This document shows, piece by piece, positions 1-64,000 of a DNA stretch of 64,000 nucleotides. A model generated the notes under the pieces. It made no database searches and was not told where the DNA came from. It saw nothing but the letters and a program-made list of their open reading frames with translations. Within the stretch, counting starts at the first letter, position 1, and each line of letters begins with the position of its first letter. The position numbers and the translations under genes are program-made. Where the stretch lies: NCBI GenBank assembly GCA_015689645.1, contig WVSM01000001.1:186001-250000 (forward strand), read 5' to 3'. This DNA comes from Rhodobacterales bacterium HKCCE4037. Lineage in GTDB: Bacteria > Pseudomonadota > Alphaproteobacteria > Rhodobacterales > Rhodobacteraceae.

Positions 1-1
1 C

Positions 2-943
2 ATGGCTAGGACGCAGCTGATCGGCCTTGGCGCGCTGCTTTTCACGCTCGCGGCGCTGTTCCTGCTGTGGAACCTGCGCGCGCCGGTGTCCTTCATCCTG
101 ACGCTCCGGGCCGAGAAGCTGGCCGCGCTGATCCTCGTGGGGGCCGCCACCGGCGTGGCCACGACCCTGTTCCAGACCGTGGCCCAGACGCGCCTTCTGA
201 CCCCGGGCATCGTCGGTTTCGACGCCCTGTTCGTGTTCCTGCAAACCGCGCTCGTCTTCACCCTCGGCGGCGTTGGCTACGTGACCCTGCCGGCCTTCGG
301 CAGCTTCCTCATGGAGGCCGCGATCCTCGTGATTGCCGCGGTGACCCTGTTCGGAGTGATCCTGCGCAACGGCGCCAGCGACATGGTGCGCGTGGTCCTG
401 ACCGGCGTGATCCTCGGCATCCTGTTCCGGGGGCTGGCAGGGTTCATGCAGCGCATTCTCGACCCGTCGGAATTCGCCGTGGTGCAGCAGGCGATGTTCG
501 TCTCTTTCGCCAGTGTCCGCACCGACCAGCTCGCCGTGGCCGGGGTGACGCTTGGGACCTGCCTGGTCGCTGCGATCCGGCTGGCGCCGCGCCTTGACGT
601 CGCCGCGCTGGGTCGCGACAGCGCGCGGTCGCTCGGCCTCGACTACGACCGCTTCGTTCTGCTGGTTCTGGCACTGGTGGCTGGCCTCGTGGCCGTCTCC
701 ACCGCGTTGGTCGGGCCGATCACCTTTCTCGGCCTGCTCGCCGCCAGCCTGGCCCACGCGGTGGTCCGCTCGCACCGCCACGCGCTCCTGATCCCGGCCT
801 CGGCGGGCATCGGTGCAAGCATCCTGGTTGCCGGTCAGTTCGTGTTCGAGCGGGTGCTGTCGATGGCGTCCACCCTTGCCGTTCTGATCGAATTCGCAGG
901 CGGCTTGCTGTTTCTGGTTCTGGTTCTGCGGAGGTCGCGATGA
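2..943 (+). CDS. Iron-chelate ABC transporter permease (FecCD family)
   Basis: Inner-membrane permease of a FecCD/BtuC-type importer that moves iron-siderophore complexes across the cytoplasmic membrane. The 313-aa product is almost entirely hydrophobic, with about eight or nine membrane segments. It carries the family-like GAATGVATTLFQTVAQTRLL stretch near residues 47-66 and a conserved region around residues 205-250 (RSLGLDY, VGPITFLGL). The length fits the shorter FatC/VctG-like permeases (about 310-320 aa). The ATG lies at the second base of the window, so its ribosome site and any partner permease or binding protein upstream cannot be seen, and a start further upstream is possible. It overlaps the ATPase gene by 4 nt (ATGA), so the two are one transcription unit. 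The metal-chelate substrate is inferred from the family. Confidence 0.85.
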   Translation: MARTQLIGLGALLFTLAALFLLWNLRAPVSFILTLRAEKLAALILVGAATGVATTLFQTVAQTRLLTPGIVGFDALFVFLQTALVFTLGGVGYVTLPAFGSFLMEAAILVIAAVTLFGVILRNGASDMVRVVLTGVILGILFRGLAGFMQRILDPSEFAVVQQAMFVSFASVRTDQLAVAGVTLGTCLVAAIRLAPRLDVAALGRDSARSLGLDYDRFVLLVLALVAGLVAVSTALVGPITFLGLLAASLAHAVVRSHRHALLIPASAGIGASILVAGQFVFERVLSMASTLAVLIEFAGGLLFLVLVLRRSR

Positions 944-1692
944 TCGAGATCGAAGGGCTTGGCTTTCAGCGCGACGGCGCGCCCGTGTTGCACGACATCT
1001 CCGCCCGGATCGCGCCGTTCGGGATCACCGCGATCATCGGGCCGAACGGGGCAGGCAAGTCCACGCTGCTGCATTGCATGGCGGGTCTGCTTTCGCCCAG
1101 TTCCGGTGTCGTCCGGATCAATGGCGCTGACGTCCACGGTGCCAGCCCCTCCGAGCGCGCCCGCCTCCTCTCGATCCTGACCCAATCGCAACCGCAGGTC
1201 CCGCGCCTGAGCGTCGGCGATCTGGTGGCCTTCGGACGCTGGCCGCACCATCGCGGCCGTCCGCGGCAAGAGGATACGCGCATCGTCGAGGAGGCGATCG
1301 CACGCTTTCAACTCGACCCCCTCCGCGACACGCCGCTCGACGCGCTGTCGGGCGGGCAGCGGCAGCGGGCCTATGTCGCCATGGCCTGGGCGCAATCCAC
1401 GCCCTATCTTCTCCTCGACGAGCCGCTCAGCGCCCTCGACCCGCGCGTGGCGAAATCCATCATGTCCCAATTGAAGGACATGTCCCGCAACGGTCGTGGC
1501 GTGGTGATCGTGCTGCATGACCTGCAGATCACCGCGCAATGGGCCGATGCCGTCATCGCGCTGAAGGACGGCGCCTTGTTTGCCGCCGGAGCGGCGGAAG
1601 CGACGCTCACCGACGCAACTCTGAGCGCGCTCTACGACACCGCGATCAGCGTGCGCCCGCAAGCGGATGGACGGATCGCCGTGCTGACCTGA
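940..1692 (+). CDS. Iron-chelate ABC transporter ATP-binding protein (FecE-like)
   Basis: Cytoplasmic ATPase that powers the FecCD-type importer encoded just upstream. The 250-aa protein has Walker [10 protein letters not shown] near residues 34-42, the ABC signature LSGGQRQR near residue 135, Walker B YLLLDEPLSALD near 155-166, and an H-loop in VIVLHDLQ near 190. It lacks a C-terminal regulatory domain, as is usual for FepC/FecE proteins. The start codon overlaps the permease stop (ATGA), which suggests translational coupling. No binding-protein gene follows, so that subunit presumably lies left of the window. Confidence in the ABC ATPase call is high; the iron-chelate substrate is inferred from the permease. 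Confidence 0.88.
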   Translation: MIEIEGLGFQRDGAPVLHDISARIAPFGITAIIGPNGAGKSTLLHCMAGLLSPSSGVVRINGADVHGASPSERARLLSILTQSQPQVPRLSVGDLVAFGRWPHHRGRPRQEDTRIVEEAIARFQLDPLRDTPLDALSGGQRQRAYVAMAWAQSTPYLLLDEPLSALDPRVAKSIMSQLKDMSRNGRGVVIVLHDLQITAQWADAVIALKDGALFAAGAAEATLTDATLSALYDTAISVRPQADGRIAVLT

Positions 1693-1770
1693 GGCGCCAC
1701 GAATCCACTTTGCCGTTCCGCGCCTTGCCGCGCTAAAGAACGCGGGCAGCACACGGCCCGGAGACCGCCC

Positions 1771-2139
1771 ATGACGACCATCGCCCTTGTCGCCCACGAT
1801 CAGAAGAAGGACGCGCTCGTTGCCTGGGCCAGGACCCACGAGGCCGAGCTTGCGCCGCACAGGCTTTTTGCCACCGGCACGACCGGCGGGCGGCTGCAGC
1901 AGGAAACCGGCCTCGACATCACGCCGCTGAAATCGGGCCCGCTTGGCGGCGACGCGCAGCTTGGCGCGATGATCGCCGAGGAAAAACTCGACGCGCTGAT
2001 CTTCTTCGTCGATCCGCTCTCGGCCATGCCCCACGACGTTGACGTGAAGTCATTGATCCGGCTGGCGATCCTCTACGACACGCTGATGGCCGTGAACGAG
2101 GCAACGGCGACGGGGATCATCCGTTATCTGGCCGAGTGA
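1771..2139 (+). CDS. mgsA: Methylglyoxal synthase
   Basis: Converts dihydroxyacetone phosphate to methylglyoxal and phosphate, a bypass that relieves sugar-phosphate build-up. The 122-aa product has the typical small-domain size and motifs: VAHDQKKD at the N-terminus, [10 protein letters not shown] near residue 31, [12 protein letters not shown] near 53, and [18 protein letters not shown] near 76-93, which holds the catalytic Asp and a conserved His. It lies 78 nt downstream of the iron ABC genes and 280 nt upstream of the ugp operon on the same strand. Because glycerol-3-phosphate uptake feeds dihydroxyacetone phosphate, a metabolic link with ugp is plausible, but this is inference. Confidence 0.93.
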
Positions 2140-2252
2140 GCAGCGCCCAAGTAACCGTTTTGTAACGCTTTTGCGAATTCCCGTCACAGGGGTGTCACCG
2201 ACTCGCCCTAAGCCGCGCCGCGTACGCTTCGGGCGGTCGGGGGACATTTCAA

Positions 2253-2280
2253 TTGCGCAAGCGCGATCCCCGTGTAGGCT
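2253..2280 (+). promoter_or_regulatory. Candidate sigma-70 promoter of the ugp operon
   Basis: In the 280-nt gap before ugpB, TTGCGC at 2253-2258 and TAGGCT at 2275-2280 are separated by 16 nt. Both are partial matches to -35 and -10 consensus. A weak inverted repeat (CCTGCC/GGCAGG) lies between this and the ugpB start. I did not see a clear Pho box, although ugp genes are often phosphate-regulated. Confidence 0.3.
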
Positions 2281-2419
2281 ATCCGAACGCGACGAGCGAA
2301 TGGGAGGGGCTCGCCTGTGCTGCCTCTCCCTTTATCACAAGACATGACCTGCCCCCTCAACGGCAGGCGGTCGCGCAAACGGCAGCCTGTTCCGGCTGTG
2401 GATGAGATGGGAGAAACGA

Positions 2420-3724
2420 ATGACCCTCAAGACAACCTTGTCGCTTGGCCTTGCGGCCGGGCTTCTGGCCGGCGGCGCAGCCCAGGCCCAGACCGAGATC
2501 GAATTCTGGCACGCCATGGGCGGCCAACTTGGCGAGACCGTCAACCAGCTGGTTGAAGACTTCAACGCCAGCCAGTCCGATTACGTGCTCACGCCCGTTT
2601 TCAAAGGCACCTACGAGGAAACCCTGACCGCCGCGATCGCCGCATTCCGCGCCGGTGAACAGCCCAACATCGTCCAGGTCTTCGACGCCGGCGCCGCCAC
2701 CGTGATCGGCGCGCAGGGCGCGACCATCCCCGTCGAACAGCTGCTCAACGATGCCGGTGTCGGCTTCAACATCGAGGATTACATCGACGGCGTGCGCTAT
2801 TTCTACGCCGACAGCGATGGCCAGATGATCGGCATGCCGTTCAACTCCTCGACCCCGATCATGTATTACAACGCCGATGCGCTGGCCGAGGCCGGTGTCG
2901 AGCCGCCGACCACCTGGGAAGAATTCGCCGAAGTGACCGGCCCCGCGCTGCGTGACGCGGGCTACATCCCGCTGGCGCAATCGCACCTGCCGTGGATCTT
3001 CACCGAGAACTTCTTCTCGCGCCACAACCTGCAGTTCGCGTCCAACAACAACGGCTATGACGGTGTCGACACCGAGATCATGGTCAACCATCCCGCGATC
3101 CGCGCCCACTTCCAGGCGCTCGTCGACTGGCAGGACGAAGGGCTCTTCGCCTTCTACGGCACCGGTTGGGCCGACAACCAGAACCCGTTCGAAGCGGGTG
3201 AAGTCGCCATGTGGCTCGGTTCCTCCGGCTCGTTCGGCGGGATCGCCGACCGCGTGGACTTCGAATTCTCGGCGACCGTGCTGCCGTATTGGGAAGCCGT
3301 GACCACCGAACCCACCCAGACCTTCATCGGCGGCGCGGCATTGTTCGCCATGTCCGGCTTCGACGAGGAAGAGAACATGGCTACCGCGGCCTTCTTCGAC
3401 TACCTCACCAGCGTCGACGCGCAGGTCATGTGGCACACCGAAACCGGCTATGTGCCGATCACCAACGCCGCCTACGAGGCGTCGGCCGAGCAGGGCCACT
3501 ACGACGAATTCCCGGCAGCCGAGGTCGGCATCCAGCAGCTTCTGCTGCCCGCCGGCGAGTTCACCCGCGGCTATCGCATGGGCTTCTACGTCCAGATCCG
3601 CGACGTGATGAACCGCGAATACACCCGCATCCTGACCGGCGAAGCCACCGTGGACGAGGCCTTCGAGATCATCGAAGCCGAGGCCAACGAACTGCTGGAG
3701 CGTTTCGCCGCCACGCAGGGCTGA
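2420..3724 (+). CDS. ugpB: sn-Glycerol-3-phosphate ABC transporter substrate-binding protein
   Basis: Periplasmic binding protein that captures glycerol-3-phosphate or glycerophosphodiesters for the UgpAEC importer. The 434-aa form starts at the second possible ATG. That ATG is preceded by GGGAGAA, and the product begins with a clean signal peptide (TLKTTLSLGLAAGLLAG, cleavage after AQA); the ATG 18 nt upstream would add charged residues before it. The mature N-terminus EIEFWHAMGGQLGE is characteristic of UgpB in extracellular solute-binding family 1, and MPFNSSTPIMYYNADAL near 140-156 is another family hallmark. It is followed by ugpA, ugpE and ugpC. A strong hairpin sits in the gap after it. 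Confidence 0.93.
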   Translation: MTLKTTLSLGLAAGLLAGGAAQAQTEIEFWHAMGGQLGETVNQLVEDFNASQSDYVLTPVFKGTYEETLTAAIAAFRAGEQPNIVQVFDAGAATVIGAQGATIPVEQLLNDAGVGFNIEDYIDGVRYFYADSDGQMIGMPFNSSTPIMYYNADALAEAGVEPPTTWEEFAEVTGPALRDAGYIPLAQSHLPWIFTENFFSRHNLQFASNNNGYDGVDTEIMVNHPAIRAHFQALVDWQDEGLFAFYGTGWADNQNPFEAGEVAMWLGSSGSFGGIADRVDFEFSATVLPYWEAVTTEPTQTFIGGAALFAMSGFDEEENMATAAFFDYLTSVDAQVMWHTETGYVPITNAAYEASAEQGHYDEFPAAEVGIQQLLLPAGEFTRGYRMGFYVQIRDVMNREYTRILTGEATVDEAFEIIEAEANELLERFAATQG

Positions 3725-3743
3725 CCGCCTGCACCAAGACCCG

Positions 3744-3770
3744 ACAGGGGCCGGTTCACCCGGCCCCTGT
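3744..3770 (+). terminator. Intercistronic stem-loop between ugpB and ugpA
   Basis: A perfect 11-bp stem (ACAGGGGCCGG / CCGGCCCCTGT) with a 5-nt loop TTCAC and no T-run behind it. Hairpins at this place in ABC operons commonly stabilise the binding-protein mRNA or cause partial termination, giving more binding protein than membrane subunits. Confidence 0.7.
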
Positions 3771-3799
3771 TCCATAATCAAGAAACTGACGGGGCCCTC

Positions 3800-4681
3800 A
3801 TGAAACGTGCCGCATTCGGCCATATCGGATTTCCGATCCTGCTGCTCCTGCCGCAGCTCGCCATCATCGCGATCTTCTTTTACTGGCCCGCTGCCTACGC
3901 CGTGGAATCCTCGTTCTACCTGCAGGACCCGTTCGGCTTCGGCGAGACCTTCGTCGGCTTCGACAATTACACCCGCCTGACGAACTCCACGAACTACATC
4001 AACGCGCTGAATTTCACCGTCGTTTTCACCCTGCTGGTGACCTTCTTCTCGCTCGGCATAGCACTTCTGCTGGCGGTCAAGGCCGACAAGGTGATCCGCG
4101 GCGCCAAGACCTACCGCACGCTCCTGATGTGGGTCTACGCCATCGCGCCCCCCGTCGCGGGCCTGATCGGCGTGATGCTTTTCGACCAGTCGCGCGGCAC
4201 CATCACCCAGGTCCTGGCATCGTTCGGATACGACTTCCGCCTCGGCGTGAACTACTGGGATACGGCCGCCGCGATGATCACCGTCTCGGTCTGGAAACAG
4301 ATCCCCGTGAACTTCATCTTCTTCCTGTCCGGTCTCCAGGCCATCCCGCGCTCGGTGCGCGAGGCCGCGATGATCGACAACCGCTCGGGCACGTCGCGCT
4401 TCTGGGACATCACCTTCCCGCTGCTGGCACCCACCGGGTTCTTCCTGCTGATCATCAACATCACCTATTCGCTGTTCGACACCTTCGGGATCGTCGACAC
4501 GATCGTGAAGGGCGAACCGGGCAACAACCCGCTGACACTGGTCTACCGGGTCTATGTCGACGGCTTCCGGGGCGGCGACCTCGGCGGATCGTCGGCGCAA
4601 TCGGTCGTCCTGATGATCCTCGTGCTGATCCTCACCATCGTGCAGTTCCGCTTCCTGGAACGCCGGATTCACTACACATAA
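3800..4681 (+). CDS. ugpA: Glycerol-3-phosphate ABC transporter permease UgpA
   Basis: Inner-membrane permease of the Ugp importer. The 293-aa product has about six transmembrane helices and, near residues 190-220, the MalF/UgpA-type EAA loop (VREAAMIDNRSGTSRFWDIT followed by FPLLAPT) that contacts the ATPase. The N-terminus (HIGFPILLLLPQLAIIAIFFYWPAAYA) is typical of UgpA. It follows ugpB after the hairpin and precedes ugpE by 16 nt, in the usual B-A-E-C order. Confidence 0.92.
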   Translation: MKRAAFGHIGFPILLLLPQLAIIAIFFYWPAAYAVESSFYLQDPFGFGETFVGFDNYTRLTNSTNYINALNFTVVFTLLVTFFSLGIALLLAVKADKVIRGAKTYRTLLMWVYAIAPPVAGLIGVMLFDQSRGTITQVLASFGYDFRLGVNYWDTAAAMITVSVWKQIPVNFIFFLSGLQAIPRSVREAAMIDNRSGTSRFWDITFPLLAPTGFFLLIINITYSLFDTFGIVDTIVKGEPGNNPLTLVYRVYVDGFRGGDLGGSSAQSVVLMILVLILTIVQFRFLERRIHYT

Positions 4682-4697
4682 GGGGGAGGGCAGAGAC

Positions 4698-5603
4698 ATG
4701 GCAGATATCACCCAGACCCGCGTGCAGGCGACGACCCGCACTACCACCCGCAAGCGCATCCGCTGGGATCACATCGCCGACCATGCGATCCTGATCGCCG
4801 GCGCGCTCCTGATGCTGGTGCCCGTCTACATGGTCTTCGCGACCTCGTCGTGGGACCCGATCACCATCCACCGCGAGGGGATGCAATTCGGCTTCGGCGA
4901 CAGGCTGGCCGAGAACTACGACGCGGCGCTGTTCGAATACGGCGGCTTCACCGATTCCGTGAACGGCATGACGATGCTGGCGAACTCGCTGATCCTCGGC
5001 CTCGGCTTTGCCATCGGCAAGATCATCGTCGGCATGATGGCGGCCTATGCCATCGTCTATTTCCGCCTGAAATTCGCGACGCTCGCCTTCTGGATGATCT
5101 TCACCACGCTGCTTCTGCCCCTCGAAGTGCGCATCCTGCCCTCCTACGAGGTGATCTCGTGGATGAACCTCGGCAACACCTACACCGGCCTGATCGTGCC
5201 GCTGATCGCGTCGGCCACGGCCACCTTCTTCTTCCGGCAATTCTTCCGCTCGGTGCCCGAGGAACTGATCGAGGCCGCGCGGATCGACGGCGCGGGACCG
5301 GTGAAATTCTTCATCGACATCCTCGTGCCGCTGTCGAAAACCATGATCGCGGCGATGTTCATCATCATGTTCGTCTTCGGCTGGAACCAGTACCTCTGGC
5401 CCACGCTGATTACCACGGACGAGAGCCTGTTCACCCTCGTGCGTGGCATTCGCCAGATCGTGCAAAGCTACGCTGACGGCTCCGAGACGCCCGATTACGG
5501 GCAGGCCGCGGCGCTGGCCATCATCGCGATGACACCGCCGGTGCTCATCGTCGTCTTTTTCCAGAGCTGGTTCGTGAAGGGCCTGACGGAATCCGATAAG
5601 TAA
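4698..5603 (+). CDS. ugpE: Glycerol-3-phosphate ABC transporter permease UgpE
   Basis: Second inner-membrane permease of the Ugp importer, paired with UgpA. The 301-aa protein has a cytosolic arginine-rich N-terminus (about 20 residues), six predicted helices and the EAA loop [20 protein letters not shown] near residues 190-209, followed by LVPLSK. The start is supported by the GGGGGAGGG tract just upstream (4681-4689). It sits between ugpA (16-nt gap) and ugpC (46-nt gap). Confidence 0.92.
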
Positions 5604-5649
5604 GCCCGGACGCAACGGGCGGACACCACGCAAGAGAGAACCATTCGAA

Positions 5650-6702
<1,053 letters not shown>

Positions 6703-6703
6703 T

Positions 6704-6809
6704 CGGATTTCCGCGAAATCCGTGGGGAAAACCGCGTTTTCCAGTCGTATCCAGCATCAGCCGCGCGCCCGGATTGCGCGGCAATCCACCCGGAAAACGC
6801 GGTTTTCCG
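6704..6809. repeat. Four-hairpin cluster between convergent genes
   Basis: Four short perfect stem-loops fill the gap between the ends of ugpC and the lysR gene. They are CGGATTTC-CGC-GAAATCCG (6704-6722), GGAAAAC-CGC-GTTTTCC (6726-6742), GGATTGC-GCG-GCAATCC (6771-6787) and GGAAAAC-GCG-GTTTTCC (6792-6808). In each half a GGATT-type hairpin is followed by a GGAAAAC hairpin about 3-4 nt later. The second hairpin and the reverse complement of the fourth are the same 17-mer. The likely role is bidirectional termination or RNA 3'-end protection. A similar cluster lies at 58773-58855. Confidence 0.7.
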
Positions 6810-6813
6810 CGCG

Positions 6814-7710
6814 TCACGCCAATGCACGCTGGATCGCCTCCGCTTCCGTGTCGGAGAATCGCGGGCTGACCTGCACGCACAGGCGCTTTCCCGTGCCGAT
6901 GCCGTCGCGATAAAGCCGGTGGGAAAAGGCCTCCGCTTGCACCAACGGCCGCACCAGCGAGCCATCCTGCAAGGCGTCCTTCACCAGCGGGAAATGTCCC
7001 ATGGCCACGCCCGCGCCCGCCTTCGCCTCGGCCAGCACCAGCGCATAAAGCGAATAGCGCGGCCCCGCGTGGGGTGACGGGAGTGCCACTCGGCTCAACT
7101 CCGCCCAATGGCGCCAGTCACCGGACCAGCTGGCATCGTGAAGCAGCGTCATCCCGGCAAGATCCTCTGGCGTCCGGATCTGGTCGGCCAGCGCCGGGGC
7201 GCAGACCGGGAACATCAGGTCTGGCGCGATCGAATGGCCGCTGTCGGATGGCAGGAAGAAGATCGACAGATCGTAGCTTTCGCGCAGCAGGTTCGGCGGC
7301 GCCTCCAGCGCGGTGACGGACACCTGCCGATGCCCCAGCGCCGCACGCAGCGCGCCCAGGCGCGACGGCAGCCAGAGTTGCGCGATCGACGGCAGGGTGG
7401 CGAGCGTGATCGTCGGTGCATCGACACCGGCCCGCAACGCACCCACCGCCCGCCCGAGTTCATCGAAGGCCCGCGTTATGTCACCGGCCACCCGAGTGCC
7501 GTCCTGCGTCAGCCGCACCCCGCGCGAGCGGCGTTCGAACAGCGTGACACCCGCCCAATCCTCCAGGATGCGCACCTGTTGCGAGACCGCGCCGGGCGTG
7601 ACGCCGAGTTCTTCGGCGGCAGCGAGGAAGCCGCCAAGGCGCGCGGACACTTCGAAGGCGCGCAGCGCGTTCAGCGGCGGCAGGGCGGGACGGGGTGGAG
7701 AAACGGGCAT
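6814..7710 (-). CDS. LysR-family transcriptional regulator (GcvA-like)
   Basis: DNA-binding regulator of 298 aa. Residues 10-70 form the winged helix-turn-helix (LNALRAFEVSARLGGFLAAA, ELGVTPGAVSQQVRILE), and the rest is a type-2 periplasmic-binding-like effector domain. The LPPLNALRAFE start resembles the GcvA subgroup that often controls amino-acid or glycine genes. It is transcribed divergently from the PLP enzyme at 7819, with 108 nt between the two start codons, so that enzyme is the likely target. The effector is unknown. Its stop is 4 nt from the four-hairpin cluster. Confidence 0.9.
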   Translation of the reverse strand: MPVSPPRPALPPLNALRAFEVSARLGGFLAAAEELGVTPGAVSQQVRILEDWAGVTLFERRSRGVRLTQDGTRVAGDITRAFDELGRAVGALRAGVDAPTITLATLPSIAQLWLPSRLGALRAALGHRQVSVTALEAPPNLLRESYDLSIFFLPSDSGHSIAPDLMFPVCAPALADQIRTPEDLAGMTLLHDASWSGDWRHWAELSRVALPSPHAGPRYSLYALVLAEAKAGAGVAMGHFPLVKDALQDGSLVRPLVQAEAFSHRLYRDGIGTGKRLCVQVSPRFSDTEAEAIQRALA

Positions 7711-7818
7711 CGTGGTTAATGACTCAGTTTTTCTGACAGAGAAATTCTACACTACTGGTTTGTCGCCTTGTAATCGAGAGCGCATAGTGACGCGAACCAT
7801 TCCCTTGAGAGGACCGCC

Positions 7819-9141
7819 ATGAGCCTTGCCCGCCGCCCTTGGGTGCCCGCCGCTTCCGAAGACCTTGTGCAGGATGTCGCTGCCCGGACCGCCGCCATGG
7901 ATGGCGCGGAAATCAGCGCGAAGATCGTCGCGCTAGGCACTGAAAACAAACGGATTCACGAGAATGCGTGTTTCAACTTGAACCCCGCCACCAACATCAT
8001 GAACCCGGCGGCGGAAGCGCTTCTGGCCAATGGCATGGGCTCGCGCCCGTCGCTCGGCTATCCCGGCGACAAGTACGAGATGGGGCTGGAGGCGATCGAA
8101 AAGGTGGAGGTCATCGCCGCCGAACTGGCCGCCGAAATCTTCCAGTCCCGCTTCGCCGAGATCCGCGTCGCCTCCGGCGCGATGGCCAATCTCTACGCTT
8201 TCATGGCGACCTGCAAACCCGGCGACACGATCCTCGTGCCGCCTGCGTCCATCGGCGGCCACGTCACTCACCACATGGCGGGCTGCGCCGGGCTTTTCGG
8301 GCTTGAGATTCATGAATATCCGGTTAACGCGGATCGCTATACTGTGGATATTCAAGGGCTTAGAGAAATGTGCAAGCTTGCACGCCCCGCCCTGATCACC
8401 CTCGGCGGCTCCCTCAACCTGCTCCCCCATCCCGTGGCCGAGGTCCGCGAGATCGCCGATGAAGTGGGGGCCAAGGTCCTCATGGACGCGGCGCATCAAT
8501 GCGGTCTCTTCGCCGGGAAGGCCTGGCCCGATCCGTTGGCTCAAGGGGCTCACCTGATGACGATGAGCACCTACAAAAGCCTCGGCGGCCCCGCCGGCGG
8601 CCTCATCGTCACCAATGACGAAGAGATCGCGGAACGGCTGGATTCCATCGCCTTCCCCGGCATGACCGCGAATTTCGACGCCTCGAAATCGGCGGCCCTC
8701 GCGCGGACGCTGGTCGATTGGCGCATCCATGGGGAAGCCTATGCCGCCAAGATGATCGAAGTCTCAGCGTCGCTCGCCAACGCTTTGAAAGAACATCAGA
8801 TTCCAGTCTTCGAGACGGAGGAGGGGCCGACGCAAAGCCACCAGTTCGCAATCCCCGCCCATGAGTTCGGCGGCGGGCAAGCGGCCTCGAAGCATCTCTA
8901 CAAGTCCGGGCTGATCGCCTGTGGGATCGGCCTGCCGGTGCCTTCAATTCTCAACGATATGAACGGGATACGGATCGGAACGCCAGAACTGGTGCGCGTT
9001 GGCTTCGGGCAGTCGGAGGGAGATGTCGACCGTCTTGCCAGCCTGATCGCACGGGCCTTGCGCAGCGACGCGCCTGAAGCGCTCGCTTCGGAAGTCGCTG
9101 ATTTCCGTGCGGAATTTCAGACACTCCATTACGTAAGCTGA
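7819..9141 (+). CDS. PLP-dependent serine hydroxymethyltransferase-like enzyme
   Basis: Cytosolic fold-type I PLP enzyme of 440 aa, close in size to serine hydroxymethyltransferase. Visible motifs are the LGYPGDKYEMG substrate-loop region near 72-82, VASGAMANLYAF near 115, DAAHQCGLFAG near 219 (Asp and His around the cofactor) and the Schiff-base lysine in MSTYKSLGGPAGG (Lys253). Classical GlyA has STTHKTLRGPRGG here, so this is a diverged paralogue rather than the housekeeping enzyme. Alternatives are a 2-methylserine hydroxymethyltransferase or aldolase, or another beta-hydroxy amino-acid aldolase. The divergent GcvA-like LysR regulator suggests inducible amino-acid catabolism. The exact substrate is unknown. 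Confidence 0.75.
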   Translation: MSLARRPWVPAASEDLVQDVAARTAAMDGAEISAKIVALGTENKRIHENACFNLNPATNIMNPAAEALLANGMGSRPSLGYPGDKYEMGLEAIEKVEVIAAELAAEIFQSRFAEIRVASGAMANLYAFMATCKPGDTILVPPASIGGHVTHHMAGCAGLFGLEIHEYPVNADRYTVDIQGLREMCKLARPALITLGGSLNLLPHPVAEVREIADEVGAKVLMDAAHQCGLFAGKAWPDPLAQGAHLMTMSTYKSLGGPAGGLIVTNDEEIAERLDSIAFPGMTANFDASKSAALARTLVDWRIHGEAYAAKMIEVSASLANALKEHQIPVFETEEGPTQSHQFAIPAHEFGGGQAASKHLYKSGLIACGIGLPVPSILNDMNGIRIGTPELVRVGFGQSEGDVDRLASLIARALRSDAPEALASEVADFRAEFQTLHYVS

Positions 9142-9166
9142 CGCGCAACGGCTGTTCTTGAAACTC

Positions 9167-9206
9167 ATTCGCATTCACTTGACTTTTTGCGAATGGCTCG
9201 CATATT
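9167..9206 (+). promoter_or_regulatory. sitA promoter with candidate metal-regulator operator
   Basis: TTGACT at 9179-9184 and CATATT at 9201-9206, spaced 16 nt, form a plausible sigma-70 promoter upstream of sitA. Between and around them lie inverted sequences: TGCGA-ATGGC-TCGCA at 9188-9202, and the heptamers ATTCGCA (9167-9173) and TGCGAAT (9188-9194). This layout resembles Mur/Fur-family operators of alphaproteobacterial manganese transporters. The assignment to Mur is inference. Confidence 0.45.
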
Positions 9207-9242
9207 CGGGTGGACACCGGATTTTTCAGGAACAGCTCCCAA

Positions 9243-10190
9243 ATGGCTCGCAGGCTCACGTCTTTCCTCTTCGCGGCTGCCCTTTGGCCTGTGGCCGTGC
9301 AGGCGCAGGACCAGATCAGCGTCGTCGCCACCACCGGCATGATCGCCGATGCGGCCCGCGTGGTGGGTGGAGAAATCGTTTCGGTCCAGGCGCTTATGGG
9401 GCCGGGCGTCGATCCTCATTCCTATCGCCAGACCCGGTCGGACATCGTGGCAGCGGCGCGGGCGGATGTCGTTCTGTGGCATGGCCTTTATCTCGAAGCG
9501 CAGATGGAAGAGTTCCTTCTCGAACTTGGCGAGGCCGGGACGGCGGTTCCGGTCGCCGAAGCCCTGCCGCCGGAAAACCTCATCGCATCAGACACATACG
9601 CCGACCAGTTCGACCCCCACGTCTGGATGGATCCGACGCTGTGGCAGGACGTGGTCGTGCAGGTTGCCGCGACGCTCAGCGACGTGGCCCCGGACCATGC
9701 GGAGCTTTTTGAAGCGAATGCAGAGGCTTACAGCGCGGAGATCGCGTCGCTGATCGCGTATTCCGACGAGGTGCTGTCCACGGTTCCGGAAGCGGCCCGC
9801 GTCCTTGTGACGGCCCATGACGCCTTCAACTACTTCGGTGCGGCTTACGGCTTCGAAGTGGTTGGTATTCAAGGTATTTCCACCGAATCCGAGGCCGGGT
9901 TGCAACGGATCGGCGAGTTGGTGGACCTGCTCGTCGAGCGCGAGATCGCGGCGGTCTTCGTCGAAAGCTCCGTCTCCGACCGCAATATCCGCGCCCTGAT
10001 CGAGGGGGCCGCGGCACAGGGCCATGAGGTCGTCATCGGCGGGGAGCTTTATTCAGACGCGATGGGGCCGGACGGCACGTACGAGGGCACGTGGATCGGC
10101 ATGATCGACCACAACGTGACCACCATCGCCCGCGCGCTTGGGGGCGATGCGCCGGAAGGCGGCATGCAGGGGGCGCTTGCAACGAATTGA
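9243..10190 (+). CDS. sitA: Manganese/iron ABC transporter substrate-binding protein
   Basis: Periplasmic cluster A-I metal-binding protein that captures Mn2+ (or Fe2+) for SitBCD. The 315-aa form starts at the ATG preceded by AGGAA and begins with a signal peptide ([20 protein letters not shown], cleavage before QDQ). Metal ligands expected in the family are visible: His in [11 protein letters not shown] near 56-66 and in DPHVWMD near 122, Glu in VFVESSVSD near 238, and a late Asp in MIDHNV near 288. There is no His-rich loop as in ZnuA, which favours manganese or iron over zinc. It is first in a four-gene operon with 1-nt gaps or overlaps. Confidence 0.88.
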
Positions 10191-10191
10191 T

Positions 10192-10986
10192 ATGGCAGAC
10201 CTTTCCGTGATCGAATCCCAGACCCCGCTCGACCCCGCCAGCCCGCTCGCTGTCCGGGGTCTGACGGTCAGCTACGGCGAAAAACCGGCGCTCTTCTCGC
10301 TCGATGCCAGCTTCCCGGCGGGAAAGATGTCGGCCATTGTCGGGCCGAACGGAGCGGGCAAATCGACGTTCCTCAAGGCTGCACTCGGCCTTATCCCCAA
10401 GGTATCGGGAGAGGTCTCCGTTTTCGGGCGCGAGGTGGACCGCGTGCGCGACCGCATCGCCTACTTGCCGCAGCGCGCCAGCGTCGACTGGGATTTCCCG
10501 ACCACTGCACGCGACGTGGTGCTAATGGGCCTTTACGGTCAGGTCGGCCTCTGGCGGCGGATCACGGGGCAACATAAGGCGCACGCATTGGCCTGCCTCG
10601 ACCGGGTCGGCATGGCCGATTTCGCGGATCGCCAAATCGGGCAATTGTCCGGCGGGCAACAGCAACGTGTCTTCCTGGCCCGAGCGCTCGCGCAGGGTGC
10701 AGATCTTTTCCTTCTGGATGAACCCTTTGCGGGCGTGGATGCGGCAACCGAGGCCGCGATCATCGACGTTCTGAAATCGCTTCAGGCCGAGGGGCGGAGT
10801 GTCATTGCCGTGCACCATGACCTCAGCACCGTGGCGGAGTATTTCGACCATGTCCTGCTGGTCAACCTGCGCCGGATCGCCGAAGGGCCGGTCGCCACGA
10901 CCTTCACCGCCGATACGTTGGCCGATGCCTATGGTGGGCGGCTCGGTGCCGTCCAGATCGAGGCGCTGGCCTTGCAGGGGGCGTGA
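10192..10986 (+). CDS. sitB: Manganese/iron ABC transporter ATP-binding protein
   Basis: Cytoplasmic ATPase of the Sit importer, 264 aa. Walker A is GPNGAGKST near 48-56, the Q-loop region is [13 protein letters not shown] near 91-103, the signature is LSGGQQQRV near 145, and Walker B is [12 protein letters not shown] near 166-177. [12 protein letters not shown] is characteristic of manganese and zinc ABC ATPases. The ATG used lies one base after the sitA stop; an in-frame upstream ATG at 10138 would extend it into sitA and is rejected. It overlaps the start of sitC. Confidence 0.9.
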
Positions 10987-12191
10987 TGTCGGGTTTCTGG
11001 CAGGCGCTGTTCTTCCAGGCGGGCTACAATGCGACGCTTGTCGCGGTGGGTGCCGCTCTTCTGGGCTTTGCGGCCGGCGCCGGTGGCTCGTTCCTTTTCC
11101 TGCGAAAGCGCGCGCTGGTTTCCGATGCGGTGGCGCACGCCACGCTGCCGGGCGTTGGTCTCGCCTTCATCGTGATGGTTTCGCTTGGCGGCGACGGTCG
11201 GTCGCTTGTCGGCCTTTTGGCAGGATCGGCACTGACCGCGTGGGTCGGTCTTCTGGCGCTGGAATGGATGGTGCGGCGCACGCGCCTGTCAGAGGATGCG
11301 GCGATCGGTGCGATCCTGTCGGTGTTTTTCGGGGTCGGCGTGGTGCTTCTGACCGTCATACAGGGCATGAGCCGCGGGCGGCAGGCGGGGCTTGAGGATT
11401 TCCTGCTTGGCTCCACCGCCGGGATGCTGCGGCAGGACGCGTTGCTGATCGCCGGAGGAGGGGCCCTGGTGGTCTTCACGATCTGGCTGCTGCGTCGCCC
11501 GATGACGCTTGTGTCCTTCGATACGGCCTTTGCCGCGGCGCGGGGCGTGGACGTCCGGCGCGTGGACCTTGCGATGATGGGGATCGTTCTGGCGGTCACG
11601 GTGATCGGGCTGAAGCTGGTCGGGCTGATCCTGATCGTGGCGCTTCTGATCATCCCGCCGGTCACGGCGCGGTTCTGGTCGGACCGGGCGGAGCATGTCG
11701 TCTGGATCGCCGGCGTGCTCGGCGCGTTGGCGGGCTGGATCGGGGCTGCGATTTCGGCGTCGGCCCCCTCGTTGCCGACGGGGCCGATCATCGTGCTTGT
11801 GGCGACTGGTGCCTTCGCGGTGTCGCTTCTGTTTTCACCGAGGCGCGGGGTGGCGGCAGCGGTGATCGCGCGGAACGCGTTTCAGGAGCGGGTGCACCGA
11901 CGGCAGGGTCTGCTGGCCATGGCGCGGAGGGAACCGATCCACGACCGACTGACCCTGAAGATCCTGCGCAGCGAGGGGTTGCTGCGGCCCGACGGCGTCG
12001 CCACCGAGGAGGGGCGCGCGGCCGCCGCGAAAATCGCGCGGGATGAGCGGCGCTGGTCCGTCGCGCGCCGGCTGCACAAGGACACGGCTTTGACCGGTCG
12101 ATACGATGGGCTAACGCCGATCGAGGATGTGTTCACGGCAGACGAGATCGCGTGGATCGACACCCATGTCGTGACCAAGGGGGCGGCGTGA
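10986..12191 (+). CDS. sitC: Manganese/iron ABC transporter permease with C-terminal extension
   Basis: Inner-membrane ABC-3 family permease, 401 aa from the ATG that overlaps the sitB stop (a GTG one codon earlier is also possible). Residues 1-285 contain about eight membrane helices and conserved blocks such as RKRALVSDAVAHATLPGVG near 40-58. From about residue 285 the chain becomes hydrophilic and helical (HDRLTLKILRSEGLLRPDG, then TEEGRAAAAKIARDERRW). This tail of about 115 aa looks like a winged-helix or DtxR-like domain and is absent from minimal SitC/ZnuB. It may sense metal or regulate transport. Confidence 0.88.
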   Translation: MSGFWQALFFQAGYNATLVAVGAALLGFAAGAGGSFLFLRKRALVSDAVAHATLPGVGLAFIVMVSLGGDGRSLVGLLAGSALTAWVGLLALEWMVRRTRLSEDAAIGAILSVFFGVGVVLLTVIQGMSRGRQAGLEDFLLGSTAGMLRQDALLIAGGGALVVFTIWLLRRPMTLVSFDTAFAAARGVDVRRVDLAMMGIVLAVTVIGLKLVGLILIVALLIIPPVTARFWSDRAEHVVWIAGVLGALAGWIGAAISASAPSLPTGPIIVLVATGAFAVSLLFSPRRGVAAAVIARNAFQERVHRRQGLLAMARREPIHDRLTLKILRSEGLLRPDGVATEEGRAAAAKIARDERRWSVARRLHKDTALTGRYDGLTPIEDVFTADEIAWIDTHVVTKGAA

Positions 12192-13117
12192 TGGGGGCCG
12201 AGTTCGTCCAGTTTTCCCTGACGCCGATCCTGATCGGCATCTTCGCCTCCATCGCCTGCGCGCTGCCGGGGAATTTTCTGATCCTGCGGCGGCAGGCACT
12301 GATTGGCGACGCCATCAGCCACGTCGTGCTGCCGGGGATCGTCGTGGCCTTCCTTGTGACGGGCGTCGTGTCCACATGGCCGATGTTGATCGGGGCGGCG
12401 GTGGCGGCTCTGGTCGCCGTTGCACTGATCGAGGCGGTGCGCCGCCTTGGCCGAATCGAGCCGGGGGCGGCGATGGGTGTCGTCTTCACCTCGCTTTTTG
12501 CGGGAGGCGTGCTGCTGCTGGAGCAATCGGACACGTCGAACGTGCATCTGGATGTGGAACACGCGCTCATGGGCAACCTGGAGCAACTGATCTGGCTGCG
12601 CGCCGATGGATGGGGCTCGCTCCTCGACCCGGTGGCACTGGCGGACTTGCCGCCGGAATTGCCGCGGATGGCCGTAGCGGCGCTGATCATCGCGGTGCTG
12701 ATGCTGGTGTTCTGGCGACCGCTGAAGCTTGCCAGTTTCGACGAAGGCTTCGCCCGCGCGCTCGGCCTGCCGGTGCGCCTCATTGGCCTCGGCCTCGTGA
12801 CGGCGGCGGCGGTTGCGGCGGTGGCGGCCTTCGACGCGGTGGGGTCGATCATCGTGATCGCCATGTTCATCTGTCCGCCCGCCGCCGCGCGGATGATGAC
12901 CAACCACCTCGGCGTGCAGGTGGCGTGGAGCGTGGTGTTCGCCATCCTTTCGGCCGTGCTTGGTTACGTGCTGGCGGGTTACGGGCCGATCTGGCTCGGT
13001 GCGTCGAACTCCGTCTCGGCGGCGGGGATGATCGCGACTGTTGCGGGTCTCATCCTGGGCCTCGCCTGCCTGTTCGGACCGGCCCGGCATCGCGTTGGTG
13101 TCGCAGCCGGCGGGTAG
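12191..13117 (+). CDS. sitD: Manganese/iron ABC transporter permease
   Basis: Second ABC-3 family permease of the importer, 308 aa from the ATG that overlaps the sitC stop (TGATG). It has about eight hydrophobic helices and the block LRRQALIGDAISHVVLPGIV near 34-53, which matches the corresponding block of SitC; the two permeases presumably form a heterodimer. It is the last gene of sitABCD, and kynA follows after 48 nt on the same strand. Confidence 0.9.
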   Translation: MGAEFVQFSLTPILIGIFASIACALPGNFLILRRQALIGDAISHVVLPGIVVAFLVTGVVSTWPMLIGAAVAALVAVALIEAVRRLGRIEPGAAMGVVFTSLFAGGVLLLEQSDTSNVHLDVEHALMGNLEQLIWLRADGWGSLLDPVALADLPPELPRMAVAALIIAVLMLVFWRPLKLASFDEGFARALGLPVRLIGLGLVTAAAVAAVAAFDAVGSIIVIAMFICPPAAARMMTNHLGVQVAWSVVFAILSAVLGYVLAGYGPIWLGASNSVSAAGMIATVAGLILGLACLFGPARHRVGVAAGG

Positions 13118-13165
13118 GGGCCTTTCGCGCTTGCCACCGCCACCCGGCGCGATACGCTCCGCGCC

Positions 13166-13981
13166 ATGACAGACCCGATCAATCCCGAGGCCGATGGCGC
13201 GCGCATGTCCTTCGACGGCGCGATGAGCTACGGCGACTACCTTGCGCTCGACCCGATCCTCGGGGCCGCGCAACCGAAAAGCAGCGCCCATGACGAGATG
13301 CTGTTCATCATCCAGCACCAGACGTCGGAGCTTTGGATGCGGCTGGCGCTGCATGAACTCAACGCCGCCCGCGATGCGCTGATGGCCGACGATTTCCCGC
13401 CGGTGTTCAAGATGCTCACGCGCGTCTCCCGCATCTTCGAACAGCTGAACGGCGCGTGGGATGTGCTGCGGACGATGACGCCGTCGGAATATACCGCGTT
13501 CCGCGAAGACCTGGGCGAAAGCAGCGGGTTCCAGTCGCATCAATACCGGCTGATCGAATACATTCTCGGCAACCGCAACACCGCGATGATGCGGGTCCAC
13601 GAACACCGCCCGGCGCTGCACGCGATGCTGAGGGCGGAGCTGGAGCGCCCGTCGCTCTACGCCGTGGCCGTGTCCAAGCTGGACCCGAACCTGCCGCAGC
13701 CCGTGCTCGACAAGCCGCATGTGGCCGTGGCCGAGATCGAGGATGCCTGGGCGCGCGTCTACCGCGATCCGGCGGCGAACTGGTCGATGTACGAACTGGC
13801 CGAGAAGTTGGTGGACCTCGAAGATTATTTCCGCCGCTGGCGCTTCAACCATGTCACCACGGTAGAGCGCATCATCGGCTTCAAGCGCGGCACCGGCGGC
13901 ACGTCGGGCGTGCAATACCTGCGCCGGATGCTGGAGGTGGAACTGTTTCCGGAACTCTGGAACGTGAGGGGGCAGCTATGA
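13166..13981 (+). CDS. kynA: Tryptophan 2,3-dioxygenase
   Basis: Haem enzyme that opens the indole ring of L-tryptophan to give N-formylkynurenine, the first step of the kynurenine pathway. The 271-aa length is typical. Family motifs are [13 protein letters not shown] near 20-32, [19 protein letters not shown] near 45-63, [19 protein letters not shown] near 119-137 and a C-terminal [13 protein letters not shown] near 248. The stop overlaps the kynU start by 4 nt (ATGA), so the two genes are coupled. No kynurenine formamidase is seen next to them; it must be encoded elsewhere. Confidence 0.95.
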
Positions 13982-15165
13982 CATTGCCTATGAAGGACCG
14001 GTTCGATCTGCCCGAAGGTGTCATCTACCTGGACGGCAATTCGCTGGGACCATTGCCGAAGGGCGTTGCCGAACGCATCGGGCGCGCTGTGACCGAGGAA
14101 TGGGGCGGCCAGCTGATCAAGGGCTGGAACGCGAGCGGGTGGATGGCGCAGCCAAGCCGCGTGGGCGACAGGGTGGGCCGGATCATCGGCGCGCCCGAGG
14201 GCTCGGTCGTGATGGGGGATACCCTGTCGCTGAAGGTCTACCAGGCGCTGTCGGCGGGATTGCAGATGCGGCCCAACCGCAAGGCGGTGCTGTCGGACAA
14301 CGGCAATTTTCCGACCGACCTTTACATGGCGGAGGGCCTGATCCGGCATCTGGGCCATGGGCATGAACTGCGCGTGGTGGACCCGGAGCAGGTGGTCGAC
14401 GCGATTACCGAAGACCTTGCCGTCGTGATGCTGACGCAGGTCGATTATCGCACGGGCCGGATGCATGACATGGCGGCGATCACCGAGAAGGCCCACGCCG
14501 TGGGCGCGGTGATGATCTGGGACCTCGCCCATTCGGCGGGCGCGGTTCCGGTGGACATGACCGGATCGAACGCGGAATTCGCGGTCGGCTGCACCTACAA
14601 GTACCTCAACGGCGGCCCGGGCGCGCCCGCGTTCATCTACGTGCGGCCCGACCTCGCCGACAGCATCTCGCCGGCATTGGCGGGCTGGCTGGGACACGAG
14701 GCGCCGTTTGCCTTCGACCTCGACTATCGCCCCGCGCCGGGGATCGAGCGGATGCGGGTCGGCACACCGCCGGTCCTGCAGATGTCGGCCCTGGAAGAGG
14801 CGATGAAGATCTGGGACGAGGTTGATATGGGTGAGTTGCGCGAAGCCTCTCTCCGCCTGTCGGAGCTGTTCATCGCGGAGGTCGAGACGCAGTGCCCCGG
14901 GCTGGACCTCGCCAGTCCGCGCGACGGCGCGGTGCGTGGCAGCCAGGTCTCGTTCCGGTTCGAGCAGGGTTACGCCGCCATGCAGGCGCTGATCGCGCGG
15001 GGCGTGATCGGGGATTTCCGTGCGCCGGACATCATGCGGTTCGGCTTCACGCCGCTTTACCTCGACGAGGAGGACGTGCGCGGTGCGGTCGCCATCCTTG
15101 CCGAGATCCTGCGCGACCGGCTGTGGGATGCGCCCGAATACCTGGAGCGTCAGCGGGTCACCTAG
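13978..15165 (+). CDS. kynU: Kynureninase
   Basis: PLP enzyme that cleaves kynurenine to anthranilate and alanine. The 395-aa product begins at the ATG overlapping the kynA stop. Motifs are [13 protein letters not shown] near 13-25, [14 protein letters not shown] near 181-194 (cofactor Asp and His) and [15 protein letters not shown] near 206-220 with the PLP lysine. The C-terminus ([18 protein letters not shown]) is also typical. With kynA it converts tryptophan to anthranilate. Confidence 0.95.
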
Positions 15166-15270
15166 GATGCGGAGCGCGCCTCAAGACGCGGGACCGCCAG
15201 CCCCATTGCAGGTGAGGCAGGCGGGCTGCGGCGGGCGCGATAACGGGTTGCAGGGCCACGACCAATATAC

Positions 15271-15299
15271 TCAGATCAGGGCCAAACCGACTGATCTGA
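15271..15299. promoter_or_regulatory. Perfect 9-bp inverted repeat upstream of oxidase gene
   Basis: TCAGATCAG (15271-15279) and CTGATCTGA (15291-15299) are exact reverse complements separated by 11 nt, in the 159-nt gap between kynU and the FAD oxidoreductase. It could be an operator for a dimeric regulator or a terminator-like stem for the kyn operon. No T-run follows, which favours an operator. Confidence 0.45.
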
Positions 15300-15324
15300 A
15301 CGACGACGGAGACGAGGCCGTGGA

Positions 15325-16653
15325 TTGAGCCGATACGCCACCAACCGACTGCCGCGGCACCGGGGGGAAGCGGCGTGGGCGAGTATCCTTGGTCCCGGCC
15401 CGCGATACCCGCGGCTGGAGGCGGAATGCACGGCGGACGTGGTGATCGTCGGCGCGGGTTTCGCGGGATTGTCGGCGGCCCGGCGGTTGATCCAGTTGCG
15501 CCCGAAGGCGCGCGTGATCCTGCTGGAAGCGGGCAAGATTGCCGAAGGCGCAGCGGGCCGCAACTCCGGCTTCATGAACGACCTGCCGGACGATTTGACC
15601 GGCGACGATCACAAAGGTGCCGGCGATGGACGCGCGCAGATCGCGATGAACCGCCACGCCATCGCCTTTTCGCGCGAAGCGGTCGAAGACTACGGCATCA
15701 GCGCCGATTTCTTCGATCGGGCGGGAAAGGTAATTGGCGCCGTCGGCGCAGCGGCGGACAGGCAGAACCAGATCTATGCCGCGCATCTCGATGACTTGAA
15801 CGAGCCGTACGAGCATCTCGATGTGCACGCGATGGAGGCGCTGACGGGCAGCAGGTACTACCGCTCGGGCCTTTTCACGCCGGGCACGGTGATGCTGCAA
15901 CCGGCAGGTTACATTCGCGGGCTCGCGGAGGGGGTTTCTCGTAAGATCACGATCCATGAGCAAAGCCCTGTCATCTCGATCAAGCGCATCGGCCATGTCT
16001 GGCGGGTCCAGGTGCCAAATGGCGGCGTTGCTGCACCGCAGGTCATTCTGGCAACGAACGGGCATGTGGAGAGTTTCGGCATCGCCACGGGTCGGCTCAT
16101 GCACGTGTTCCTCTATGCCGCCCTGACGCCGGTTCTGCCCGAGGGCGCCTTGGGCGGCGCAAGGCGTTGGGGGATCAGGTCATCGGATCCGATGGGAACT
16201 TCGATGCGCCGGATCGACGGACCGCAAGGCGGGGATCGCGTCCTGACGCGGGCGGTGGCGACGCTGAGGTCGGGAATGCGCGCCAGCGAGCTGGATCTCG
16301 AACGGGCCGCCGGTATCCAGCAGCGCAAGTTCGATGCGCGCTTTCCGGGTCTTGCCGGACTGCGGCCGGAATACATCTGGGCCGGACAGCTGTGCCTGTC
16401 GCGCAATGGCGCGTCGGTCACCGGCGAGGTCGAGGAGGGATTGTTCACCGCCTGTGTGCAGAACGGTCTTGGCACCACGCGGGGCACGCTGAGCGGGATC
16501 GCTGCGGCGGAAATGGCCTGCGGCGTCGATACGGTCCTGACCCGGCATTTCAGCGCCGAGCCGCAGCCGCCGCGCCTTTCGCCGCTGCCGTTCCGGGATG
16601 CCGTGGGAAACATGGTGATCCGTTGGAAGGAGCGGCGCGCGGCTTTGGAGTAG
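15325..16653 (+). CDS. FAD-dependent oxidoreductase, D-amino-acid oxidase family
   Basis: Flavoprotein of 442 aa that probably oxidises an amine or amino acid. The dinucleotide-binding motif VVIVGAGFAGLSAARRL lies near residues 37-53, and GRNSGFMNDLP near 82 resembles gamma-glutamylputrescine oxidase (PuuB/OrdL) proteins. GLGTTRGTLSGIAAAEMACG near 388 is the C-terminal FAD-contact region. The best start is a TTG; no in-frame ATG precedes the Rossmann motif closely. It follows kynU after 159 nt and precedes a convergent SDR gene by 3 nt. The substrate is unknown; a role in degrading tryptophan-derived or polyamine amines is only suggested. Confidence 0.75.
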   Translation: MSRYATNRLPRHRGEAAWASILGPGPRYPRLEAECTADVVIVGAGFAGLSAARRLIQLRPKARVILLEAGKIAEGAAGRNSGFMNDLPDDLTGDDHKGAGDGRAQIAMNRHAIAFSREAVEDYGISADFFDRAGKVIGAVGAAADRQNQIYAAHLDDLNEPYEHLDVHAMEALTGSRYYRSGLFTPGTVMLQPAGYIRGLAEGVSRKITIHEQSPVISIKRIGHVWRVQVPNGGVAAPQVILATNGHVESFGIATGRLMHVFLYAALTPVLPEGALGGARRWGIRSSDPMGTSMRRIDGPQGGDRVLTRAVATLRSGMRASELDLERAAGIQQRKFDARFPGLAGLRPEYIWAGQLCLSRNGASVTGEVEEGLFTACVQNGLGTTRGTLSGIAAAEMACGVDTVLTRHFSAEPQPPRLSPLPFRDAVGNMVIRWKERRAALE

Positions 16654-16656
16654 CTC

Positions 16657-17427
16657 TCAGGTCATCCGTTCGGTATGGCCGTCCACCGCCAGAACCTGGC
16701 CGCTGATCTTTCGCGCCGCGTCTGACGCGAGGAAAAGAACGCTGTCGGCGATGTCATCGGCGCTGACCCATGTCCGCATCGAAGTCCCCTCGGCGTAGAG
16801 CGCGCGCACCTCCGCCTCGGGGACGCCGCGTGCGGCGGCTTCCATGGCCACGACACGCTCCATCCGGTCGCCGTCGACCGCGCCGGGGCAGATCGCGTTG
16901 ACCGTAACGCCGCTGGGGCCAAGCTCCATGGCGAGCGTCTTGGTCAAACCGATGAGGCCCCATTTCGCGGCCACGTAGGGCGCGCGCGTCGGCACTCCGA
17001 ACAGGCCGGAGGTGGAGGACGTCAGGATGATCCGCCCCGATCCTTGCGCTTTCATCAGGCCCGCCGCCCATCGGCAGGCGAGGAACGCCCCGTCGAGATT
17101 CGACGACACGCAGGCTTTCCATGCGCCGTAATCCATCGCTTCGATGGAGGCAGCCGGGCCGCCTGTGCCTGCGTTGGCGCAGAGGATCTCGATGCCGCCA
17201 AACCGGGTTTCAACCGCGCCAAAGAAGACCTGCATCTGGCGTTCGTCGGTCACGTCCGCACCGATGCCGATGCCGCCTGTTTCGGCTCCGATCGCCTCCG
17301 CTGCCGAACCATCGAGGTCGCAGACCGCCACCCGCGCTCCTGCAGCGGCGAAGCGACGCGCCAAGGTCGCGCCGATCCCGCCGCCACCAGCGGTGATGAC
17401 GACGCGTTTGCCAGAAATCCCAGCCAT
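16657..17427 (-). CDS. Short-chain dehydrogenase/reductase (SDR)
   Basis: NAD(P)-dependent oxidoreductase of 256 aa. Motifs are the cofactor glycine pattern TAGGGGIG near 12-19, the acidic CDLDG near 35 that suggests NAD preference, NAGTG near 82, the catalytic Ser in ILTSSTSG near 135, and YVAAKWG near 150 with catalytic Tyr and Lys. The ATG chosen has GGGAGG about nine bases upstream; the longer frame upstream lacks such a site. It converges with the FAD oxidase, 3 nt apart. Substrate not recognisable. Confidence 0.88.
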   Translation of the reverse strand: MAGISGKRVVITAGGGGIGATLARRFAAAGARVAVCDLDGSAAEAIGAETGGIGIGADVTDERQMQVFFGAVETRFGGIEILCANAGTGGPAASIEAMDYGAWKACVSSNLDGAFLACRWAAGLMKAQGSGRIILTSSTSGLFGVPTRAPYVAAKWGLIGLTKTLAMELGPSGVTVNAICPGAVDGDRMERVVAMEAAARGVPEAEVRALYAEGTSMRTWVSADDIADSVLFLASDAARKISGQVLAVDGHTERMT

Positions 17428-17538
17428 GACTTGCGCCTCCCGGTACGACATCCGCCTGTGTCGAGTGATGGTCACTCGCGTTGTGGAATTCCAAGCGGAA
17501 AGCATCGCGCAATGCAACGCGCAGGCGTGTTCAGCCTG

Positions 17539-18558
17539 TCATTTCCGATTGAAGATGTAGGCCGCAACCGGTGCCCCCAGGATCACGACGAAGATGCGCA
17601 GCAAGTGGTGGGCGACAACGAAGGCCACGTCCGCGCCCACGATCAGCGCCAGCACCGTCATCTCGGCCTGGCCACCGGGAGCGAAGGCCAGCAGAGCTTC
17701 GAGATGCGGGGCGAGTCCCCAGAAGACGGCCACTTCGGCGAAGACGAGCGCCAGGATCAGGATGATCAGGCAAAAGCCCAGGGCCGCCAGCACGTCCCGC
17801 CTTACCTCGTGTCCGGTGACGCCGGAATATTTCGTGCCCACGACCATGCCGATGAAGAACTGTGCGGCGAAGATCGCCTCGGCGGGTGGTCGGTATTCCA
17901 GCACGCCGGTGATCGCCAGCAGGGCCGCGACGATCAGCGGGCCGAGGATCGACGCGCCGAACAGGCCGATCCTCTTGGCCACTTGCCAGCCGACAAAACC
18001 TGCGATCACCATGATGACCATCTGCATCGGCGGCAGCGAGGCGGCAGGCGCGCCGGGTGCGTTGCCCAGATCGACATCCCAGATCAGCCGCAGCACGAAG
18101 GGCAGCACCATGACGATCACCATCACCCGGGTTGCGTGGATCAACGAAAGCGCCCGCACATCGCCGCCGGCTTCTTCGCCGAAGATCAGCATGTCCTGCA
18201 ATCCGCCCGGCATGGCTGAATAGTAGCTGGTTGCGAAATCGAAGCCCCAGAGCCGCATGAAATACGGGATGCCGATGGCACCGATCACCGCGATCATGAC
18301 CGGGATCATCGCCAGCGTCGGCCACATCGCGCCCATGGACAGCACAACCGGCAGCGTCAGTGTCGCGCCGACGGCCACGCCGAGGATGGCGCGCATCGCC
18401 TCGTTCACCATCACCTGACCGCGCAGGTCCAACCCTGCAAGGGCTGCGATCAGGCAGGCGGTGATCGGCCCCAGGAGAAATGGCAGCGGCAGTGACAAAA
18501 GGAAGAATGCACCGACACCCAATGCGGAAATAAGGTAGGTGCGCAGGAGGATCAGCAA
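17539..18558 (-). CDS. AbrB-family membrane protein
   Basis: Integral membrane protein of the bacterial AbrB-duplication family (often annotated as putative ammonia monooxygenase or transport protein). It is about 339 aa from a TTG start, with ten or so hydrophobic helices arranged as two similar halves: LPFLLGPITACLIAALAGL near 20 and KRIGLFGASILGPLIVAALL near 190. The motif YYSAMPGGLQDMLIFGEEAGGD near 105 is highly typical. The start is uncertain: the frame is open up to 18798, but that stretch reads as low-quality protein and runs into the divergent regulator. Function unknown. Confidence 0.75.
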   Translation of the reverse strand: MLILLRTYLISALGVGAFFLLSLPLPFLLGPITACLIAALAGLDLRGQVMVNEAMRAILGVAVGATLTLPVVLSMGAMWPTLAMIPVMIAVIGAIGIPYFMRLWGFDFATSYYSAMPGGLQDMLIFGEEAGGDVRALSLIHATRVMVIVMVLPFVLRLIWDVDLGNAPGAPAASLPPMQMVIMVIAGFVGWQVAKRIGLFGASILGPLIVAALLAITGVLEYRPPAEAIFAAQFFIGMVVGTKYSGVTGHEVRRDVLAALGFCLIILILALVFAEVAVFWGLAPHLEALLAFAPGGQAEMTVLALIVGADVAFVVAHHLLRIFVVILGAPVAAYIFNRK

Positions 18559-18790
18559 GGAAGGGGCCGGGACGTTCTGGACAAGGTGACTCGGTCCTAC
18601 CGGGTTTCTTCGGGAATGGACATGGGGGCAGTGGAGGATACCTGACCGCGTCGACAGGGGGCCTGTCCGGTGATGTCCGTGTGCTTCGGTTTTGCCTTTT
18701 GCGCGCGTTCGGACTAACCATGCGCTCGTCGTTTCCGAAAACCACGGTCCCGTTCGCGCAACAGACGGGACATGACCGGGACAATGTCCG

Positions 18791-19198
18791 ATGGCCAAGA
18801 TCCTGTTAATGGAAGATGATCCGCAGCAACGGACGCTCCTGGCGTCGATTCTCGAGGATCACGGACACGACGTCGCCACCGCGTTCAACGGCACCGACGC
18901 GCTGGAAACCGCAAGGCGCGAGCCCTTTGATCTCGTCCTGACGGATATCATCGTTCAGGTGGACGGCCACAGCACGCCCGATGGCGGCATCAGCCTGATC
19001 GGAAAGCTGCGTCGGGCCGGCCCGGAAAGCGCCACATCGAAGGATGTTCCGATCATCGCGATCTCGGGCACCTACAAGAACCCGGGCATGGAGCACATCC
19101 TGGACACGGCGAAGATCGTCGGCGCGACGAGTGAGCTTCGCAAACCGATCCAGAAGGCGGTGCTTCTGGCGATCGTCACGGATACGTTGCAGCGTTAG
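18791..19198 (+). CDS. Single-domain response regulator
   Basis: Stand-alone receiver domain, 135 aa, with no output domain. The acidic pair is Glu8/Asp9/Asp10 (LLMEDDPQQ), the phosphoacceptor is Asp52 (LVLTDIIVQ), the switch Ser is in IIAISGTY near 95, and the conserved Lys is in LRKP near 120. Such proteins usually relay phosphate or bind another protein. It ends 3 nt from the 3' end of the convergent phytochrome-derived gene, which suggests, but does not prove, that the two belong to one signalling pathway. No histidine kinase is nearby. Confidence 0.88.
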   Translation: MAKILLMEDDPQQRTLLASILEDHGHDVATAFNGTDALETARREPFDLVLTDIIVQVDGHSTPDGGISLIGKLRRAGPESATSKDVPIIAISGTYKNPGMEHILDTAKIVGATSELRKPIQKAVLLAIVTDTLQR

Positions 19199-19201
19199 GT
19201 A

Positions 19202-20068
19202 TTACCGGTGCGGCAGGGACTGCGCCTTGGCATCCAGAAACGGGGCCAGGCACGCGACGAAGGACAATGCCTGTGCAGACGGACGTCGCGGGGTCAGGAA
19301 TTCTGCGTCGACGAAAGCCCACGGCTGGCCCGCGCGGGTCAGAAACAGGCGAAACGCCGCAACCATCCCGTCTCCGCGTAGCTGTTCCAGCCTGTTCGGT
19401 GCCGGCAGGCGCGCCAGGGCGAGGCTCAGGTCCGAGGCGGGCGCTCCGTCTTCTGAAACAAGCGATATCGCCGGTGCGCTGACATCTGCAATGATCTCCA
19501 CCGGTGGGGCGCTGCTCGGCCAATGAGGCACTGCGCCGATCGTCTGGCCCGATGCGCTTGGAACGGCACGACGCTTTGTTTCAGCGATCAGGATGGCCTC
19601 GGTCTGGTCGCCGATCCGCCAGAAACACACGCGATCAGCCGCCAGGATGTGCCGCATCAGCTTTACCACGTCGCGCGCAAGTTCGGTTTCGTCACGCGAC
19701 GGCAGAAGCTGGGTCATCACCGATTGGACAACGTCCGGAAGAGGGGTGCTGCCGAATTCGGAAGTCCGGCGCGGCGCGGCTTCGACGACCTGCAGCGAAC
19801 CGGAGGGAAAGGCACGCAGATCAAACCGTTCGCCAAGCGCGCCCGCGTTGGAAAGCGTGACGCCGGACCGAAACTCCGGTCGTGCCGCCCCGTTGCGCAG
19901 TGCATGCCAGAACAGGCGGTCCAGATGGTCGCACCCATCGCGCGAAAGAAGGTCTGCGGTCGAAACTCCCAGGAGCTCGGCCGCGTTTTCACTGACATGG
20001 ATGATGCGCTCGCTTTCCGGCTCTATGGCCAGAACACAGGCAAAGGACTGATGAGCGATCGTCGACAT
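19202..20068 (-). CDS. Degenerate phytochrome-like PAS-GAF sensory protein
   Basis: A 288-aa protein resembling the photosensory half of a bacteriophytochrome. Residues 1-100 match the N-terminal PAS-2 domain (CVLAIEPESERIIHVSENAA, then ELLGVSTADLLSRDG). Residues 120-285 match the GAF/bilin-lyase domain (LARDVVKLMRHILAADRVCF, VEIIADVSAPAISLV, LEQLRGDGMVAAFRL). There is no PHY domain and no kinase. The usual PASDIP motif is absent, and the conserved His before YLRNMG appears to be Arg, so bilin binding is doubtful. The start at 20068 places PAS-2 at the N-terminus. It lies 32 nt after the FkbM gene and may be the last gene of that operon. Confidence 0.7.
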   Translation of the reverse strand: MSTIAHQSFACVLAIEPESERIIHVSENAAELLGVSTADLLSRDGCDHLDRLFWHALRNGAARPEFRSGVTLSNAGALGERFDLRAFPSGSLQVVEAAPRRTSEFGSTPLPDVVQSVMTQLLPSRDETELARDVVKLMRHILAADRVCFWRIGDQTEAILIAETKRRAVPSASGQTIGAVPHWPSSAPPVEIIADVSAPAISLVSEDGAPASDLSLALARLPAPNRLEQLRGDGMVAAFRLFLTRAGQPWAFVDAEFLTPRRPSAQALSFVACLAPFLDAKAQSLPHR

Positions 20069-20100
20069 GCCGGCAGCATGGGCGACCGGGTGCAGTCTGT

Positions 20101-20829
20101 TCAAGAGGATTGCAGCCGCGCGAAAACATCGCCGGAATTGGCGTCCATCGGCAAGTTGGCGAGTGTTTCCTGTGCCGTGTCCAAGGACATCCACTTATCG
20201 CGCAGGGCGTGGTCCTCGCCAAGGCTGAAGTTGAATTCGTAGGGCCCGAGGGCTGAAAGGCGGTCAAGGCAGGCGATACCAATGTCCCGTTGCAGGGTCG
20301 TGAATTCGAACGACAGGGCGGGAAGGGCGGTCGAAAGTCCGTTCAGCGCCTCCAGTTCAAAGCCTTCCACGTCCAGTTTCACGAAGTCGGGCCGGCCGCG
20401 GGTGGCGATCAGGGTATCGAGCGTCGTGACGGGAACATCGACAGTCCGGTCCCAGGTCTGCCCGGCCCAGGCGGGCACCGCAGGCGCAGCTTCGATCAAC
20501 GCTTGCGAAGCGGTCGAGACCGTTGGATTGCCGGAATTGATGTGCAACGGCACCGTCCCCTCCGTCGCCCCGATGGCGGATTGGATGAGAGTCACGTCAC
20601 GTTTGCGGCCGTGAATCAGCCGCAGGGCGCGAAACACGCGGGGCTGCGGTTCCAGTGCCACGACCTGGGCGCCCAGTCGCAGGAAGGAGCCGGTCCGGTC
20701 GCCGACATGGGCGCCGATATCGAATGCCAGCGCGCCGGGGCGGACGAAACGGGCGTTCAAGGCATCCATCCTGGCCGTCCGGGCCTTGTCGCGGTAGTAG
20801 ATGTCAAACGAGCGGCGGAGGGTCGTCAC
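20101..20829 (-). CDS. FkbM-family methyltransferase
   Basis: SAM-dependent methyltransferase of 242 aa, likely cytosolic. The SAM site is FDIGAHVGDRTGSFLRLGA near 36-54, followed by the acidic ALEPQP near 58. FVKLDVEGFELEAL near 148-161 is the FkbM hallmark. FkbM enzymes often O-methylate sugars or secondary-metabolite hydroxyls. The start overlaps the stop of the upstream glycosyltransferase by 4 nt, so it probably modifies the product of that enzyme (inference). Confidence 0.88.
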   Translation of the reverse strand: MTTLRRSFDIYYRDKARTARMDALNARFVRPGALAFDIGAHVGDRTGSFLRLGAQVVALEPQPRVFRALRLIHGRKRDVTLIQSAIGATEGTVPLHINSGNPTVSTASQALIEAAPAVPAWAGQTWDRTVDVPVTTLDTLIATRGRPDFVKLDVEGFELEALNGLSTALPALSFEFTTLQRDIGIACLDRLSALGPYEFNFSLGEDHALRDKWMSLDTAQETLANLPMDANSGDVFARLQSS

Positions 20830-21863
20830 AGCGCGTTCAGGACCTTGCTGGCCGTGGCAGAGGTGTCATCCCATGACGGCAAGGCGGCGCCGGCGGCAAT
20901 GGCTGCGCGGGTCATCGCCTCACGCGTTTCGGTGTCGGTGAGCATGGTCTCCAGCGCTCCGGCCAGCGCCGCCGGATCGTCCGTGGGCACCAGCAGGCCC
21001 GCGTCCTGCGGCACGGTTTGCGGCACGGCACCGGTCGCACAGGAGACGATGGGAAGACCGCGGGCCAAAGCCTCGTCGAACACGATGCCGTAGCCCTCGT
21101 AGCGGGTAGCGAGGGCGAACAGGGTCGCCTCGGAATAGAGGCGGAAAAGGGCATCCCGGTCCTGCTTGCCGACCAGTGCGACGCGGTGCGTCAGTCCGAG
21201 GTCATGCCGCATCCGTTCGAGCGTCTCGACATGGGCTGCGTCATAGGGTGTGCCGACTATCACCGCGCGCCAATCGAGGTGAACCAGTCGCGCGAGCGCG
21301 GACAACAGCGTGTCATGTCCCTTGCGCGGATGCAGGATGCCAACCGAGAGGATCAGCGGCGGCTCCGTCGGGGCGTGGGGGAGCTCGGGACGCTCGGTCC
21401 CGGGCCGCGCGATGGTGATTTTCGCAGGTGGCACGGCATAGTCGCGGGTCAGGATATCCGCAGTGTGCGGGCTGGGGACCAGAACGGCCTGCGCCAGTGC
21501 AAGGTTGTCGCGTTCGGTGCGGAACAGGTGGTCGGCGGTGGCCTTGTCCAGCCCCGTCTCAAGCGCCAGCGGATGGTGGATCATCGCGACGATCGGAGCC
21601 TTGACGTGGGCAAGCCCCTCGGTCGCGATGGAACCGTAGACCAGCCCGTCGAGGATCAGGGCCCGCTCCGGTGGCAGCGCGACAAGCGCTTCGATAGCGT
21701 GGGCCTTGTCGGACTCGGTCGGCGCCGGGAAGCTGTCGCCCAGTTCGATGTGAACCATGTCGTGGCCGTGGGCGCGCAGGCCTTCGAGCAGGCGACGTTC
21801 GTAGATGTAGCCGCCAGTCAGGGTGTTGATATCGCCGGGAATGGCGAAGGCTGCGTCTTTCAT
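20826..21863 (-). CDS. Glycosyltransferase family 4
   Basis: Retaining GT-B glycosyltransferase of 345 aa using a nucleotide-sugar donor. The N-terminal acceptor domain begins PGDINTLTGGYIYERRLLEG. The C-terminal donor domain has LSVGILHPRKGHDTLLSALA near 190-209 and the EX7E-type EGYGIVFDEALARGLPIVS near 263-281. It overlaps its neighbours by 4 nt on both sides (ABC permease upstream, FkbM downstream). Acceptor and sugar are unknown. The operon context of lipid-head-group enzymes suggests a glycolipid or envelope glycan. Confidence 0.9.
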   Translation of the reverse strand: MKDAAFAIPGDINTLTGGYIYERRLLEGLRAHGHDMVHIELGDSFPAPTESDKAHAIEALVALPPERALILDGLVYGSIATEGLAHVKAPIVAMIHHPLALETGLDKATADHLFRTERDNLALAQAVLVPSPHTADILTRDYAVPPAKITIARPGTERPELPHAPTEPPLILSVGILHPRKGHDTLLSALARLVHLDWRAVIVGTPYDAAHVETLERMRHDLGLTHRVALVGKQDRDALFRLYSEATLFALATRYEGYGIVFDEALARGLPIVSCATGAVPQTVPQDAGLLVPTDDPAALAGALETMLTDTETREAMTRAAIAAGAALPSWDDTSATASKVLNAL

Positions 21864-23401
21864 GCCAGTTGCTCCGGGGCGTAGGTGGACAGGACACGGC
21901 GTTCAACCAAACCGACGAGGCCGTAGCCCGCGACCGCGAGCAATGTCGTCAGGACAACCGCGCTCCACAACATGTCGTAATCCGACAGCGACGCCGACAG
22001 CGCCATGAGGGCGCCAAGCCCGTTGCCGGTGGCGAGCCATTCCACGACCGTCACCGCGAGGATCGAGGCAGGCACGTTGATGCGGGCGGCGGCGAAGAAG
22101 GCAGGCAGCATCGCCGGAATACGGACATGGCGCAGGATCGCGACGGGCGAGGCTGCGTAGCTGCGCATCACGTCCGTGGCGCGGCCCGGAGCCTGGCGGA
22201 GACCATGCAGGCAGGCAATGAGCGTGGGGAAGAACACCATGATCGCGATCAGGGTCACGGTGCCAACGGCACCGCGCCCGAGGATCAGCACGACCAGCGG
22301 CGCGGTGGTGATGATCGGAACGGAGCGCAGCGCAATGGCGAGCGGCATGGCCGTGTTGGCGAGCATCGGCGCGAGGACAAGCGCCATGGCGAGCCCGGCC
22401 CCGGCTGCAAGTCCGGCAAGATAACCCGGAAACAGGTAGACGAGCGTCTCTTCGGTCGCCTGTATCAGCGCGGCACGGGTCTGGGCGGCATCGGGTGCAA
22501 AAGCCAGCGCATCGAGCAGATCATCCGGCCGTTTGGCGAAGAAGGACGACAGGTTCAACGCTTCCAGCCCGCCCCACCAGAGGGCCAGCACGGCTGCGGT
22601 GCTGAGCACAAGGATCGCAAATGCCATCGCCGGCTTGCGCCGGGTCGCGGCGGGTGCTGCCAGGATCACGGGCGGCTCCTCGGTCAGGATGGCTTGTCCA
22701 ACCCACCCGATCACGAGGTAGGCGGCAACTGCGACAACGGTGGCAAGGGTGGCCAGTGCCCAGGTCATCTCGACGTTCATGTCTCGCATGGCACGGATCG
22801 TCAGCACGCCCATTCCGCGCTCGGCGCCGGTAAACTCGCCCACCATGGCGCCCAGGAAGGCGGCTGGCGCGGCGATCTGCAGACCGGCCACGAGGTAGGG
22901 CAGGGCCGCCATGGCGCGCACGCGCAACAGAGCGGTCATGCGTCCCCGCCCGTAACTGCGCACAAGGTCGAGCCAGTCGGACGGTACAGCGCGCAGGCCC
23001 ACCAGAAGCGGGATCAGTGTGGTGTAATAGACGGCCAGCGCGGCCAGGGTGATCTGTGGCCCGGTACCCGGGCCGAAGAGGACGCGCAGCACCGGCCCGG
23101 TGGCGACGAGCGGCAGGCAGAACACAACAAGCGCAAGGGCGCGGATCATGATCTCGGAGCGGGGAAGGGCGATGGCGCACCCTGCCAGCAGGATCGCCGC
23201 CGCATTGCCAAGGACGAATCCGGCGGCGGCGTTGGTCAGCGTCACACCGAGGGCACGGGTCATGAGACCGGCATTGTCGACGAGGTAAAGCAGGATCGCC
23301 GATGGCGCGGCAAGGACGAATGCACCGGCGAAGAGGTGGGCCAATGCTTCCCACACCGCGACCGCAATCAAGGGGCCGCCCCAGCGCCGCATTGTGGTCA
23401 T
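21860..23401 (-). CDS. Fused dual-domain ABC transporter permease
   Basis: Inner-membrane permease of 513 aa containing two complete BPD_transp_1 (SsuC/TauC/ThiX-type) modules in one chain. Each half carries the EAA-like cytoplasmic loop, near residues 145-180 (VRSYGRGRMTALLRVRAMAA) and near 400-435 (VMRSYAASPVAILRHVRIPA). Most NitT/TauT-type importers use two copies of a single-module permease, so the fusion is notable. The ATG overlaps the ATPase stop by 4 nt; a second ATG lies three codons in. It works with the ATPase and binding protein just upstream. Confidence 0.88.
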   Translation of the reverse strand: MTTMRRWGGPLIAVAVWEALAHLFAGAFVLAAPSAILLYLVDNAGLMTRALGVTLTNAAAGFVLGNAAAILLAGCAIALPRSEIMIRALALVVFCLPLVATGPVLRVLFGPGTGPQITLAALAVYYTTLIPLLVGLRAVPSDWLDLVRSYGRGRMTALLRVRAMAALPYLVAGLQIAAPAAFLGAMVGEFTGAERGMGVLTIRAMRDMNVEMTWALATLATVVAVAAYLVIGWVGQAILTEEPPVILAAPAATRRKPAMAFAILVLSTAAVLALWWGGLEALNLSSFFAKRPDDLLDALAFAPDAAQTRAALIQATEETLVYLFPGYLAGLAAGAGLAMALVLAPMLANTAMPLAIALRSVPIITTAPLVVLILGRGAVGTVTLIAIMVFFPTLIACLHGLRQAPGRATDVMRSYAASPVAILRHVRIPAMLPAFFAAARINVPASILAVTVVEWLATGNGLGALMALSASLSDYDMLWSAVVLTTLLAVAGYGLVGLVERRVLSTYAPEQLA

Positions 23402-24177
23402 TGTGCTGCGTTGGGCAGGGTTGCGGCCACGCCTCCGCTCAGGGCATCGAACACTTCGTCCACGTGCGCCTGGAACGCGGGGAGGGTTTTCAGATTTCCG
23501 GGGCGTGGGCGGGGCAGGTCGATCGGAATGTCCGCAACGACCTTCGCGGGACGGGGCGACAGCACGATGACGCGGTCCGACAGGGTTACGGCCTCGGTGA
23601 CCGAATGGGTCACGAGCAGCGTGGTGGTGCCACGGGCCTCCCAGATGCCGGGCAGGTCGGCAGCAAGCTGAGCGCGGGTCAATTCATCGACCGCACCGAA
23701 AGGCTCGTCGAGCAGCAGGAGGTCCGGGTTGGTGGACAGCGCCCGGGCAATGGCCGCGCGTTGACGCATGCCGCCCGACAATGCGCCGGGCCGCGTCTCG
23801 GCGAAGCCCGACAGGCCGACGAGTTCGATCAACTGGTCGATGTCGACCCGTTTGCGGGGTTTCCGCGCAAGATCGAGCGCCAGTTCGATGTTCTGGCGCA
23901 CCGTCCGCCATGGCAGCAGCGACGGGTCCTGAAACGCCACGGCAAGGCCCGCGCGGGCGGTCGTTTCCGCCGCGGGCGCGCCCCCGATGGTCAGCGAGCC
24001 GGTCGATGGCTCCTCCAACCCCGCGATCATCCTCAGCAACGTGGACTTGCCACAGCCCGAGGGGCCGACCAGAGCCGTGGTTCGGCCAGCCTCCAGTGTC
24101 AGGTCGAGGGGGCACACGGCCTCGACCCCGCCGGGGTAGGTCTTGGACAGACCCGTGAGGATGATTTCGACAGACAT
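23398..24177 (-). CDS. ABC transporter ATP-binding protein (NitT/TauT type)
   Basis: Cytoplasmic ATPase of 259 aa for the fused permease. Walker A is GPSGCGKST near 37-45, the Q-loop is VAFQDPSLLPWRTVRQN near 80-96, the signature is LSGGMRQRAAIARAL near 130-144, and Walker B is LLLLDEPFGAVDELTR near 151-166. The PSLLPWRTV and GAVDELTR pattern is typical of SsuB, TauB and ThiZ. The ATG lies 3 nt after the binding-protein stop; the TTG one codon earlier is less likely. Confidence 0.9.
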   Translation of the reverse strand: MSVEIILTGLSKTYPGGVEAVCPLDLTLEAGRTTALVGPSGCGKSTLLRMIAGLEEPSTGSLTIGGAPAAETTARAGLAVAFQDPSLLPWRTVRQNIELALDLARKPRKRVDIDQLIELVGLSGFAETRPGALSGGMRQRAAIARALSTNPDLLLLDEPFGAVDELTRAQLAADLPGIWEARGTTTLLVTHSVTEAVTLSDRVIVLSPRPAKVVADIPIDLPRPRPGNLKTLPAFQAHVDEVFDALSGGVAATLPNAAQ

Positions 24178-24180
24178 CAA

Positions 24181-25182
24181 TCAGACGCCGTGGACCTCTT
24201 CGAGGATCGACCGGTCCCAAAGGTCCGAAGAGACCTCTCGCCCCAGCAGCGCCAGGGTCTCGATATTGGCGGCAACCGTCTGGTCCGTCCACCAGCCGAA
24301 GCCGTTGTTGTCGGTCAATTCCGAGAACATGAGAGGCACCTGCCGTTCGGCCTGCAAAAGCTGCGTTTCGCGGTCGAGGCCCGCGTCGGGGAACATCTCG
24401 AGCGTCAGGTCGGTCGCGGCGGCGGTATCCTCGCGGTAGGTTTCCCATCCCGCAACTTCGCCCGCCATCAATGCCACGATATCTTCACGCCGGTTTGCCA
24501 GGCTGTCCTCGGTCACGATGTAGGTCTGGGAATGCACCGCGTAGCCATGGTCGGCCATCAGCATCGTCGTGTTGTCCACGCCCTGCACCGTCATCGCGAC
24601 GGGCAGGTCGGTGGCCCAACACAACAGGCAGTCGACCTCGCCCGCGACAAGGGGCTGCGGCGAATATTGCGTCGGTACGATCTCGATGGCGTCGATATCC
24701 ACATCGTTGATCGTGCAGAGGGCTTGAAGCACCGGCGTATTGGCTAGGGCCATGCCGATCCGCTTGCCTTCGAGATCAGATGGCTGGTTCACCGGGTTCG
24801 CGGTCAGCGAGGCGATGGCGAACGGGTTGTTCTGCATCGCGACGCCAATGATCTTGAACGGCGCCCCTTCGGCGACGGCCGCGGCGGTGTAGTCGGCGGC
24901 GGAAATGCCCATCAGCGCGGTGCCGGAGACGACCGGAGGTTCCACCGGCGCGTTCGGACCGCCCGGTTGCAGCGAGACCGACAGGCCACGCTCGGTCCAG
25001 AAGCCGCGATCCTGCGCGATGTAGCTGCCGGCGAACTGGGTGGAGTGCAGCCACGAGAGCTGGAAATTCACGTTCGTCTGGGCGTGCACCATGCGGGGCG
25101 ACAGGCCGAGCGAGGCCGCACCTAGGGCACCGGCGCCGGTGGCCAGCAGGGAACGACGGGTGAAGGGAGCAGAGGCTTTCAT
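24181..25182 (-). CDS. NMT1/THI5-like ABC substrate-binding protein
   Basis: Exported binding protein of 333 aa with a twin-arginine type leader (FTRRSLLATGAGALGAASLG, cleavage near VHA-QT), so it may be exported folded through Tat. The mature start NVNFQLSWLHSTQFAGSYIA and AQDRGFWTERGLSVSLQPGG are typical of NMT1/THI5-like proteins that bind pyrimidine precursors, riboflavin, nitrate or sulfonates. The ligand cannot be named. No THI-box riboswitch was seen upstream of the operon, so a thiamine role is not supported. It is separated from the flippase gene by 62 nt and followed by the ATPase. Confidence 0.85.
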   Translation of the reverse strand: MKASAPFTRRSLLATGAGALGAASLGLSPRMVHAQTNVNFQLSWLHSTQFAGSYIAQDRGFWTERGLSVSLQPGGPNAPVEPPVVSGTALMGISAADYTAAAVAEGAPFKIIGVAMQNNPFAIASLTANPVNQPSDLEGKRIGMALANTPVLQALCTINDVDIDAIEIVPTQYSPQPLVAGEVDCLLCWATDLPVAMTVQGVDNTTMLMADHGYAVHSQTYIVTEDSLANRREDIVALMAGEVAGWETYREDTAAATDLTLEMFPDAGLDRETQLLQAERQVPLMFSELTDNNGFGWWTDQTVAANIETLALLGREVSSDLWDRSILEEVHGV

Positions 25183-25244
25183 GGAGAGTCCAGTTCAGTC
25201 AGGAATTCGAATTGATGAGTATGGTTGCGCTGCGCTGCGGAAAA

Positions 25245-26192
25245 TCAAGGGTCTGGCTCCGGTCGGCGCGCTTCGGCGAGGTCCGGCCCACGGCGCAGCA
25301 TCAGCAGGCCGGGCAGGGTGATGGCAAGAAACGTGAGCCCGAAGGCAACGGAGGCCGCCAGCCCTGCGCTGGCAGAGAGCCCCGCGACGGGGAACAGGAG
25401 CGCCGCCGCACCTTCGCGCAGGCCCCAGCCGCTGATGGAAAGCGGCAGCACCATCGCGAAAAGGATCATCGGGACAAGTGCGGCCGCGGCGACCGGCGGC
25501 AGGGGGGCGCCGATGGCGGCGGCGCAGAGGGCGAAGGCGGCGATATTGCAGAATGCCGTGCCAAGGCTGAGCACCACCTGCGGCGCGAGGACGGGCCCGG
25601 CCAGGACGGCATGGTGGAACTGCAAGAGACTACGGCCCAATAGAACGCTGCGGTTCAGGAGAAAAAGGGCAATTGCCCCGATCAGTCCTATCCCAAGCGC
25701 GACCCAGAGAGCGTTCTGAACGGCGGCCGGCCAGCTCAATCCGCCGGGCGTGACCGCGTTGATCGCCAGCGCCGCGATGAGGATCGACAGCAGGCCGAGC
25801 TGGCCTGCGACACGCTCGAATATCACGGCCTGGCCGGACGCCATCAACCCCGCCGCTCCCCGCGCCCGGATCGCGCGGCCTGCATCGCCGAGAACGCCGC
25901 CGGGCAGCGACTGGTTGACCACCTGGCTCAGGTAATATTCGCGGATCGCGAACTCGATCGGAAGCGCGATCCCGAGCCGCGATGCGGTCAGTCGCCAGCG
26001 GAGTGCCGAAAGCAGCGTCTGAAGCGTGAGCATCAGGGCGGCAGCGATCAGGGGCATGGGCCGTGCACCTGTCACAAGCCGCACGGCCTCCGCCCAGTCG
26101 ACCGTCCGGAACAGCAAGACGGCAAGGGCCGTAAGCACCAGGCCCTGCAGGACATAGCTGGCCCAGGGCGGCAAGGAGCGGAGCGCGGTCAA
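25245..26192 (-). CDS. Lysylphosphatidylglycerol synthase TM-region (flippase-like) protein
   Basis: Polytopic membrane protein of 315 aa with eight or so helices, of the UPF0104/AglD family that corresponds to the flippase half of MprF. Family features are RLVTGARPMPLIAAALMLTL near 38, the arginine-rich SALRWRLTASRLGI, YYLSQVVNQSLPGGVLGDAG near 85-104, and ERVAGQLGLLS near 130. It lacks the aminoacyltransferase domain. Its ATG overlaps the stop of the sulfatase-type gene (ATGA). A role in flipping or exporting a lipid-linked product of the operon is inferred. Confidence 0.85.
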   Translation of the reverse strand: MTALRSLPPWASYVLQGLVLTALAVLLFRTVDWAEAVRLVTGARPMPLIAAALMLTLQTLLSALRWRLTASRLGIALPIEFAIREYYLSQVVNQSLPGGVLGDAGRAIRARGAAGLMASGQAVIFERVAGQLGLLSILIAALAINAVTPGGLSWPAAVQNALWVALGIGLIGAIALFLLNRSVLLGRSLLQFHHAVLAGPVLAPQVVLSLGTAFCNIAAFALCAAAIGAPLPPVAAAALVPMILFAMVLPLSISGWGLREGAAALLFPVAGLSASAGLAASVAFGLTFLAITLPGLLMLRRGPDLAEARRPEPDP

Positions 26193-27808
26193 TTGCCCAG
26201 GCCCTCCGACAACTCGGTCCGAAACGCGCTCAGGATGATGTCGCGCGCGCGTTCCATTCCGACCGCGGGCAAGTCGTCGGGTGGCAGCAGACCCGGGGCA
26301 GGCGCAAGCTCGGACAGACGCGAGACAAGGGCTTCCGGCCCGATGATGTGTATGGGGACCTCGGCCCGCTCATCCAGCGCGATGAAGCCGGCGGCCTGGT
26401 GGTCGCCAAGCGCGATGATGAGCGGCGGATCCCCGGCGTGGAGCGCGGCATAATCGAGGAGCACCTGAAGTGAATAGTCGATGGCGAGGCGGTATTGATC
26501 GCGGACCCGGTCATGATCGCGCCATACGACCTCGGGCGGGTCGCCGGACAAGGCCATCGCGTTGAACTCGGTCCCGTCACCGATGGCGTCCCATGGCAGA
26601 AGTTCGGGCACGGGCGTCCATGGCGCGTGGGACGACACCAGCGCCACCTGCGCAAACAGGCGCCTCGGGTCCGATCCGTCGCGGAGCATCCGGTCCAGCG
26701 TGGCGAGACTGTACTGATCCGGCATGGTCACCCAGTTGAAAGGCAGGCCAGCATAGCCGGTATCGGCGGCAACGAGGATATCCTCGAATCCCATCGTCTC
26801 CGATTCGGGCCAGTCCAGCGTGATCTGCGGCATGAGCGTCGCGGTGCGGAAGCCGTCCTTCGCTGCATGATGGTAAAGCGTCTGCCGCCCGCTGGTCAGC
26901 GCGGCGGCATGGCTGATCTGGTTGTCGACCCAAAGGCCATTGGCAAAGGTCGTATGGGCCAGCCAGCTTTGCCCACCTTGCGTGGGCGAGGTGAGAAACC
27001 CCGATTGCATCGACAGGCCAAGGTCGGACAGACGCTCTTCGGCGGTTTCCAAGGTAGCCCGATGCGTTTCCGCATAGAAAGGCGTATCGAAACTGGTTCT
27101 GCCGTAGCTTTCGATAAAGATGACAAGAACGTCGCGGTCGATGGCGTCGAAAAGGCCCGTCGTGCCGGTGAACGGGTCTTGCCGTGCAGCGGTATTGAAG
27201 GCGGCGAGGCGGGCGCGGGTATCGGCAATCAGGTCGATCCGCTCGACCCCGACGCGGGCAGTGAAAGCGGCGCCCGGCGGTGAGAACGGAAGCGTCCAGC
27301 GGTTCATGGCGTCGCCAATCTCCGCCGTGGCGGTGGCTGTGGCGACAAGCGCCAGCGGCGCTGCCGCAAAGCGCGCGGCCCGGGGCAGGGGCAGCCGGGC
27401 CCAGACACCTGTGGCCCACCAGGTCAACACCGCCACGGCCGCCAGTGCGAAAAAGGCGGCGAGTACGATGAGGATCGCTGCAAACGTGCCGAACGTACCC
27501 GTCAGCAGCCTGAAGAACGCGTCAAGCAGCGACAGGTCCGTAACCGGATTGAAGCCACGTGAAAGGGCGCTGAAACTGACGAAATCGGCGGTCTTGAGGG
27601 TGACGAGCACCGTAAGGACCATCGTCAGTACCAAGCGGAATACGCGCGAGGCAGCGCTTTGGCCAAGCGCCATCAGCATCAGCAGGATTGCCGGCAATTC
27701 CAACGGGAAAAGCAACAGCGCGCGCCATGTCAGGGCCGCCGGATGATTGGGCTGGATCAGGACAAGGTGCAGTACCAATGCAGCGGCCAGAAGCGCGACG
27801 ACCCTCAT
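26189..27808 (-). CDS. LTA-synthase/sulfatase-type membrane phosphotransferase
   Basis: Membrane-anchored alkaline-phosphatase-superfamily enzyme of 539 aa. Roughly residues 1-190 hold four or five membrane helices; the rest is a periplasmic sulfatase fold. Likely metal/active-site elements are VIFIESYGRTSFDTP near 223-237, QGGQSWLAHTTFANGLW near 267 (Ser/Thr nucleophile region) and IIALGDHQAAGF near 465 (Asp-His pair). The architecture matches LtaS, OpgB and phosphoethanolamine transferases, which move phosphoglycerol or phosphoethanolamine from phospholipids to envelope acceptors. The ATG overlaps the CDP-alcohol phosphotransferase stop. A longer frame upstream is rejected because it lies inside that gene. 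Confidence 0.85.
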   Translation of the reverse strand: MRVVALLAAALVLHLVLIQPNHPAALTWRALLLFPLELPAILLMLMALGQSAASRVFRLVLTMVLTVLVTLKTADFVSFSALSRGFNPVTDLSLLDAFFRLLTGTFGTFAAILIVLAAFFALAAVAVLTWWATGVWARLPLPRAARFAAAPLALVATATATAEIGDAMNRWTLPFSPPGAAFTARVGVERIDLIADTRARLAAFNTAARQDPFTGTTGLFDAIDRDVLVIFIESYGRTSFDTPFYAETHRATLETAEERLSDLGLSMQSGFLTSPTQGGQSWLAHTTFANGLWVDNQISHAAALTSGRQTLYHHAAKDGFRTATLMPQITLDWPESETMGFEDILVAADTGYAGLPFNWVTMPDQYSLATLDRMLRDGSDPRRLFAQVALVSSHAPWTPVPELLPWDAIGDGTEFNAMALSGDPPEVVWRDHDRVRDQYRLAIDYSLQVLLDYAALHAGDPPLIIALGDHQAAGFIALDERAEVPIHIIGPEALVSRLSELAPAPGLLPPDDLPAVGMERARDIILSAFRTELSEGLGN

Positions 27809-28638
27809 GATGTGCGAGCCGTCCGCCGCAGCCAATCCACGTCCCGCCAGAAAGACCAGATCAGCGCCATGGCTGCGACGCCCGCAAGAATGTCCGTGAA
27901 GGGAGATCCGGCGGGCGGAAACAGCATTGCGAGCAAGACCGCGATCTGGATCACGCAAACGACCTTGCGAGAGAAACGCTCGGGCAGTTGCGCGGTCATC
28001 CAGGGCCAGATCAGCGCCGCCGCTCCGAAGGCATATCGCGGAAGGCCGAGCAGCAGAACATAGGCCCCGGCGGCCCCGCTCTGGAAGGCAAGCGCAGCAA
28101 GTGTCAGGGCGAGGATAGAGTCGACTTCCATGTCGAACCGGGCCCCGAACGCCGATGTCAGCCCTTCCCTCCGGGCGAGATAGCCGTCGACCCCGTCCAG
28201 AGCGAATGCAAGGGCCGCCACGGTGAACAGTGGCCAGGCCTCGCCTCCACCAGTCACAAGTGCGGCGACGAGTGCCGCGGCCAGCGACATTCGCAGCAGG
28301 GTGACGCTGTTGCAAAGCCCGAGGGCGGAATGTGGGTAATCACGTGCAAGTCCCATACCGGCGACACCTGCCAGCAGCGCGAAGATGCCGGCGCCGATCT
28401 GCATGGCTGCGTCGGGCGTGCCATCGGCCACAAGCGACGCGGCACCGGCGGCGAGGCCCAATCCCACAACCGAAACCGCGACAAATGCCGTGCGCGGGGT
28501 CTTCAGCCTCCTGATCTGGGACCAGCCAGCGCCGTGCGGCGCGGATTGGTCAATATTTGTTGGTCGTTCGCTCAAGTCGTGAAAGCCTGTCTGGCCGGGC
28601 GGGTAGAGTGCCGCCATCGGACCGCGGTCGCAAAACAT
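27805..28638 (-). CDS. CDP-alcohol phosphatidyltransferase family protein
   Basis: Membrane enzyme that transfers a phospho-alcohol between CDP-linked donor and an acceptor. The 277-aa protein has five or six helices and the signature DG-x2-AR-x8-G-x3-D-x3-D at about residues 152-174 (DGYLARREG, then GARFDMEVD). The first 50 residues are hydrophilic. The true start could be the ATG at 28638 or 28617; neither has a strong ribosome site. It is the first gene of a nine-gene minus-strand run, and the next gene overlaps its stop by 4 nt. It could make a special phospholipid used by the LtaS-like enzyme (inference). Confidence 0.85.
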   Translation of the reverse strand: MFCDRGPMAALYPPGQTGFHDLSERPTNIDQSAPHGAGWSQIRRLKTPRTAFVAVSVVGLGLAAGAASLVADGTPDAAMQIGAGIFALLAGVAGMGLARDYPHSALGLCNSVTLLRMSLAAALVAALVTGGGEAWPLFTVAALAFALDGVDGYLARREGLTSAFGARFDMEVDSILALTLAALAFQSGAAGAYVLLLGLPRYAFGAAALIWPWMTAQLPERFSRKVVCVIQIAVLLAMLFPPAGSPFTDILAGVAAMALIWSFWRDVDWLRRTARTS

Positions 28639-28837
28639 CTGCAGATGGTAGACGTCGAACGGTTACAGGAAAGAGGGAGACAGGAAAAATGACTAATTCG
28701 GCAACTGCTTACCTGCGCCAAGCAGACGCGATGCACAATTTCTGACCGGTTTCCTCGATCGCCGCGAAATAAGGCGGTGCACCATGACGCCCGGTCCGGA
28801 ACCGAAATGACGTCACGGGGCACATTTGATGGACGGG

Positions 28838-29521
28838 TCAGGTCACCCGCACAGTGATTTCGCCCAAGCCCTCGATGCCGGCGACCATCGTGTCGCCACG
28901 CTCAACAGGGCCGACCCCGGCGGGTGTGCCACCAAGGATCACGTCACCGGCGGCGAGTTCGAAGTAGTTTGAAAGGTATGCGATCATTTCCGGTACTTTC
29001 CAGATCATCTGGTTCAAGTCGCCGTCCTGTTTCGTCTGACCGTTGACCGAAACCGTGATCCGACCCTCGGAAGGGTGTCCGATACGGCTCGCCGCGTGAA
29101 CCGGGCCGATCGGGGCGGAGCGTTCGACGGCCTTCCCGATCTCCCACGGGCGGCCCGACTTCTTGGCGATGCCCTGAAGGTCACGGCGCGTCATGTCGAG
29201 GGCGACACCGTAGCCCCAGACATGATCGAGCGCGTCATCCACGGCGATGTCGGTCCCGCCGGATTTCAGCGCGATCAGAAGCTCGACCTCGTGATGCACA
29301 TCTTCGCTGCGCGACGGATAGGGAAAGGTGCCCGAAGGGTCGAGGTTGTCGGGGTTCTTCTGGAAGAAGAATGGATCCTCGCGGTCGGGGTCGTGGCCCA
29401 TTTCGATCGCGTGGTCGGCGAAGTTGCGCCCGATGCAATAAACCCGGCGGACCGGGAAGTGGCCGCCGTCGGCGGTTGGGATCGTGGTTTGCGGCGGTGC
29501 GGGGATGACGAGATCGGGCAT
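28838..29521 (-). CDS. Fumarylacetoacetate hydrolase family protein (fumarylpyruvate hydrolase-like)
   Basis: Cytosolic C-C hydrolase of 227 aa. Motifs are VYCIGRNFADHA near 28, DVHHEVELLIAL near 74 with the metal-binding Glu pair, GYGVALDMTRRDLQ near 103-116 (Asp ligand and Arg) and GDVILGGTPAGVGPV near 196-210. Length and sequence resemble fumarylpyruvate/maleylpyruvate hydrolases of the gentisate pathway, but no ring-cleavage dioxygenase is in the window. It is divergent from the malonyl-CoA synthetase gene with a 107-nt shared promoter region. Confidence 0.85.
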   Translation of the reverse strand: MPDLVIPAPPQTTIPTADGGHFPVRRVYCIGRNFADHAIEMGHDPDREDPFFFQKNPDNLDPSGTFPYPSRSEDVHHEVELLIALKSGGTDIAVDDALDHVWGYGVALDMTRRDLQGIAKKSGRPWEIGKAVERSAPIGPVHAASRIGHPSEGRITVSVNGQTKQDGDLNQMIWKVPEMIAYLSNYFELAAGDVILGGTPAGVGPVERGDTMVAGIEGLGEITVRVT

Positions 29522-29628
29522 GGGCTTTGTCCTTCCTTGGCTGAATGCGGCGTATCAGAGTGCCCGGGCATGGCCAATAGCGGTACGTTTGTGGTCAATT
29601 GCGCGGAACATCGAGTGAGAGCTGATTC

Positions 29629-31077
29629 ATGACCGACAACAGATTGATCGCGGCACTGCTGGGGCACCAGCCGGACACGGCGCGTTTCCTTGTGACTGCG
29701 GACGGGACGGAGATGAGCTACGGTGCGCTGCGCGATCGCGTGGCGCGGACGACCGGCCACCTGAGGGCCGCAGGTGTTGCGGCGGGCGACCGTGTGCTTT
29801 GCCAGATCGCGAAGTCGCCCGACGGCCTTGTTCTGTATCTCGCAACCGTGGCCGCGGGGGCGGTCTTCGTGCCGTTGAACACCGGATACACCGGGTCGGA
29901 GATCGACTATTTCCTCGGCGATGCGGACCCGGCACTGCTGATCTTGGACTCGTCCACGCAAGATGCCCGTGCCGTTGCCGAAGCGCGGGGCGTTCGGGTC
30001 GCAACACCCGCCGAGTTGACAGCCCAGGGACCGAAAGCCGAAGCCGTCGCGCGCGGGCCCGATGATCTTGCGGCCATTCTGTACACGTCCGGCACGACCG
30101 GGCGCTCGAAGGGCGCGATGCTGACACATGACAACCTTCTGTCGAATGCCGAGGCTTTGACGGAGCTGTGGCGTTTCACCAAGGACGACACGCTGCTTCA
30201 CGCGCTGCCGATCTTTCACACCCATGGCCTGTTCGTGGCCACCAACATCGTTCTGATGGCCGGGGCTGACATGATCTTCCTGCCCGGTTTCGACATCGAC
30301 GCCCTTGCCAGACACATGCCCGTCTGCACCGCGATGATGGGCGTGCCGACGTTCTACACGCGCATGCTGTCCGATCCGCGCTTCACCCGCGAGGCACTGG
30401 CGCACATGCGGCTTTTCGTGTCCGGCTCGGCCCCGCTTCTGGCCGAGGCCCACGCGGAATTCGAGGCGAGGACGGGCCATGCGATCCTCGAACGGTATGG
30501 CATGACCGAAACCAACATGATCACCTCCAACCCCTACGACGGCGACCGGCGCGCCGGCACCGTGGGCCATCCGCTGCCCGGCGTGGAGATACGGATCAGC
30601 GCGCCGGACGATCAGGGAATCGGCGTGGTCGAGGTGAAGGGGCCGAACGTCACACCCGGCTATTGGCAGAATGCCGAGAAGACCGCTGAGAGTTTCACGG
30701 CCGACGGCTGGTTCATCACCGGTGATCTCGGTCAGGTCAGCGACGATGGATACCTGACCATTGTTGGGCGCGAAAAGGACCTGGTCATTTCGGGCGGGTT
30801 CAACATCTACCCCAAGGAAGTCGAGGTCGAGATCGACGCGCTGCCCGGCGTGGTCGAAAGCGCGGTCTATGGCCTGCCGGATCCGGACATGGGCGAGATT
30901 GTCGCCGCCGCCGTGGTGCTGGAACCGGGTGCTGTACTGGAGGAGGCCGGGATCGTCGCGGCCTTGTCCGACAAGTTGGCGCGATTCAAGATCCCGCGCC
31001 GCGTTCGGCTGCTGCCGGAGTTGCCGCGCAACACGATGGGCAAGGTGCAGAAAGCGCAGCTCAGATCCGAGGGCTAG
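29629..31077 (+). CDS. matB: Malonyl-CoA synthetase-like acyl-CoA ligase
   Basis: ANL-superfamily enzyme of 482 aa that activates a carboxylic acid, most likely malonate, to its CoA thioester. The AMP-binding P-loop is LYTSGTTGRSKGAMLTH near 151-167, ERYGMTETNMITSNPYDGDR near 287-306 is the A5 motif, GWFITGDLG near 366 the A7 motif, and NTMGKVQK near 472 holds the catalytic Lys. The LPIFHTHGLFVATN stretch near 190 and the substrate-pocket region match MatB closely. There is no adjacent malonyl-CoA decarboxylase. Confidence 0.85.
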   Translation: MTDNRLIAALLGHQPDTARFLVTADGTEMSYGALRDRVARTTGHLRAAGVAAGDRVLCQIAKSPDGLVLYLATVAAGAVFVPLNTGYTGSEIDYFLGDADPALLILDSSTQDARAVAEARGVRVATPAELTAQGPKAEAVARGPDDLAAILYTSGTTGRSKGAMLTHDNLLSNAEALTELWRFTKDDTLLHALPIFHTHGLFVATNIVLMAGADMIFLPGFDIDALARHMPVCTAMMGVPTFYTRMLSDPRFTREALAHMRLFVSGSAPLLAEAHAEFEARTGHAILERYGMTETNMITSNPYDGDRRAGTVGHPLPGVEIRISAPDDQGIGVVEVKGPNVTPGYWQNAEKTAESFTADGWFITGDLGQVSDDGYLTIVGREKDLVISGGFNIYPKEVEVEIDALPGVVESAVYGLPDPDMGEIVAAAVVLEPGAVLEEAGIVAALSDKLARFKIPRRVRLLPELPRNTMGKVQKAQLRSEG

Positions 31078-31195
31078 GGCGCGGCTGCGCGCCGACGCAG
31101 AACCCCATGCGCTTACCGCGGTTCATCTCCCGGCGTGGTGCGAACCATGGCAGGCGACCGTCAGGGCATTCGTGCGCTTTGGTTTCGCAAACGAA

Positions 31196-31225
31196 AAGGA
31201 GCGCCCACTCGGGTAGGCACTCCTT
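31196..31225 (-). terminator. Candidate terminator of the 57-aa protein gene
   Basis: AAGGAG-C-GCC pairs with GGC-A-CTCCTT across a 10-nt loop. Read on the minus strand the stem is followed by TTTTCGTTTG, a T-rich tail, about 55 nt beyond the stop of the small gene. Confidence 0.5.
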
Positions 31226-31281
31226 GGCGGCCTCTTGCGAGGCGATGTTCGACCTGTACTGACCGCTTGCGCGACCGGCAA

Positions 31282-31455
31282 TCAGCCGTGGTGCAGCATG
31301 ATGAGCAGCAGCAGCGCGAAGATCGGGACGAAGATGCCCTGGTTGGACGCCGCGGTGTCCTCGATCACGACCACTTCCGGCGTAACGATGCCGCCAGCAT
31401 GTGCAGCGGTGGCGAAAGCAGCGACAGTCAGACCTGCGATCAGAATTTTTTTCAT
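31282..31455 (-). CDS. Small exported protein, 57 aa, unknown function
   Basis: A 57-aa protein with a clear signal peptide (MKKILIAGLTVAAFATAAHA) and a hydrophobic C-terminal segment (GIFVPIFALLLLIMLHHG). Between them is a short acidic linker (TPEVVVIEDTAASNQ). The product could be a small membrane-anchored periplasmic peptide. The start has AGGGGAAA about six bases upstream. It is an isolated gene flanked by its own candidate terminator. No family recognised; its existence is supported by leader, ribosome site and terminator. Confidence 0.75.
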   Translation of the reverse strand: MKKILIAGLTVAAFATAAHAGGIVTPEVVVIEDTAASNQGIFVPIFALLLLIMLHHG

Positions 31456-31768
31456 CGGATTTCCCCTAGAATTTGCAGACAAATGACGCGGCGTTCCAGC
31501 CCCGCGTTGGACGCACCTTGGCAAGATTGCGGGTCTCCGATCAATCCATGACGTGCAAAAATGACACGCAAATGGGGATCGGCGTCGTATCCGTGGCCAA
31601 GACGCAACGATTTTGCACCCTCGAAATGCGGTTTGCGCGCGAAAACCGTGTCTTATCGACCACGGCGGCGTGTGATTCGAGGTGTTGGCCAACCGATTCG
31701 TTGCCCGGTGGCGGAGATCCGCTCATCTTTGGTCCCGGGGCGGAAACCAAGGTGAGGGTCCACGCCAG

Positions 31769-32539
31769 ATGTCCCTATTCCACAGACGCGCCATTCTTGG
31801 ACTGGCAGGCTCGGCATTGTCCGCGCCGTTCCTGTCGCAACCGGCCATTGCTCAGGCAGCGCTGCAGACCATTGCCGGGCGTCGCGAGATAACTCGCGGC
31901 AGCGATGCGACCGTAACTCGTGTTCCGACGGCTCAGCCCTACCTTGCCATGACCTTCGATGACGGACCGCACCCGAACCTGACGCCACAATTGCTCGACA
32001 TGCTGCGTGCCCGTGGCATTCGCGCGACCTTCTTCGTGATCGGCCGGAATGCCGCCCGATACCCGCAGATCCTTCAGCGCATGGTCGCCGACGGGCACGA
32101 GATCGGCAATCACACGTGGTCGCATCCCAGCCTCTACGGCCATTCCGACGCCTCGGTGCTGAACCAGGTGGACCGCACCAATGTTGCCGTCTACCAGGCC
32201 GTCGGCCGCCCGCCGGTGACGATGCGTCCGCCCTACGGCAATCTCTACGACCGGCAACGCCTGATGTTGCACCAGGCGCGTGGCATGCCGACGATTCTCT
32301 GGTCGGTGGACACGCTCGATTGGCAGCGCCCGGGGTCGTCCGTTGTCGCGCAGCGGATGGTGCACGGCTGTCATTCCGGCGGCGTGATCCTGGCCCATGA
32401 CATCCATTCCGCCACGGTCCAGGCCATGCCTGCCGCACTGGACGGAGTTACGGGCCGGGGATTCCGGTTCGTCACGGTGTCGGAGCTGATCGGCTGGCCG
32501 CGTTGGGATCGCCGCCGCCTGCGCCTTGTCGCGGCCTGA
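31769..32539 (+). CDS. Polysaccharide deacetylase (CE4/NodB family)
   Basis: Exported metal-dependent deacetylase of 256 aa acting on N-acetylated sugars, possibly peptidoglycan or an exopolysaccharide. A signal sequence with an arginine pair (LFHRRAILGLAGSALSAPFL) leads to cleavage near AIAQA. NodB motifs are TFDDGPHP near 69-76 (catalytic base and metal Asp), HTWSHPSL near 118-125 (metal His pair), RPPYGN near 154 and ILAHDIH near 212. The start is the ATG after AAGGTGAGGG; a longer in-frame reading from 31682 lacks a ribosome site and hides the signal peptide. Confidence 0.9.
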   Translation: MSLFHRRAILGLAGSALSAPFLSQPAIAQAALQTIAGRREITRGSDATVTRVPTAQPYLAMTFDDGPHPNLTPQLLDMLRARGIRATFFVIGRNAARYPQILQRMVADGHEIGNHTWSHPSLYGHSDASVLNQVDRTNVAVYQAVGRPPVTMRPPYGNLYDRQRLMLHQARGMPTILWSVDTLDWQRPGSSVVAQRMVHGCHSGGVILAHDIHSATVQAMPAALDGVTGRGFRFVTVSELIGWPRWDRRRLRLVAA

Positions 32540-32654
32540 GATCGACCTGATTCTCGTGCCGCACTGGCTGAATCGCGTTTGATCGGTTAAGTTGTTGCCA
32601 CAACGGAAACAATCTGCGGTGACGATCACACGCAGGGAAAGAGGGCACATCGAG

Positions 32655-33155
32655 ATGGCGACCAAGACAACGACGCGGACAAGGACGACAAAGGCCAAGG
32701 CGACGTCGGCGGGACGTCGGAAGTCCAGATCCGGCACCAAGAGCGCAAGCGCATCGACGCAGGCCGCGCCCGAGGATTCGCCGGTCATCGCCGAGACGTC
32801 GGCAGAAACCACCTCGGCTCCGATGGACGAGGGGGCAACCCCTCCCAGTCCCGACACGGGCGCATCATCCACGACCGAGGCGCTGCGCCGTCCCGACCTG
32901 ATCCAGGCCGTCGCGGATCGCGTGTCGCTCAAACGGTCGGAGGCCAAGATGGTGTTCGACGTGGTGCTGGACGAGATTGGCAAAGCGCTGGATGCGAACG
33001 AGGAAGTCATCGTTCCGCCGTTGGGCAAACTGATGGTCAAAAAACGGCTGCCGAAACCGAATGGCGAAATGCTCACGCTCAAGCTGAAACGCGCGTCAGC
33101 AGACCCCACGGCGGGCGACGTCGCCCCTCTTGCGAAGGATGACGAACAGGGCTAA
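32655..33155 (+). CDS. HU-family DNA-binding protein with long N-terminal tail
   Basis: Nucleoid-associated protein of 166 aa. The first 75 or so residues are a disordered tail: positively charged at first (Lys, Arg and Thr rich: TKTTTRTRTTKAKATSAGRR), then acidic and Ser/Pro-rich. The HU/IHF fold occupies about residues 78-145 (RRPDLIQAVADRVSLKR, then EAKMVFDVVLDEIGKALDAN), ending with the DNA-arm region IVPPLGKLMVKKR. Ordinary HU is about 90 aa. The tail recalls eukaryotic histone H1 tails and might condense DNA. The ATG chosen has GAGG upstream. It directly precedes tRNA-Val. Confidence 0.85.
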   Translation: MATKTTTRTRTTKAKATSAGRRKSRSGTKSASASTQAAPEDSPVIAETSAETTSAPMDEGATPPSPDTGASSTTEALRRPDLIQAVADRVSLKRSEAKMVFDVVLDEIGKALDANEEVIVPPLGKLMVKKRLPKPNGEMLTLKLKRASADPTAGDVAPLAKDDEQG

Positions 33156-33170
33156 AGACGCGGCCCGGAT

Positions 33171-33245
33171 GGGTGATTAGCTCAGTGGTAGAGCGCTTCG
33201 TTCACATCGAAGATGTCGGGAGTTCAAATCTCTCATCACCCACCA
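33171..33245 (+). tRNA. tRNA-Val (anticodon CAC)
   Basis: Complete cloverleaf of 75 nt with encoded CCA. The acceptor stem is GGGTGAT/ATCACCC. The anticodon loop TTCACAT is closed by CTTCG/CGAAG, giving CAC at 33203-33205. The T-arm contains GTTCAAATC. It lies 16 nt after the HU-type gene. Confidence 0.97.
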
Positions 33246-33322
33246 AACCCTCCCGCCGTGCGCAAATCGAATGTTGCATAGTATTGAGCGCCCGATCGCC
33301 GCGCGTCGCCTGCCGCGTCCGG

Positions 33323-33347
33323 AATTAAGATCTCTCGTCACCCATCA
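33323..33347 (+). repeat. Degenerate copy of tRNA-Val 3' end
   Basis: These 25 bases match the last 25 bases of tRNA-Val(CAC) (33221-33245) at 20 positions, including ATCTCTC and TCACCCA, at a distance of 102 nt. This may be the scar of an integration/excision event at the tRNA or a decayed tRNA duplicate. No integrase remains nearby. Confidence 0.4.
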
Positions 33348-33438
33348 ACCTTACTCTCGCAATGAACGAACACGGGTTGTGACAAAGGCCGGTTCGGCGC
33401 AGGCCTTGCGTTTCTCTGTCAATCCACTCGAACGCCGA

Positions 33439-33612
33439 TCACGGCGTGACGCAATTGTCTGTCTTGTCATTCAGGTGCTCGATATCCTGGGCATGCGACA
33501 GGCTTGCCAATTCCCACCGCAAGTTAGCGTCGAGACATTTGATGCAAAGGCGGTGCGTTGCATCCTTTCCGTGTCGGGTGAATGCCAGCAGGCGGCTCAG
33601 GATCTCTGACAT
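33439..33612 (-). CDS. Small protein, 57 aa, second gene of SoxR-linked operon
   Basis: A short reading frame encoding 57 aa (begins SEILSRLLAFTRHGKDATHR), 11 nt downstream of the DUF1127 gene. The strong AAGGAGG ribosome site lies seven bases before its ATG. It is cysteine-containing (LCIKCLDAN, then DNCVTP), which may matter for redox sensing. No family recognised. A longer frame beginning at 33762 would overlap the DUF1127 gene and is rejected. Confidence 0.6.
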   Translation of the reverse strand: MSEILSRLLAFTRHGKDATHRLCIKCLDANLRWELASLSHAQDIEHLNDKTDNCVTP

Positions 33613-33623
33613 CGTCGGCCTCC

Positions 33624-33827
33624 TTACCAAAGTTCGGGGCGGATGTGCGGACGCTCGATCACGGGCAACCCGAGGTCGCGTGCGAGGTGCGGGTCGCTCA
33701 AAGCCTGGTTCAGGCGCTGGCGCTGCCGCATCTTGGCACCTCGCATCCACCAATTTCGCCATGCATGTGCAAGGCGGCTGCGGGTCGGGCGTGCGCCCCG
33801 TGCGAATTTCAGAACATGAGAAGACAT
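33624..33827 (-). CDS. DUF1127-like small protein
   Basis: A basic 67-aa protein. Its C-terminal half (WRNWWMRGAKMRQRQRLNQA, then LSDPHLARDLGLP) fits the DUF1127 pattern of an arginine-rich helix followed by L-x-D-x-x-L-x-D-I/L-G-L. Such proteins are common stress-induced microproteins in alphaproteobacteria, some linked to RNA turnover and phosphate metabolism. The gene is divergent from soxR, and a SoxR box sits in a promoter aimed at it (see 33863-33893). The next small gene follows after 11 nt. Confidence 0.7.
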   Translation of the reverse strand: MSSHVLKFARGARPTRSRLAHAWRNWWMRGAKMRQRQRLNQALSDPHLARDLGLPVIERPHIRPELW

Positions 33828-33862
33828 TGAAAAACCTCTTGGCGAATCATTGCTATTTCATG

Positions 33863-33893
33863 ACCCTACGACCTCAAGTTCACTTGAGGTAAA
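33863..33893 (-). promoter_or_regulatory. SoxR-type operator and promoter
   Basis: ACCTCAAGTTCACTTGAGGT (33871-33890) has perfect 9-bp arms and matches the known SoxR box closely. On the minus strand TTTACC (33888-33893) and TAGGGT (33863-33868) are spaced by 19 nt, the lengthened spacer characteristic of MerR/SoxR-activated promoters. The box lies 10 nt before the soxR ATG, so it can also autoregulate soxR. Confidence 0.85.
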
Positions 33894-33899
33894 GCGCAA

Positions 33900-34394
33900 A
33901 TGTCATCCCGTATCGCCAAGGACCTCAGCGTCGGCCAGATGGCCGAGCGTGCCGGCGTCGCCGTGTCGACCCTGCATTTCTACGAAGCCGAAGGCCTGAT
34001 CCGATCGTGGCGCACGGCCGCCAACCATCGCCGCTATGACCGGCGAGAGCTGCGGCGCATCGCGATCATCCGCACCGCGCAATCGGTCGGCGTGCCGCTG
34101 GCCGAGGTGAAGGCGATCTTCGAAGGCCTGCCGGATGGGCGCATCACGGCCGACCAATGGCGCGAGGCCGCGGACGCCTGGGCGGATCGGCTGGATCGCC
34201 AGATCGAGACCTTGCAGGCGTTGCGCAGCCAGATGGGGGCCTGTATCGGCTGCGGATGCCTGTCGATGGACAAATGCCCCCTCTATAACCCCGACGACCG
34301 CATGGCCGCCCACGGACCCGGTCCACGGCGCTGGGTCGGTGGGGCGCAGGAACAGGCGGAAATGGACAACCGGACCAGCGATGACACGCCCTGA
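33900..34394 (+). CDS. soxR: Redox-sensitive transcriptional activator SoxR
   Basis: MerR-family regulator of 164 aa that senses redox-active compounds through a [2Fe-2S] cluster. The N-terminal helix-turn-helix is LSVGQMAERAGVAVSTLHFY near 9-28. The dimerisation helix spans about 80-112. The cluster motif CIGCGCLSMDKC supplies Cys115, 118, 120 and 126. The operator lies immediately upstream. No soxS or superoxide dismutase gene is near; the divergent microprotein operon is the evident target. The last 14 nt overlap the histidine-phosphatase gene. Confidence 0.95.
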   Translation: MSSRIAKDLSVGQMAERAGVAVSTLHFYEAEGLIRSWRTAANHRRYDRRELRRIAIIRTAQSVGVPLAEVKAIFEGLPDGRITADQWREAADAWADRLDRQIETLQALRSQMGACIGCGCLSMDKCPLYNPDDRMAAHGPGPRRWVGGAQEQAEMDNRTSDDTP

Positions 34395-34965
34395 TCTGCC
34401 GCCTCTCTACATCCTCCGCCACGGCGAGACCGAGTGGAACCTCGCCGATCGTATGCAGGGCTGGCACGACTCTCCCTTGACGGCGACCGGCCGGGCACAG
34501 GCCGCAGCGCAGGGGCGGCTTCTGCGTGACCGTTTGCCGGACGGCTGCACGATCCATTGCTCGCCCTCGGGCCGCGCGGTTGAAACGTTGAAGATCGCGC
34601 TCGGGGCGCTGGCCGGGGAGGCGACGTTCGATGATCGTCTGCGTGAAGTGAATGTTGGCGAGTGGGTCGGGCGCACGCCGACCGACATCGCTGCGGAGCA
34701 CGATTTCGTCGATCCCGAAACCGACCGTCACATGTGGAAGTTCTACGCTCCCGGAGGTGAAACGCTGGCCGAGATGACGGAGCGGTGCCGCGCCGTGCTG
34801 ATGGAGCTCGCAGGCCCCTGTGTGCTGGTCACACACGGCGTCACCTCGCGGCTCTTGCGCTGCCTTGCCCTTGGGATGCCGCCCGCGGCTCTTGGCTCCG
34901 TTCCCGGTGGGCAGGGTGTCGTCCACCTCATCGAAAACGGCAGCGCGAAGATTTTGCACGAATGA
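34381..34965 (+). CDS. Histidine phosphatase family protein (phosphoglycerate mutase-like)
   Basis: Cytosolic phosphatase of 194 aa. The catalytic signature is LYILRHGETEWN near 9-20 (phospho-His). Arg in SPSGRAVETL near 62, Glu in LREVNVGEW near 88, and the second His in VLVTHGVTSRLL near 146 complete the site. It is more likely a broad phosphatase than a glycolytic mutase. It overlaps soxR by 14 nt, so it is presumably co-transcribed with it and may be induced under redox stress (inference). Confidence 0.88.
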   Translation: MTRPDLPPLYILRHGETEWNLADRMQGWHDSPLTATGRAQAAAQGRLLRDRLPDGCTIHCSPSGRAVETLKIALGALAGEATFDDRLREVNVGEWVGRTPTDIAAEHDFVDPETDRHMWKFYAPGGETLAEMTERCRAVLMELAGPCVLVTHGVTSRLLRCLALGMPPAALGSVPGGQGVVHLIENGSAKILHE

Positions 34966-35011
34966 CCGCTTGCCGGGGGCCGCAAGGATTTGCTACAGCC
35001 CGCCCCGGTTC

Positions 35012-35087
35012 GGGTGGTTAGCTCAGTTGGTAGAGCGTCTCGTTTACACCGAGGATGTCGGGGGTTCGAGCCCCTCACCACCCACCA
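35012..35087 (+). tRNA. tRNA-Val (anticodon TAC)
   Basis: Complete 76-nt cloverleaf with encoded CCA. The acceptor is GGGTGGT/ACCACCC. The anticodon loop TTTACAC gives TAC at 35045-35047. The T-arm contains GGTTCGAGCCC. It is 46 nt downstream of the phosphatase gene. Confidence 0.97.
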
Positions 35088-35229
35088 TCCCGCCTTTCAT
35101 TGAAGATCAATGTTGGTTCTGGCGCTGGCGTCTTCCGGGCGTGCCGACTGCCAGTCTCCCCGCACTGCCGCCCGCATTGTCCCACTGACCGCCTTGACCG
35201 GACCCTCGTCTTCCGGGCTAACGTGCGTC

Positions 35230-35616
35230 ATGTCCGATCAATCTCCGCCCCCAGGCCCGCCGCCGATCTACCCACCCGGTCAGGGCAACCCGCTGCAACC
35301 GGCAATCATCGTTTACGTTCTTTACGGCGCCGGTGTCTTCATTCCCTTCGCCGCGCTGGCGGGCTTGATCTACGCCTATGTCGAGCGCGGCAAGGACCCG
35401 GTCCTCGACACCCATCTTACGTTCCAGATCCGCACGTTCTGGTGGGGCTTCTTGTGGATCGTGGTGGGCTTCGTGCTCGCCTTCGTCATCATCGGCTTCT
35501 TTGTCTGGATCGCGTGGCTCATCTGGCTGGTCGTGCGCATCATCACGGGCATTCAACTGGCCGAGAAGCGCCAACCGGTGCAGGGCACAGAAGCCTTGGG
35601 CATGAAGGCGATCTAA
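35230..35616 (+). CDS. Small membrane protein, DUF4870-like
   Basis: Inner-membrane protein of 128 aa. The first 24 residues are proline-rich (QSPPPGPPPIYPPGQGNPLQ), followed by three hydrophobic segments near 25-50, 72-88 and 90-108. The block LDTHLTFQIRTFWWG near 59-73 is typical of DUF4870-like proteins. The ATG chosen starts with MSDQS; the frame upstream to 35110 is rejected because it lacks a ribosome site. Function unknown. Confidence 0.75.
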   Translation: MSDQSPPPGPPPIYPPGQGNPLQPAIIVYVLYGAGVFIPFAALAGLIYAYVERGKDPVLDTHLTFQIRTFWWGFLWIVVGFVLAFVIIGFFVWIAWLIWLVVRIITGIQLAEKRQPVQGTEALGMKAI

Positions 35617-35706
35617 GCATAGGCGCACAGAAATGGTTCTAAGTCGCCGAATTGGCGCGCAAGTGTGAAGGCCTTAGTTTCGACGCATCAAACAAGGAGC
35701 CTCGCC

Positions 35707-36645
35707 ATGAGCTGGAACCCCGCCCTCGATCCCGATTGTCCAACCGGCGACGACGTCGATTCCATCGAAACCGTGATCGTGCCCCGTGCCCGCGACCTCG
35801 GCGATTTCGAGGTGCGCCGCGCACTTCCTGCGCCGAAGCGCCAGATGGTCGGGCCGTTCATCTTCTTCGACCAGATGGGCCCGGCCGAGTTCATTACGGG
35901 GCAGGGCGTGGACATCAGGCCGCATCCCCATATCGGCTTGTCCACCATCACCTATCTCTACGAAGGCAAGTTCCATCACCGCGACAGCCTCGGCACCGAT
36001 CAATGGATCGAACCGGGTGCCGTGAACCTCATGACGGCGGGCCACGGGATCACCCATTCCGAGCGGATCGACGGCGAGATGTTGAAACAGCCCTACAAGC
36101 TTGCGGGTATCCAGACATGGATCGCGCTGCCGAAGGATGCCGAAGACAATGCGCCGTCGTTCGTTCATGCCGCGAAGGCGGATCTTCCGATGCTGGAGGG
36201 CGAGGGGAAATCGGTGCGTCTGATCCTCGGCACGTCCTATGGCGAGGCTGCGCCGGTCGAAACCCCGTCGGAGATGTTCTACGCCGACGCGACGCTCGAG
36301 GCGGGCGCCAAGCTGCCGATGCCGGACGATCACGAGGATCGCGGGGCCTATGTGGTCGAGGGCGCCGTCACGATTGCGGGCGAAACCTTCGAAGCGGGGC
36401 GCATGATGGTGTTCCGGCCCGGCGACCGCGTGTCCATGCAGGCGGGCCCACAAGGGGCGCGGGTGCTGATCCTTGGCGGCGCGACGCTGGAAGGACCGCG
36501 CCACATCTGGTGGAATTTCGTCGCGTCGTCGAAGGAACGCATCGAAGACGCGAAAGAGGCGTGGCGGCAAGGCGATTGGCAGCACGGACGGTTCCAGCTT
36601 CCGCCGAACGATGACGATGAGTTCATTCCGCTACCGGGACGATGA
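35707..36645 (+). CDS. Pirin family protein
   Basis: Bicupin iron protein of 312 aa, probably cytosolic. The pirin signature is PHPHIGLSTITYLYEGKFHH near 78-97 (two metal His) and TAGHGITHSERI near 120 (metal His and Glu). Bacterial pirins act as quercetinase-like dioxygenases or redox-responsive modulators of metabolism; the role here is unknown. The start follows AAGGAG about 8 nt upstream. Confidence 0.92.
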   Translation: MSWNPALDPDCPTGDDVDSIETVIVPRARDLGDFEVRRALPAPKRQMVGPFIFFDQMGPAEFITGQGVDIRPHPHIGLSTITYLYEGKFHHRDSLGTDQWIEPGAVNLMTAGHGITHSERIDGEMLKQPYKLAGIQTWIALPKDAEDNAPSFVHAAKADLPMLEGEGKSVRLILGTSYGEAAPVETPSEMFYADATLEAGAKLPMPDDHEDRGAYVVEGAVTIAGETFEAGRMMVFRPGDRVSMQAGPQGARVLILGGATLEGPRHIWWNFVASSKERIEDAKEAWRQGDWQHGRFQLPPNDDDEFIPLPGR

Positions 36646-36705
36646 CAGAGTCGGGACCAGCGGTTACGACTGGTCCGTCAGCCCAAGTTCCGAACAGAGG
36701 CTTCT

Positions 36706-37533
36706 TTGAGACACGCCCATTTCTTGTTCCCGCTCGTCGTCGGCGCCGTTGTGACCGGCCCTGCCGCGGCGTTTACGGTGGCGGATTGTTCCGAGAACTA
36801 CGTTTCCGACGCGCTCCCGGCGGAGGCGCGCGCCACCGAACTGCCGACCTATTTCGTGGAACCCGGGCAACTCGGCACCGACCTGATCTGCACCCTTGTC
36901 CCCAGCGACACCTACGGTCCGATCATCCAGGTGTCGGAAGCGATACCGGACAGGTCCGACGCCGCGTTCGTCCAGTATTTTCCGGACAGCATGCAGATAT
37001 TGCGCACCGGGGGCGATGGTGCGGGGCTGGCCCTGTCTGCCTGTGGTCCGATTCCAGACAGCGTGCCGCCGGAACAGAACCCCGGCGGCACCTGGTGCCA
37101 GATCGACATCTCGCTGGGGCGCGGCGTGACATTCGATCTCGAATACGACACCGAAGGTGCGCTGACATGGCTGAACTTCGAGGTGTCGGGGCGCGAAAAT
37201 GGACTTCTCGCCGGATCGACCCTTGCGCCGGTTCTGGCCTCGACCGCGCCCGAGGATCTGCGCGCGGCCGTATTCCTGACGGACCAGGATGAAACGCACC
37301 TTCTGCGGTATGTCCGCACGGTCGAGACCTTCCGGACGGTCGAACCAGATGCGATACTGGATCTCTACCGCGCCCTGCGAGAAACCCCGCAGGACGTGAC
37401 GATCGTCATCGAAACCGGGGATCCCGAGACCGGTCCTTTTGCGCAGGCCGCGATCCCGGCGCGGGTGCTGGATGAGATCATGGCCGAACTTTCCTTGCTG
37501 GAACGTCTGTTCCGCAGTGACCGCGCCAACTGA
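36706..37533 (+). CDS. Exported protein of unknown function
   Basis: Protein of 275 aa with a signal peptide (HAHFLFPLVVGAVVTGPAAA, cleavage before FTVADC). It contains paired cysteines (DCSENY near 26, ICTLV near 63, SACGPIP near 110, TWCQID near 125), which suggests periplasmic disulfides. No catalytic motif is recognised. The start is a TTG with AGAGG five bases upstream. It lies 60 nt after the pirin gene. A secreted location is supported by the leader; nothing else can be said. Confidence 0.7.
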   Translation: MRHAHFLFPLVVGAVVTGPAAAFTVADCSENYVSDALPAEARATELPTYFVEPGQLGTDLICTLVPSDTYGPIIQVSEAIPDRSDAAFVQYFPDSMQILRTGGDGAGLALSACGPIPDSVPPEQNPGGTWCQIDISLGRGVTFDLEYDTEGALTWLNFEVSGRENGLLAGSTLAPVLASTAPEDLRAAVFLTDQDETHLLRYVRTVETFRTVEPDAILDLYRALRETPQDVTIVIETGDPETGPFAQAAIPARVLDEIMAELSLLERLFRSDRAN

Positions 37534-37577
37534 CGCGAGCCCTTGCGCTTGCGCCACGGCGGCGGCACCGTCGCGCC

Positions 37578-38117
37578 ATGAACGCCTCCCGAAGCCTGCA
37601 TATTCGTCCCGCGACACGGGACGACCTGCCCGAGATCGCGCATCTGCACGAAGCCAATTGGCGGCGTGACTACGCCGGCATTCTGCCGGAATATGCCCTC
37701 GGGTCTCGCCTGACCGATTACATGGCGGCGACATGGCAGGATGGTGCCCTCGTGGACCGTCGAGTCTTCGTTGCGCGGCAAGGGGCGGAAGGCGCCTTGC
37801 TGGGATTCGCGGCGATGCTGGACGAGGGGCCGAGCGGCGGTGCGTTTCTCGACAATCTGCACGTCTCCCCATCGGCGCGGGCGCAGGGTGTGGGGCGGGC
37901 CCTGATGTCGGCGGTGGCGGTTCTGGCGATTCCGCGGCGTCTGTCACTGGAAGTGCTGAGCGCGAACACCGATGCGCGCGCGATCTACAGGGCATGGGGC
38001 GGGGTGGAGAGCCCCGAGTTTCGCGACCGTGTGATGGAGATCCCGGTGCCCGCAGTCACCGTCACCTGGGACGATACCGTCTGGCTGGTGGACCGGTTGA
38101 GCGGCGCACGCGCATGA
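37578..38117 (+). CDS. GNAT-family N-acetyltransferase
   Basis: Acetyl-CoA-dependent transferase of 179 aa. The N-terminal SLHIRPATRDDLPEIAHLHE is a typical GNAT start. The acetyl-CoA loop LDNLHVSPSARAQGVGRALM sits near 94-113. The acceptor is unknown. It overlaps the EamA permease gene by 4 nt, so the two may be one unit. Confidence 0.88.
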   Translation: MNASRSLHIRPATRDDLPEIAHLHEANWRRDYAGILPEYALGSRLTDYMAATWQDGALVDRRVFVARQGAEGALLGFAAMLDEGPSGGAFLDNLHVSPSARAQGVGRALMSAVAVLAIPRRLSLEVLSANTDARAIYRAWGGVESPEFRDRVMEIPVPAVTVTWDDTVWLVDRLSGARA

Positions 38118-39082
38118 GCGGCGGGACCCCAACGCGCGCCATCGTGATGATCCTCCTGGCGATGGGGGCGATCTCGATCAACGACATGCTGATCAAGCAA
38201 TTGTCCGGTGCATACCCGCTGCACCAGATGGTGTTCATCCGCTCGGTGATCGGTGTGATCTTCACCTCTGTCATCCTGTGGCGGGAAGGTGGTTTTGCCC
38301 TGCTGCGCACGGATCAGCCGGGTCTGCATCTGGTCCGGGCGCTGCTGATCGTCACCGCGAACATGACCTATTTCGCCGCGCTGGCGGTGATGCCACTCGG
38401 CGTCGCGACGGCGCTGTTTTTCGTGGCCCCGCTGCTGATCACCCTGCTCGCGATCCCGGTTCTGGGAGAACGGGTCGGCCCGCATAGACTCGTGGCGCTT
38501 GTGGTTGGATTTGCAGGTGTCGGCGTGATGATGTTGCCGGCAACCGACTGGGGCGAGGTGCCGCGCGGCGCCCTGTTCCTGCCGATCGCGGCGGCGGCCT
38601 GTTACGCGGGCATGCAGGTCATGACCCGCAAGCTCGGGGCGAAATCGGCAGCCTCGGCAATGGCGATCTATATTCAGGGGGCCTTCATTCTGGTCTCGAC
38701 CGGGTTCTGGCTCGCCGTCGGTGACGGGCGCCTTGCCGGGCAGGTCGAAAACGAGAGCCTCGTCTTCTTGTTGCGCGCGTGGATCAGGCCTGACACCAGC
38801 GATCTCTGGAAATTCGCCGTGCTTGGCCTCGCGTCCGGCATCGTCGGCTATTGCCTCAGCCAGGCTTACCGGCTCGGCGATGCGGCGACGGTGTCGTCCT
38901 ACGAATACGCGGCCCTGCCGCTGGCGATCTTCTGGGGTTGGGTCATCTTTGGCGAAAGGCCGGGCTGGGTCATGCTGCTTGGCACGGCGCTGATCGCTGG
39001 GGCGGGGCTGTATGTCTTTGCGCGCGAACGCAGGCGCCCCGGTGTCGGCCCGGCCACGGAGCGGCCCATTCGACGGGTCTGA
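38114..39082 (+). CDS. EamA/DMT-family transporter
   Basis: Inner-membrane drug/metabolite transporter of 322 aa with ten predicted helices in two EamA repeats. The first repeat begins AIVMILLAMGAISINDMLIK and ends near 135 at FAGVGVMMLP; the second begins near 150 (GALFLPIAAAACYAGMQVMT). VATALFFVAPLLITLL near 95 and AATVSSYEYAALPLAIFWGW near 255 are family-typical. Substrate unknown, probably export of an amino acid or metabolite. It is translationally coupled to the GNAT gene. Confidence 0.88.
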   Translation: MSGGTPTRAIVMILLAMGAISINDMLIKQLSGAYPLHQMVFIRSVIGVIFTSVILWREGGFALLRTDQPGLHLVRALLIVTANMTYFAALAVMPLGVATALFFVAPLLITLLAIPVLGERVGPHRLVALVVGFAGVGVMMLPATDWGEVPRGALFLPIAAAACYAGMQVMTRKLGAKSAASAMAIYIQGAFILVSTGFWLAVGDGRLAGQVENESLVFLLRAWIRPDTSDLWKFAVLGLASGIVGYCLSQAYRLGDAATVSSYEYAALPLAIFWGWVIFGERPGWVMLLGTALIAGAGLYVFARERRRPGVGPATERPIRRV

Positions 39083-39213
39083 CGGGGGCTCGATTGGCAC
39101 ACCGGGGCCAATGCCCTTCGAAAACCGCCAATTCGGCGCGATGGACCGCTTGACGGGGCAGGCGGGTGGCCCTAAACCGCCCCTCACGCCGGGACGCCCG
39201 GTGCAAAGGGTGA

Positions 39214-39290
39214 GCGGTTGTAGCTCAGTTGGTTAGAGTACCGGCCTGTCACGCCGGGGGTCGCGGGTTCGAGCCCCGTCAACCGCGCCA
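39214..39290 (+). tRNA. tRNA-Asp (anticodon GTC), copy 1
   Basis: Complete 77-nt cloverleaf with CCA. The acceptor is GCGGTTG/CAACCGC. The anticodon loop CTGTCAC gives GTC at 39248-39250. It is identical to the second copy 110 nt downstream. Confidence 0.97.
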
Positions 39291-39323
39291 CCACCCCTTG
39301 CACGGATGATCTTCGGCCGATGC

Positions 39324-39400
39324 GCGGTTGTAGCTCAGTTGGTTAGAGTACCGGCCTGTCACGCCGGGGGTCGCGGGTTCGAGCCCCGTCAACCGCGCCA
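39324..39400 (+). tRNA. tRNA-Asp (anticodon GTC), copy 2
   Basis: Identical in all 77 positions to the tRNA-Asp at 39214-39290, separated from it by 33 nt. This looks like a tandem duplication kept identical by gene conversion. Confidence 0.97.
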
Positions 39401-39444
39401 CTTTCCCCTTCGAAAGCGCCGTATTCGCCACTAGCGTTCAGGGC

Positions 39445-40128
39445 ATGATGGTTCGCGCCTTGATCCCTATCCTGTTCCTCGTCGGCCCACCCGCGCTGGC
39501 CGAGCCGCTGGATCTGCCGGTGGCGGAGGTGTTTGCCCTAAGCGAATTCTCCCATGCGGACCGCGCCGGGTTCGAGCGGGCGCTGCTTGCCGCGCTTCCG
39601 AGCGCGGTGGTCGACCCGGGTGGTCCGGCGGTGGACGCGGATGATCCCTACCGATGGGCGCTCTCGGGTGATTTCGGGGCCGAGGGCTCCAGTCCGCGCC
39701 CCGGTGCGATCTTCGGCTGCGCCCGCTACGGTCTGGCGACACGGGACCTGTTTTCCGAACACGGGTTCGCGGCGCGTGAGACGTTCGGGCTCATGGGCGC
39801 GGTTCTGCCTCTCTTCGACGATCTCGAAGTCTGGCCGGCGGACGCCGTGGCACGGCTTCACTGTGTCTTTGTCTGGGACGACGCCGAAGCGGTGCGGATC
39901 GTGCCGGAACCTGCGGCGCGGGCCGCGCTGCACGCTCTGTTCGACAGGGTCGAAACGGATACGGAGAGCGGACAGTTCGCGCCGCTTCTCGGAGAGCACG
40001 GCTTCCGCCTGTTCGGTTACAACGACCTTGGAACTTCCATCGTCTGGCTCGAAAGCGGCGACGTGATCCTGACCAACGGCCACCAACAGGTTTCGTTTCG
40101 GGCTTTTCTGATTGGGGGTGCGGTCTGA
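39445..40128 (+). CDS. Exported protein of unknown function
   Basis: Protein of 227 aa with a signal peptide (VRALIPILFLVGPPALAEPL, cleavage near ALA-EP). The mature part is mixed alpha/beta with two cysteines (IFGCARYG near 90, LHCVFVW near 138). No domain was recognised. Two adjacent ATG codons are possible starts. It follows the tRNA-Asp pair by 44 nt, and a T-tailed hairpin lies about 100 nt after its stop. Confidence 0.7.
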   Translation: MMVRALIPILFLVGPPALAEPLDLPVAEVFALSEFSHADRAGFERALLAALPSAVVDPGGPAVDADDPYRWALSGDFGAEGSSPRPGAIFGCARYGLATRDLFSEHGFAARETFGLMGAVLPLFDDLEVWPADAVARLHCVFVWDDAEAVRIVPEPAARAALHALFDRVETDTESGQFAPLLGEHGFRLFGYNDLGTSIVWLESGDVILTNGHQQVSFRAFLIGGAV

Positions 40129-40226
40129 CGCCGTGGCCAAGGGCCATCCGTCGCCATCGCCTCGGACCGGCTGACGTTTCGCGTGTGGGCTATGGAAATG
40201 GGGGCGCTGCCCCCGTCGCGTGCCGC

Positions 40227-40245
40227 GACTCCCCCGGAGTTTTTC
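40227..40245 (+). terminator. Rho-independent terminator
   Basis: GACTCC-CCC-GGAGTT followed by TTT, downstream of the exported protein gene at 39445. The stem is short, but the T-run is clear. Confidence 0.55.
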
Positions 40246-40287
40246 TGGCAAGATGAAAGGGGCGTATGCAGAAGGCTCGAAGAGGGC

Positions 40288-41430
40288 CTAGCCCCTGTGA
40301 ATCCAGCCGCCGCCGAAGATGCGGCTTCCTGCAGGGTCGTAGAACACGCAGGCCTGACCAGGACTTACGCCTTCCTCGGCCACCACCAACTCCACCTCGG
40401 CCTCAGTGGCCGAGACAGGGCGGATCGTGGCACCGCGCGGCGGTCGGGTGGAGCGGATCTTCACGTCCAGTTCCCAGGCGTCGCGGCTGTCGAAGGGGGC
40501 ATCGCCAAGCCAGTTGATCTCGCGCACCGGGACGGTCCGCGTGCTCAGTGCCTCTTTCGGGCCGACGATGACACGCCGCGTGTCGGGGTCGAGCTTCACG
40601 ACGTAGAGCGGGTCCGACAGACCGCCGATCCCGAGGCCACGGCGTTGGCCAATCGTGTAGTGGATCACGCCGCGATGCTCGGCCAGGACGTTGCCGTCCA
40701 TATCCACGATCTCGCCCGGATCGGCCGCGCCAGGGCGCAGCTTCTCGATCACGGCAGCGTAGTTCCCGTTCGGCACGAAGCAAATGTCCTGGCTGTCGGG
40801 CTTGTCGGCCACGCTGAGCCCATATTTCGCAGCAAGCGCGCGGGTCTCGGCCTTGGAGGCGAGGTGCCCAAGCGGGAAGCGCAGGTAATCGAGTTGCTCC
40901 TGCGTGGTGGAGAACAGGAAATAGCTCTGGTCGCGCGCGGCATCGGCGGCGGAGTGCAGTTCCGCCTTCTGCGGGCCCATCATCCGCTGGATGTAGTGTC
41001 CGGTTGCCATGCAATCGGCTTCGAGGTCCTTGGCCGTGCCGAGCAGGTCCTTGAACTTCACCCGCTCGTTGCAGCGGATGCAGGGCACGGGCGTGGCACC
41101 GGCGAGGTAACTGTCGGCGAATTCGTCGATCACCGCGTCGCGGAAGACGTTCTCGTAATCCAGCACGTAATGCGGGAAGCCCATCGTCTCGGCCACCCGC
41201 GCGGCATCGTGGATGTCGCGGCCCGCACAGCACGCGCCTTTCTTGGCCAGCGCCGCGCCGTGGTCGTAAAGCTGCAGCGTGACGCCAACGACATCATAGC
41301 CTTCCTCGGCCAGTTGCGCAGCCACGACCGACGAATCCACGCCGCCCGACATCGCCACGACGACGCGGGTGTCCTGGGGGGCTTTCGCGAAGCCCAGGGA
41401 ATTGAGGCCATCGGTGCGGTCGAGTGCCAT
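40288..41430 (-). CDS. mnmA: tRNA 2-thiouridine(34) synthase MnmA
   Basis: ATP-dependent tRNA thiolase that installs the 2-thio group on wobble uridine of Lys, Glu and Gln tRNAs. The 380-aa form has the PP-loop [17 protein letters not shown] near 23-39, the catalytic Cys in [13 protein letters not shown] near 120 and the second in [11 protein letters not shown] near 220, plus [10 protein letters not shown] near 260. The ATG at 41430 is preceded by AAAGG. An in-frame ATG 11 codons earlier is less likely. It is divergent from sciP. Confidence 0.95.
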
Positions 41431-41558
41431 GGAGCATGCCTTTCGGAGGGGTGCCGCAGCCATATAGGAAAAAGCCGAGGCATCTCAACCCGCGCTTACG
41501 CGATCTTAAGGCTCCTTGGTCAAGCTGCGTCGAACCAGGAAAAGCGGACGAGGCCGAG

Positions 41559-41834
41559 ATGTACATTCGCAAGATCCACGGGCCGCATGCGGTCACGCTG
41601 TCCGATGGGCGCACGATGACACGCTCGGACCTGCCGTCGCCAAGGACGACGCGTTGGGTGGCGAGCCGGAAGGCGGCCGTGGTTCACGCCGTGGACCACG
41701 GGCTTTTGACGGCGGAAGAAGCGATTCGCACGTATTCCCTGTCGGAGGAAGAATTGGAAAGCTGGCGCAGGGCTGTCTCCATCCACGGTGAAAAGGCCCT
41801 GAAAACAACGGCTTTGCAAAAGTTTCGTGAATGA
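41559..41834 (+). CDS. sciP: CtrA inhibitor SciP (DUF1153)
   Basis: Small DNA-binding protein of 91 aa that, in Caulobacter, binds CtrA and blocks its recruitment of RNA polymerase. The DUF1153 hallmarks are PHAVTLSDGRTMTRSDLPSP near 9-28, TRWVASRKAAVVHAVDHGLL near 31-50, EEAIRTYSLSEEELESWRRA near 53-72 and the end ALKTTALQKFRE. It sits 111 nt upstream of ctrA on the same strand, a placement that supports a shared cell-cycle role. The ATG is chosen from the conserved start MYIRKIHGP. Confidence 0.92.
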   Translation: MYIRKIHGPHAVTLSDGRTMTRSDLPSPRTTRWVASRKAAVVHAVDHGLLTAEEAIRTYSLSEEELESWRRAVSIHGEKALKTTALQKFRE

Positions 41835-41878
41835 ATGACAAAGAAAAAGTCATGTTTTGGAGAAATAGCGAGGCGCAG

Positions 41879-41895
41879 GTAACCTGTAATTAACC
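41879..41895 (+). promoter_or_regulatory. CtrA-type box upstream of ctrA
   Basis: GTAA-CCTGTAA-TTAACC fits the CtrA consensus TTAA-N7-TTAAC with one base change in the first half. It lies 51 nt before the ctrA start, suggesting autoregulation as known in Caulobacter. Confidence 0.65.
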
Positions 41896-41945
41896 ATTTG
41901 ACCGAAAACTGATCGCAACAGACGAGACCAATCTGGAGAGAGCTG

Positions 41946-42659
41946 ATGCGGGTTCTGCTAGTCGAAGACGATCCCACCACGTCGCGGAGCATCGAAATGA
42001 TGCTGAAGCATGCGAACCTGAACGTCTATTCCACCGACCTCGGGGAGGAGGGAATGGACTTGGCCAAGCTCTACGACTACGACATCATCCTTCTCGACCT
42101 GAACCTGCCAGACGTCTCCGGACATGAGGTTCTTCGCCATTTGCGGACCGCACGGGTGGAAACGCCGATCCTGATCCTGTCGGGCCTCGATGACCCGGAA
42201 AACAAACTCAAGGGGTTCGGTTTCGGCGCAGACGACTATCTCACCAAGCCCTTCCATCGGGAGGAACTGGTCGCCCGCATCCACGCTATCATCCGCCGCT
42301 CGAAGGGCCACGCGCAGTCGGTCATCAATACCGGGCAGATCTCGGTCAACCTCGACGCGAAGACAGTCGATGTCGACGGGGTCCCGGTGCACCTGACCGG
42401 CAAGGAATACCAGATGCTCGAGCTTCTCTCGCTCCGCAAGGGCACGACGCTGACGAAAGAGATGTTCCTCAACCACCTCTACGGCGGCATGGACGAGCCG
42501 GAACTCAAGATTATCGACGTCTTCATCTGCAAGCTGCGCAAGAAACTGGCCGAGGCCACCGGGGGCGAAACCTATATCGAGACAGTCTGGGGCCGCGGAT
42601 ATGTTCTTCGCGATCCGGTGAGCCAGCCGCAGAACATGAACATGGCCGCCACCGGCTAG
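41946..42659 (+). CDS. ctrA: Cell-cycle response regulator CtrA
   Basis: OmpR-family response regulator of 237 aa. The receiver domain has the acidic pair Asp8/Asp9, phosphoacceptor Asp51 ([13 protein letters not shown]) and Lys in DYLTKPF near 103. The C-terminal winged helix (from about 125: [20 protein letters not shown] through [10 protein letters not shown]) binds TTAA-N7-TTAA sites. In Rhodobacterales CtrA controls motility, gene-transfer agents and quorum-linked traits rather than being essential. A strong terminator follows. Confidence 0.96.
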
Positions 42660-42683
42660 GCGGCCTCTCTGCAGCATGACGTG

Positions 42684-47158
<4,475 letters not shown>

Positions 47159-47171
47159 GCCCATAAGATGA

Positions 47172-47219
47172 GAACAAACCGCGTTTGTTCGCATTTGTTC
47201 TCAAAAAGTTCTTTACAAT
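47172..47219 (+). promoter_or_regulatory. LexA-like box and promoter before the 40-aa gene
   Basis: GTTC-TCAAAAA-GTTC at 47197-47211 fits the alphaproteobacterial LexA consensus GTTC-N7-GTTC. Directly after it TACAAT (47214-47219) is a near-perfect -10 element. More GTTC/GAAC half sites lie at 47172, 47187 and 47235. GAACAAAC-CGC-GTTTGTTC (47172-47190) is a perfect 8-bp stem-loop that could also end the recG transcript. Confidence 0.6.
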
Positions 47220-47244
47220 CTTAACGGGACGTGAGAACAAAGCA

Positions 47245-47261
47245 TCAACAAGACGTTAACC
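47245..47261 (+). promoter_or_regulatory. CtrA-like site in the leader of the 40-aa gene
   Basis: TCAA-CAAGACG-TTAACC has the CtrA spacing (N7) with one mismatch in the first half. It lies between the candidate -10 and the ATG at 47281, a position that would favour repression. Confidence 0.4.
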
Positions 47262-47280
47262 AACCCATTCGGAGGTCGCC

Positions 47281-47403
47281 ATGATCCGCCAGACCCGACA
47301 GATCCTCGCCCGTTCGCGCAGCACGCTGATGTACGATCTGGCCGGTGTGGTTGCCTTGGCGGCCATGACCGTCGGCATGTTCTTCATGCCCGGGGTGATC
47401 TGA
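47281..47403 (+). CDS. 40-aa membrane microprotein, possibly SOS-regulated
   Basis: An open frame of 40 codons preceded by CGGAGG six bases upstream of the ATG. The product has a basic N-terminus (MIRQTRQILARSRSTL) and one hydrophobic segment (YDLAGVVALAAMTVGMFFMP), so it should sit in the inner membrane with the N-terminus inside. The leader has a LexA-like box, a -10 element and a CtrA-like site. A strong terminator lies 120 nt downstream. LexA-controlled single-span peptides such as Caulobacter SidA inhibit cell division; a similar role here is only a hypothesis. No family recognised. Confidence 0.65.
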   Translation: MIRQTRQILARSRSTLMYDLAGVVALAAMTVGMFFMPGVI

Positions 47404-47524
47404 CGCCTTACCTGTTTCTGCCTGCGGTCCATTTCGGGTTTGCGATCCGGCGACTTGTCCCCGCCGATCTCTCTGACGACCCCTTCCAGCTCCTTGCCTC
47501 GGAGCACTTCGGATACGCATTCCT

Positions 47525-47564
47525 CCGCCGCCATCCTGCCCTGGATGTGCGGCGGTTTTTTTTT
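47525..47564 (+). terminator. Strong rho-independent terminator
   Basis: CCGCCGC pairs with GCGGCGG, an inner CATCC/GGATG stem extends it with a single bulged T, the loop is TGCCCT, and nine T residues follow (47556-47564). It ends plus-strand transcription from recG and the 40-aa gene before the convergent Fe-S scaffold gene. Confidence 0.9.
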
Positions 47565-47583
47565 ATGTGGAACGGGGGAGCGC

Positions 47584-48036
47584 TCAGGCGCAGGCGGCGC
47601 GTTCGGCTTCGGCCATGGCTTCGGCGGTGGCCTCCAGCGCCAGCAGGATCGAGGCGTGGCGGTTGCGGTAGTCGCGGGCGGGTTCCAGGACTTCGTAGCC
47701 GTCGAAGGGCGCTTCGGGGACGGGGCCGCCGTCTTTCAGCATGGCGCGGAGCGTGTCGCGGGTGGTCTCGATCTCGGCGCGGGTGCGGCCGAGGACGTTT
47801 TGCCCAAGGATTGCTGCGGAGGCCTGGCCGAGGGCGCAGGCCTTCACGTCCTGCGCGAAGCGGGAGATCACGCCGTCGCTGACGTCGAGGTCCACCGTTA
47901 CAGTCGAACCGCAGAGGGGCGCGCGTTTCTTGACGCTGGCCTGGGGCGCTTCGAGACGGCCGCGATGGGGAATGTCCGCTGCCAGTGCGAGGATGCGCTG
48001 GGAGTAGAGCTTGATCAGATCGCTGTCGCTGGCCAT
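47584..48036 (-). CDS. Iron-sulfur cluster assembly scaffold protein (IscU/NifU-N-like)
   Basis: Cytosolic scaffold-like protein of 150 aa. The start SDSDLIKLYSQRILALAADI is followed by KKRAPLCGSTVTVDLDV near 36-52 and VKACALGQASAAILGQNVLG near 64-83, the positions of two conserved cluster-ligand cysteines in the family. The third IscU cysteine near the C-terminus is not at its usual place, although Cys149 is at the very end. It is divergent from hisI with 66 nt between. This diverged type is common in Rhodobacteraceae; its role in cluster assembly is inferred. Confidence 0.75.
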   Translation of the reverse strand: MASDSDLIKLYSQRILALAADIPHRGRLEAPQASVKKRAPLCGSTVTVDLDVSDGVISRFAQDVKACALGQASAAILGQNVLGRTRAEIETTRDTLRAMLKDGGPVPEAPFDGYEVLEPARDYRNRHASILLALEATAEAMAEAERAACA

Positions 48037-48102
48037 GGCTTTGCCTTTCGGAACGTCCTCCCATAGGTAGCGGCGGTGAGGTGATTTGCAAAGAGGTGCG
48101 AC

Positions 48103-48468
48103 ATGGCGGCGTTTGATCCGGCGAGCCTGCGCTATGACGACAATGGTTTGATCCCCTGTATCGCTCAACAGGAGGGTACGGGTGAGGTTCTGATGATGGC
48201 GTGGATGAACGCCGAGGCTGTTGCCAAGACGCTGGAAACCGGCCGCGTCACCTATTGGAGCCGGTCGCGGCAGGCGTTCTGGGTCAAGGGGGAGACCTCG
48301 GGGCACGTGCAGGCGCTGGTGGAGCTGCGGGTGGATTGTGACCGGGACTGCCTGCTGGCCGTCGTGAACCAGACGGGGCCGGCGTGCCACACGAACCGGC
48401 GGGTGTGTTTCTACACGGCGATCCGGGACGGTGAAGAGGTGGAGCTGATGGCGCCGGAAGGGGAGTAG
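48103..48468 (+). CDS. hisI: Phosphoribosyl-AMP cyclohydrolase
   Basis: Third step of histidine synthesis, opening the purine ring of phosphoribosyl-AMP. The 121-aa protein matches the monofunctional HisI of alphaproteobacteria. Motifs are VLMMAWMNAEAVAKTLETG near 30-48, TYWSRSRQAFWVKGETSGH near 50-68, the magnesium/zinc site DCDRDCLL near 78-85 and CHTNRRVCFY near 94. It stands alone, not in a his operon. Confidence 0.95.
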   Translation: MAAFDPASLRYDDNGLIPCIAQQEGTGEVLMMAWMNAEAVAKTLETGRVTYWSRSRQAFWVKGETSGHVQALVELRVDCDRDCLLAVVNQTGPACHTNRRVCFYTAIRDGEEVELMAPEGE

Positions 48469-48534
48469 CTCGTCATGGTGCAAGCTTGCACACCCTATCT
48501 AAACCAATGAAATAAAATGAAAAAGCCTTTTTTG

Positions 48535-48549
48535 TTAACCCAATATTAA
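48535..48549. promoter_or_regulatory. Perfect CtrA consensus in a convergent gap
   Basis: TTAA-CCCAATA-TTAA is an exact match to the CtrA consensus. It sits in a 91-nt AT-rich gap between the ends of hisI and gluQ, where no gene start is seen. It could serve an antisense or small-RNA promoter, or be chance in an AT-rich island. Confidence 0.4.
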
Positions 48550-48559
48550 GGGTTTCAGA

Positions 48560-49399
48560 TCACAGGCCGACCATTGCCCTTATGTCCTCGGGCGTCGCCC
48601 CATCCTCGCGGTACTTGCGGATCGCGCGGGCGTCGTCGCGCTTGGCGAGGCGTTTTCCGGCCTCGTCGCGGATCAGGCGGTGGTGGTGGTAGTGGGGCAC
48701 CGGAAACCCCAGGAGATGCGCCAGAAGAACGTGGATCGGCGTGGCGTCGAACAGGTCCATGCCGCGCGTGACCAGCGTGACGCCCTGCGCGGTGTCATCG
48801 ACCACGACGCAGAGGTGGTAGGCAGCGGCTTGCCCCTTGCGGGCGACGACCACGTCCCCGATACCCTCGATCATTCCCCGTGGATCGAGAGCATGGGTGC
48901 CGGGCCGCTCGGGTCCGGTCTCGTGAAATCCGGGCAGGGGCCCGTGTTCCAGTGCCTTTGCCATGTCGAGCCGGATTGCATCATCGGGCTTGAGGTCCGA
49001 CATGGGCCGCTCGCGACAGGTGCCGGGATAGATGCGGCCATCGGGACCGAATTCCGGCACGCCCTCCTGCGGGGCACCGGCGGCGGCGGCGATATCACCG
49101 CGTGAGCAGGAGCAGGGATAGGTGAGGCCCAGATCGGCCAGTTGCCCCAAAGCCGCGCGAAACCGGTCTCCGGAGCGGGACTGGCGCATGACCGGCTCGG
49201 GCCATGTGAGGCCAAGCCACGCAAGATCCTCGAACGCCATCTGCTCGTATTCCGGCTTGGAGCGTTCGCGGTCGATATCGTCCATGCGCAGGAGAAACGT
49301 GCCGCCAGCGGCCTGCGCGAGGTTGAACGCCGTCAGCGCCGAGAAGGCGTGGCCGAGGTGCAAGGGCCCCGTCGGCGAGGGCGCGAAACGGGTAATCAC
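48560..49399 (-). CDS. gluQ: Glutamyl-Q tRNA(Asp) synthetase
   Basis: Attaches glutamate to the queuosine base at position 34 of tRNA-Asp. The 279-aa protein is a GluRS catalytic core without anticodon-binding domain, as expected. Visible are the class I start TRFAPSPTGPLHLGHAFSAL near 3-22 (HLGH as HIGH motif), zinc ligands in CSCSRGD near 96 and PGTC near 124, and KRLAKRD near 252 replacing KMSKS. It overlaps the methyltransferase gene by 4 nt. Two tRNA-Asp(GTC) genes, its substrate, lie 9 kb away. Confidence 0.93.
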   Translation of the reverse strand: MITRFAPSPTGPLHLGHAFSALTAFNLAQAAGGTFLLRMDDIDRERSKPEYEQMAFEDLAWLGLTWPEPVMRQSRSGDRFRAALGQLADLGLTYPCSCSRGDIAAAAGAPQEGVPEFGPDGRIYPGTCRERPMSDLKPDDAIRLDMAKALEHGPLPGFHETGPERPGTHALDPRGMIEGIGDVVVARKGQAAAYHLCVVVDDTAQGVTLVTRGMDLFDATPIHVLLAHLLGFPVPHYHHHRLIRDEAGKRLAKRDDARAIRKYREDGATPEDIRAMVGL

Positions 49400-49992
49400 G
49401 ATTTGCGCAGGATGTAGATGGAGGACTTCATGTCCTTGCCCGGAAGATGATCGCCGTAGTCCTCGTGGATCAACTCGGCCCGGCTTTGCGCGATTTCGAG
49501 CGCCTTCATGTAGCTGTCATCGGCCAGCGTGGCGTCGTTGTAGCTGAAGCCCAGAAGCCCGCCCGGTTCTAGAGCGGCGAGAAGCACATGCAGCGTGTTC
49601 GCAGGCGCCGCGCCAAGGCTGACGACCCCGATGGCAGAGATCACGTCGTAGCCTTCGGGCGGGGCGTCGCCGGGTTTGGCGATCCATGTCTTGCGATAGG
49701 CTCCGGTTGCCTCGGCCCGTTGCAGCATTTCCGGTGTGATGTCGGTGCCGTCGACCTGCGTGAACCCCTCGGCGGCCAATGCCATGCCCGAGAGGCCGGT
49801 GCCGCAGCCGAAATCGAGAACCGGGACAGTCAGGTCCGGCACGATTCCGGCCAGCGCCTTGGCGAGGCGTGACGGTGTCGCGTAGCCGGCACCCTGCACG
49901 TCTTCGTCATAGGTCTCTGCCCAGTCCCGGTAGAGGTCGCGGGTTTCCTCGGGTGAGCGAGGCTCCCACAGCGGTTTGTCGAGTGTTCCCAT
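49396..49992 (-). CDS. Class I SAM-dependent methyltransferase
   Basis: Methyltransferase of 198 aa. The SAM-binding motif is VPVLDFGCGTGLSGMALAAE near 55-74, with VDGTDITPEMLQRA near 80. The N-terminus (RDLYRDWAETYDEDVQGAGY) is common in small-molecule or TPMT-like methyltransferases. Substrate unknown. Its stop region overlaps the gluQ start (4 nt), so they are co-transcribed. A start at 49992 is supported by typical length. Confidence 0.85.
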   Translation of the reverse strand: MGTLDKPLWEPRSPEETRDLYRDWAETYDEDVQGAGYATPSRLAKALAGIVPDLTVPVLDFGCGTGLSGMALAAEGFTQVDGTDITPEMLQRAEATGAYRKTWIAKPGDAPPEGYDVISAIGVVSLGAAPANTLHVLLAALEPGGLLGFSYNDATLADDSYMKALEIAQSRAELIHEDYGDHLPGKDMKSSIYILRKS

Positions 49993-50030
49993 GGGGCGAC
50001 GTTAGGCGCGGTGGCCGGTCGACGTCCAGA

Positions 50031-51386
50031 TCATTCCGCCGCCTGCGCCTGCGGGGCGAGCCAATCGGTCCAGTCCGCCTTGGCGCGGTCGGTATAGGCC
50101 TTGTATCGGTCCTTGCGGCCCCGGCGCCCGGATTTCAGGCCCTCGACCGGCGGGAAGAGGCCAAAGTTCACGTTCATCGGCTGGAAGGTCTTGGCGTCCG
50201 CGCCGCCGGTAATGTGGGTGACGAGCGCGCCCATGGCGGTCGTCGGCGGAACCGGCGGCAGGGTCTCACCGCGCGCCTCGGCGGCGGCAAGGCGACCGGC
50301 AAGCAGGCCCATGGAGGCGGATTCCACGTAACCTTCCACGCCGGTGATCTGCCCCGCGAAGCGGATATGCGGCTTGGACCGCAGGCGCATCTGGTCGTCG
50401 AGCAGCGTGGGCGAGTTGATGAAGGTGTTGCGGTGGATACCGCCAAGCCGCGCGAAGGAGGCATCTTGCAGGCCGGGGATCATCCGGAACACCTCGGTCT
50501 GCGCGCCGTATTTCATCTTCGTCTGGAAGCCGACGATATTGTAGAGCGTCCCCAGCGCGTTGTCGCGGCGCAGTTGCACCACGGCATAAGCCTTGGTTTC
50601 GGGATCGTGCGGATTGGTGAGGCCCACGGGCTTCATCGGGCCGTGGCGCAGGGTTTCGCGACCGCGCTCGGCCATGACCTCGATCGGCAGGCAGCCGTCG
50701 AAATACCCGGCGGTCTCACCTTCCTTGAACTCGGTCTTGTCGGCGGCGAGCAACGCGTCGATGAAGGCCTCGTACTGGTCCTTGGTCATCGGGCAGTTGA
50801 TGTAGGCCTCACGCTCTTCCTGCGTCTCGCCCTTGTCGTAGCGGGACTGGCGCCATGCGGTGCCCATGTCGATCGTCTCGGCATAGACGATGGGGGCGAT
50901 AGCGTCGAAGAAGGCGAGGCTTTGCTGGCCGGCTTCCCTGGCGATGGCATCGGCGAGCGCGCTGCCGGTGAGGGGGCCGGTGGCGATGATCGTGGCGCCG
51001 GAGGCGGGCAGTTCGGTGATCTCGTCTTCGACGATCTCGATATTCGGATGGGCGCGGAGGCGCGCAGTCACGGTTTCCGAGAACGGGTCGCGGTCGACGG
51101 CTAGCGCACCGCCCGCGGGCAGCTTGTGGGCGTCGGCGCTTTCCATGATGAGCGAGCCCGCGGCGCGCATTTCCCAATGCAGCAGGCCCACGGCGTTCTG
51201 TTCGTCATCGTCCGAGCGGAACGAGTTGGAGCACACCATCTCGGCCAGGTTGCCGGTGCGGTGGGCGAAGGTTTCGACCTTGGGGCGCATTTCGACGATG
51301 CGGACCCTGAGGCCCGCATTGGCTGCCTGCCACGCGGCCTCGGACCCTGCCATGCCGCCGCCGATGATTGTTAGATCCGTGTCCAT
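50031..51386 (-). CDS. trmFO: Methylenetetrahydrofolate-tRNA-(uracil-5-)-methyltransferase TrmFO
   Basis: Flavin and folate-dependent enzyme that makes 5-methyluridine at position 54 of tRNA. The 451-aa protein begins with the FAD motif [15 protein letters not shown] near 5-19. [14 protein letters not shown] near 46-59 and [13 protein letters not shown] near 194 are TrmFO hallmarks, as is [20 protein letters not shown] near 360. The ATG chosen starts directly before the Rossmann strand; the frame upstream is non-protein-like. It reads in the same direction as the gluQ-methyltransferase pair. Confidence 0.95.
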
Positions 51387-51437
51387 GGCGCCCAGATAGC
51401 GGAGCGGGCCGGGCGGCTCAAGGTGGGTGTGAAACGT

Positions 51438-51465
51438 CAGACGCACCGCCGGGGCGGTGCGTCTG
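51438..51465 (-). terminator. Hairpin terminator after the DoxX-like gene
   Basis: CAGACGCACCG pairs perfectly with CGGTGCGTCTG, with a C-G pair and a short loop inside. On the minus strand it lies 18 nt after the stop of the gene at 51484; the tail is only weakly T-rich. Confidence 0.65.
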
Positions 51466-51483
51466 GGGTTCTGGTCGGCCGGA

Positions 51484-52146
51484 TCAGGCGGCGGTCCAAG
51501 CCTCGTCATCCGCGAAGATGTTGTCGACCACGTCGTCCATGACCGGGGCCGACGGCGCGTCGCGGCGGGTGCTGCTGAACACCGGGGTTTCGGCGGGCCG
51601 TGCGGGGCGTTCGAACTTCTGGTCGGCCTCCGCCCGTGCCCTTGCACCGGCGCGCAGGTCCCGGGGACGGGGAACCTGCGTCTCCGCGCCCATGGCGGCC
51701 CGGGTCAGCGTGCTGGCGACAACCCGGCGGGGAACGATCACGCGCTGCACGAGCTTGCGACGCAGGCGGCGGTCGTGGACGCTGTCGCCATAGGTCAGGA
51801 GGAGCGCCGCGATCAGGGCGAGGTCCCGCCAGAAGGCGCCGAGTTCCTGCTCCACACCCAGTTCGATCATCACGAGGTAGCTGGCGAAGAAGGTCATGAT
51901 CGCCAGCATCAGCGCGGCGACGCGGGTCGCCATGCCGAGCATGATGAGGAAGGAACAGATGAAGACCAGCCCCGCGGCGGTTGCCGTGGCGTAGATTTCC
52001 GGCAGCACGGCGGAGAACAGGATGCCGAGATTGGTGCCGGGGATGATGTTGAGCGCAACCGCCAGGAAGTAGGATGCGATGAGAACTCTCAGTACCAGTT
52101 GAGCTGCGACATTCAGAGTAACGCGATCTGCCGTACCTGTGGACAT
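51484..52146 (-). CDS. DoxX-like membrane protein with long C-terminal tail
   Basis: Inner-membrane protein of 220 aa. Four hydrophobic helices fill residues 10-115 ([53 protein letters not shown]), in the manner of DoxX/SURF4-like proteins. From about 120 the protein is hydrophilic and Arg-rich ([18 protein letters not shown]), ending acidic ([15 protein letters not shown]). The ATG is preceded by GGAAAGGA. Function unknown; the tail may be a cytosolic interaction segment. Confidence 0.7.
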
Positions 52147-52396
52147 TGGGTGTCCTTTCCTTGTCTGCTGACCGGGTGCGATGCCGAGGTGCCTTGGCAT
52201 TCGGGTCGCGCCGGGGGTGTGTCCGCGACCGGTCAAGTTGCCCTAATGGTCATGAAGCGGCCGGTTCGAGACAAATTTAAGGAAATTTACGGTGTGATTT
52301 CCGGGCCGTTGTGCGGCGGAAATGCGGAGCTTGGGGCGAAATCAGGGCAGACGCGGCAGGAATGGGGCGCGGGTCGGGCGATTTGGCGGTGGGCGC

Positions 52397-52768
52397 TCAG
52401 GTCTCGTGCCGTGCGATGGCGAAGCGGCCGGGGCCATGGGCGGCGAGCATCAGGTAGCCGCCGGCGATGACCCAGTTCTTGACCACGATGGTCATCTGCC
52501 ACGGATCGCCGAGGAGGTAGTGGAAATAGCTGGTGACGATGCAATAGCCCGCGGCCAGGATCGCAAGGGGGCGCGTGGCGATGCCGAGCGCGATGCCGAT
52601 CCCGGCGATGGTGGTGAACAGGGCGGCGGGCCAGATCAGCCAGCCGGGCAGGGCGGCGAGCGCCAGGAGCGCCTGCGCGTCGGCGGGTGACGCGATCTTC
52701 TGCGCCGTGCCGGCCAGCATCAGCGCCGCCAGCAGCAACCGGCCGATGAGGGCGAGGAGATCAGACAT
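52397..52768 (-). CDS. DoxX family membrane protein
   Basis: Small polytopic protein of 123 aa with four helices. LIGRLLLAALMLAGTAQKIA near 6-25 and ATRPLAILAAGYCIVTSYFH near 67-86 are DoxX-like, as are HYLLGDP and KNWVIAGGYLMLAAHGPGR. DoxX-type proteins have been linked to redox stress and quinone interaction, but the role here is unknown. It overlaps the 75-aa gene by 8 nt, which in turn overlaps gyrA by 4 nt. Confidence 0.85.
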   Translation of the reverse strand: MSDLLALIGRLLLAALMLAGTAQKIASPADAQALLALAALPGWLIWPAALFTTIAGIGIALGIATRPLAILAAGYCIVTSYFHYLLGDPWQMTIVVKNWVIAGGYLMLAAHGPGRFAIARHET

Positions 52769-52988
52769 GGCGGCGTTCGAGATTGTCGGCGATCCGCTCC
52801 AGCGCGGCGACCTGCCGTTCATGGAGCGCGATCTGCCGTTCCTGGATCGCGATCTGCTGCTTCTGGTTCGTCTCTATCTGTTCGTTGGTGGCTTGTACCC
52901 GGCGGCCTCGGCGCAATCCGAGGCCGAACATGATCAGGATGGCAACGATGAATGCGACGACAACGGCCGCGTACCACTCATCCCTCAT
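52761..52988 (-). CDS. 75-aa membrane protein with coiled coil
   Basis: Small protein with one transmembrane helix ([20 protein letters not shown] near 6-25), a basic stop-transfer RRGRR, and a Gln/Glu-rich helix ([20 protein letters not shown] near 37-56, then [13 protein letters not shown]) that should form a coiled coil. The heptad-like QIA.QERQIA.HERQVA repeat is visible. It overlaps gyrA by 4 nt (ATGA) and the DoxX gene by 8 nt, so it is co-translated with gyrase subunit A. No family recognised. Confidence 0.75.
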
Positions 52989-55759
52989 TCATCACCGCCA
53001 CCGTCGCCGCCCTCGTCGATCACCTCGGCATCCTCGTCACCCTGATCGGCGATATAGGCGACGCTGACGACTTCCTCACCCTTGCCGGTGTTGAACACCC
53101 GCACGCCGCCCGCCGAACGGGAGCGGAAGGAGATGCCGTCGATCGGCACCCGGATCGACTGGCCTGTCGACGTGGCCAGCATGATCTGATCGTCGAGATC
53201 GACGGGGAAGGACGCCACGAGGTCACCGCCGCGCATGGCTTTGTCCATCGCCATGACGCCCTGGCCGCCACGCCCGCGCACAGGGTAATCGTGCGACGAC
53301 GACAGCTTGCCCGCACCGCCGGAGGTGATCGTCAGGATCAGGTCCTCGGCTGCCGACATCTCGGCGTAGCGTTCGGGCGAGAGCTGACCCTGTGCGACGG
53401 CTTCCTCGTCCTCGTCCACCTCGACCTCTTCCTCGGGCGCGCCGGCCATCAGGCGGCGCTGCTTGAGGTAGGCGGCGCGTTCCTGCGGGTCGGCCTCGAA
53501 ATGGCGGATGATCGACATGGAGACGACCTCGTCGCCCTCGGCGAGACGCACGCCGCGCACACCGGTGGAGGCGCGGGAGTTGAACACCCGCACGTCGGTG
53601 GCGGGGAAGCGGATCGCGCGGCCCTTGCGGGTCACCAGCATGACGTCGTCGTCGTTGGAGGCGATGCGCGCGTTGATCATGCGCCAGCCTTCGCTTTCGC
53701 CTTCGAACTTCATGGCGATCTTGCCGTTGCGCATGACGTTGGCGAAGTCCGACAGCGCGTTGCGCCGCACCGTGCCCCGGTCGGTGCAGAACACCACCTG
53801 CAACTCGTCCCAGTGATCCTCATCCCGGTCGACGGGCATGATCGCGGCGATGCCGGTGCCGATCTCGATGGGCAGGATGTTCACGATGGCCTTGCCGCGC
53901 GAAGAGCGGGAACCCTGCGGCAGACGCCATGTCTTGAGCTTGTAGACCATGCCGTTGGTCGTGAAGAACAGCAGCGGCGTGTGGGTATTGGCGACGAAGA
54001 GCGACGTCACGACGTCATCATCCTTCATCGAGCCGCCGCTGAGGCCCTTGCCGCCGCGTTTCTGCGCGCGGAAGTCGGCCAGCGGGGTGCGCTTGATGTA
54101 GCCGCCCTGCGTGATGGTGACGACCATATCCTCGCGCTCGATCAGGTCCTCGTCTTCCATGTCGCCGGACCAGTCGACGATCTCGGTACGGCGCGGTACG
54201 GCGAATTTCTCGCGCACTTCGGCCAGTTCGCCCGAGATGATTTCGAGGATGCGGTCGCGCGAGGCGAGGATGGCGAGGTATTCCTTGATCTTGCCCGCCA
54301 GTTCTTCGAGTTCGTCGGTGACCTCTTTCACGCCAAGCTGCGTCAGGCGTTGCAGGCGCAATTCCAGGATGGCGCGGGCCTGAGTCTCGGACAGGTTGTA
54401 GGTGCCGTCGTCGTTGGCCGTGTGGGTCGGATCGTCGATCAGCTTGATGAAGGGCAGGATTTCCTCGGCCGGCCAGCGGCGCGTCATCAGCTTTTCACGC
54501 GCTTCGGGCGCATCGGCGGAGGCGCGGATGGTGCGCACCACCTCGTCCACGTTGGACACGGCGACAGCCAGACCGCAGAGCACATGGGCCCGGTCGCGTG
54601 CCTTGCGCAGTTCGAAGGCGGTGCGGCGGGCGACGACTTCCTCGCGGAAATCGAGGAAGGCGGTGAGGAAGCCGCGCAGCGTCAGTTGCTCGGGCCGTCC
54701 GCCGTTCAGCGCCAGCATGTTGCAGCCGAAAGACGTCTGCATCTGGGTGAAGCGGAACAGCTGGTTCAGCACAACCTCGGGCGTGGCGTCGCGCTTGAGT
54801 TCGATCACCACCCGCACGCCGACCCGGTCGGATTCGTCGGCTACGCCGGAAATGCCGTCGACCTTCTTCTCGCGCACCAGATCGGCGATGCGTTCGATCA
54901 TCGAGGCCTTGTTCACCTGGTAGGGAATCTCGTCGATGACGATGGCGTAGCGGTCCTTGCGGATTTCCTCGGTATGGGTCTTGGCGCGGATGATGACCGA
55001 GCCGCGCCCTTCGAGGTAGGCCTTCCGCGCGCCGGAGCGGCCGAGGATGAGGCCGCCGGTCGGGAAATCGGGGGCCGGAACGTATTCGATCAGTTCCTCG
55101 GACGAGAGGTCCGGATTCTCGATCAGGGCCTGGCAGGCGTCGATCACTTCGCCGAGGTTGTGGGGCGGGATGTTGGTGGCCATGCCGACCGCGATGCCGC
55201 CCGCGCCGTTGACCAGCATGTTCGGGAAGCGCGACGGCAGAACCGACGGTTCCTGTTGCTTGCCGTCGTAATTGTCGACGAAATCGACCGTGTCCTTGTC
55301 GATATCGGCCAGGATGTAGGCGGCGGGCGCGTCCATCCGCACCTCGGTGTAACGCATGGCGGCGGGGTTATCGCCGTCCATCGAGCCGAAGTTGCCCTGC
55401 CCGTCGAGGAGCGGCAGCGACATCGAGAAATCCTGCGCCATGCGGACCAGCGCATCGTAAATGGCCGAGTCGCCATGGGGGTGATACTGGCCCATGACGT
55501 CCCCGACGGGCCGCGCGGACTTGCGATAGGCCTTGTCGTGGGTGTTGCCGGTTTCGTGCATGGCGAACAGGATGCGCCGGTGCACGGGCTTCAACCCGTC
55601 GCGCAGATCGGGGATCGCGCGGGAGATGATGACCGACATGGCGTAGTCGATGAAGGAGGTCTTCATCTCCGCCGAAATGTCGATCGTCGGGCCGGAATGT
55701 TCGGGCCGTTCGGGCGGCATGGCGCCGCCGTCTTCGGGGGTCTCGGGAGTGTCCGTCAA
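52985..55759 (-). CDS. gyrA: DNA gyrase subunit A
   Basis: Breakage-reunion subunit of gyrase, which introduces negative supercoils. The 924-aa protein has the catalytic Tyr137 in [10 protein letters not shown] and the quinolone region [17 protein letters not shown] with Ser98 and Asp102 at the E. coli 83 and 87 positions, the usual susceptible residues. The C-terminal beta-pinwheel carries a GyrA box (QKRGGKG near 568) that distinguishes it from ParC. The tail is acidic ([20 protein letters not shown]). A TATAGT hexamer at 55786-55791 on the minus strand may be its -10. Confidence 0.97.
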
Positions 55760-55958
55760 AGTCTGGCCTGTCCGCTGTGTTTTTCACTATATTTTGTTGT
55801 CGGCAGCATAGTCCGACGCGACATTGGGTGCAAGCGCGGGGGTTGCATTTGGCAGCCCGGAGCCGCGCCTGCTAACAAATTGTTTTCTTTGAAAATTAAC
55901 GAATCTGGCGCAGGATTTTTCCCGGAAGGGAAGGGCAACATGAAAGAGGTGCCTCAAA

Positions 55959-56222
55959 ATGACCGAGACCGAGCTGATGCTGAAAGGATACGGGCTCACC
56001 ACCGCAGAGATGTTCTACCGGTTGCCGGATTACCGGAACGTGCTGAACACCTTCGTCTGGCAGGACTATGATCTGGCCCCCGATTACCCGCGATTGTTCG
56101 AGTTCATCGAATTCTGGCAGGACAAGATCGAGGGGCCGTTGCATTCGGTCCGTTTCACCCATCGCAAGGTGATCGCGCCGGGTGAATGGCGCAACGTGAC
56201 GGGTGAGTTCACGTTGCACTGA
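55959..56222 (+). CDS. usg: Usg family protein
   Basis: Small protein of 87 aa matching the alphaproteobacterial Usg family, whose function is unknown. Typical blocks are LKGYGLTTAEMFYRLPDYRN near 8-27, LNTFVWQDYDLAPDYPRLFE near 29-48, and FWQDKIEGPLHSVRFTHRK near 52-70. It is divergent from gyrA and convergent with ornithine cyclodeaminase, 15 nt away. In other alphaproteobacteria it is found near trp genes, a link not seen here. Confidence 0.88.
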   Translation: MTETELMLKGYGLTTAEMFYRLPDYRNVLNTFVWQDYDLAPDYPRLFEFIEFWQDKIEGPLHSVRFTHRKVIAPGEWRNVTGEFTLH

Positions 56223-56237
56223 CGGCATGCGGCGCGC

Positions 56238-57293
56238 CTAGGCAGGCCGGGCGCGCTGCACCATCCCGAAAAGGTCGCGCGGGTCGTCCGGGTCGGCCAG
56301 CATGTCGAGCCGGTCGTACATGCCGTGGCTCTGCAACGCCTCGCGCACGTAGCGCAGGGCGGAGAAATCCTCGGTCGCGAAGCCCACGCTGTCGAAGAGC
56401 GTGATCTGCTGCGGGTCGGTGCGGCCCTCGGCTTCGCCACGGATCACGCGCCAGAGCTCGGTGACGGGGTGATCTTCGGGGAGTTGCTGGATCTCGCCCT
56501 CGATGCGGGTCTGGGGCGGGTATTCCACGAAGATGTCGGAGCGCAGGAGGATGTCGCGGTGCAGCTCGGTCTTGCCGGGGCAGTCGCCGCCGATGGCGTT
56601 CACATGCACGCCCGCGCCCACCATGTTGTCGGTCAGGATGGTGGCGTATTGCTTGTCGGCGGTGCAGGTCGTGATGATCTGCGCGCCTTCGACGGCCTCC
56701 TCGGGCGAGGTGCAGGGGATGATCGTCAGGCCGGAGCCCGCGAGGTTGCGGGCGGCCTTCCCGGTCGCGCCCGCGTCGATGTCGTAGAGGCGCACTGTGT
56801 CGATCCCGCAGACCGCCTTGAAGGCGAGGCACTGGAATTCCGACTGCGCGCCGTTGCCGATCATCGCCATGGTTTTCGCGTTTTTCGGCGCGAGGTGGCG
56901 GGCGACCATGGCGGAGGTTGCGGCGGTGCGCAGCGCGGTGAGGACCGTCATCTCCGACAGCAGCACGGGGTAGCCGGTGTCGACATCGGCCAGCAGCCCG
57001 AAGGCCTGCACCGTCTGCAGCCCGTCGCGCGTGTTCTTGGGGTGGCCGTTGACATATTTGAACGCGTAGTGCTCGCCGTCGCTGGTGGGCATCAGCTCGA
57101 TCACGCCGTCGGGGGAATGGGCGGCGACGCGGGGGGTCTTGTCGAAGAGGTCCCAGCGTTTGAAATCGGCCTCGATGGCGTCGGCGAGGTCCACCAGCAT
57201 GCGTTCCAGCCCGATCTCGTGGATCAGGGCCATCATGTTGGCGACGGAGACGAAGGGCACGAAGGCGCGCTCGGAGGGGGCGGGGAGGGTCAT
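56238..57293 (-). CDS. Ornithine cyclodeaminase
   Basis: NAD-dependent enzyme that converts ornithine to proline with release of ammonia. The 351-aa protein has substrate/cofactor motifs ALRTAATSAMVARHLA near 120-135, MAMIGNGAQSEFQCLA near 143-158 (Rossmann glycines), and HVNAIGGDCPGKTEL near 228-242 with the catalytic Asp. This GGDCPGK form is typical of the true OCD subgroup. It overlaps the arginase start/stop by 4 nt. Together they degrade arginine to proline. Confidence 0.92.
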   Translation of the reverse strand: MTLPAPSERAFVPFVSVANMMALIHEIGLERMLVDLADAIEADFKRWDLFDKTPRVAAHSPDGVIELMPTSDGEHYAFKYVNGHPKNTRDGLQTVQAFGLLADVDTGYPVLLSEMTVLTALRTAATSAMVARHLAPKNAKTMAMIGNGAQSEFQCLAFKAVCGIDTVRLYDIDAGATGKAARNLAGSGLTIIPCTSPEEAVEGAQIITTCTADKQYATILTDNMVGAGVHVNAIGGDCPGKTELHRDILLRSDIFVEYPPQTRIEGEIQQLPEDHPVTELWRVIRGEAEGRTDPQQITLFDSVGFATEDFSALRYVREALQSHGMYDRLDMLADPDDPRDLFGMVQRARPA

Positions 57294-58213
57294 GCGGCGT
57301 ATCCTTGTGTCGGGCGGTCGAAAATCTTGCGGCCCATGAGCGAGGCGGTGAGGTCCACCATCAGCGAGGCGGTGCGGCCGCGTTCGTCGAGGAAAGGGTT
57401 CAGCTCCACCAGGTCGAGCGAGGTGACGAGGCCGCTTTCGTGCAGCATCTCCATCACCAGGTGCGCCTCGCGGAAGGTGGCGCCACCCGGCACGGTGGTG
57501 CCCACGGCGGGTGCGATGGACGGATCGAGGAAATCGACGTCGAGCGAGACATGCAGCGCGCCGCCGGCCTCGGCCACGCGGGCAAGGAAAGCGCGGAGCG
57601 GCGCGGCGATGCCGTGTTCGTCGATGGCGCGCATGTCGTGGCGGTCCACCGGCAGCGCCTCGAGCGCCGCACGCTCGGGTGCATCGACGGAGCGCAGGCC
57701 GATCATGCAGACATTCTCTGCCGGGATCGGGGCGGGCAGGGGCGGGAAGTCCTCGAACCCCGGCTGGCCGGTGACATAGGCGACGGGGCAGCCGTGCAGG
57801 TTGCCGGAGGTGGTGGTCTGCGGCGTGTTGAAATCGGAATGGGCGTCGAGCCAGAGCACGAATTGCGGACGGCCCAGCGCCTGCGCATGGGCGGCGACAC
57901 CGGCGACGCTGCCCATCGAGAGCGCGTGATCGCCGCCAAGGAAGATCGGGAAGCCGTCCGCCATGCTGGCCTCAGCCGCGTCCATCAGCGCCCTGGTCCA
58001 GCCGACCGTCCGGGGCAGTTCATGGAGATGCGGATGCTGGGGCAGGTCGGTCTCGGAAGGTGAGAGATTGCCCAGATCGCGCACGGCGACGCCCAGTTCG
58101 TGCAATGCCTCGGCGATGCCCGCGACGCGAAAGGCATCGGGGCCCATCAGGCAACCCTGGCGCGCCTTGCCGCAATCGACCGGCGCACCCACGAGAATGC
58201 AGTCCTTTTGCAT
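57290..58213 (-). CDS. Arginase
   Basis: Binuclear manganese hydrolase giving ornithine and urea from arginine, 307 aa. Metal ligands are in GGDHALSMGS near 97-106, DAHSDFNTP near 122-130 and SLDVDFLDP near 226-234. SGNLHGCPVAYVTG and NPFLDERGRTASLMVDL also match. The ATG at 58213 is the one just before QKDCILVGAPVDCG; the longer frame upstream is not conserved-looking. It is divergent from an Lrp-type regulator that probably controls it, as known for arginine catabolism in related bacteria. Confidence 0.93.
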   Translation of the reverse strand: MQKDCILVGAPVDCGKARQGCLMGPDAFRVAGIAEALHELGVAVRDLGNLSPSETDLPQHPHLHELPRTVGWTRALMDAAEASMADGFPIFLGGDHALSMGSVAGVAAHAQALGRPQFVLWLDAHSDFNTPQTTTSGNLHGCPVAYVTGQPGFEDFPPLPAPIPAENVCMIGLRSVDAPERAALEALPVDRHDMRAIDEHGIAAPLRAFLARVAEAGGALHVSLDVDFLDPSIAPAVGTTVPGGATFREAHLVMEMLHESGLVTSLDLVELNPFLDERGRTASLMVDLTASLMGRKIFDRPTQGYAA

Positions 58214-58332
58214 GATCTGCTCCGTCCAGTTTCGGTTCGCTTGCAGAATCTGCGCAGATCGCGTGGGATGGAAGCCAGCAAACTGCACAAATCGGGCATG
58301 GATTGCCCAATATGAGTGTCAGAGGTTTCAAA

Positions 58333-58767
58333 ATGGACAGAACGGACAGGGATCTTCTGTCGGCCCTTCGCCGCGATGGGCGGGCGTCGCTTTCAGACCT
58401 TGCGGCCGGTCTCGGCATCAGCCGGGCCACGGTGCGCGCGCGGATCGAGAAGCTGGAAACGGCGGGCGTGATCCGGGGCTACACGGTGCAGACCGCGCAG
58501 GATCTGCAGGACGCCCCGGTGCGGGGGCTTATGATGCTGTCGATCTCGGGTCCCGGGGCGGAGCGGGTCATGCACCGGCTGACCGGCCACGCGGCGGTGA
58601 CGCGGGTGCATTCCACGAACGGCAAATGGGACCTGATTGCCGAGATCGGGACCGAGACGCTGGAAGCCTTCGACAAGGTGCTGTTCGAGATCCGGCGCAT
58701 CGACGGGATCGAAACCTCGGAGACGAGCCTGATGCTGAACACGCGGAAGGGCGGACGGCGGGCGTGA
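58333..58767 (+). CDS. Lrp/AsnC family transcriptional regulator
   Basis: Leucine-responsive type regulator of 144 aa. The N-terminal helix-turn-helix covers about 3-50 (LLSALRRDGRASLSDLAAGL, then GISRATVRARIEKLE). The C-terminal RAM effector domain follows (VRGLMMLSISGPGAERVMHR, then EIRRIDGIETSETSLML). The ATG after AGAGG is preferred; one seven codons upstream is possible. It is divergent from the arginase-ornithine cyclodeaminase operon, with 119 nt between start codons, so it most likely responds to an amino acid such as arginine or ornithine. Confidence 0.9.
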   Translation: MDRTDRDLLSALRRDGRASLSDLAAGLGISRATVRARIEKLETAGVIRGYTVQTAQDLQDAPVRGLMMLSISGPGAERVMHRLTGHAAVTRVHSTNGKWDLIAEIGTETLEAFDKVLFEIRRIDGIETSETSLMLNTRKGGRRA

Positions 58768-58772
58768 GGCAG

Positions 58773-58855
58773 CCGAAAATCTCGAGATCTTCGGAGGGAA
58801 AACTGGAGTTTTCCCGCGCCGCGCGCGGCGCGCCCGGAAAACGCGCGTTTTCCGG
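58773..58855. repeat. Second four-hairpin cluster between convergent genes
   Basis: Four consecutive palindromes fill the gap between the ends of the Lrp gene and dsbB. They are an imperfect 22-bp palindrome centred on ATCTCGAGAT (58773-58794), GGGAAAACT-GG-AGTTTTCCC (58796-58815), a GC-only 18-bp palindrome (58815-58832), and a perfect 22-bp palindrome CCGGAAAACGC/GCGTTTTCCGG (58834-58855). As at 6704-6809, a variable hairpin is followed by a GGAAAAC...GTTTTCC hairpin, twice. Confidence 0.7.
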
Positions 58856-58859
58856 CCCG

Positions 58860-59336
58860 TCACGCGGGGCGGCGGGCCGCAGCGATCCAGATGCCGGCGA
58901 GGATGAGGCAGAAGATGCCGTTCCACGACGCCATGCTGAGGCCAAGAAACTCCCACGCGACCTCGTTGCACAAAACAATGCGCGGGCCGCTGTCGAGGGC
59001 GAAGAGATCCTCGGTGCTGAGCGCGCCCACGTCCTGTGCCGCGGAGGCGCCGCAGACCTGGGGGCCTTCCCACCATGCGCGCTCAACCCCGGTGTGCAGC
59101 AGCGCGAGGCCCGCGCCGACCAGCGCGGTCACGGCGCCGAGCCACGCGATGATGGCGTTCGGAATGGCCACGCCGATGATCGAGAGGACGATCGCCACGC
59201 GATGCGGCCAGCGCTGCCACAGGCACATCGTGCAGGGCAGAAGCCCGCCGATATACTGGAACGACAGCGCACCGGTGAAGAGTGCAACGGAGCCGAGGCC
59301 GGCAAGGGCGATCAGGTGGCGTCTGGTCAGAGTCAT
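58860..59336 (-). CDS. dsbB: Disulfide bond formation protein B
   Basis: Inner-membrane quinone reductase that reoxidises DsbA, 158 aa. Four transmembrane helices are visible. The first cysteine pair is in GGLLPCTMCLWQRWPHRVAI near 30-49 (CTMC), and the second periplasmic pair is in QVCGASAAQD near 94 and IVLCNEVAW near 120. The LPCxxCxxQRxPH block is the DsbB signature. Its start overlaps the upstream YqaA-like gene by 4 nt. Confidence 0.92.
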   Translation of the reverse strand: MTLTRRHLIALAGLGSVALFTGALSFQYIGGLLPCTMCLWQRWPHRVAIVLSIIGVAIPNAIIAWLGAVTALVGAGLALLHTGVERAWWEGPQVCGASAAQDVGALSTEDLFALDSGPRIVLCNEVAWEFLGLSMASWNGIFCLILAGIWIAAARRPA

Positions 59337-59911
59337 AGGAATTTCAACACATAGAAGCCGCCCACGAGGAGCAGGCAGAACAGGATGAACATAAGGCCGA
59401 GGCGCCGTTCGATGAAATCACGGATCGGTGCGCCGAATTTCCACAGAAGCAGCGCGACGATGAAGAAGCGCAGGCCCCGCGCGATGATGGAGGTCATGAT
59501 GAAGGTGCCGATCGGCATCGCCGTCCAGCCCGACATGATGGTGATGACCTTGTAGGGGAAGGGGGTCAGCCCCGCGATCAGCACCGCCCAGAAGCCCACG
59601 CCGTTGAAACGTTCGTTGAATTCCTCGATCCGTTCGAGCTTGCCGAGCGCCTCGAAGATCGGGCGGCCGATTTCCTCGAAGGCGAAATAGCCGATGGCGT
59701 AGCCCAGAAGGCCGCCGAGGACGGAGGCGACGAGGCAGACGGATGCGATCAGCCAGGCCTTGGAGGGCCGCGCGAGGATCATCGGGATCATCAGGACATC
59801 TGGCGGGATCGGGAAGACGGAGCTTTCCGCGAAGCTCACGATGGCCAGGACCCACAAGGCATGCTTGTGACCGGCAAATCCCATCACCCAGTCGTAAAGG
59901 CGGCGCAGCAT
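59333..59911 (-). CDS. YqaA/DedA-family (SNARE-associated) membrane protein
   Basis: Inner-membrane protein of 192 aa with about five helices, of the VTT/DedA superfamily that includes lipid scramblase-like transporters. The motifs SFAESSVFPIPPDVLMIPMI near 26-45, GGLLGYAIGYFAFEEIG near 66-82, RFNGVGFWAVLIAGLTPFPY near 101-120 and the following KVITIMSG are typical of YqaA. It overlaps dsbB by 4 nt. It may help membrane lipid or undecaprenyl-phosphate cycling (family inference). Confidence 0.88.
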   Translation of the reverse strand: MLRRLYDWVMGFAGHKHALWVLAIVSFAESSVFPIPPDVLMIPMILARPSKAWLIASVCLVASVLGGLLGYAIGYFAFEEIGRPIFEALGKLERIEEFNERFNGVGFWAVLIAGLTPFPYKVITIMSGWTAMPIGTFIMTSIIARGLRFFIVALLLWKFGAPIRDFIERRLGLMFILFCLLLVGGFYVLKFL

Positions 59912-60029
59912 GTCGATGGAGTCCTGCTCTAGGCGTTTTGCGATGGGTGCCGCATCGGGTGCGGGGGGTCAAGGCAGGGTTGAGGGCCGTTGACGCGGCA
60001 ATCGGTCAGGGGTAAGTGCCGCGCATTGG

Positions 60030-60114
60030 GCCCGAGTGGCGGAATTGGTAGACGCAGGGGATTCAAAATCCCCCGCCGCAAGGCTTGTCGGTTCGAGTCC
60101 GACCTCGGGTACCA
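60030..60114 (+). tRNA. tRNA-Leu (anticodon CAA)
   Basis: Class II tRNA of 85 nt with encoded CCA. The acceptor is GCCCGAG/CTCGGGT (first pair G-T). The anticodon loop TTCAAAA gives CAA at 60064-60066. A short variable arm (CGCCGCAAGGCTTG) and the T-arm GGTTCGAGTCC are present. Confidence 0.97.
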
Positions 60115-60907
60115 GCCCATCCGAAAGTGCAGCGTCGTGGCGTGGTTACGCCGATCCGGTCCGACCGGACTACGCGATTCGCCCGCAGGGTGCGCGGGAC
60201 GGGGGTGGATGTGTTTCCGGACCTGTCTAAAAGGACAGGTCTGCCGGGCTAGGACATGTCGAAAAAGGTAGGCGTTCGAGCCCCAGCGGCGGCCGCAATG
60301 TCGACAAACTGTTTCCGTTGCGTCAGCAAGTGATTGTCTACCATCCGGGGACAATTGGCAGGTCGGTGCCGCAGCGGAAATCGCCGAACCGCAGGCCAAA
60401 TCCAAGAAAGCAAGAGGAATCTGCGCGTGTTGGCTTGGCTGATCTTCCGTGGCCAGGGCGATCCACGAAACAATGTGCCGTTCTGTTGTCCCTTATTGGC
60501 ACCAATCTTAACCATCTTCTGCCCCAATTCTGACGTGATTGACAAAAATTTCTCTTCAAATCGGCAGTAGTTTTCCGCTATCCCAAGGGCAGCCCAACTG
60601 GGGGGCGATGTCTGCACATAGGCCACGGGGGCGGCCGCACACGTGAATCGCATTGGATAAGTGCGAGAGGGGTGTAGCCGCATGTTTTCGGGCGTTTTGC
60701 CCGAGCGGTTTCGTTACGCGTCTGGAGCCTTTTCGCGGCACCGGATGGCTGCCTGTCGCGGGTCAGAATGACCTGCCCCTCTCTTTCCAGTTCGGTTCAC
60801 ATGCGCGGTCGCCCGCTGCCTGAGCGTCGTCGCGATCAGTTGAACTTTAGTGAACGTCCGCCTTGGCGGGGGGGCCGGTTTGTGGCCGGCAATTAGGAGA
60901 GTGCGAG
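60115..60907. other. Intergenic region of 793 nt, no convincing gene
   Basis: No reading frame here has a good ribosome site and protein-like composition. Elements seen are a strong stem ACCTGTC/GACAGGT (60221-60240) nested in CCGG/CCGG, which may terminate the tRNA-Leu transcript; a stretch GGCGTTCGAGCCCCAGC near 60271 that resembles a tRNA T-arm; a less GC-rich block near 60470-60590; a TCGGGC/GCCCGA hairpin near 60690; and GCCGG/CCGGC and CCGCC/GGCGG stems in the last 60 bases before the RTX gene. Its size suggests a long regulated leader or a former insertion site. Confidence 0.5.
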
Positions 60908-63900
60908 ATGACCTTTACGAGTGGCGGAACGATTGCGGGGCGTCTGTTTACGGACAGCGATGGCGACAACACCGAAAACCTGAACACCGGCGGATACGAG
61001 AGTGGTCTGGCCGGCCTGCGCGTCGAGCTCTACAAGGTCGATTCCCACGGCAACAAGACATTCCTCGGCCACACGACGACCGATGCCCACGGCGGGTACC
61101 GGTTCGAAGGTCTCTCGACGTCCTCGCACAAGACCTACGTTGTGAAGTTCCCGACGAACGTGAACGGCGAGACGTTGATCGCGCAGAACGTGGGTGCGGA
61201 GAACGAGGATAGCGACGCCGACGAGAGCACCGGGTTCTCGGACCCGATTCCGGGGCCGAAAACCTCCGGCTCGTACAGCAGCGCGCTGAACGTGGATGCC
61301 GGCTACACCGCAACGCCCACGCCCGACGGCGCCGTCGATGGCGAGGCCAGCGGCGAGGTGATGGAGCTTGGCTATGACGATTCCAACGCGCCCACCAACC
61401 AGGGCGGCGACATCATCACCAACGATGCCGACCTGATCTACGGCAATGGCGGCGACGATACGATCAGCGGTGAAGGCGGCAACGACACCATCTACGGCGA
61501 CAGCGGCGAAGAGACCGGCGGTTCGTTCACCGGCCCGCGCGAAAGCTTCAACTGGGATCTCGTGTCGAGCCACCAGGCCGACAATGGCGTGACGCAGGAC
61601 ACCGGCGACGTCATGGTGACCTATTCGCGCACCAAGGACACCGGCAGCCATAACAGTGACGTGGACAATTCGACCGTGCTGAACGTGGCCGGGATCGACG
61701 GCGGTGGCGAAGTGGTCGACACCAACAGCTCGCTGATGTCCGAGACGGATGGCAAGGGTAACACCGGTGAATTCCAGTGGGAATTCTCGGAGCCGGTCGG
61801 CAATGTCGAATTCAACATCAACGACCTCGACGGCGACGGGTTCGTCACCGTCACGGCGTTCGACGCGAACGGCAATGCCGTGCCCGTCACGCTGGTTGGC
61901 GGCTCGGACGTCGTCATCAACGGCAACACTGCCGATGCCGATGGGTCGTATCAGAACGTGAACGACCCGGATACCACGGTACAGGTGACGATCGCGGGCC
62001 CGATCAGCAAGCTGGTCGTGGAACACACGCAGGATGGCCACGACAACTCGGGCATCCACATCACCGACATCTTCTTCGACACCGGCTACGAGCTGGGTGA
62101 CGGCGACGGTGGCGACGATGTCATCACCGGCGGTGCCGGCGCGGACATGATGTACGGCGAGGGGGGCGACGACACCTTCCTGGTGGGCAATTCCGCCGAT
62201 GCCGATGGCGACGTGGTCGACGGTGGTAACGGGCCGGACGAGAACGCCGACAACGACGTGCTCGACCTGCGCGGCGCAGGCCGCGTGGTGATCGACGCGG
62301 TCGCAGACCCTGACGACAACGGTGCGCAGACCGGCACCGCGACGTTCCAGGATGGCTCCGTCCTGTCGTTCTCGGGCATCGAGACGATCCTGACCGACCC
62401 GTTCAACGAAGGCCCGAAGGCCAACGATGACGAAATCCCGGTCGACGAGGACGACAGCGTCACCTTCAACCCGACGCTGAACGACACCGATGGCGATGGC
62501 GACCCTCTGGAGGTCGTTTCCATCGGCACGCCGGCCAACGGCACGCTGACCGACAATGGCGACGGCACCTACACCTACACGCCGAACGAGAACTTCAACG
62601 GCACGGACGAGGTGAAATACACCGTGTCCGACGGCATGGGTGGCACGGACGAGGCGACGATCACCTTCAACGTCGCCCCGGTGAACGATGATCCGGTTGC
62701 GGTGAACGACTCCGTCACCCTCGACGAGGATGACACCGCCACCTTCAACCCGACGGCAAACGACACCGATGTGGATGGCGATCCGCTGACCGTCGATAGC
62801 ATCGGAACGCCGGCCAACGGCACGCTGACCGACAATGGCGACGGCACCTATACCTACACGCCGAACGAGAATTTCAACGGGACTGACAGTGTCACCTACA
62901 CCGTCTCGGACGGGAACGGCGGCACGGACACCGGCACGATCACCTTCAACGTGACGCCGGTGAACGACGATCCGGTTGCCAACAATGACAGTGACTCGAC
63001 CGATTTCGAGACGCCGGTGGTCATCGACCTGCTGGCCAACGATACCGATGTGGACGGCGACACGCTGACGGTGGTCTCGGCCACGGTTCCCGCCTCGCAG
63101 GGCACGCTGACGCCTACCGGCACCGAGGGGCAATATACCTTCACCCCCGCCGATGATTTCGAAGGCACGGCGACCGTGTCCTACATCATCTCGGACGGGA
63201 ACGGCGGCTTCGACAATGGCGAGCACACCATCGAGGTGGGCGCCGATCCGACCCCGCCGGATGGCGTCGTGGACGGCGAAGAGTTCGGCGAGAATATGGG
63301 GCCGGGCTACAATGACGAGAACGCGCCCACCGATGGCGGCGGCGACCAGATCGACGGCGACGACGGCGACGACGATGTGATCGAGGGCAATGGCGGCGAT
63401 GACACGATCAACGCGGGCCAGGGGTCTGACACCGTTTCGGGCGGCACCGGAAATGACAGCATCGAAGGCGGCGCTTCGCCAGACGGAGACGACCTGTCGG
63501 GTGACGAGGGCGACGACACCGTGCGTGGCGGTGGTGGCGACGACACCATCGACGGCGGCGAGGGCGACGATGTGCTGGACGGCGGCGCGGATGATGACAT
63601 CATCACTGGCGGCGACGGCAACGACAGCGTGATCGGCGGAGACGGAAACGACACCATCGACACCGGTATCCCCGGCACGCCCGACGCGGGCTTCCCCGCT
63701 TATGGTCCGTTCCCGGCGGTTGCGGCCGATGCCGACCCGAATAACGACAAGGATACCGTTGAAGCGGGTGAAGGCGACGACCTGATCAGCACCGGTGACG
63801 ATGCCGACCTGATCAGCGCAGGCCGTGGCAACGACACGGTTGATGCGGGCATCGACGATGACACCGTCGACGGCGGTGACGGCGACGATGTCATCATCGG

Positions 63901-64000
63901 CTCGGAAGGGAATGACTCGCTCTTCGGCGGTCAGGGCAATGACACCATCTACGGTGGCCTCGATCCGTCCTTCCCCGACGCGGTCAACATCCCCGATGAC
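60908..64000 (+). CDS. Giant RTX/cadherin-like exported protein, 3' end beyond window
   Basis: The frame is open for 1031 codons to the window edge, starting at the ATG seven bases after AGGAG. No signal peptide is present, as expected for type I secretion. Order: residues 1-135, SdrD-B-like domain (GTIAGRLFTDSDGDN, then GYRFEGLST); about 175-200, RTX nonapeptides (GNGGDDTI); 205-390, an unassigned beta-rich domain (NINDLDGDGFVTVTAFDANG); about 398-430, RTX; about 500-790, three tandem cadherin-like repeats (VDEDDSVTFNPTLNDTDGDG); about 810 to the edge, dense RTX repeats (GGxGxDxI/V). It is strongly acidic and should bind calcium. The C-terminal secretion signal lies outside. Likely a surface adhesin. 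Confidence 0.9.
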   Translation, partial: MTFTSGGTIAGRLFTDSDGDNTENLNTGGYESGLAGLRVELYKVDSHGNKTFLGHTTTDAHGGYRFEGLSTSSHKTYVVKFPTNVNGETLIAQNVGAENEDSDADESTGFSDPIPGPKTSGSYSSALNVDAGYTATPTPDGAVDGEASGEVMELGYDDSNAPTNQGGDIITNDADLIYGNGGDDTISGEGGNDTIYGDSGEETGGSFTGPRESFNWDLVSSHQADNGVTQDTGDVMVTYSRTKDTGSHNSDVDNSTVLNVAGIDGGGEVVDTNSSLMSETDGKGNTGEFQWEFSEPVGNVEFNINDLDGDGFVTVTAFDANGNAVPVTLVGGSDVVINGNTADADGSYQNVNDPDTTVQVTIAGPISKLVVEHTQDGHDNSGIHITDIFFDTGYELGDGDGGDDVITGGAGADMMYGEGGDDTFLVGNSADADGDVVDGGNGPDENADNDVLDLRGAGRVVIDAVADPDDNGAQTGTATFQDGSVLSFSGIETILTDPFNEGPKANDDEIPVDEDDSVTFNPTLNDTDGDGDPLEVVSIGTPANGTLTDNGDGTYTYTPNENFNGTDEVKYTVSDGMGGTDEATITFNVAPVNDDPVAVNDSVTLDEDDTATFNPTANDTDVDGDPLTVDSIGTPANGTLTDNGDGTYTYTPNENFNGTDSVTYTVSDGNGGTDTGTITFNVTPVNDDPVANNDSDSTDFETPVVIDLLANDTDVDGDTLTVVSATVPASQGTLTPTGTEGQYTFTPADDFEGTATVSYIISDGNGGFDNGEHTIEVGADPTPPDGVVDGEEFGENMGPGYNDENAPTDGGGDQIDGDDGDDDVIEGNGGDDTINAGQGSDTVSGGTGNDSIEGGASPDGDDLSGDEGDDTVRGGGGDDTIDGGEGDDVLDGGADDDIITGGDGNDSVIGGDGNDTIDTGIPGTPDAGFPAYGPFPAVAADADPNNDKDTVEAGEGDDLISTGDDADLISAGRGNDTVDAGIDDDTVDGGDGDDVIIGSEGNDSLFGGQGNDTIYGGLDPSFPDAVNIPDD
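62441..62998 (+). repeat. Two tandem 279-bp (93-aa) cadherin-like repeats
   Basis: Units 62441-62719 and 62720-62998 are in frame and highly similar. About 85 bases starting at 62522 recur at 62801 with only a few substitutions, mostly at synonymous positions. A third, more diverged unit follows. The near identity indicates recent duplication or gene conversion. Confidence 0.8.

What the first reader, a model, noticed from the sequence alone, without database searches (positions are those of the whole stretch)
47159..47403. Unlisted 40-aa membrane microprotein under a LexA-like box, next to recG
A strong ribosome site, a basic N-terminus, a single membrane span and a strong downstream terminator support a real gene. 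Its promoter has GTTC-TCAAAAA-GTTC directly before a TACAAT -10, the layout of a LexA-repressed promoter in alphaproteobacteria. Caulobacter makes a tiny LexA-controlled membrane peptide (SidA) that stops division. This gene follows ligA-recG and ctrA, so it may be an undescribed SOS checkpoint peptide of Rhodobacterales.
Basis: partly seen in the sequence, partly recalled or inferred. Interest (0 to 1): 0.75.

Follow-up and report, generated by a model that had tools for sequence, protein, structure and literature searches.

The report
DNA-damage-controlled membrane microprotein beside recG
A 40-amino-acid membrane protein with no match in the protein-family libraries searched sits behind the DNA-repair gene recG in most sampled members of a large bacterial family, under what look like binding sites for the DNA-damage repressor LexA, so it is probably made when DNA is damaged and may pause cell division.

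Summary
The 40-aa frame at 47281-47403 is a real gene. A profile finds it in 350 of 395 Rhodobacteraceae genomes. It follows recG in 122 of 123 loci that were not preselected for recG, under purifying selection (median dN/dS 0.14 in the genus). Libraries, phages and plasmids gave no credible match.

LexA control is strongly supported by sequence. Trained on recA and lexA alone, the missed box stays first, his drops to third. All 141 orthologous promoters score with the full matrix; shuffles 4 of 141.

His "TACAAT -10" behaves more like a -35.

The 3'UTR is conserved too, with compensatory changes in the genus, so a dual-function transcript is possible.

Function is inferred, not shown. A SidA-like division-delay peptide is my favoured reading; membrane toxin, modulator of another membrane machine, and regulatory RNA stay open.

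The parts
47281..47403 (+). ORF of the 40-aa single-span membrane microprotein (MIRQTRQILARSRSTLMYDLAGVVALAAMTVGMFFMPGVI)
   Evidence: profile match in 350 of 395 family genomes; ATG start in 145 of 145 and SD-like in 141 of 145 loci, mean pN/pS 0.24 and median dN/dS 0.14 in 13 genus sequences; AF2 helices 2-11 and 13-35, mean pLDDT 85.8
47271..47275 (+). Shine-Dalgarno GGAGG
47197..47211 (+). LexA-type box 1, GTTCTCAAAAAGTTC, ending at the probable -35
   Evidence: GTTC-N7-GTTC in 139 of 141 loci; PWM 15.3, second best of the 64-kb window; only 8.9 and third with a matrix from recA and lexA alone
47235..47249 (-).
   Evidence: GAAC-N7-CAAC in 124 of 141 loci, at most 4 at any other spacing from 0 to 20; PWM 18.5, best of the window, still best (17.1) with recA and lexA alone
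47212..47217 (+). probable -35 element TTTACA (TTKACA-type in the family)
   Evidence: column frequencies over 128 loci; 17-nt spacer to GAACAA
47187..47190 (+). additional GTTC half-site 10 bp upstream of box 1 (GTTC-N6-GTTC)
   Evidence: GTTC-N6-GTTC in 126 of 141 loci
47172..47190. palindrome GAACAAACCGCGTTTGTTC between recG stop and box 1; by eye in several genus members and not in the other genera; role unknown
47404..47524 (+). conserved 3'UTR with CTGCCTG (47418), TTGTCCC (47455) and TTGCCTC (47494) motifs
   Evidence: consensus fold with 8 of 21 pairs showing compensatory changes
47488..47506 (+). 3'UTR hairpin AGCTCC-TTGCCTC-GGAGC
   Evidence: three covarying versions in the genus: GCTCC/GGAGC, GTCCC/GGGAC, GCCCC/GGGGC
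47525..47564 (+). intrinsic terminator
   Evidence: a T5+ run in 136 of 141 loci, with a stem of 6 or more pairs before it in 133 of those 136
45056..47158 (+). recG, the conserved upstream neighbour
   Evidence: NCBIfam RecG equivalog, 1097 bits; linkage in 145 of 146 loci, 122 of the 123 not preselected for recG

Best explanation
The gene is a near-core SOS gene of Rhodobacteraceae. LexA sits on operators around the promoter: inverted box 2 over the -10/start region, and probably box 1 just upstream of the -35. DNA damage activates RecA, LexA cleaves itself, and a short mono-cistronic mRNA is made. It yields a 40-residue peptide with a short N-terminal helix and one inner-membrane span. The peptide most likely holds up late cell division by packing its span against a divisome membrane protein (FtsW/FtsI/FtsN), as SidA does with FtsW in Caulobacter. 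Shown by sequence: a conserved gene with conserved LexA-type boxes. Inferred: repression by LexA (about 0.9 overall; box 2 firmer than box 1) and membrane location (about 0.95). Inferred and weaker: division delay (about 0.45).
For: Gene: 350 of 395 genomes and 316 of 351 genera; median dN/dS 0.14 and variable columns at codon positions 1, 2, 3 of 19, 12 and 37 of 40. Synteny: recG upstream in 145 of 146 loci, 122 of the 123 that were not preselected. LexA: a matrix from 70 sites (52 distinct) upstream of lexA (35 sites), recA (20), dnaE2 (11), uvrA, imuB-like, uvrD-like and a radical-SAM repair gene (1 each), none from this locus, puts the boxes first and second in the window at 18.5 and 15.3, next 9.6. 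141 of 141 promoters score >=10 and 134 have two such sites; one shuffle of each 4 of 141, 3'UTRs 0 of 141, recG coding 0 of 141. Without dnaE2 and imuB-like sites: boxes still first and second (17.4, 13.7), 141 and 126 of 141. Gene identities. Diverged loci: of 19 recG loci from genomes with no profile hit, 16 have a site >=10, each followed, judged by eye, by a small hydrophobic ORF. Membrane: 79 of 79 homologues exceed Kyte-Doolittle 1.6; AF2 helix 13-35. Mechanism by analogy: SidA is a 29-aa inner-membrane protein acting on FtsW (PMC4211646, passages); YneA's TM domain binds FtsW and its authors suggest FtsW as a common target of SOS inhibitors (PMC13396833, abstract).
Against: No expression, ChIP or phenotype data. 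Box 1 has A instead of the T that precedes the second GTTC in nearly all training boxes; with a matrix from recA and lexA alone it scores 8.9 and falls to third in the window, and only 30 of 141 promoters then have a second site >=10 (137 of 141 keep one). Box 2 has GTTG for its first half-site. Some circularity: the dnaE2 operator was found with box 2's own pattern. The -10 (GAACAA) is poor, the sigma-70 scan finds no promoter here and no start site is mapped. Three genomes with LexA and recG (G029, G088, G139) show neither box nor microprotein behind recG. Division delay rests on analogy alone; the conserved residues would fit any specific membrane interaction equally well.
Confidence: 0.45

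Rival explanations
1. SOS-induced membrane toxin of the TisB/DinQ type: the peptide inserts, lowers membrane potential and slows the cell rather than binding the divisome.
For: Same size class and LexA-type control as DinQ, a toxic single-span inner-membrane SOS peptide (PMC3567139, abstract; TisB recalled). A conserved 3'UTR could take part in RNA control.
Against: One match per genome in all but five of the 350 matching genomes, at one inherited place, not patchy or multicopy as type I toxins usually are (recalled); the single 40-aa sequence finds nothing on plasmids or phages; few charged residues after residue 20 (6 of 79 homologues have one) and conserved T15, D19, G22.
Confidence: 0.2
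2. SOS-induced modulator of another membrane machine, for instance the CckA-ChpT-CtrA relay that links LexA to gene-transfer agents in Rhodobacter, or a membrane protease or sensor.
For: LexA and CtrA networks are interwoven in Rhodobacterales (PMC6473078, passages); the locus lies 4.6 kb from ctrA in this genome.
Against: No direct evidence. The distance to ctrA was not tested in other genomes; the conserved neighbour is recG.
Confidence: 0.2
3. The main or second product is RNA: a 3'UTR-derived regulatory RNA that shows UGCCU/UGUCC loops, with the peptide secondary or complementary.
For: CTGCCTG in 109 of 141 and TGTCCC in 121 of 141 3'UTRs against 5 and 17 in shuffles; 8 of 21 consensus pairs with compensatory changes in 14 sequences; genus model with terminator matches 96 of 100 other loci at E<0.001.
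Against: Without the terminator only 9 of 100 loci match at E<0.01, so the fold is supported only near the genus; the whole transcript of the window does not fold clearly better than shuffles (z -1.77, 6 of 100 shuffles as good); several pairs are broken in 1-4 of 14 sequences; purifying selection shows that the peptide matters; no Rfam family reaches its threshold and no targets were sought.
Confidence: 0.15
4. The boxes, box 1 above all, belong to another regulator, such as an OmpR-type activator reading GTTC repeats at 10-11 bp, and not to LexA.
For: Three GTTC repeats (N6, N7) end at the -35, an activator-like layout; box 1 lacks the T that precedes the second GTTC in nearly all recA/lexA/dnaE2 boxes and scores only 8.9 with a recA+lexA matrix.
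Against: Box 2 is best in the window with every matrix tried and shares TGAGAACAAA with the imuB-like operator of this genome and with the dnaE2 operators of this genome and some relatives. In diverged genomes the boxes become textbook LexA boxes, for instance scores of 29.0, 28.3 and 23.5.
Confidence: 0.08

Closest known systems
SidA of Caulobacter crescentus
   Same: Tiny inner-membrane protein of an alphaproteobacterium under LexA; SidA is 29 aa and blocks division through FtsW (PMC4211646, passages); GTTCN7GTTC is also the Caulobacter LexA motif (PMC12700426, passages).
   Different: 40 aa, placed behind recG, two LexA-type boxes, matched credibly only within its own family in the 289 genomes of a class-wide draw; sequence relation to SidA not tested; no division data.
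YneA of Bacillus subtilis
   Same: SOS-induced, single TM domain; TM domain binds FtsW (PMC13396833, abstract).
   Different: YneA has an extracellular LysM domain that it needs; the 40-aa protein has no domain beyond its helices.
DidA of Caulobacter crescentus
   Same: Damage-induced small single-span division inhibitor (PMC4211646, passages).
   Different: DidA is 71 aa, acts on FtsN and is induced independently of SOS.
DinQ (and TisB, recalled) of Escherichia coli
   Same: SOS-controlled single-TM inner-membrane peptide (PMC3567139, abstract).
   Different: DinQ is the toxin of a type I system with an antisense RNA; here distribution is family-wide, nearly always single-copy and syntenic, and no antitoxin RNA was identified (none was systematically sought).

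Membership tests
LexA (SOS) regulon of alphaproteobacteria | GTTC-N7-GTTC operator at the promoter | tested here: met
   139 of 141 loci; first and second PWM scores of the window, first and third with a recA+lexA matrix
LexA (SOS) regulon of alphaproteobacteria | Operator of the same type before known SOS genes in the same genomes, and LexA present | tested here: met
   LexA in 20 of 20 chosen genomes; box before lexA in 20 of 20 and recA in 20 of 20 loci
LexA (SOS) regulon of alphaproteobacteria | LexA binding and damage induction dependent on recA/lexA | not testable with these tools
   needs ChIP-seq or RNA-seq; the paper searches listed none for this gene
SidA-type SOS division inhibitor | Very small single-span inner-membrane protein | tested here: met
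   prediction only: hydropathy 79 of 79 homologues, AF2 helix 13-35
SidA-type SOS division inhibitor | LexA control | tested here: met
   by operator sequence only
SidA-type SOS division inhibitor | Sequence homology to SidA | not tested
   no SidA sequence was at hand; no Pfam or NCBIfam family matches the window's protein
SidA-type SOS division inhibitor | Binds FtsW and blocks division | not testable with these tools
   needs two-hybrid, localisation and overexpression
Type I SOS toxin (TisB/DinQ) | Small single-span peptide under LexA | tested here: met
   (predictions)
Type I SOS toxin (TisB/DinQ) | Antisense RNA antitoxin | not tested
   no systematic search; the simple promoter scan found none on either strand of 46500-48000, but it also missed this gene's own promoter
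Type I SOS toxin (TisB/DinQ) | Patchy or multicopy distribution (recalled as typical, not strictly defining) | tested here: not met
   one match in all but five of 350 matching genomes, syntenic

The most novel reading that the evidence does not exclude
A dual-function SOS transcript that is a near-core gene of a whole bacterial family: two LexA operators clamp one promoter, the mRNA encodes a membrane microprotein that acts as the lineage's damage checkpoint, and its conserved structured 3'UTR is released or acts in cis as a regulatory RNA, so one LexA target controls membrane and RNA targets together.
Probability: 0.22. Interest if true: 0.85.

Novelty: new member of a known kind. Interest (0 to 1): 0.7.

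Why it matters
Rhodobacteraceae include many abundant marine and model bacteria (recalled), yet the listings of the searches showed no described SOS division inhibitor for them. A nearly family-wide LexA-type microprotein that the family libraries searched here do not hold gives a single, testable candidate for the missing checkpoint. It also adds a candidate gene to the SOS regulon of the family, and a conserved 3'UTR to explain.

Tried and rejected
CtrA as regulator: a TTAACC half-site lies downstream of box 2 in this genus, but I saw no TTAA-N7-TTAA by eye and the half-site is not kept family-wide. DnaA box in the upstream half-site: TTGTTCACA resembles one in some relatives, but the window and others have other letters there (by eye). 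Box as part of a mobile element: no phage or plasmid match with the single sequence, synteny fixed. Gene artefact: rejected by codon statistics. Rfam gave only sub-threshold matches. Family libraries with 66 members gave only scattered weak hits, best Pfam E 0.0077 (DUF826) in one member; taken as chance. A family-wide RNA fold was tried: model R1 with terminator looks strong, but R2 without it reaches only 9 of 100 loci at E<0.01, so I do not claim the fold beyond the genus. PDB profile search empty. Two weak hits outside the family (of 289 class genomes) lie inside frames of 444 and 547 aa and were taken as chance.

Rows dropped and choices made: of 30 loci (L022, L023, L026-L030) were left out because no recG lay near them, so the 23 kept were preselected for recG; the other 123 loci were not, and 122 of them have it (four of these repeat loci of the 23). 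L175 had neither recG nor the ORF. Duplicates were merged, 145 to 141. The 80 regions were chosen by hand from listed hits, nearly half of them weak hits. Of 20 own-genome regions around GTTC-N7-GTTC sites, four near repair genes went into the matrix; the rest were not used. The dnaE2 operator was found with box 2's pattern. On re-check I retrained the matrix without such sites; box 1 proved weaker than I had first written, and I raised the 'another regulator' rival from 0.07 to 0.08. In one search, 79 homologues came from the 80 listed loci; 65 of them went into alignment A3. Searches searched two nearly identical sets of 100 chosen loci. Small ORFs in the 19 diverged loci were picked by eye.

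Full report
Observation. The window carries, between recG (stop at 47158) and the next gene, a 40-codon frame at 47281-47403 with GGAGG at 47271-47275. GTTCTCAAAAAGTTC stands at 47197-47211. It is the only GTTC-N7-GTTC of the window, where 1.97 are expected by chance, so the box proves nothing by itself; genome-wide the pattern occurs 112 times against 62 for its reversed control. A terminator ends the unit at 47525-47564 (not listed by the simple scan, which also found no sigma-70 promoter in 46500-48000). CtrA, LigA and RecG are confirmed by NCBIfam equivalog models.

A real and widespread gene. With the single sequence, the own genome and all 12 genus relatives drawn match at E 1.2e-11 or better. 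With a 22-row alignment, 350 of 395 genomes of the family match at E<=0.01, 316 of 351 genera, one match each in all but five. A draw on the order showed only members of the same family, 144 of 149 matching at E<=0.1. A draw on the class gave 7 of 289: own genome, four of the same family, and two outside whose matches lie in frames of 444 and 547 aa. I tested 146 loci in detail: recG lies upstream and the frame follows in 145. Of these, 23 had been kept because recG was near; of the 123 others, 122 have it. The gap is 112 nt at the median (72-620), length 40 aa in 120 of 145, ATG in 145 of 145, SD-like in 141 of 145. Within the genus (13 sequences) mean pN/pS is 0.24, median dN/dS 0.14, and variable columns by codon position are 19, 12 and 37 of 40. 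T15, D19 and G22 are invariant in the first alignment, D19 and G22 in a second set of 66. The window's protein has no match in Pfam, NCBIfam, PHROGs or PADLOC and the profile none in the PDB; 66 members give only scattered weak Pfam and NCBIfam hits, best E 0.0077 in one member. The single sequence finds no plasmid or phage record.

The promoter. Over 141 distinct loci, GTTC-N7-GTTC occurs in 139 and an inverted GAAC-N7-CAAC in 124; the latter occurs in at most 4 at any other spacing from 0 to 20. In 128 of the 139 loci the GAAC of box 2 starts exactly 38 bp after box 1. Between them TTKACA follows box 1 directly and stands 17 nt before GAACAA; its third base is G in 19 of 128, while the base that would be the last T of TACAAT is T in only 22 of 128. 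I therefore read TTTACA as the -35 and box 2 as lying over the -10 and start, though GAACAA is a poor -10. Of the 80 listed, 80 have recG upstream and 79 the microprotein downstream; the remaining fetched stretch ends inside the frame. The listed organisms include Ruegeria, Sulfitobacter, Roseovarius, Paracoccus, Rhodobacter and Thioclava, and metagenome bins with broader names.

Is it LexA? In 20 chosen genomes LexA is present in 20, and the lexA and recA loci each carry GTTC-N7-GTTC upstream in 20 of 20. Among 20 own-genome regions around such boxes four lie beside UvrA, a UvrD/PcrA-like helicase, a Y-family (impB/mucB) polymerase and a radical-SAM DNA-repair protein; DnaE2's operator was found with box 2's pattern. 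A matrix from 70 such sites (52 distinct), none from this locus, was run on the window. The two best scores are box 2 (18.5) and box 1 (15.3), next 9.6 elsewhere. When each gene was left out of training, its own sites scored at the median between 10.3 (uvrA) and 27.1 (imuB-like), lexA 16.0 with a low of 2.5, so both boxes lie in the usual range. Across orthologues 141 of 141 promoters have a site >=10 and 134 have two; shuffled promoters 4 of 141, 3'UTRs 0 of 141, recG coding stretches 0 of 141.

How far this depends on the training set. Without dnaE2 and imuB-like sites the boxes stay first and second (17.4, 13.7), and 141 and 126 of 141 promoters have one and two sites >=10. With recA and lexA alone box 2 stays first (17.1), box 1 falls to third (8.9), 137 of 141 promoters keep a site >=10 and only 30 have two. 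So box 2 is a robust LexA match; box 1, which has A where nearly all training boxes have T before the second GTTC, is a likely but weaker one.

The genomes without a hit are informative. I looked at 23: the 20 listed (of 45) and 3. Of these 21 gave a recG-type match, 19 of them strong recG loci. In 16 of 19 the region behind recG scores >=10 with the LexA matrix, and, judged by eye, a small hydrophobic frame follows. Several of these boxes are canonical, with T before the second GTTC (scores up to 29.0). Three loci (G029, G088, G139) have neither although LexA is present. Two genomes without a recG match (G064, G093) also lack a LexA match. LexA boxes of the same type precede lexA in 19 of the 21 LexA-bearing genomes of this set; the exceptions are G127 and G139.

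The protein. Hydropathy predicts one span in 79 of 79 homologues, with few charges after residue 20 (6 of 79 have one) and mean net charge +0.4 in the first 20 residues. AlphaFold2 gives two helices, 2-11 and 13-35, mean pLDDT 85.8, pTM 0.48; for a 40-residue peptide this supports helicity only.

The 3'UTR. CTGCCTG is in 109 and TGTCCC in 121 of 141 (5 and 17 in shuffles); a T-run lies a median 179 nt past the stop in 136 of 141, with a stem in 133 of 136. In the genus the consensus fold has a closing stem TGCGRTCC/GGATaCGCA and two hairpins with UGUCCC and UGCCUC loops. With 14 sequences, 8 of 21 pairs show compensatory change, while several pairs are broken in 1-4 sequences; with terminator and 10 sequences, 8 of 31. 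One hairpin has three covarying versions (found by script in 12 of 13 loci). Against it: the window's transcript does not fold clearly better than shuffles (z -1.77, 6 of 100 as good). A model with the terminator matches 96 of 100 other loci at E<0.001. Without the terminator only 9 of 100 reach E<0.01, though 47 of 48 hits at E<=1 fall at or next to the right place. The structure is thus supported near the genus and unproven beyond. No Rfam family reaches its threshold.

Mechanism. SOS induction of a membrane microprotein is the strongest inference. Among SOS membrane peptides, SidA acts on FtsW (PMC4211646, passages) and lexA-deleted Caulobacter is filamentous because of sidA (PMC12700426, passages). 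YneA's span binds FtsW, and its authors suggest FtsW as a common target (PMC13396833, abstract and outline). DinQ instead depolarises the membrane and does not affect filamentation, as a section heading states (PMC3567139, abstract and outline). A near-universal, nearly always single-copy, syntenic distribution fits a checkpoint better than a selfish toxin, but this is judgement, not proof.

In print. The D. shibae study predicts LexA sites but the word recG does not occur in its main text (PMC6473078, passages). Searches for LexA or SOS with Rhodobacteraceae, Rhodobacter, Roseobacter, recG, small proteins or division inhibitors (listings seen) showed nothing on this gene. The library holds open-licence papers only, and supplements were closed, so a mention elsewhere is possible.

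Verdict. LexA control is strongly supported by sequence, most firmly through box 2. The checkpoint function is plausible and untested. I file it as a new member of the known kind 'small SOS-controlled membrane proteins', not as a member of the SidA family.

Noticed in passing
window 47404-47564: 3'UTR of the microprotein gene is conserved, with UGCCU/UGUCC motifs and covarying stems in the genus; possible 3'UTR-derived regulatory RNA; no Rfam family reaches threshold.
   Followed up: partly
window 47172-47190: Palindrome GAACAAACCGCGTTTGTTC between recG and box 1, seen by eye in genus members; could be a recG terminator stem or a further LexA half-site pair.
   Followed up: no
L244:1130-1558 (G000:C33): LexA-like box (GTTCTATCTTTGTTCTCA) before a stand-alone 127-aa frame matching only the C-terminal end of error-prone DNA polymerase (NF004225 positions 951-1039 of 1047); a split-off domain or a remnant.
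   Followed up: partly
L228:1584-2366 (G000:C23): LexA-like box GTTCGCTTATTGTTC between a 123-aa HTH (Cro/C1) protein and a 94-aa lipoprotein-like frame without a Pfam match.
   Followed up: partly
L281, L283, L284 (G139, G088, G029): Three family members with LexA and recG but no box and no microprotein behind recG; G139 also shows no GTTC-N7-GTTC before lexA. Natural losses that could show what the gene is needed for.
   Followed up: no
G064, G093: Two genomes of the family, 97% complete, with neither a recG match at E<=1e-20 nor a LexA match at E<=0.001.
   Followed up: no
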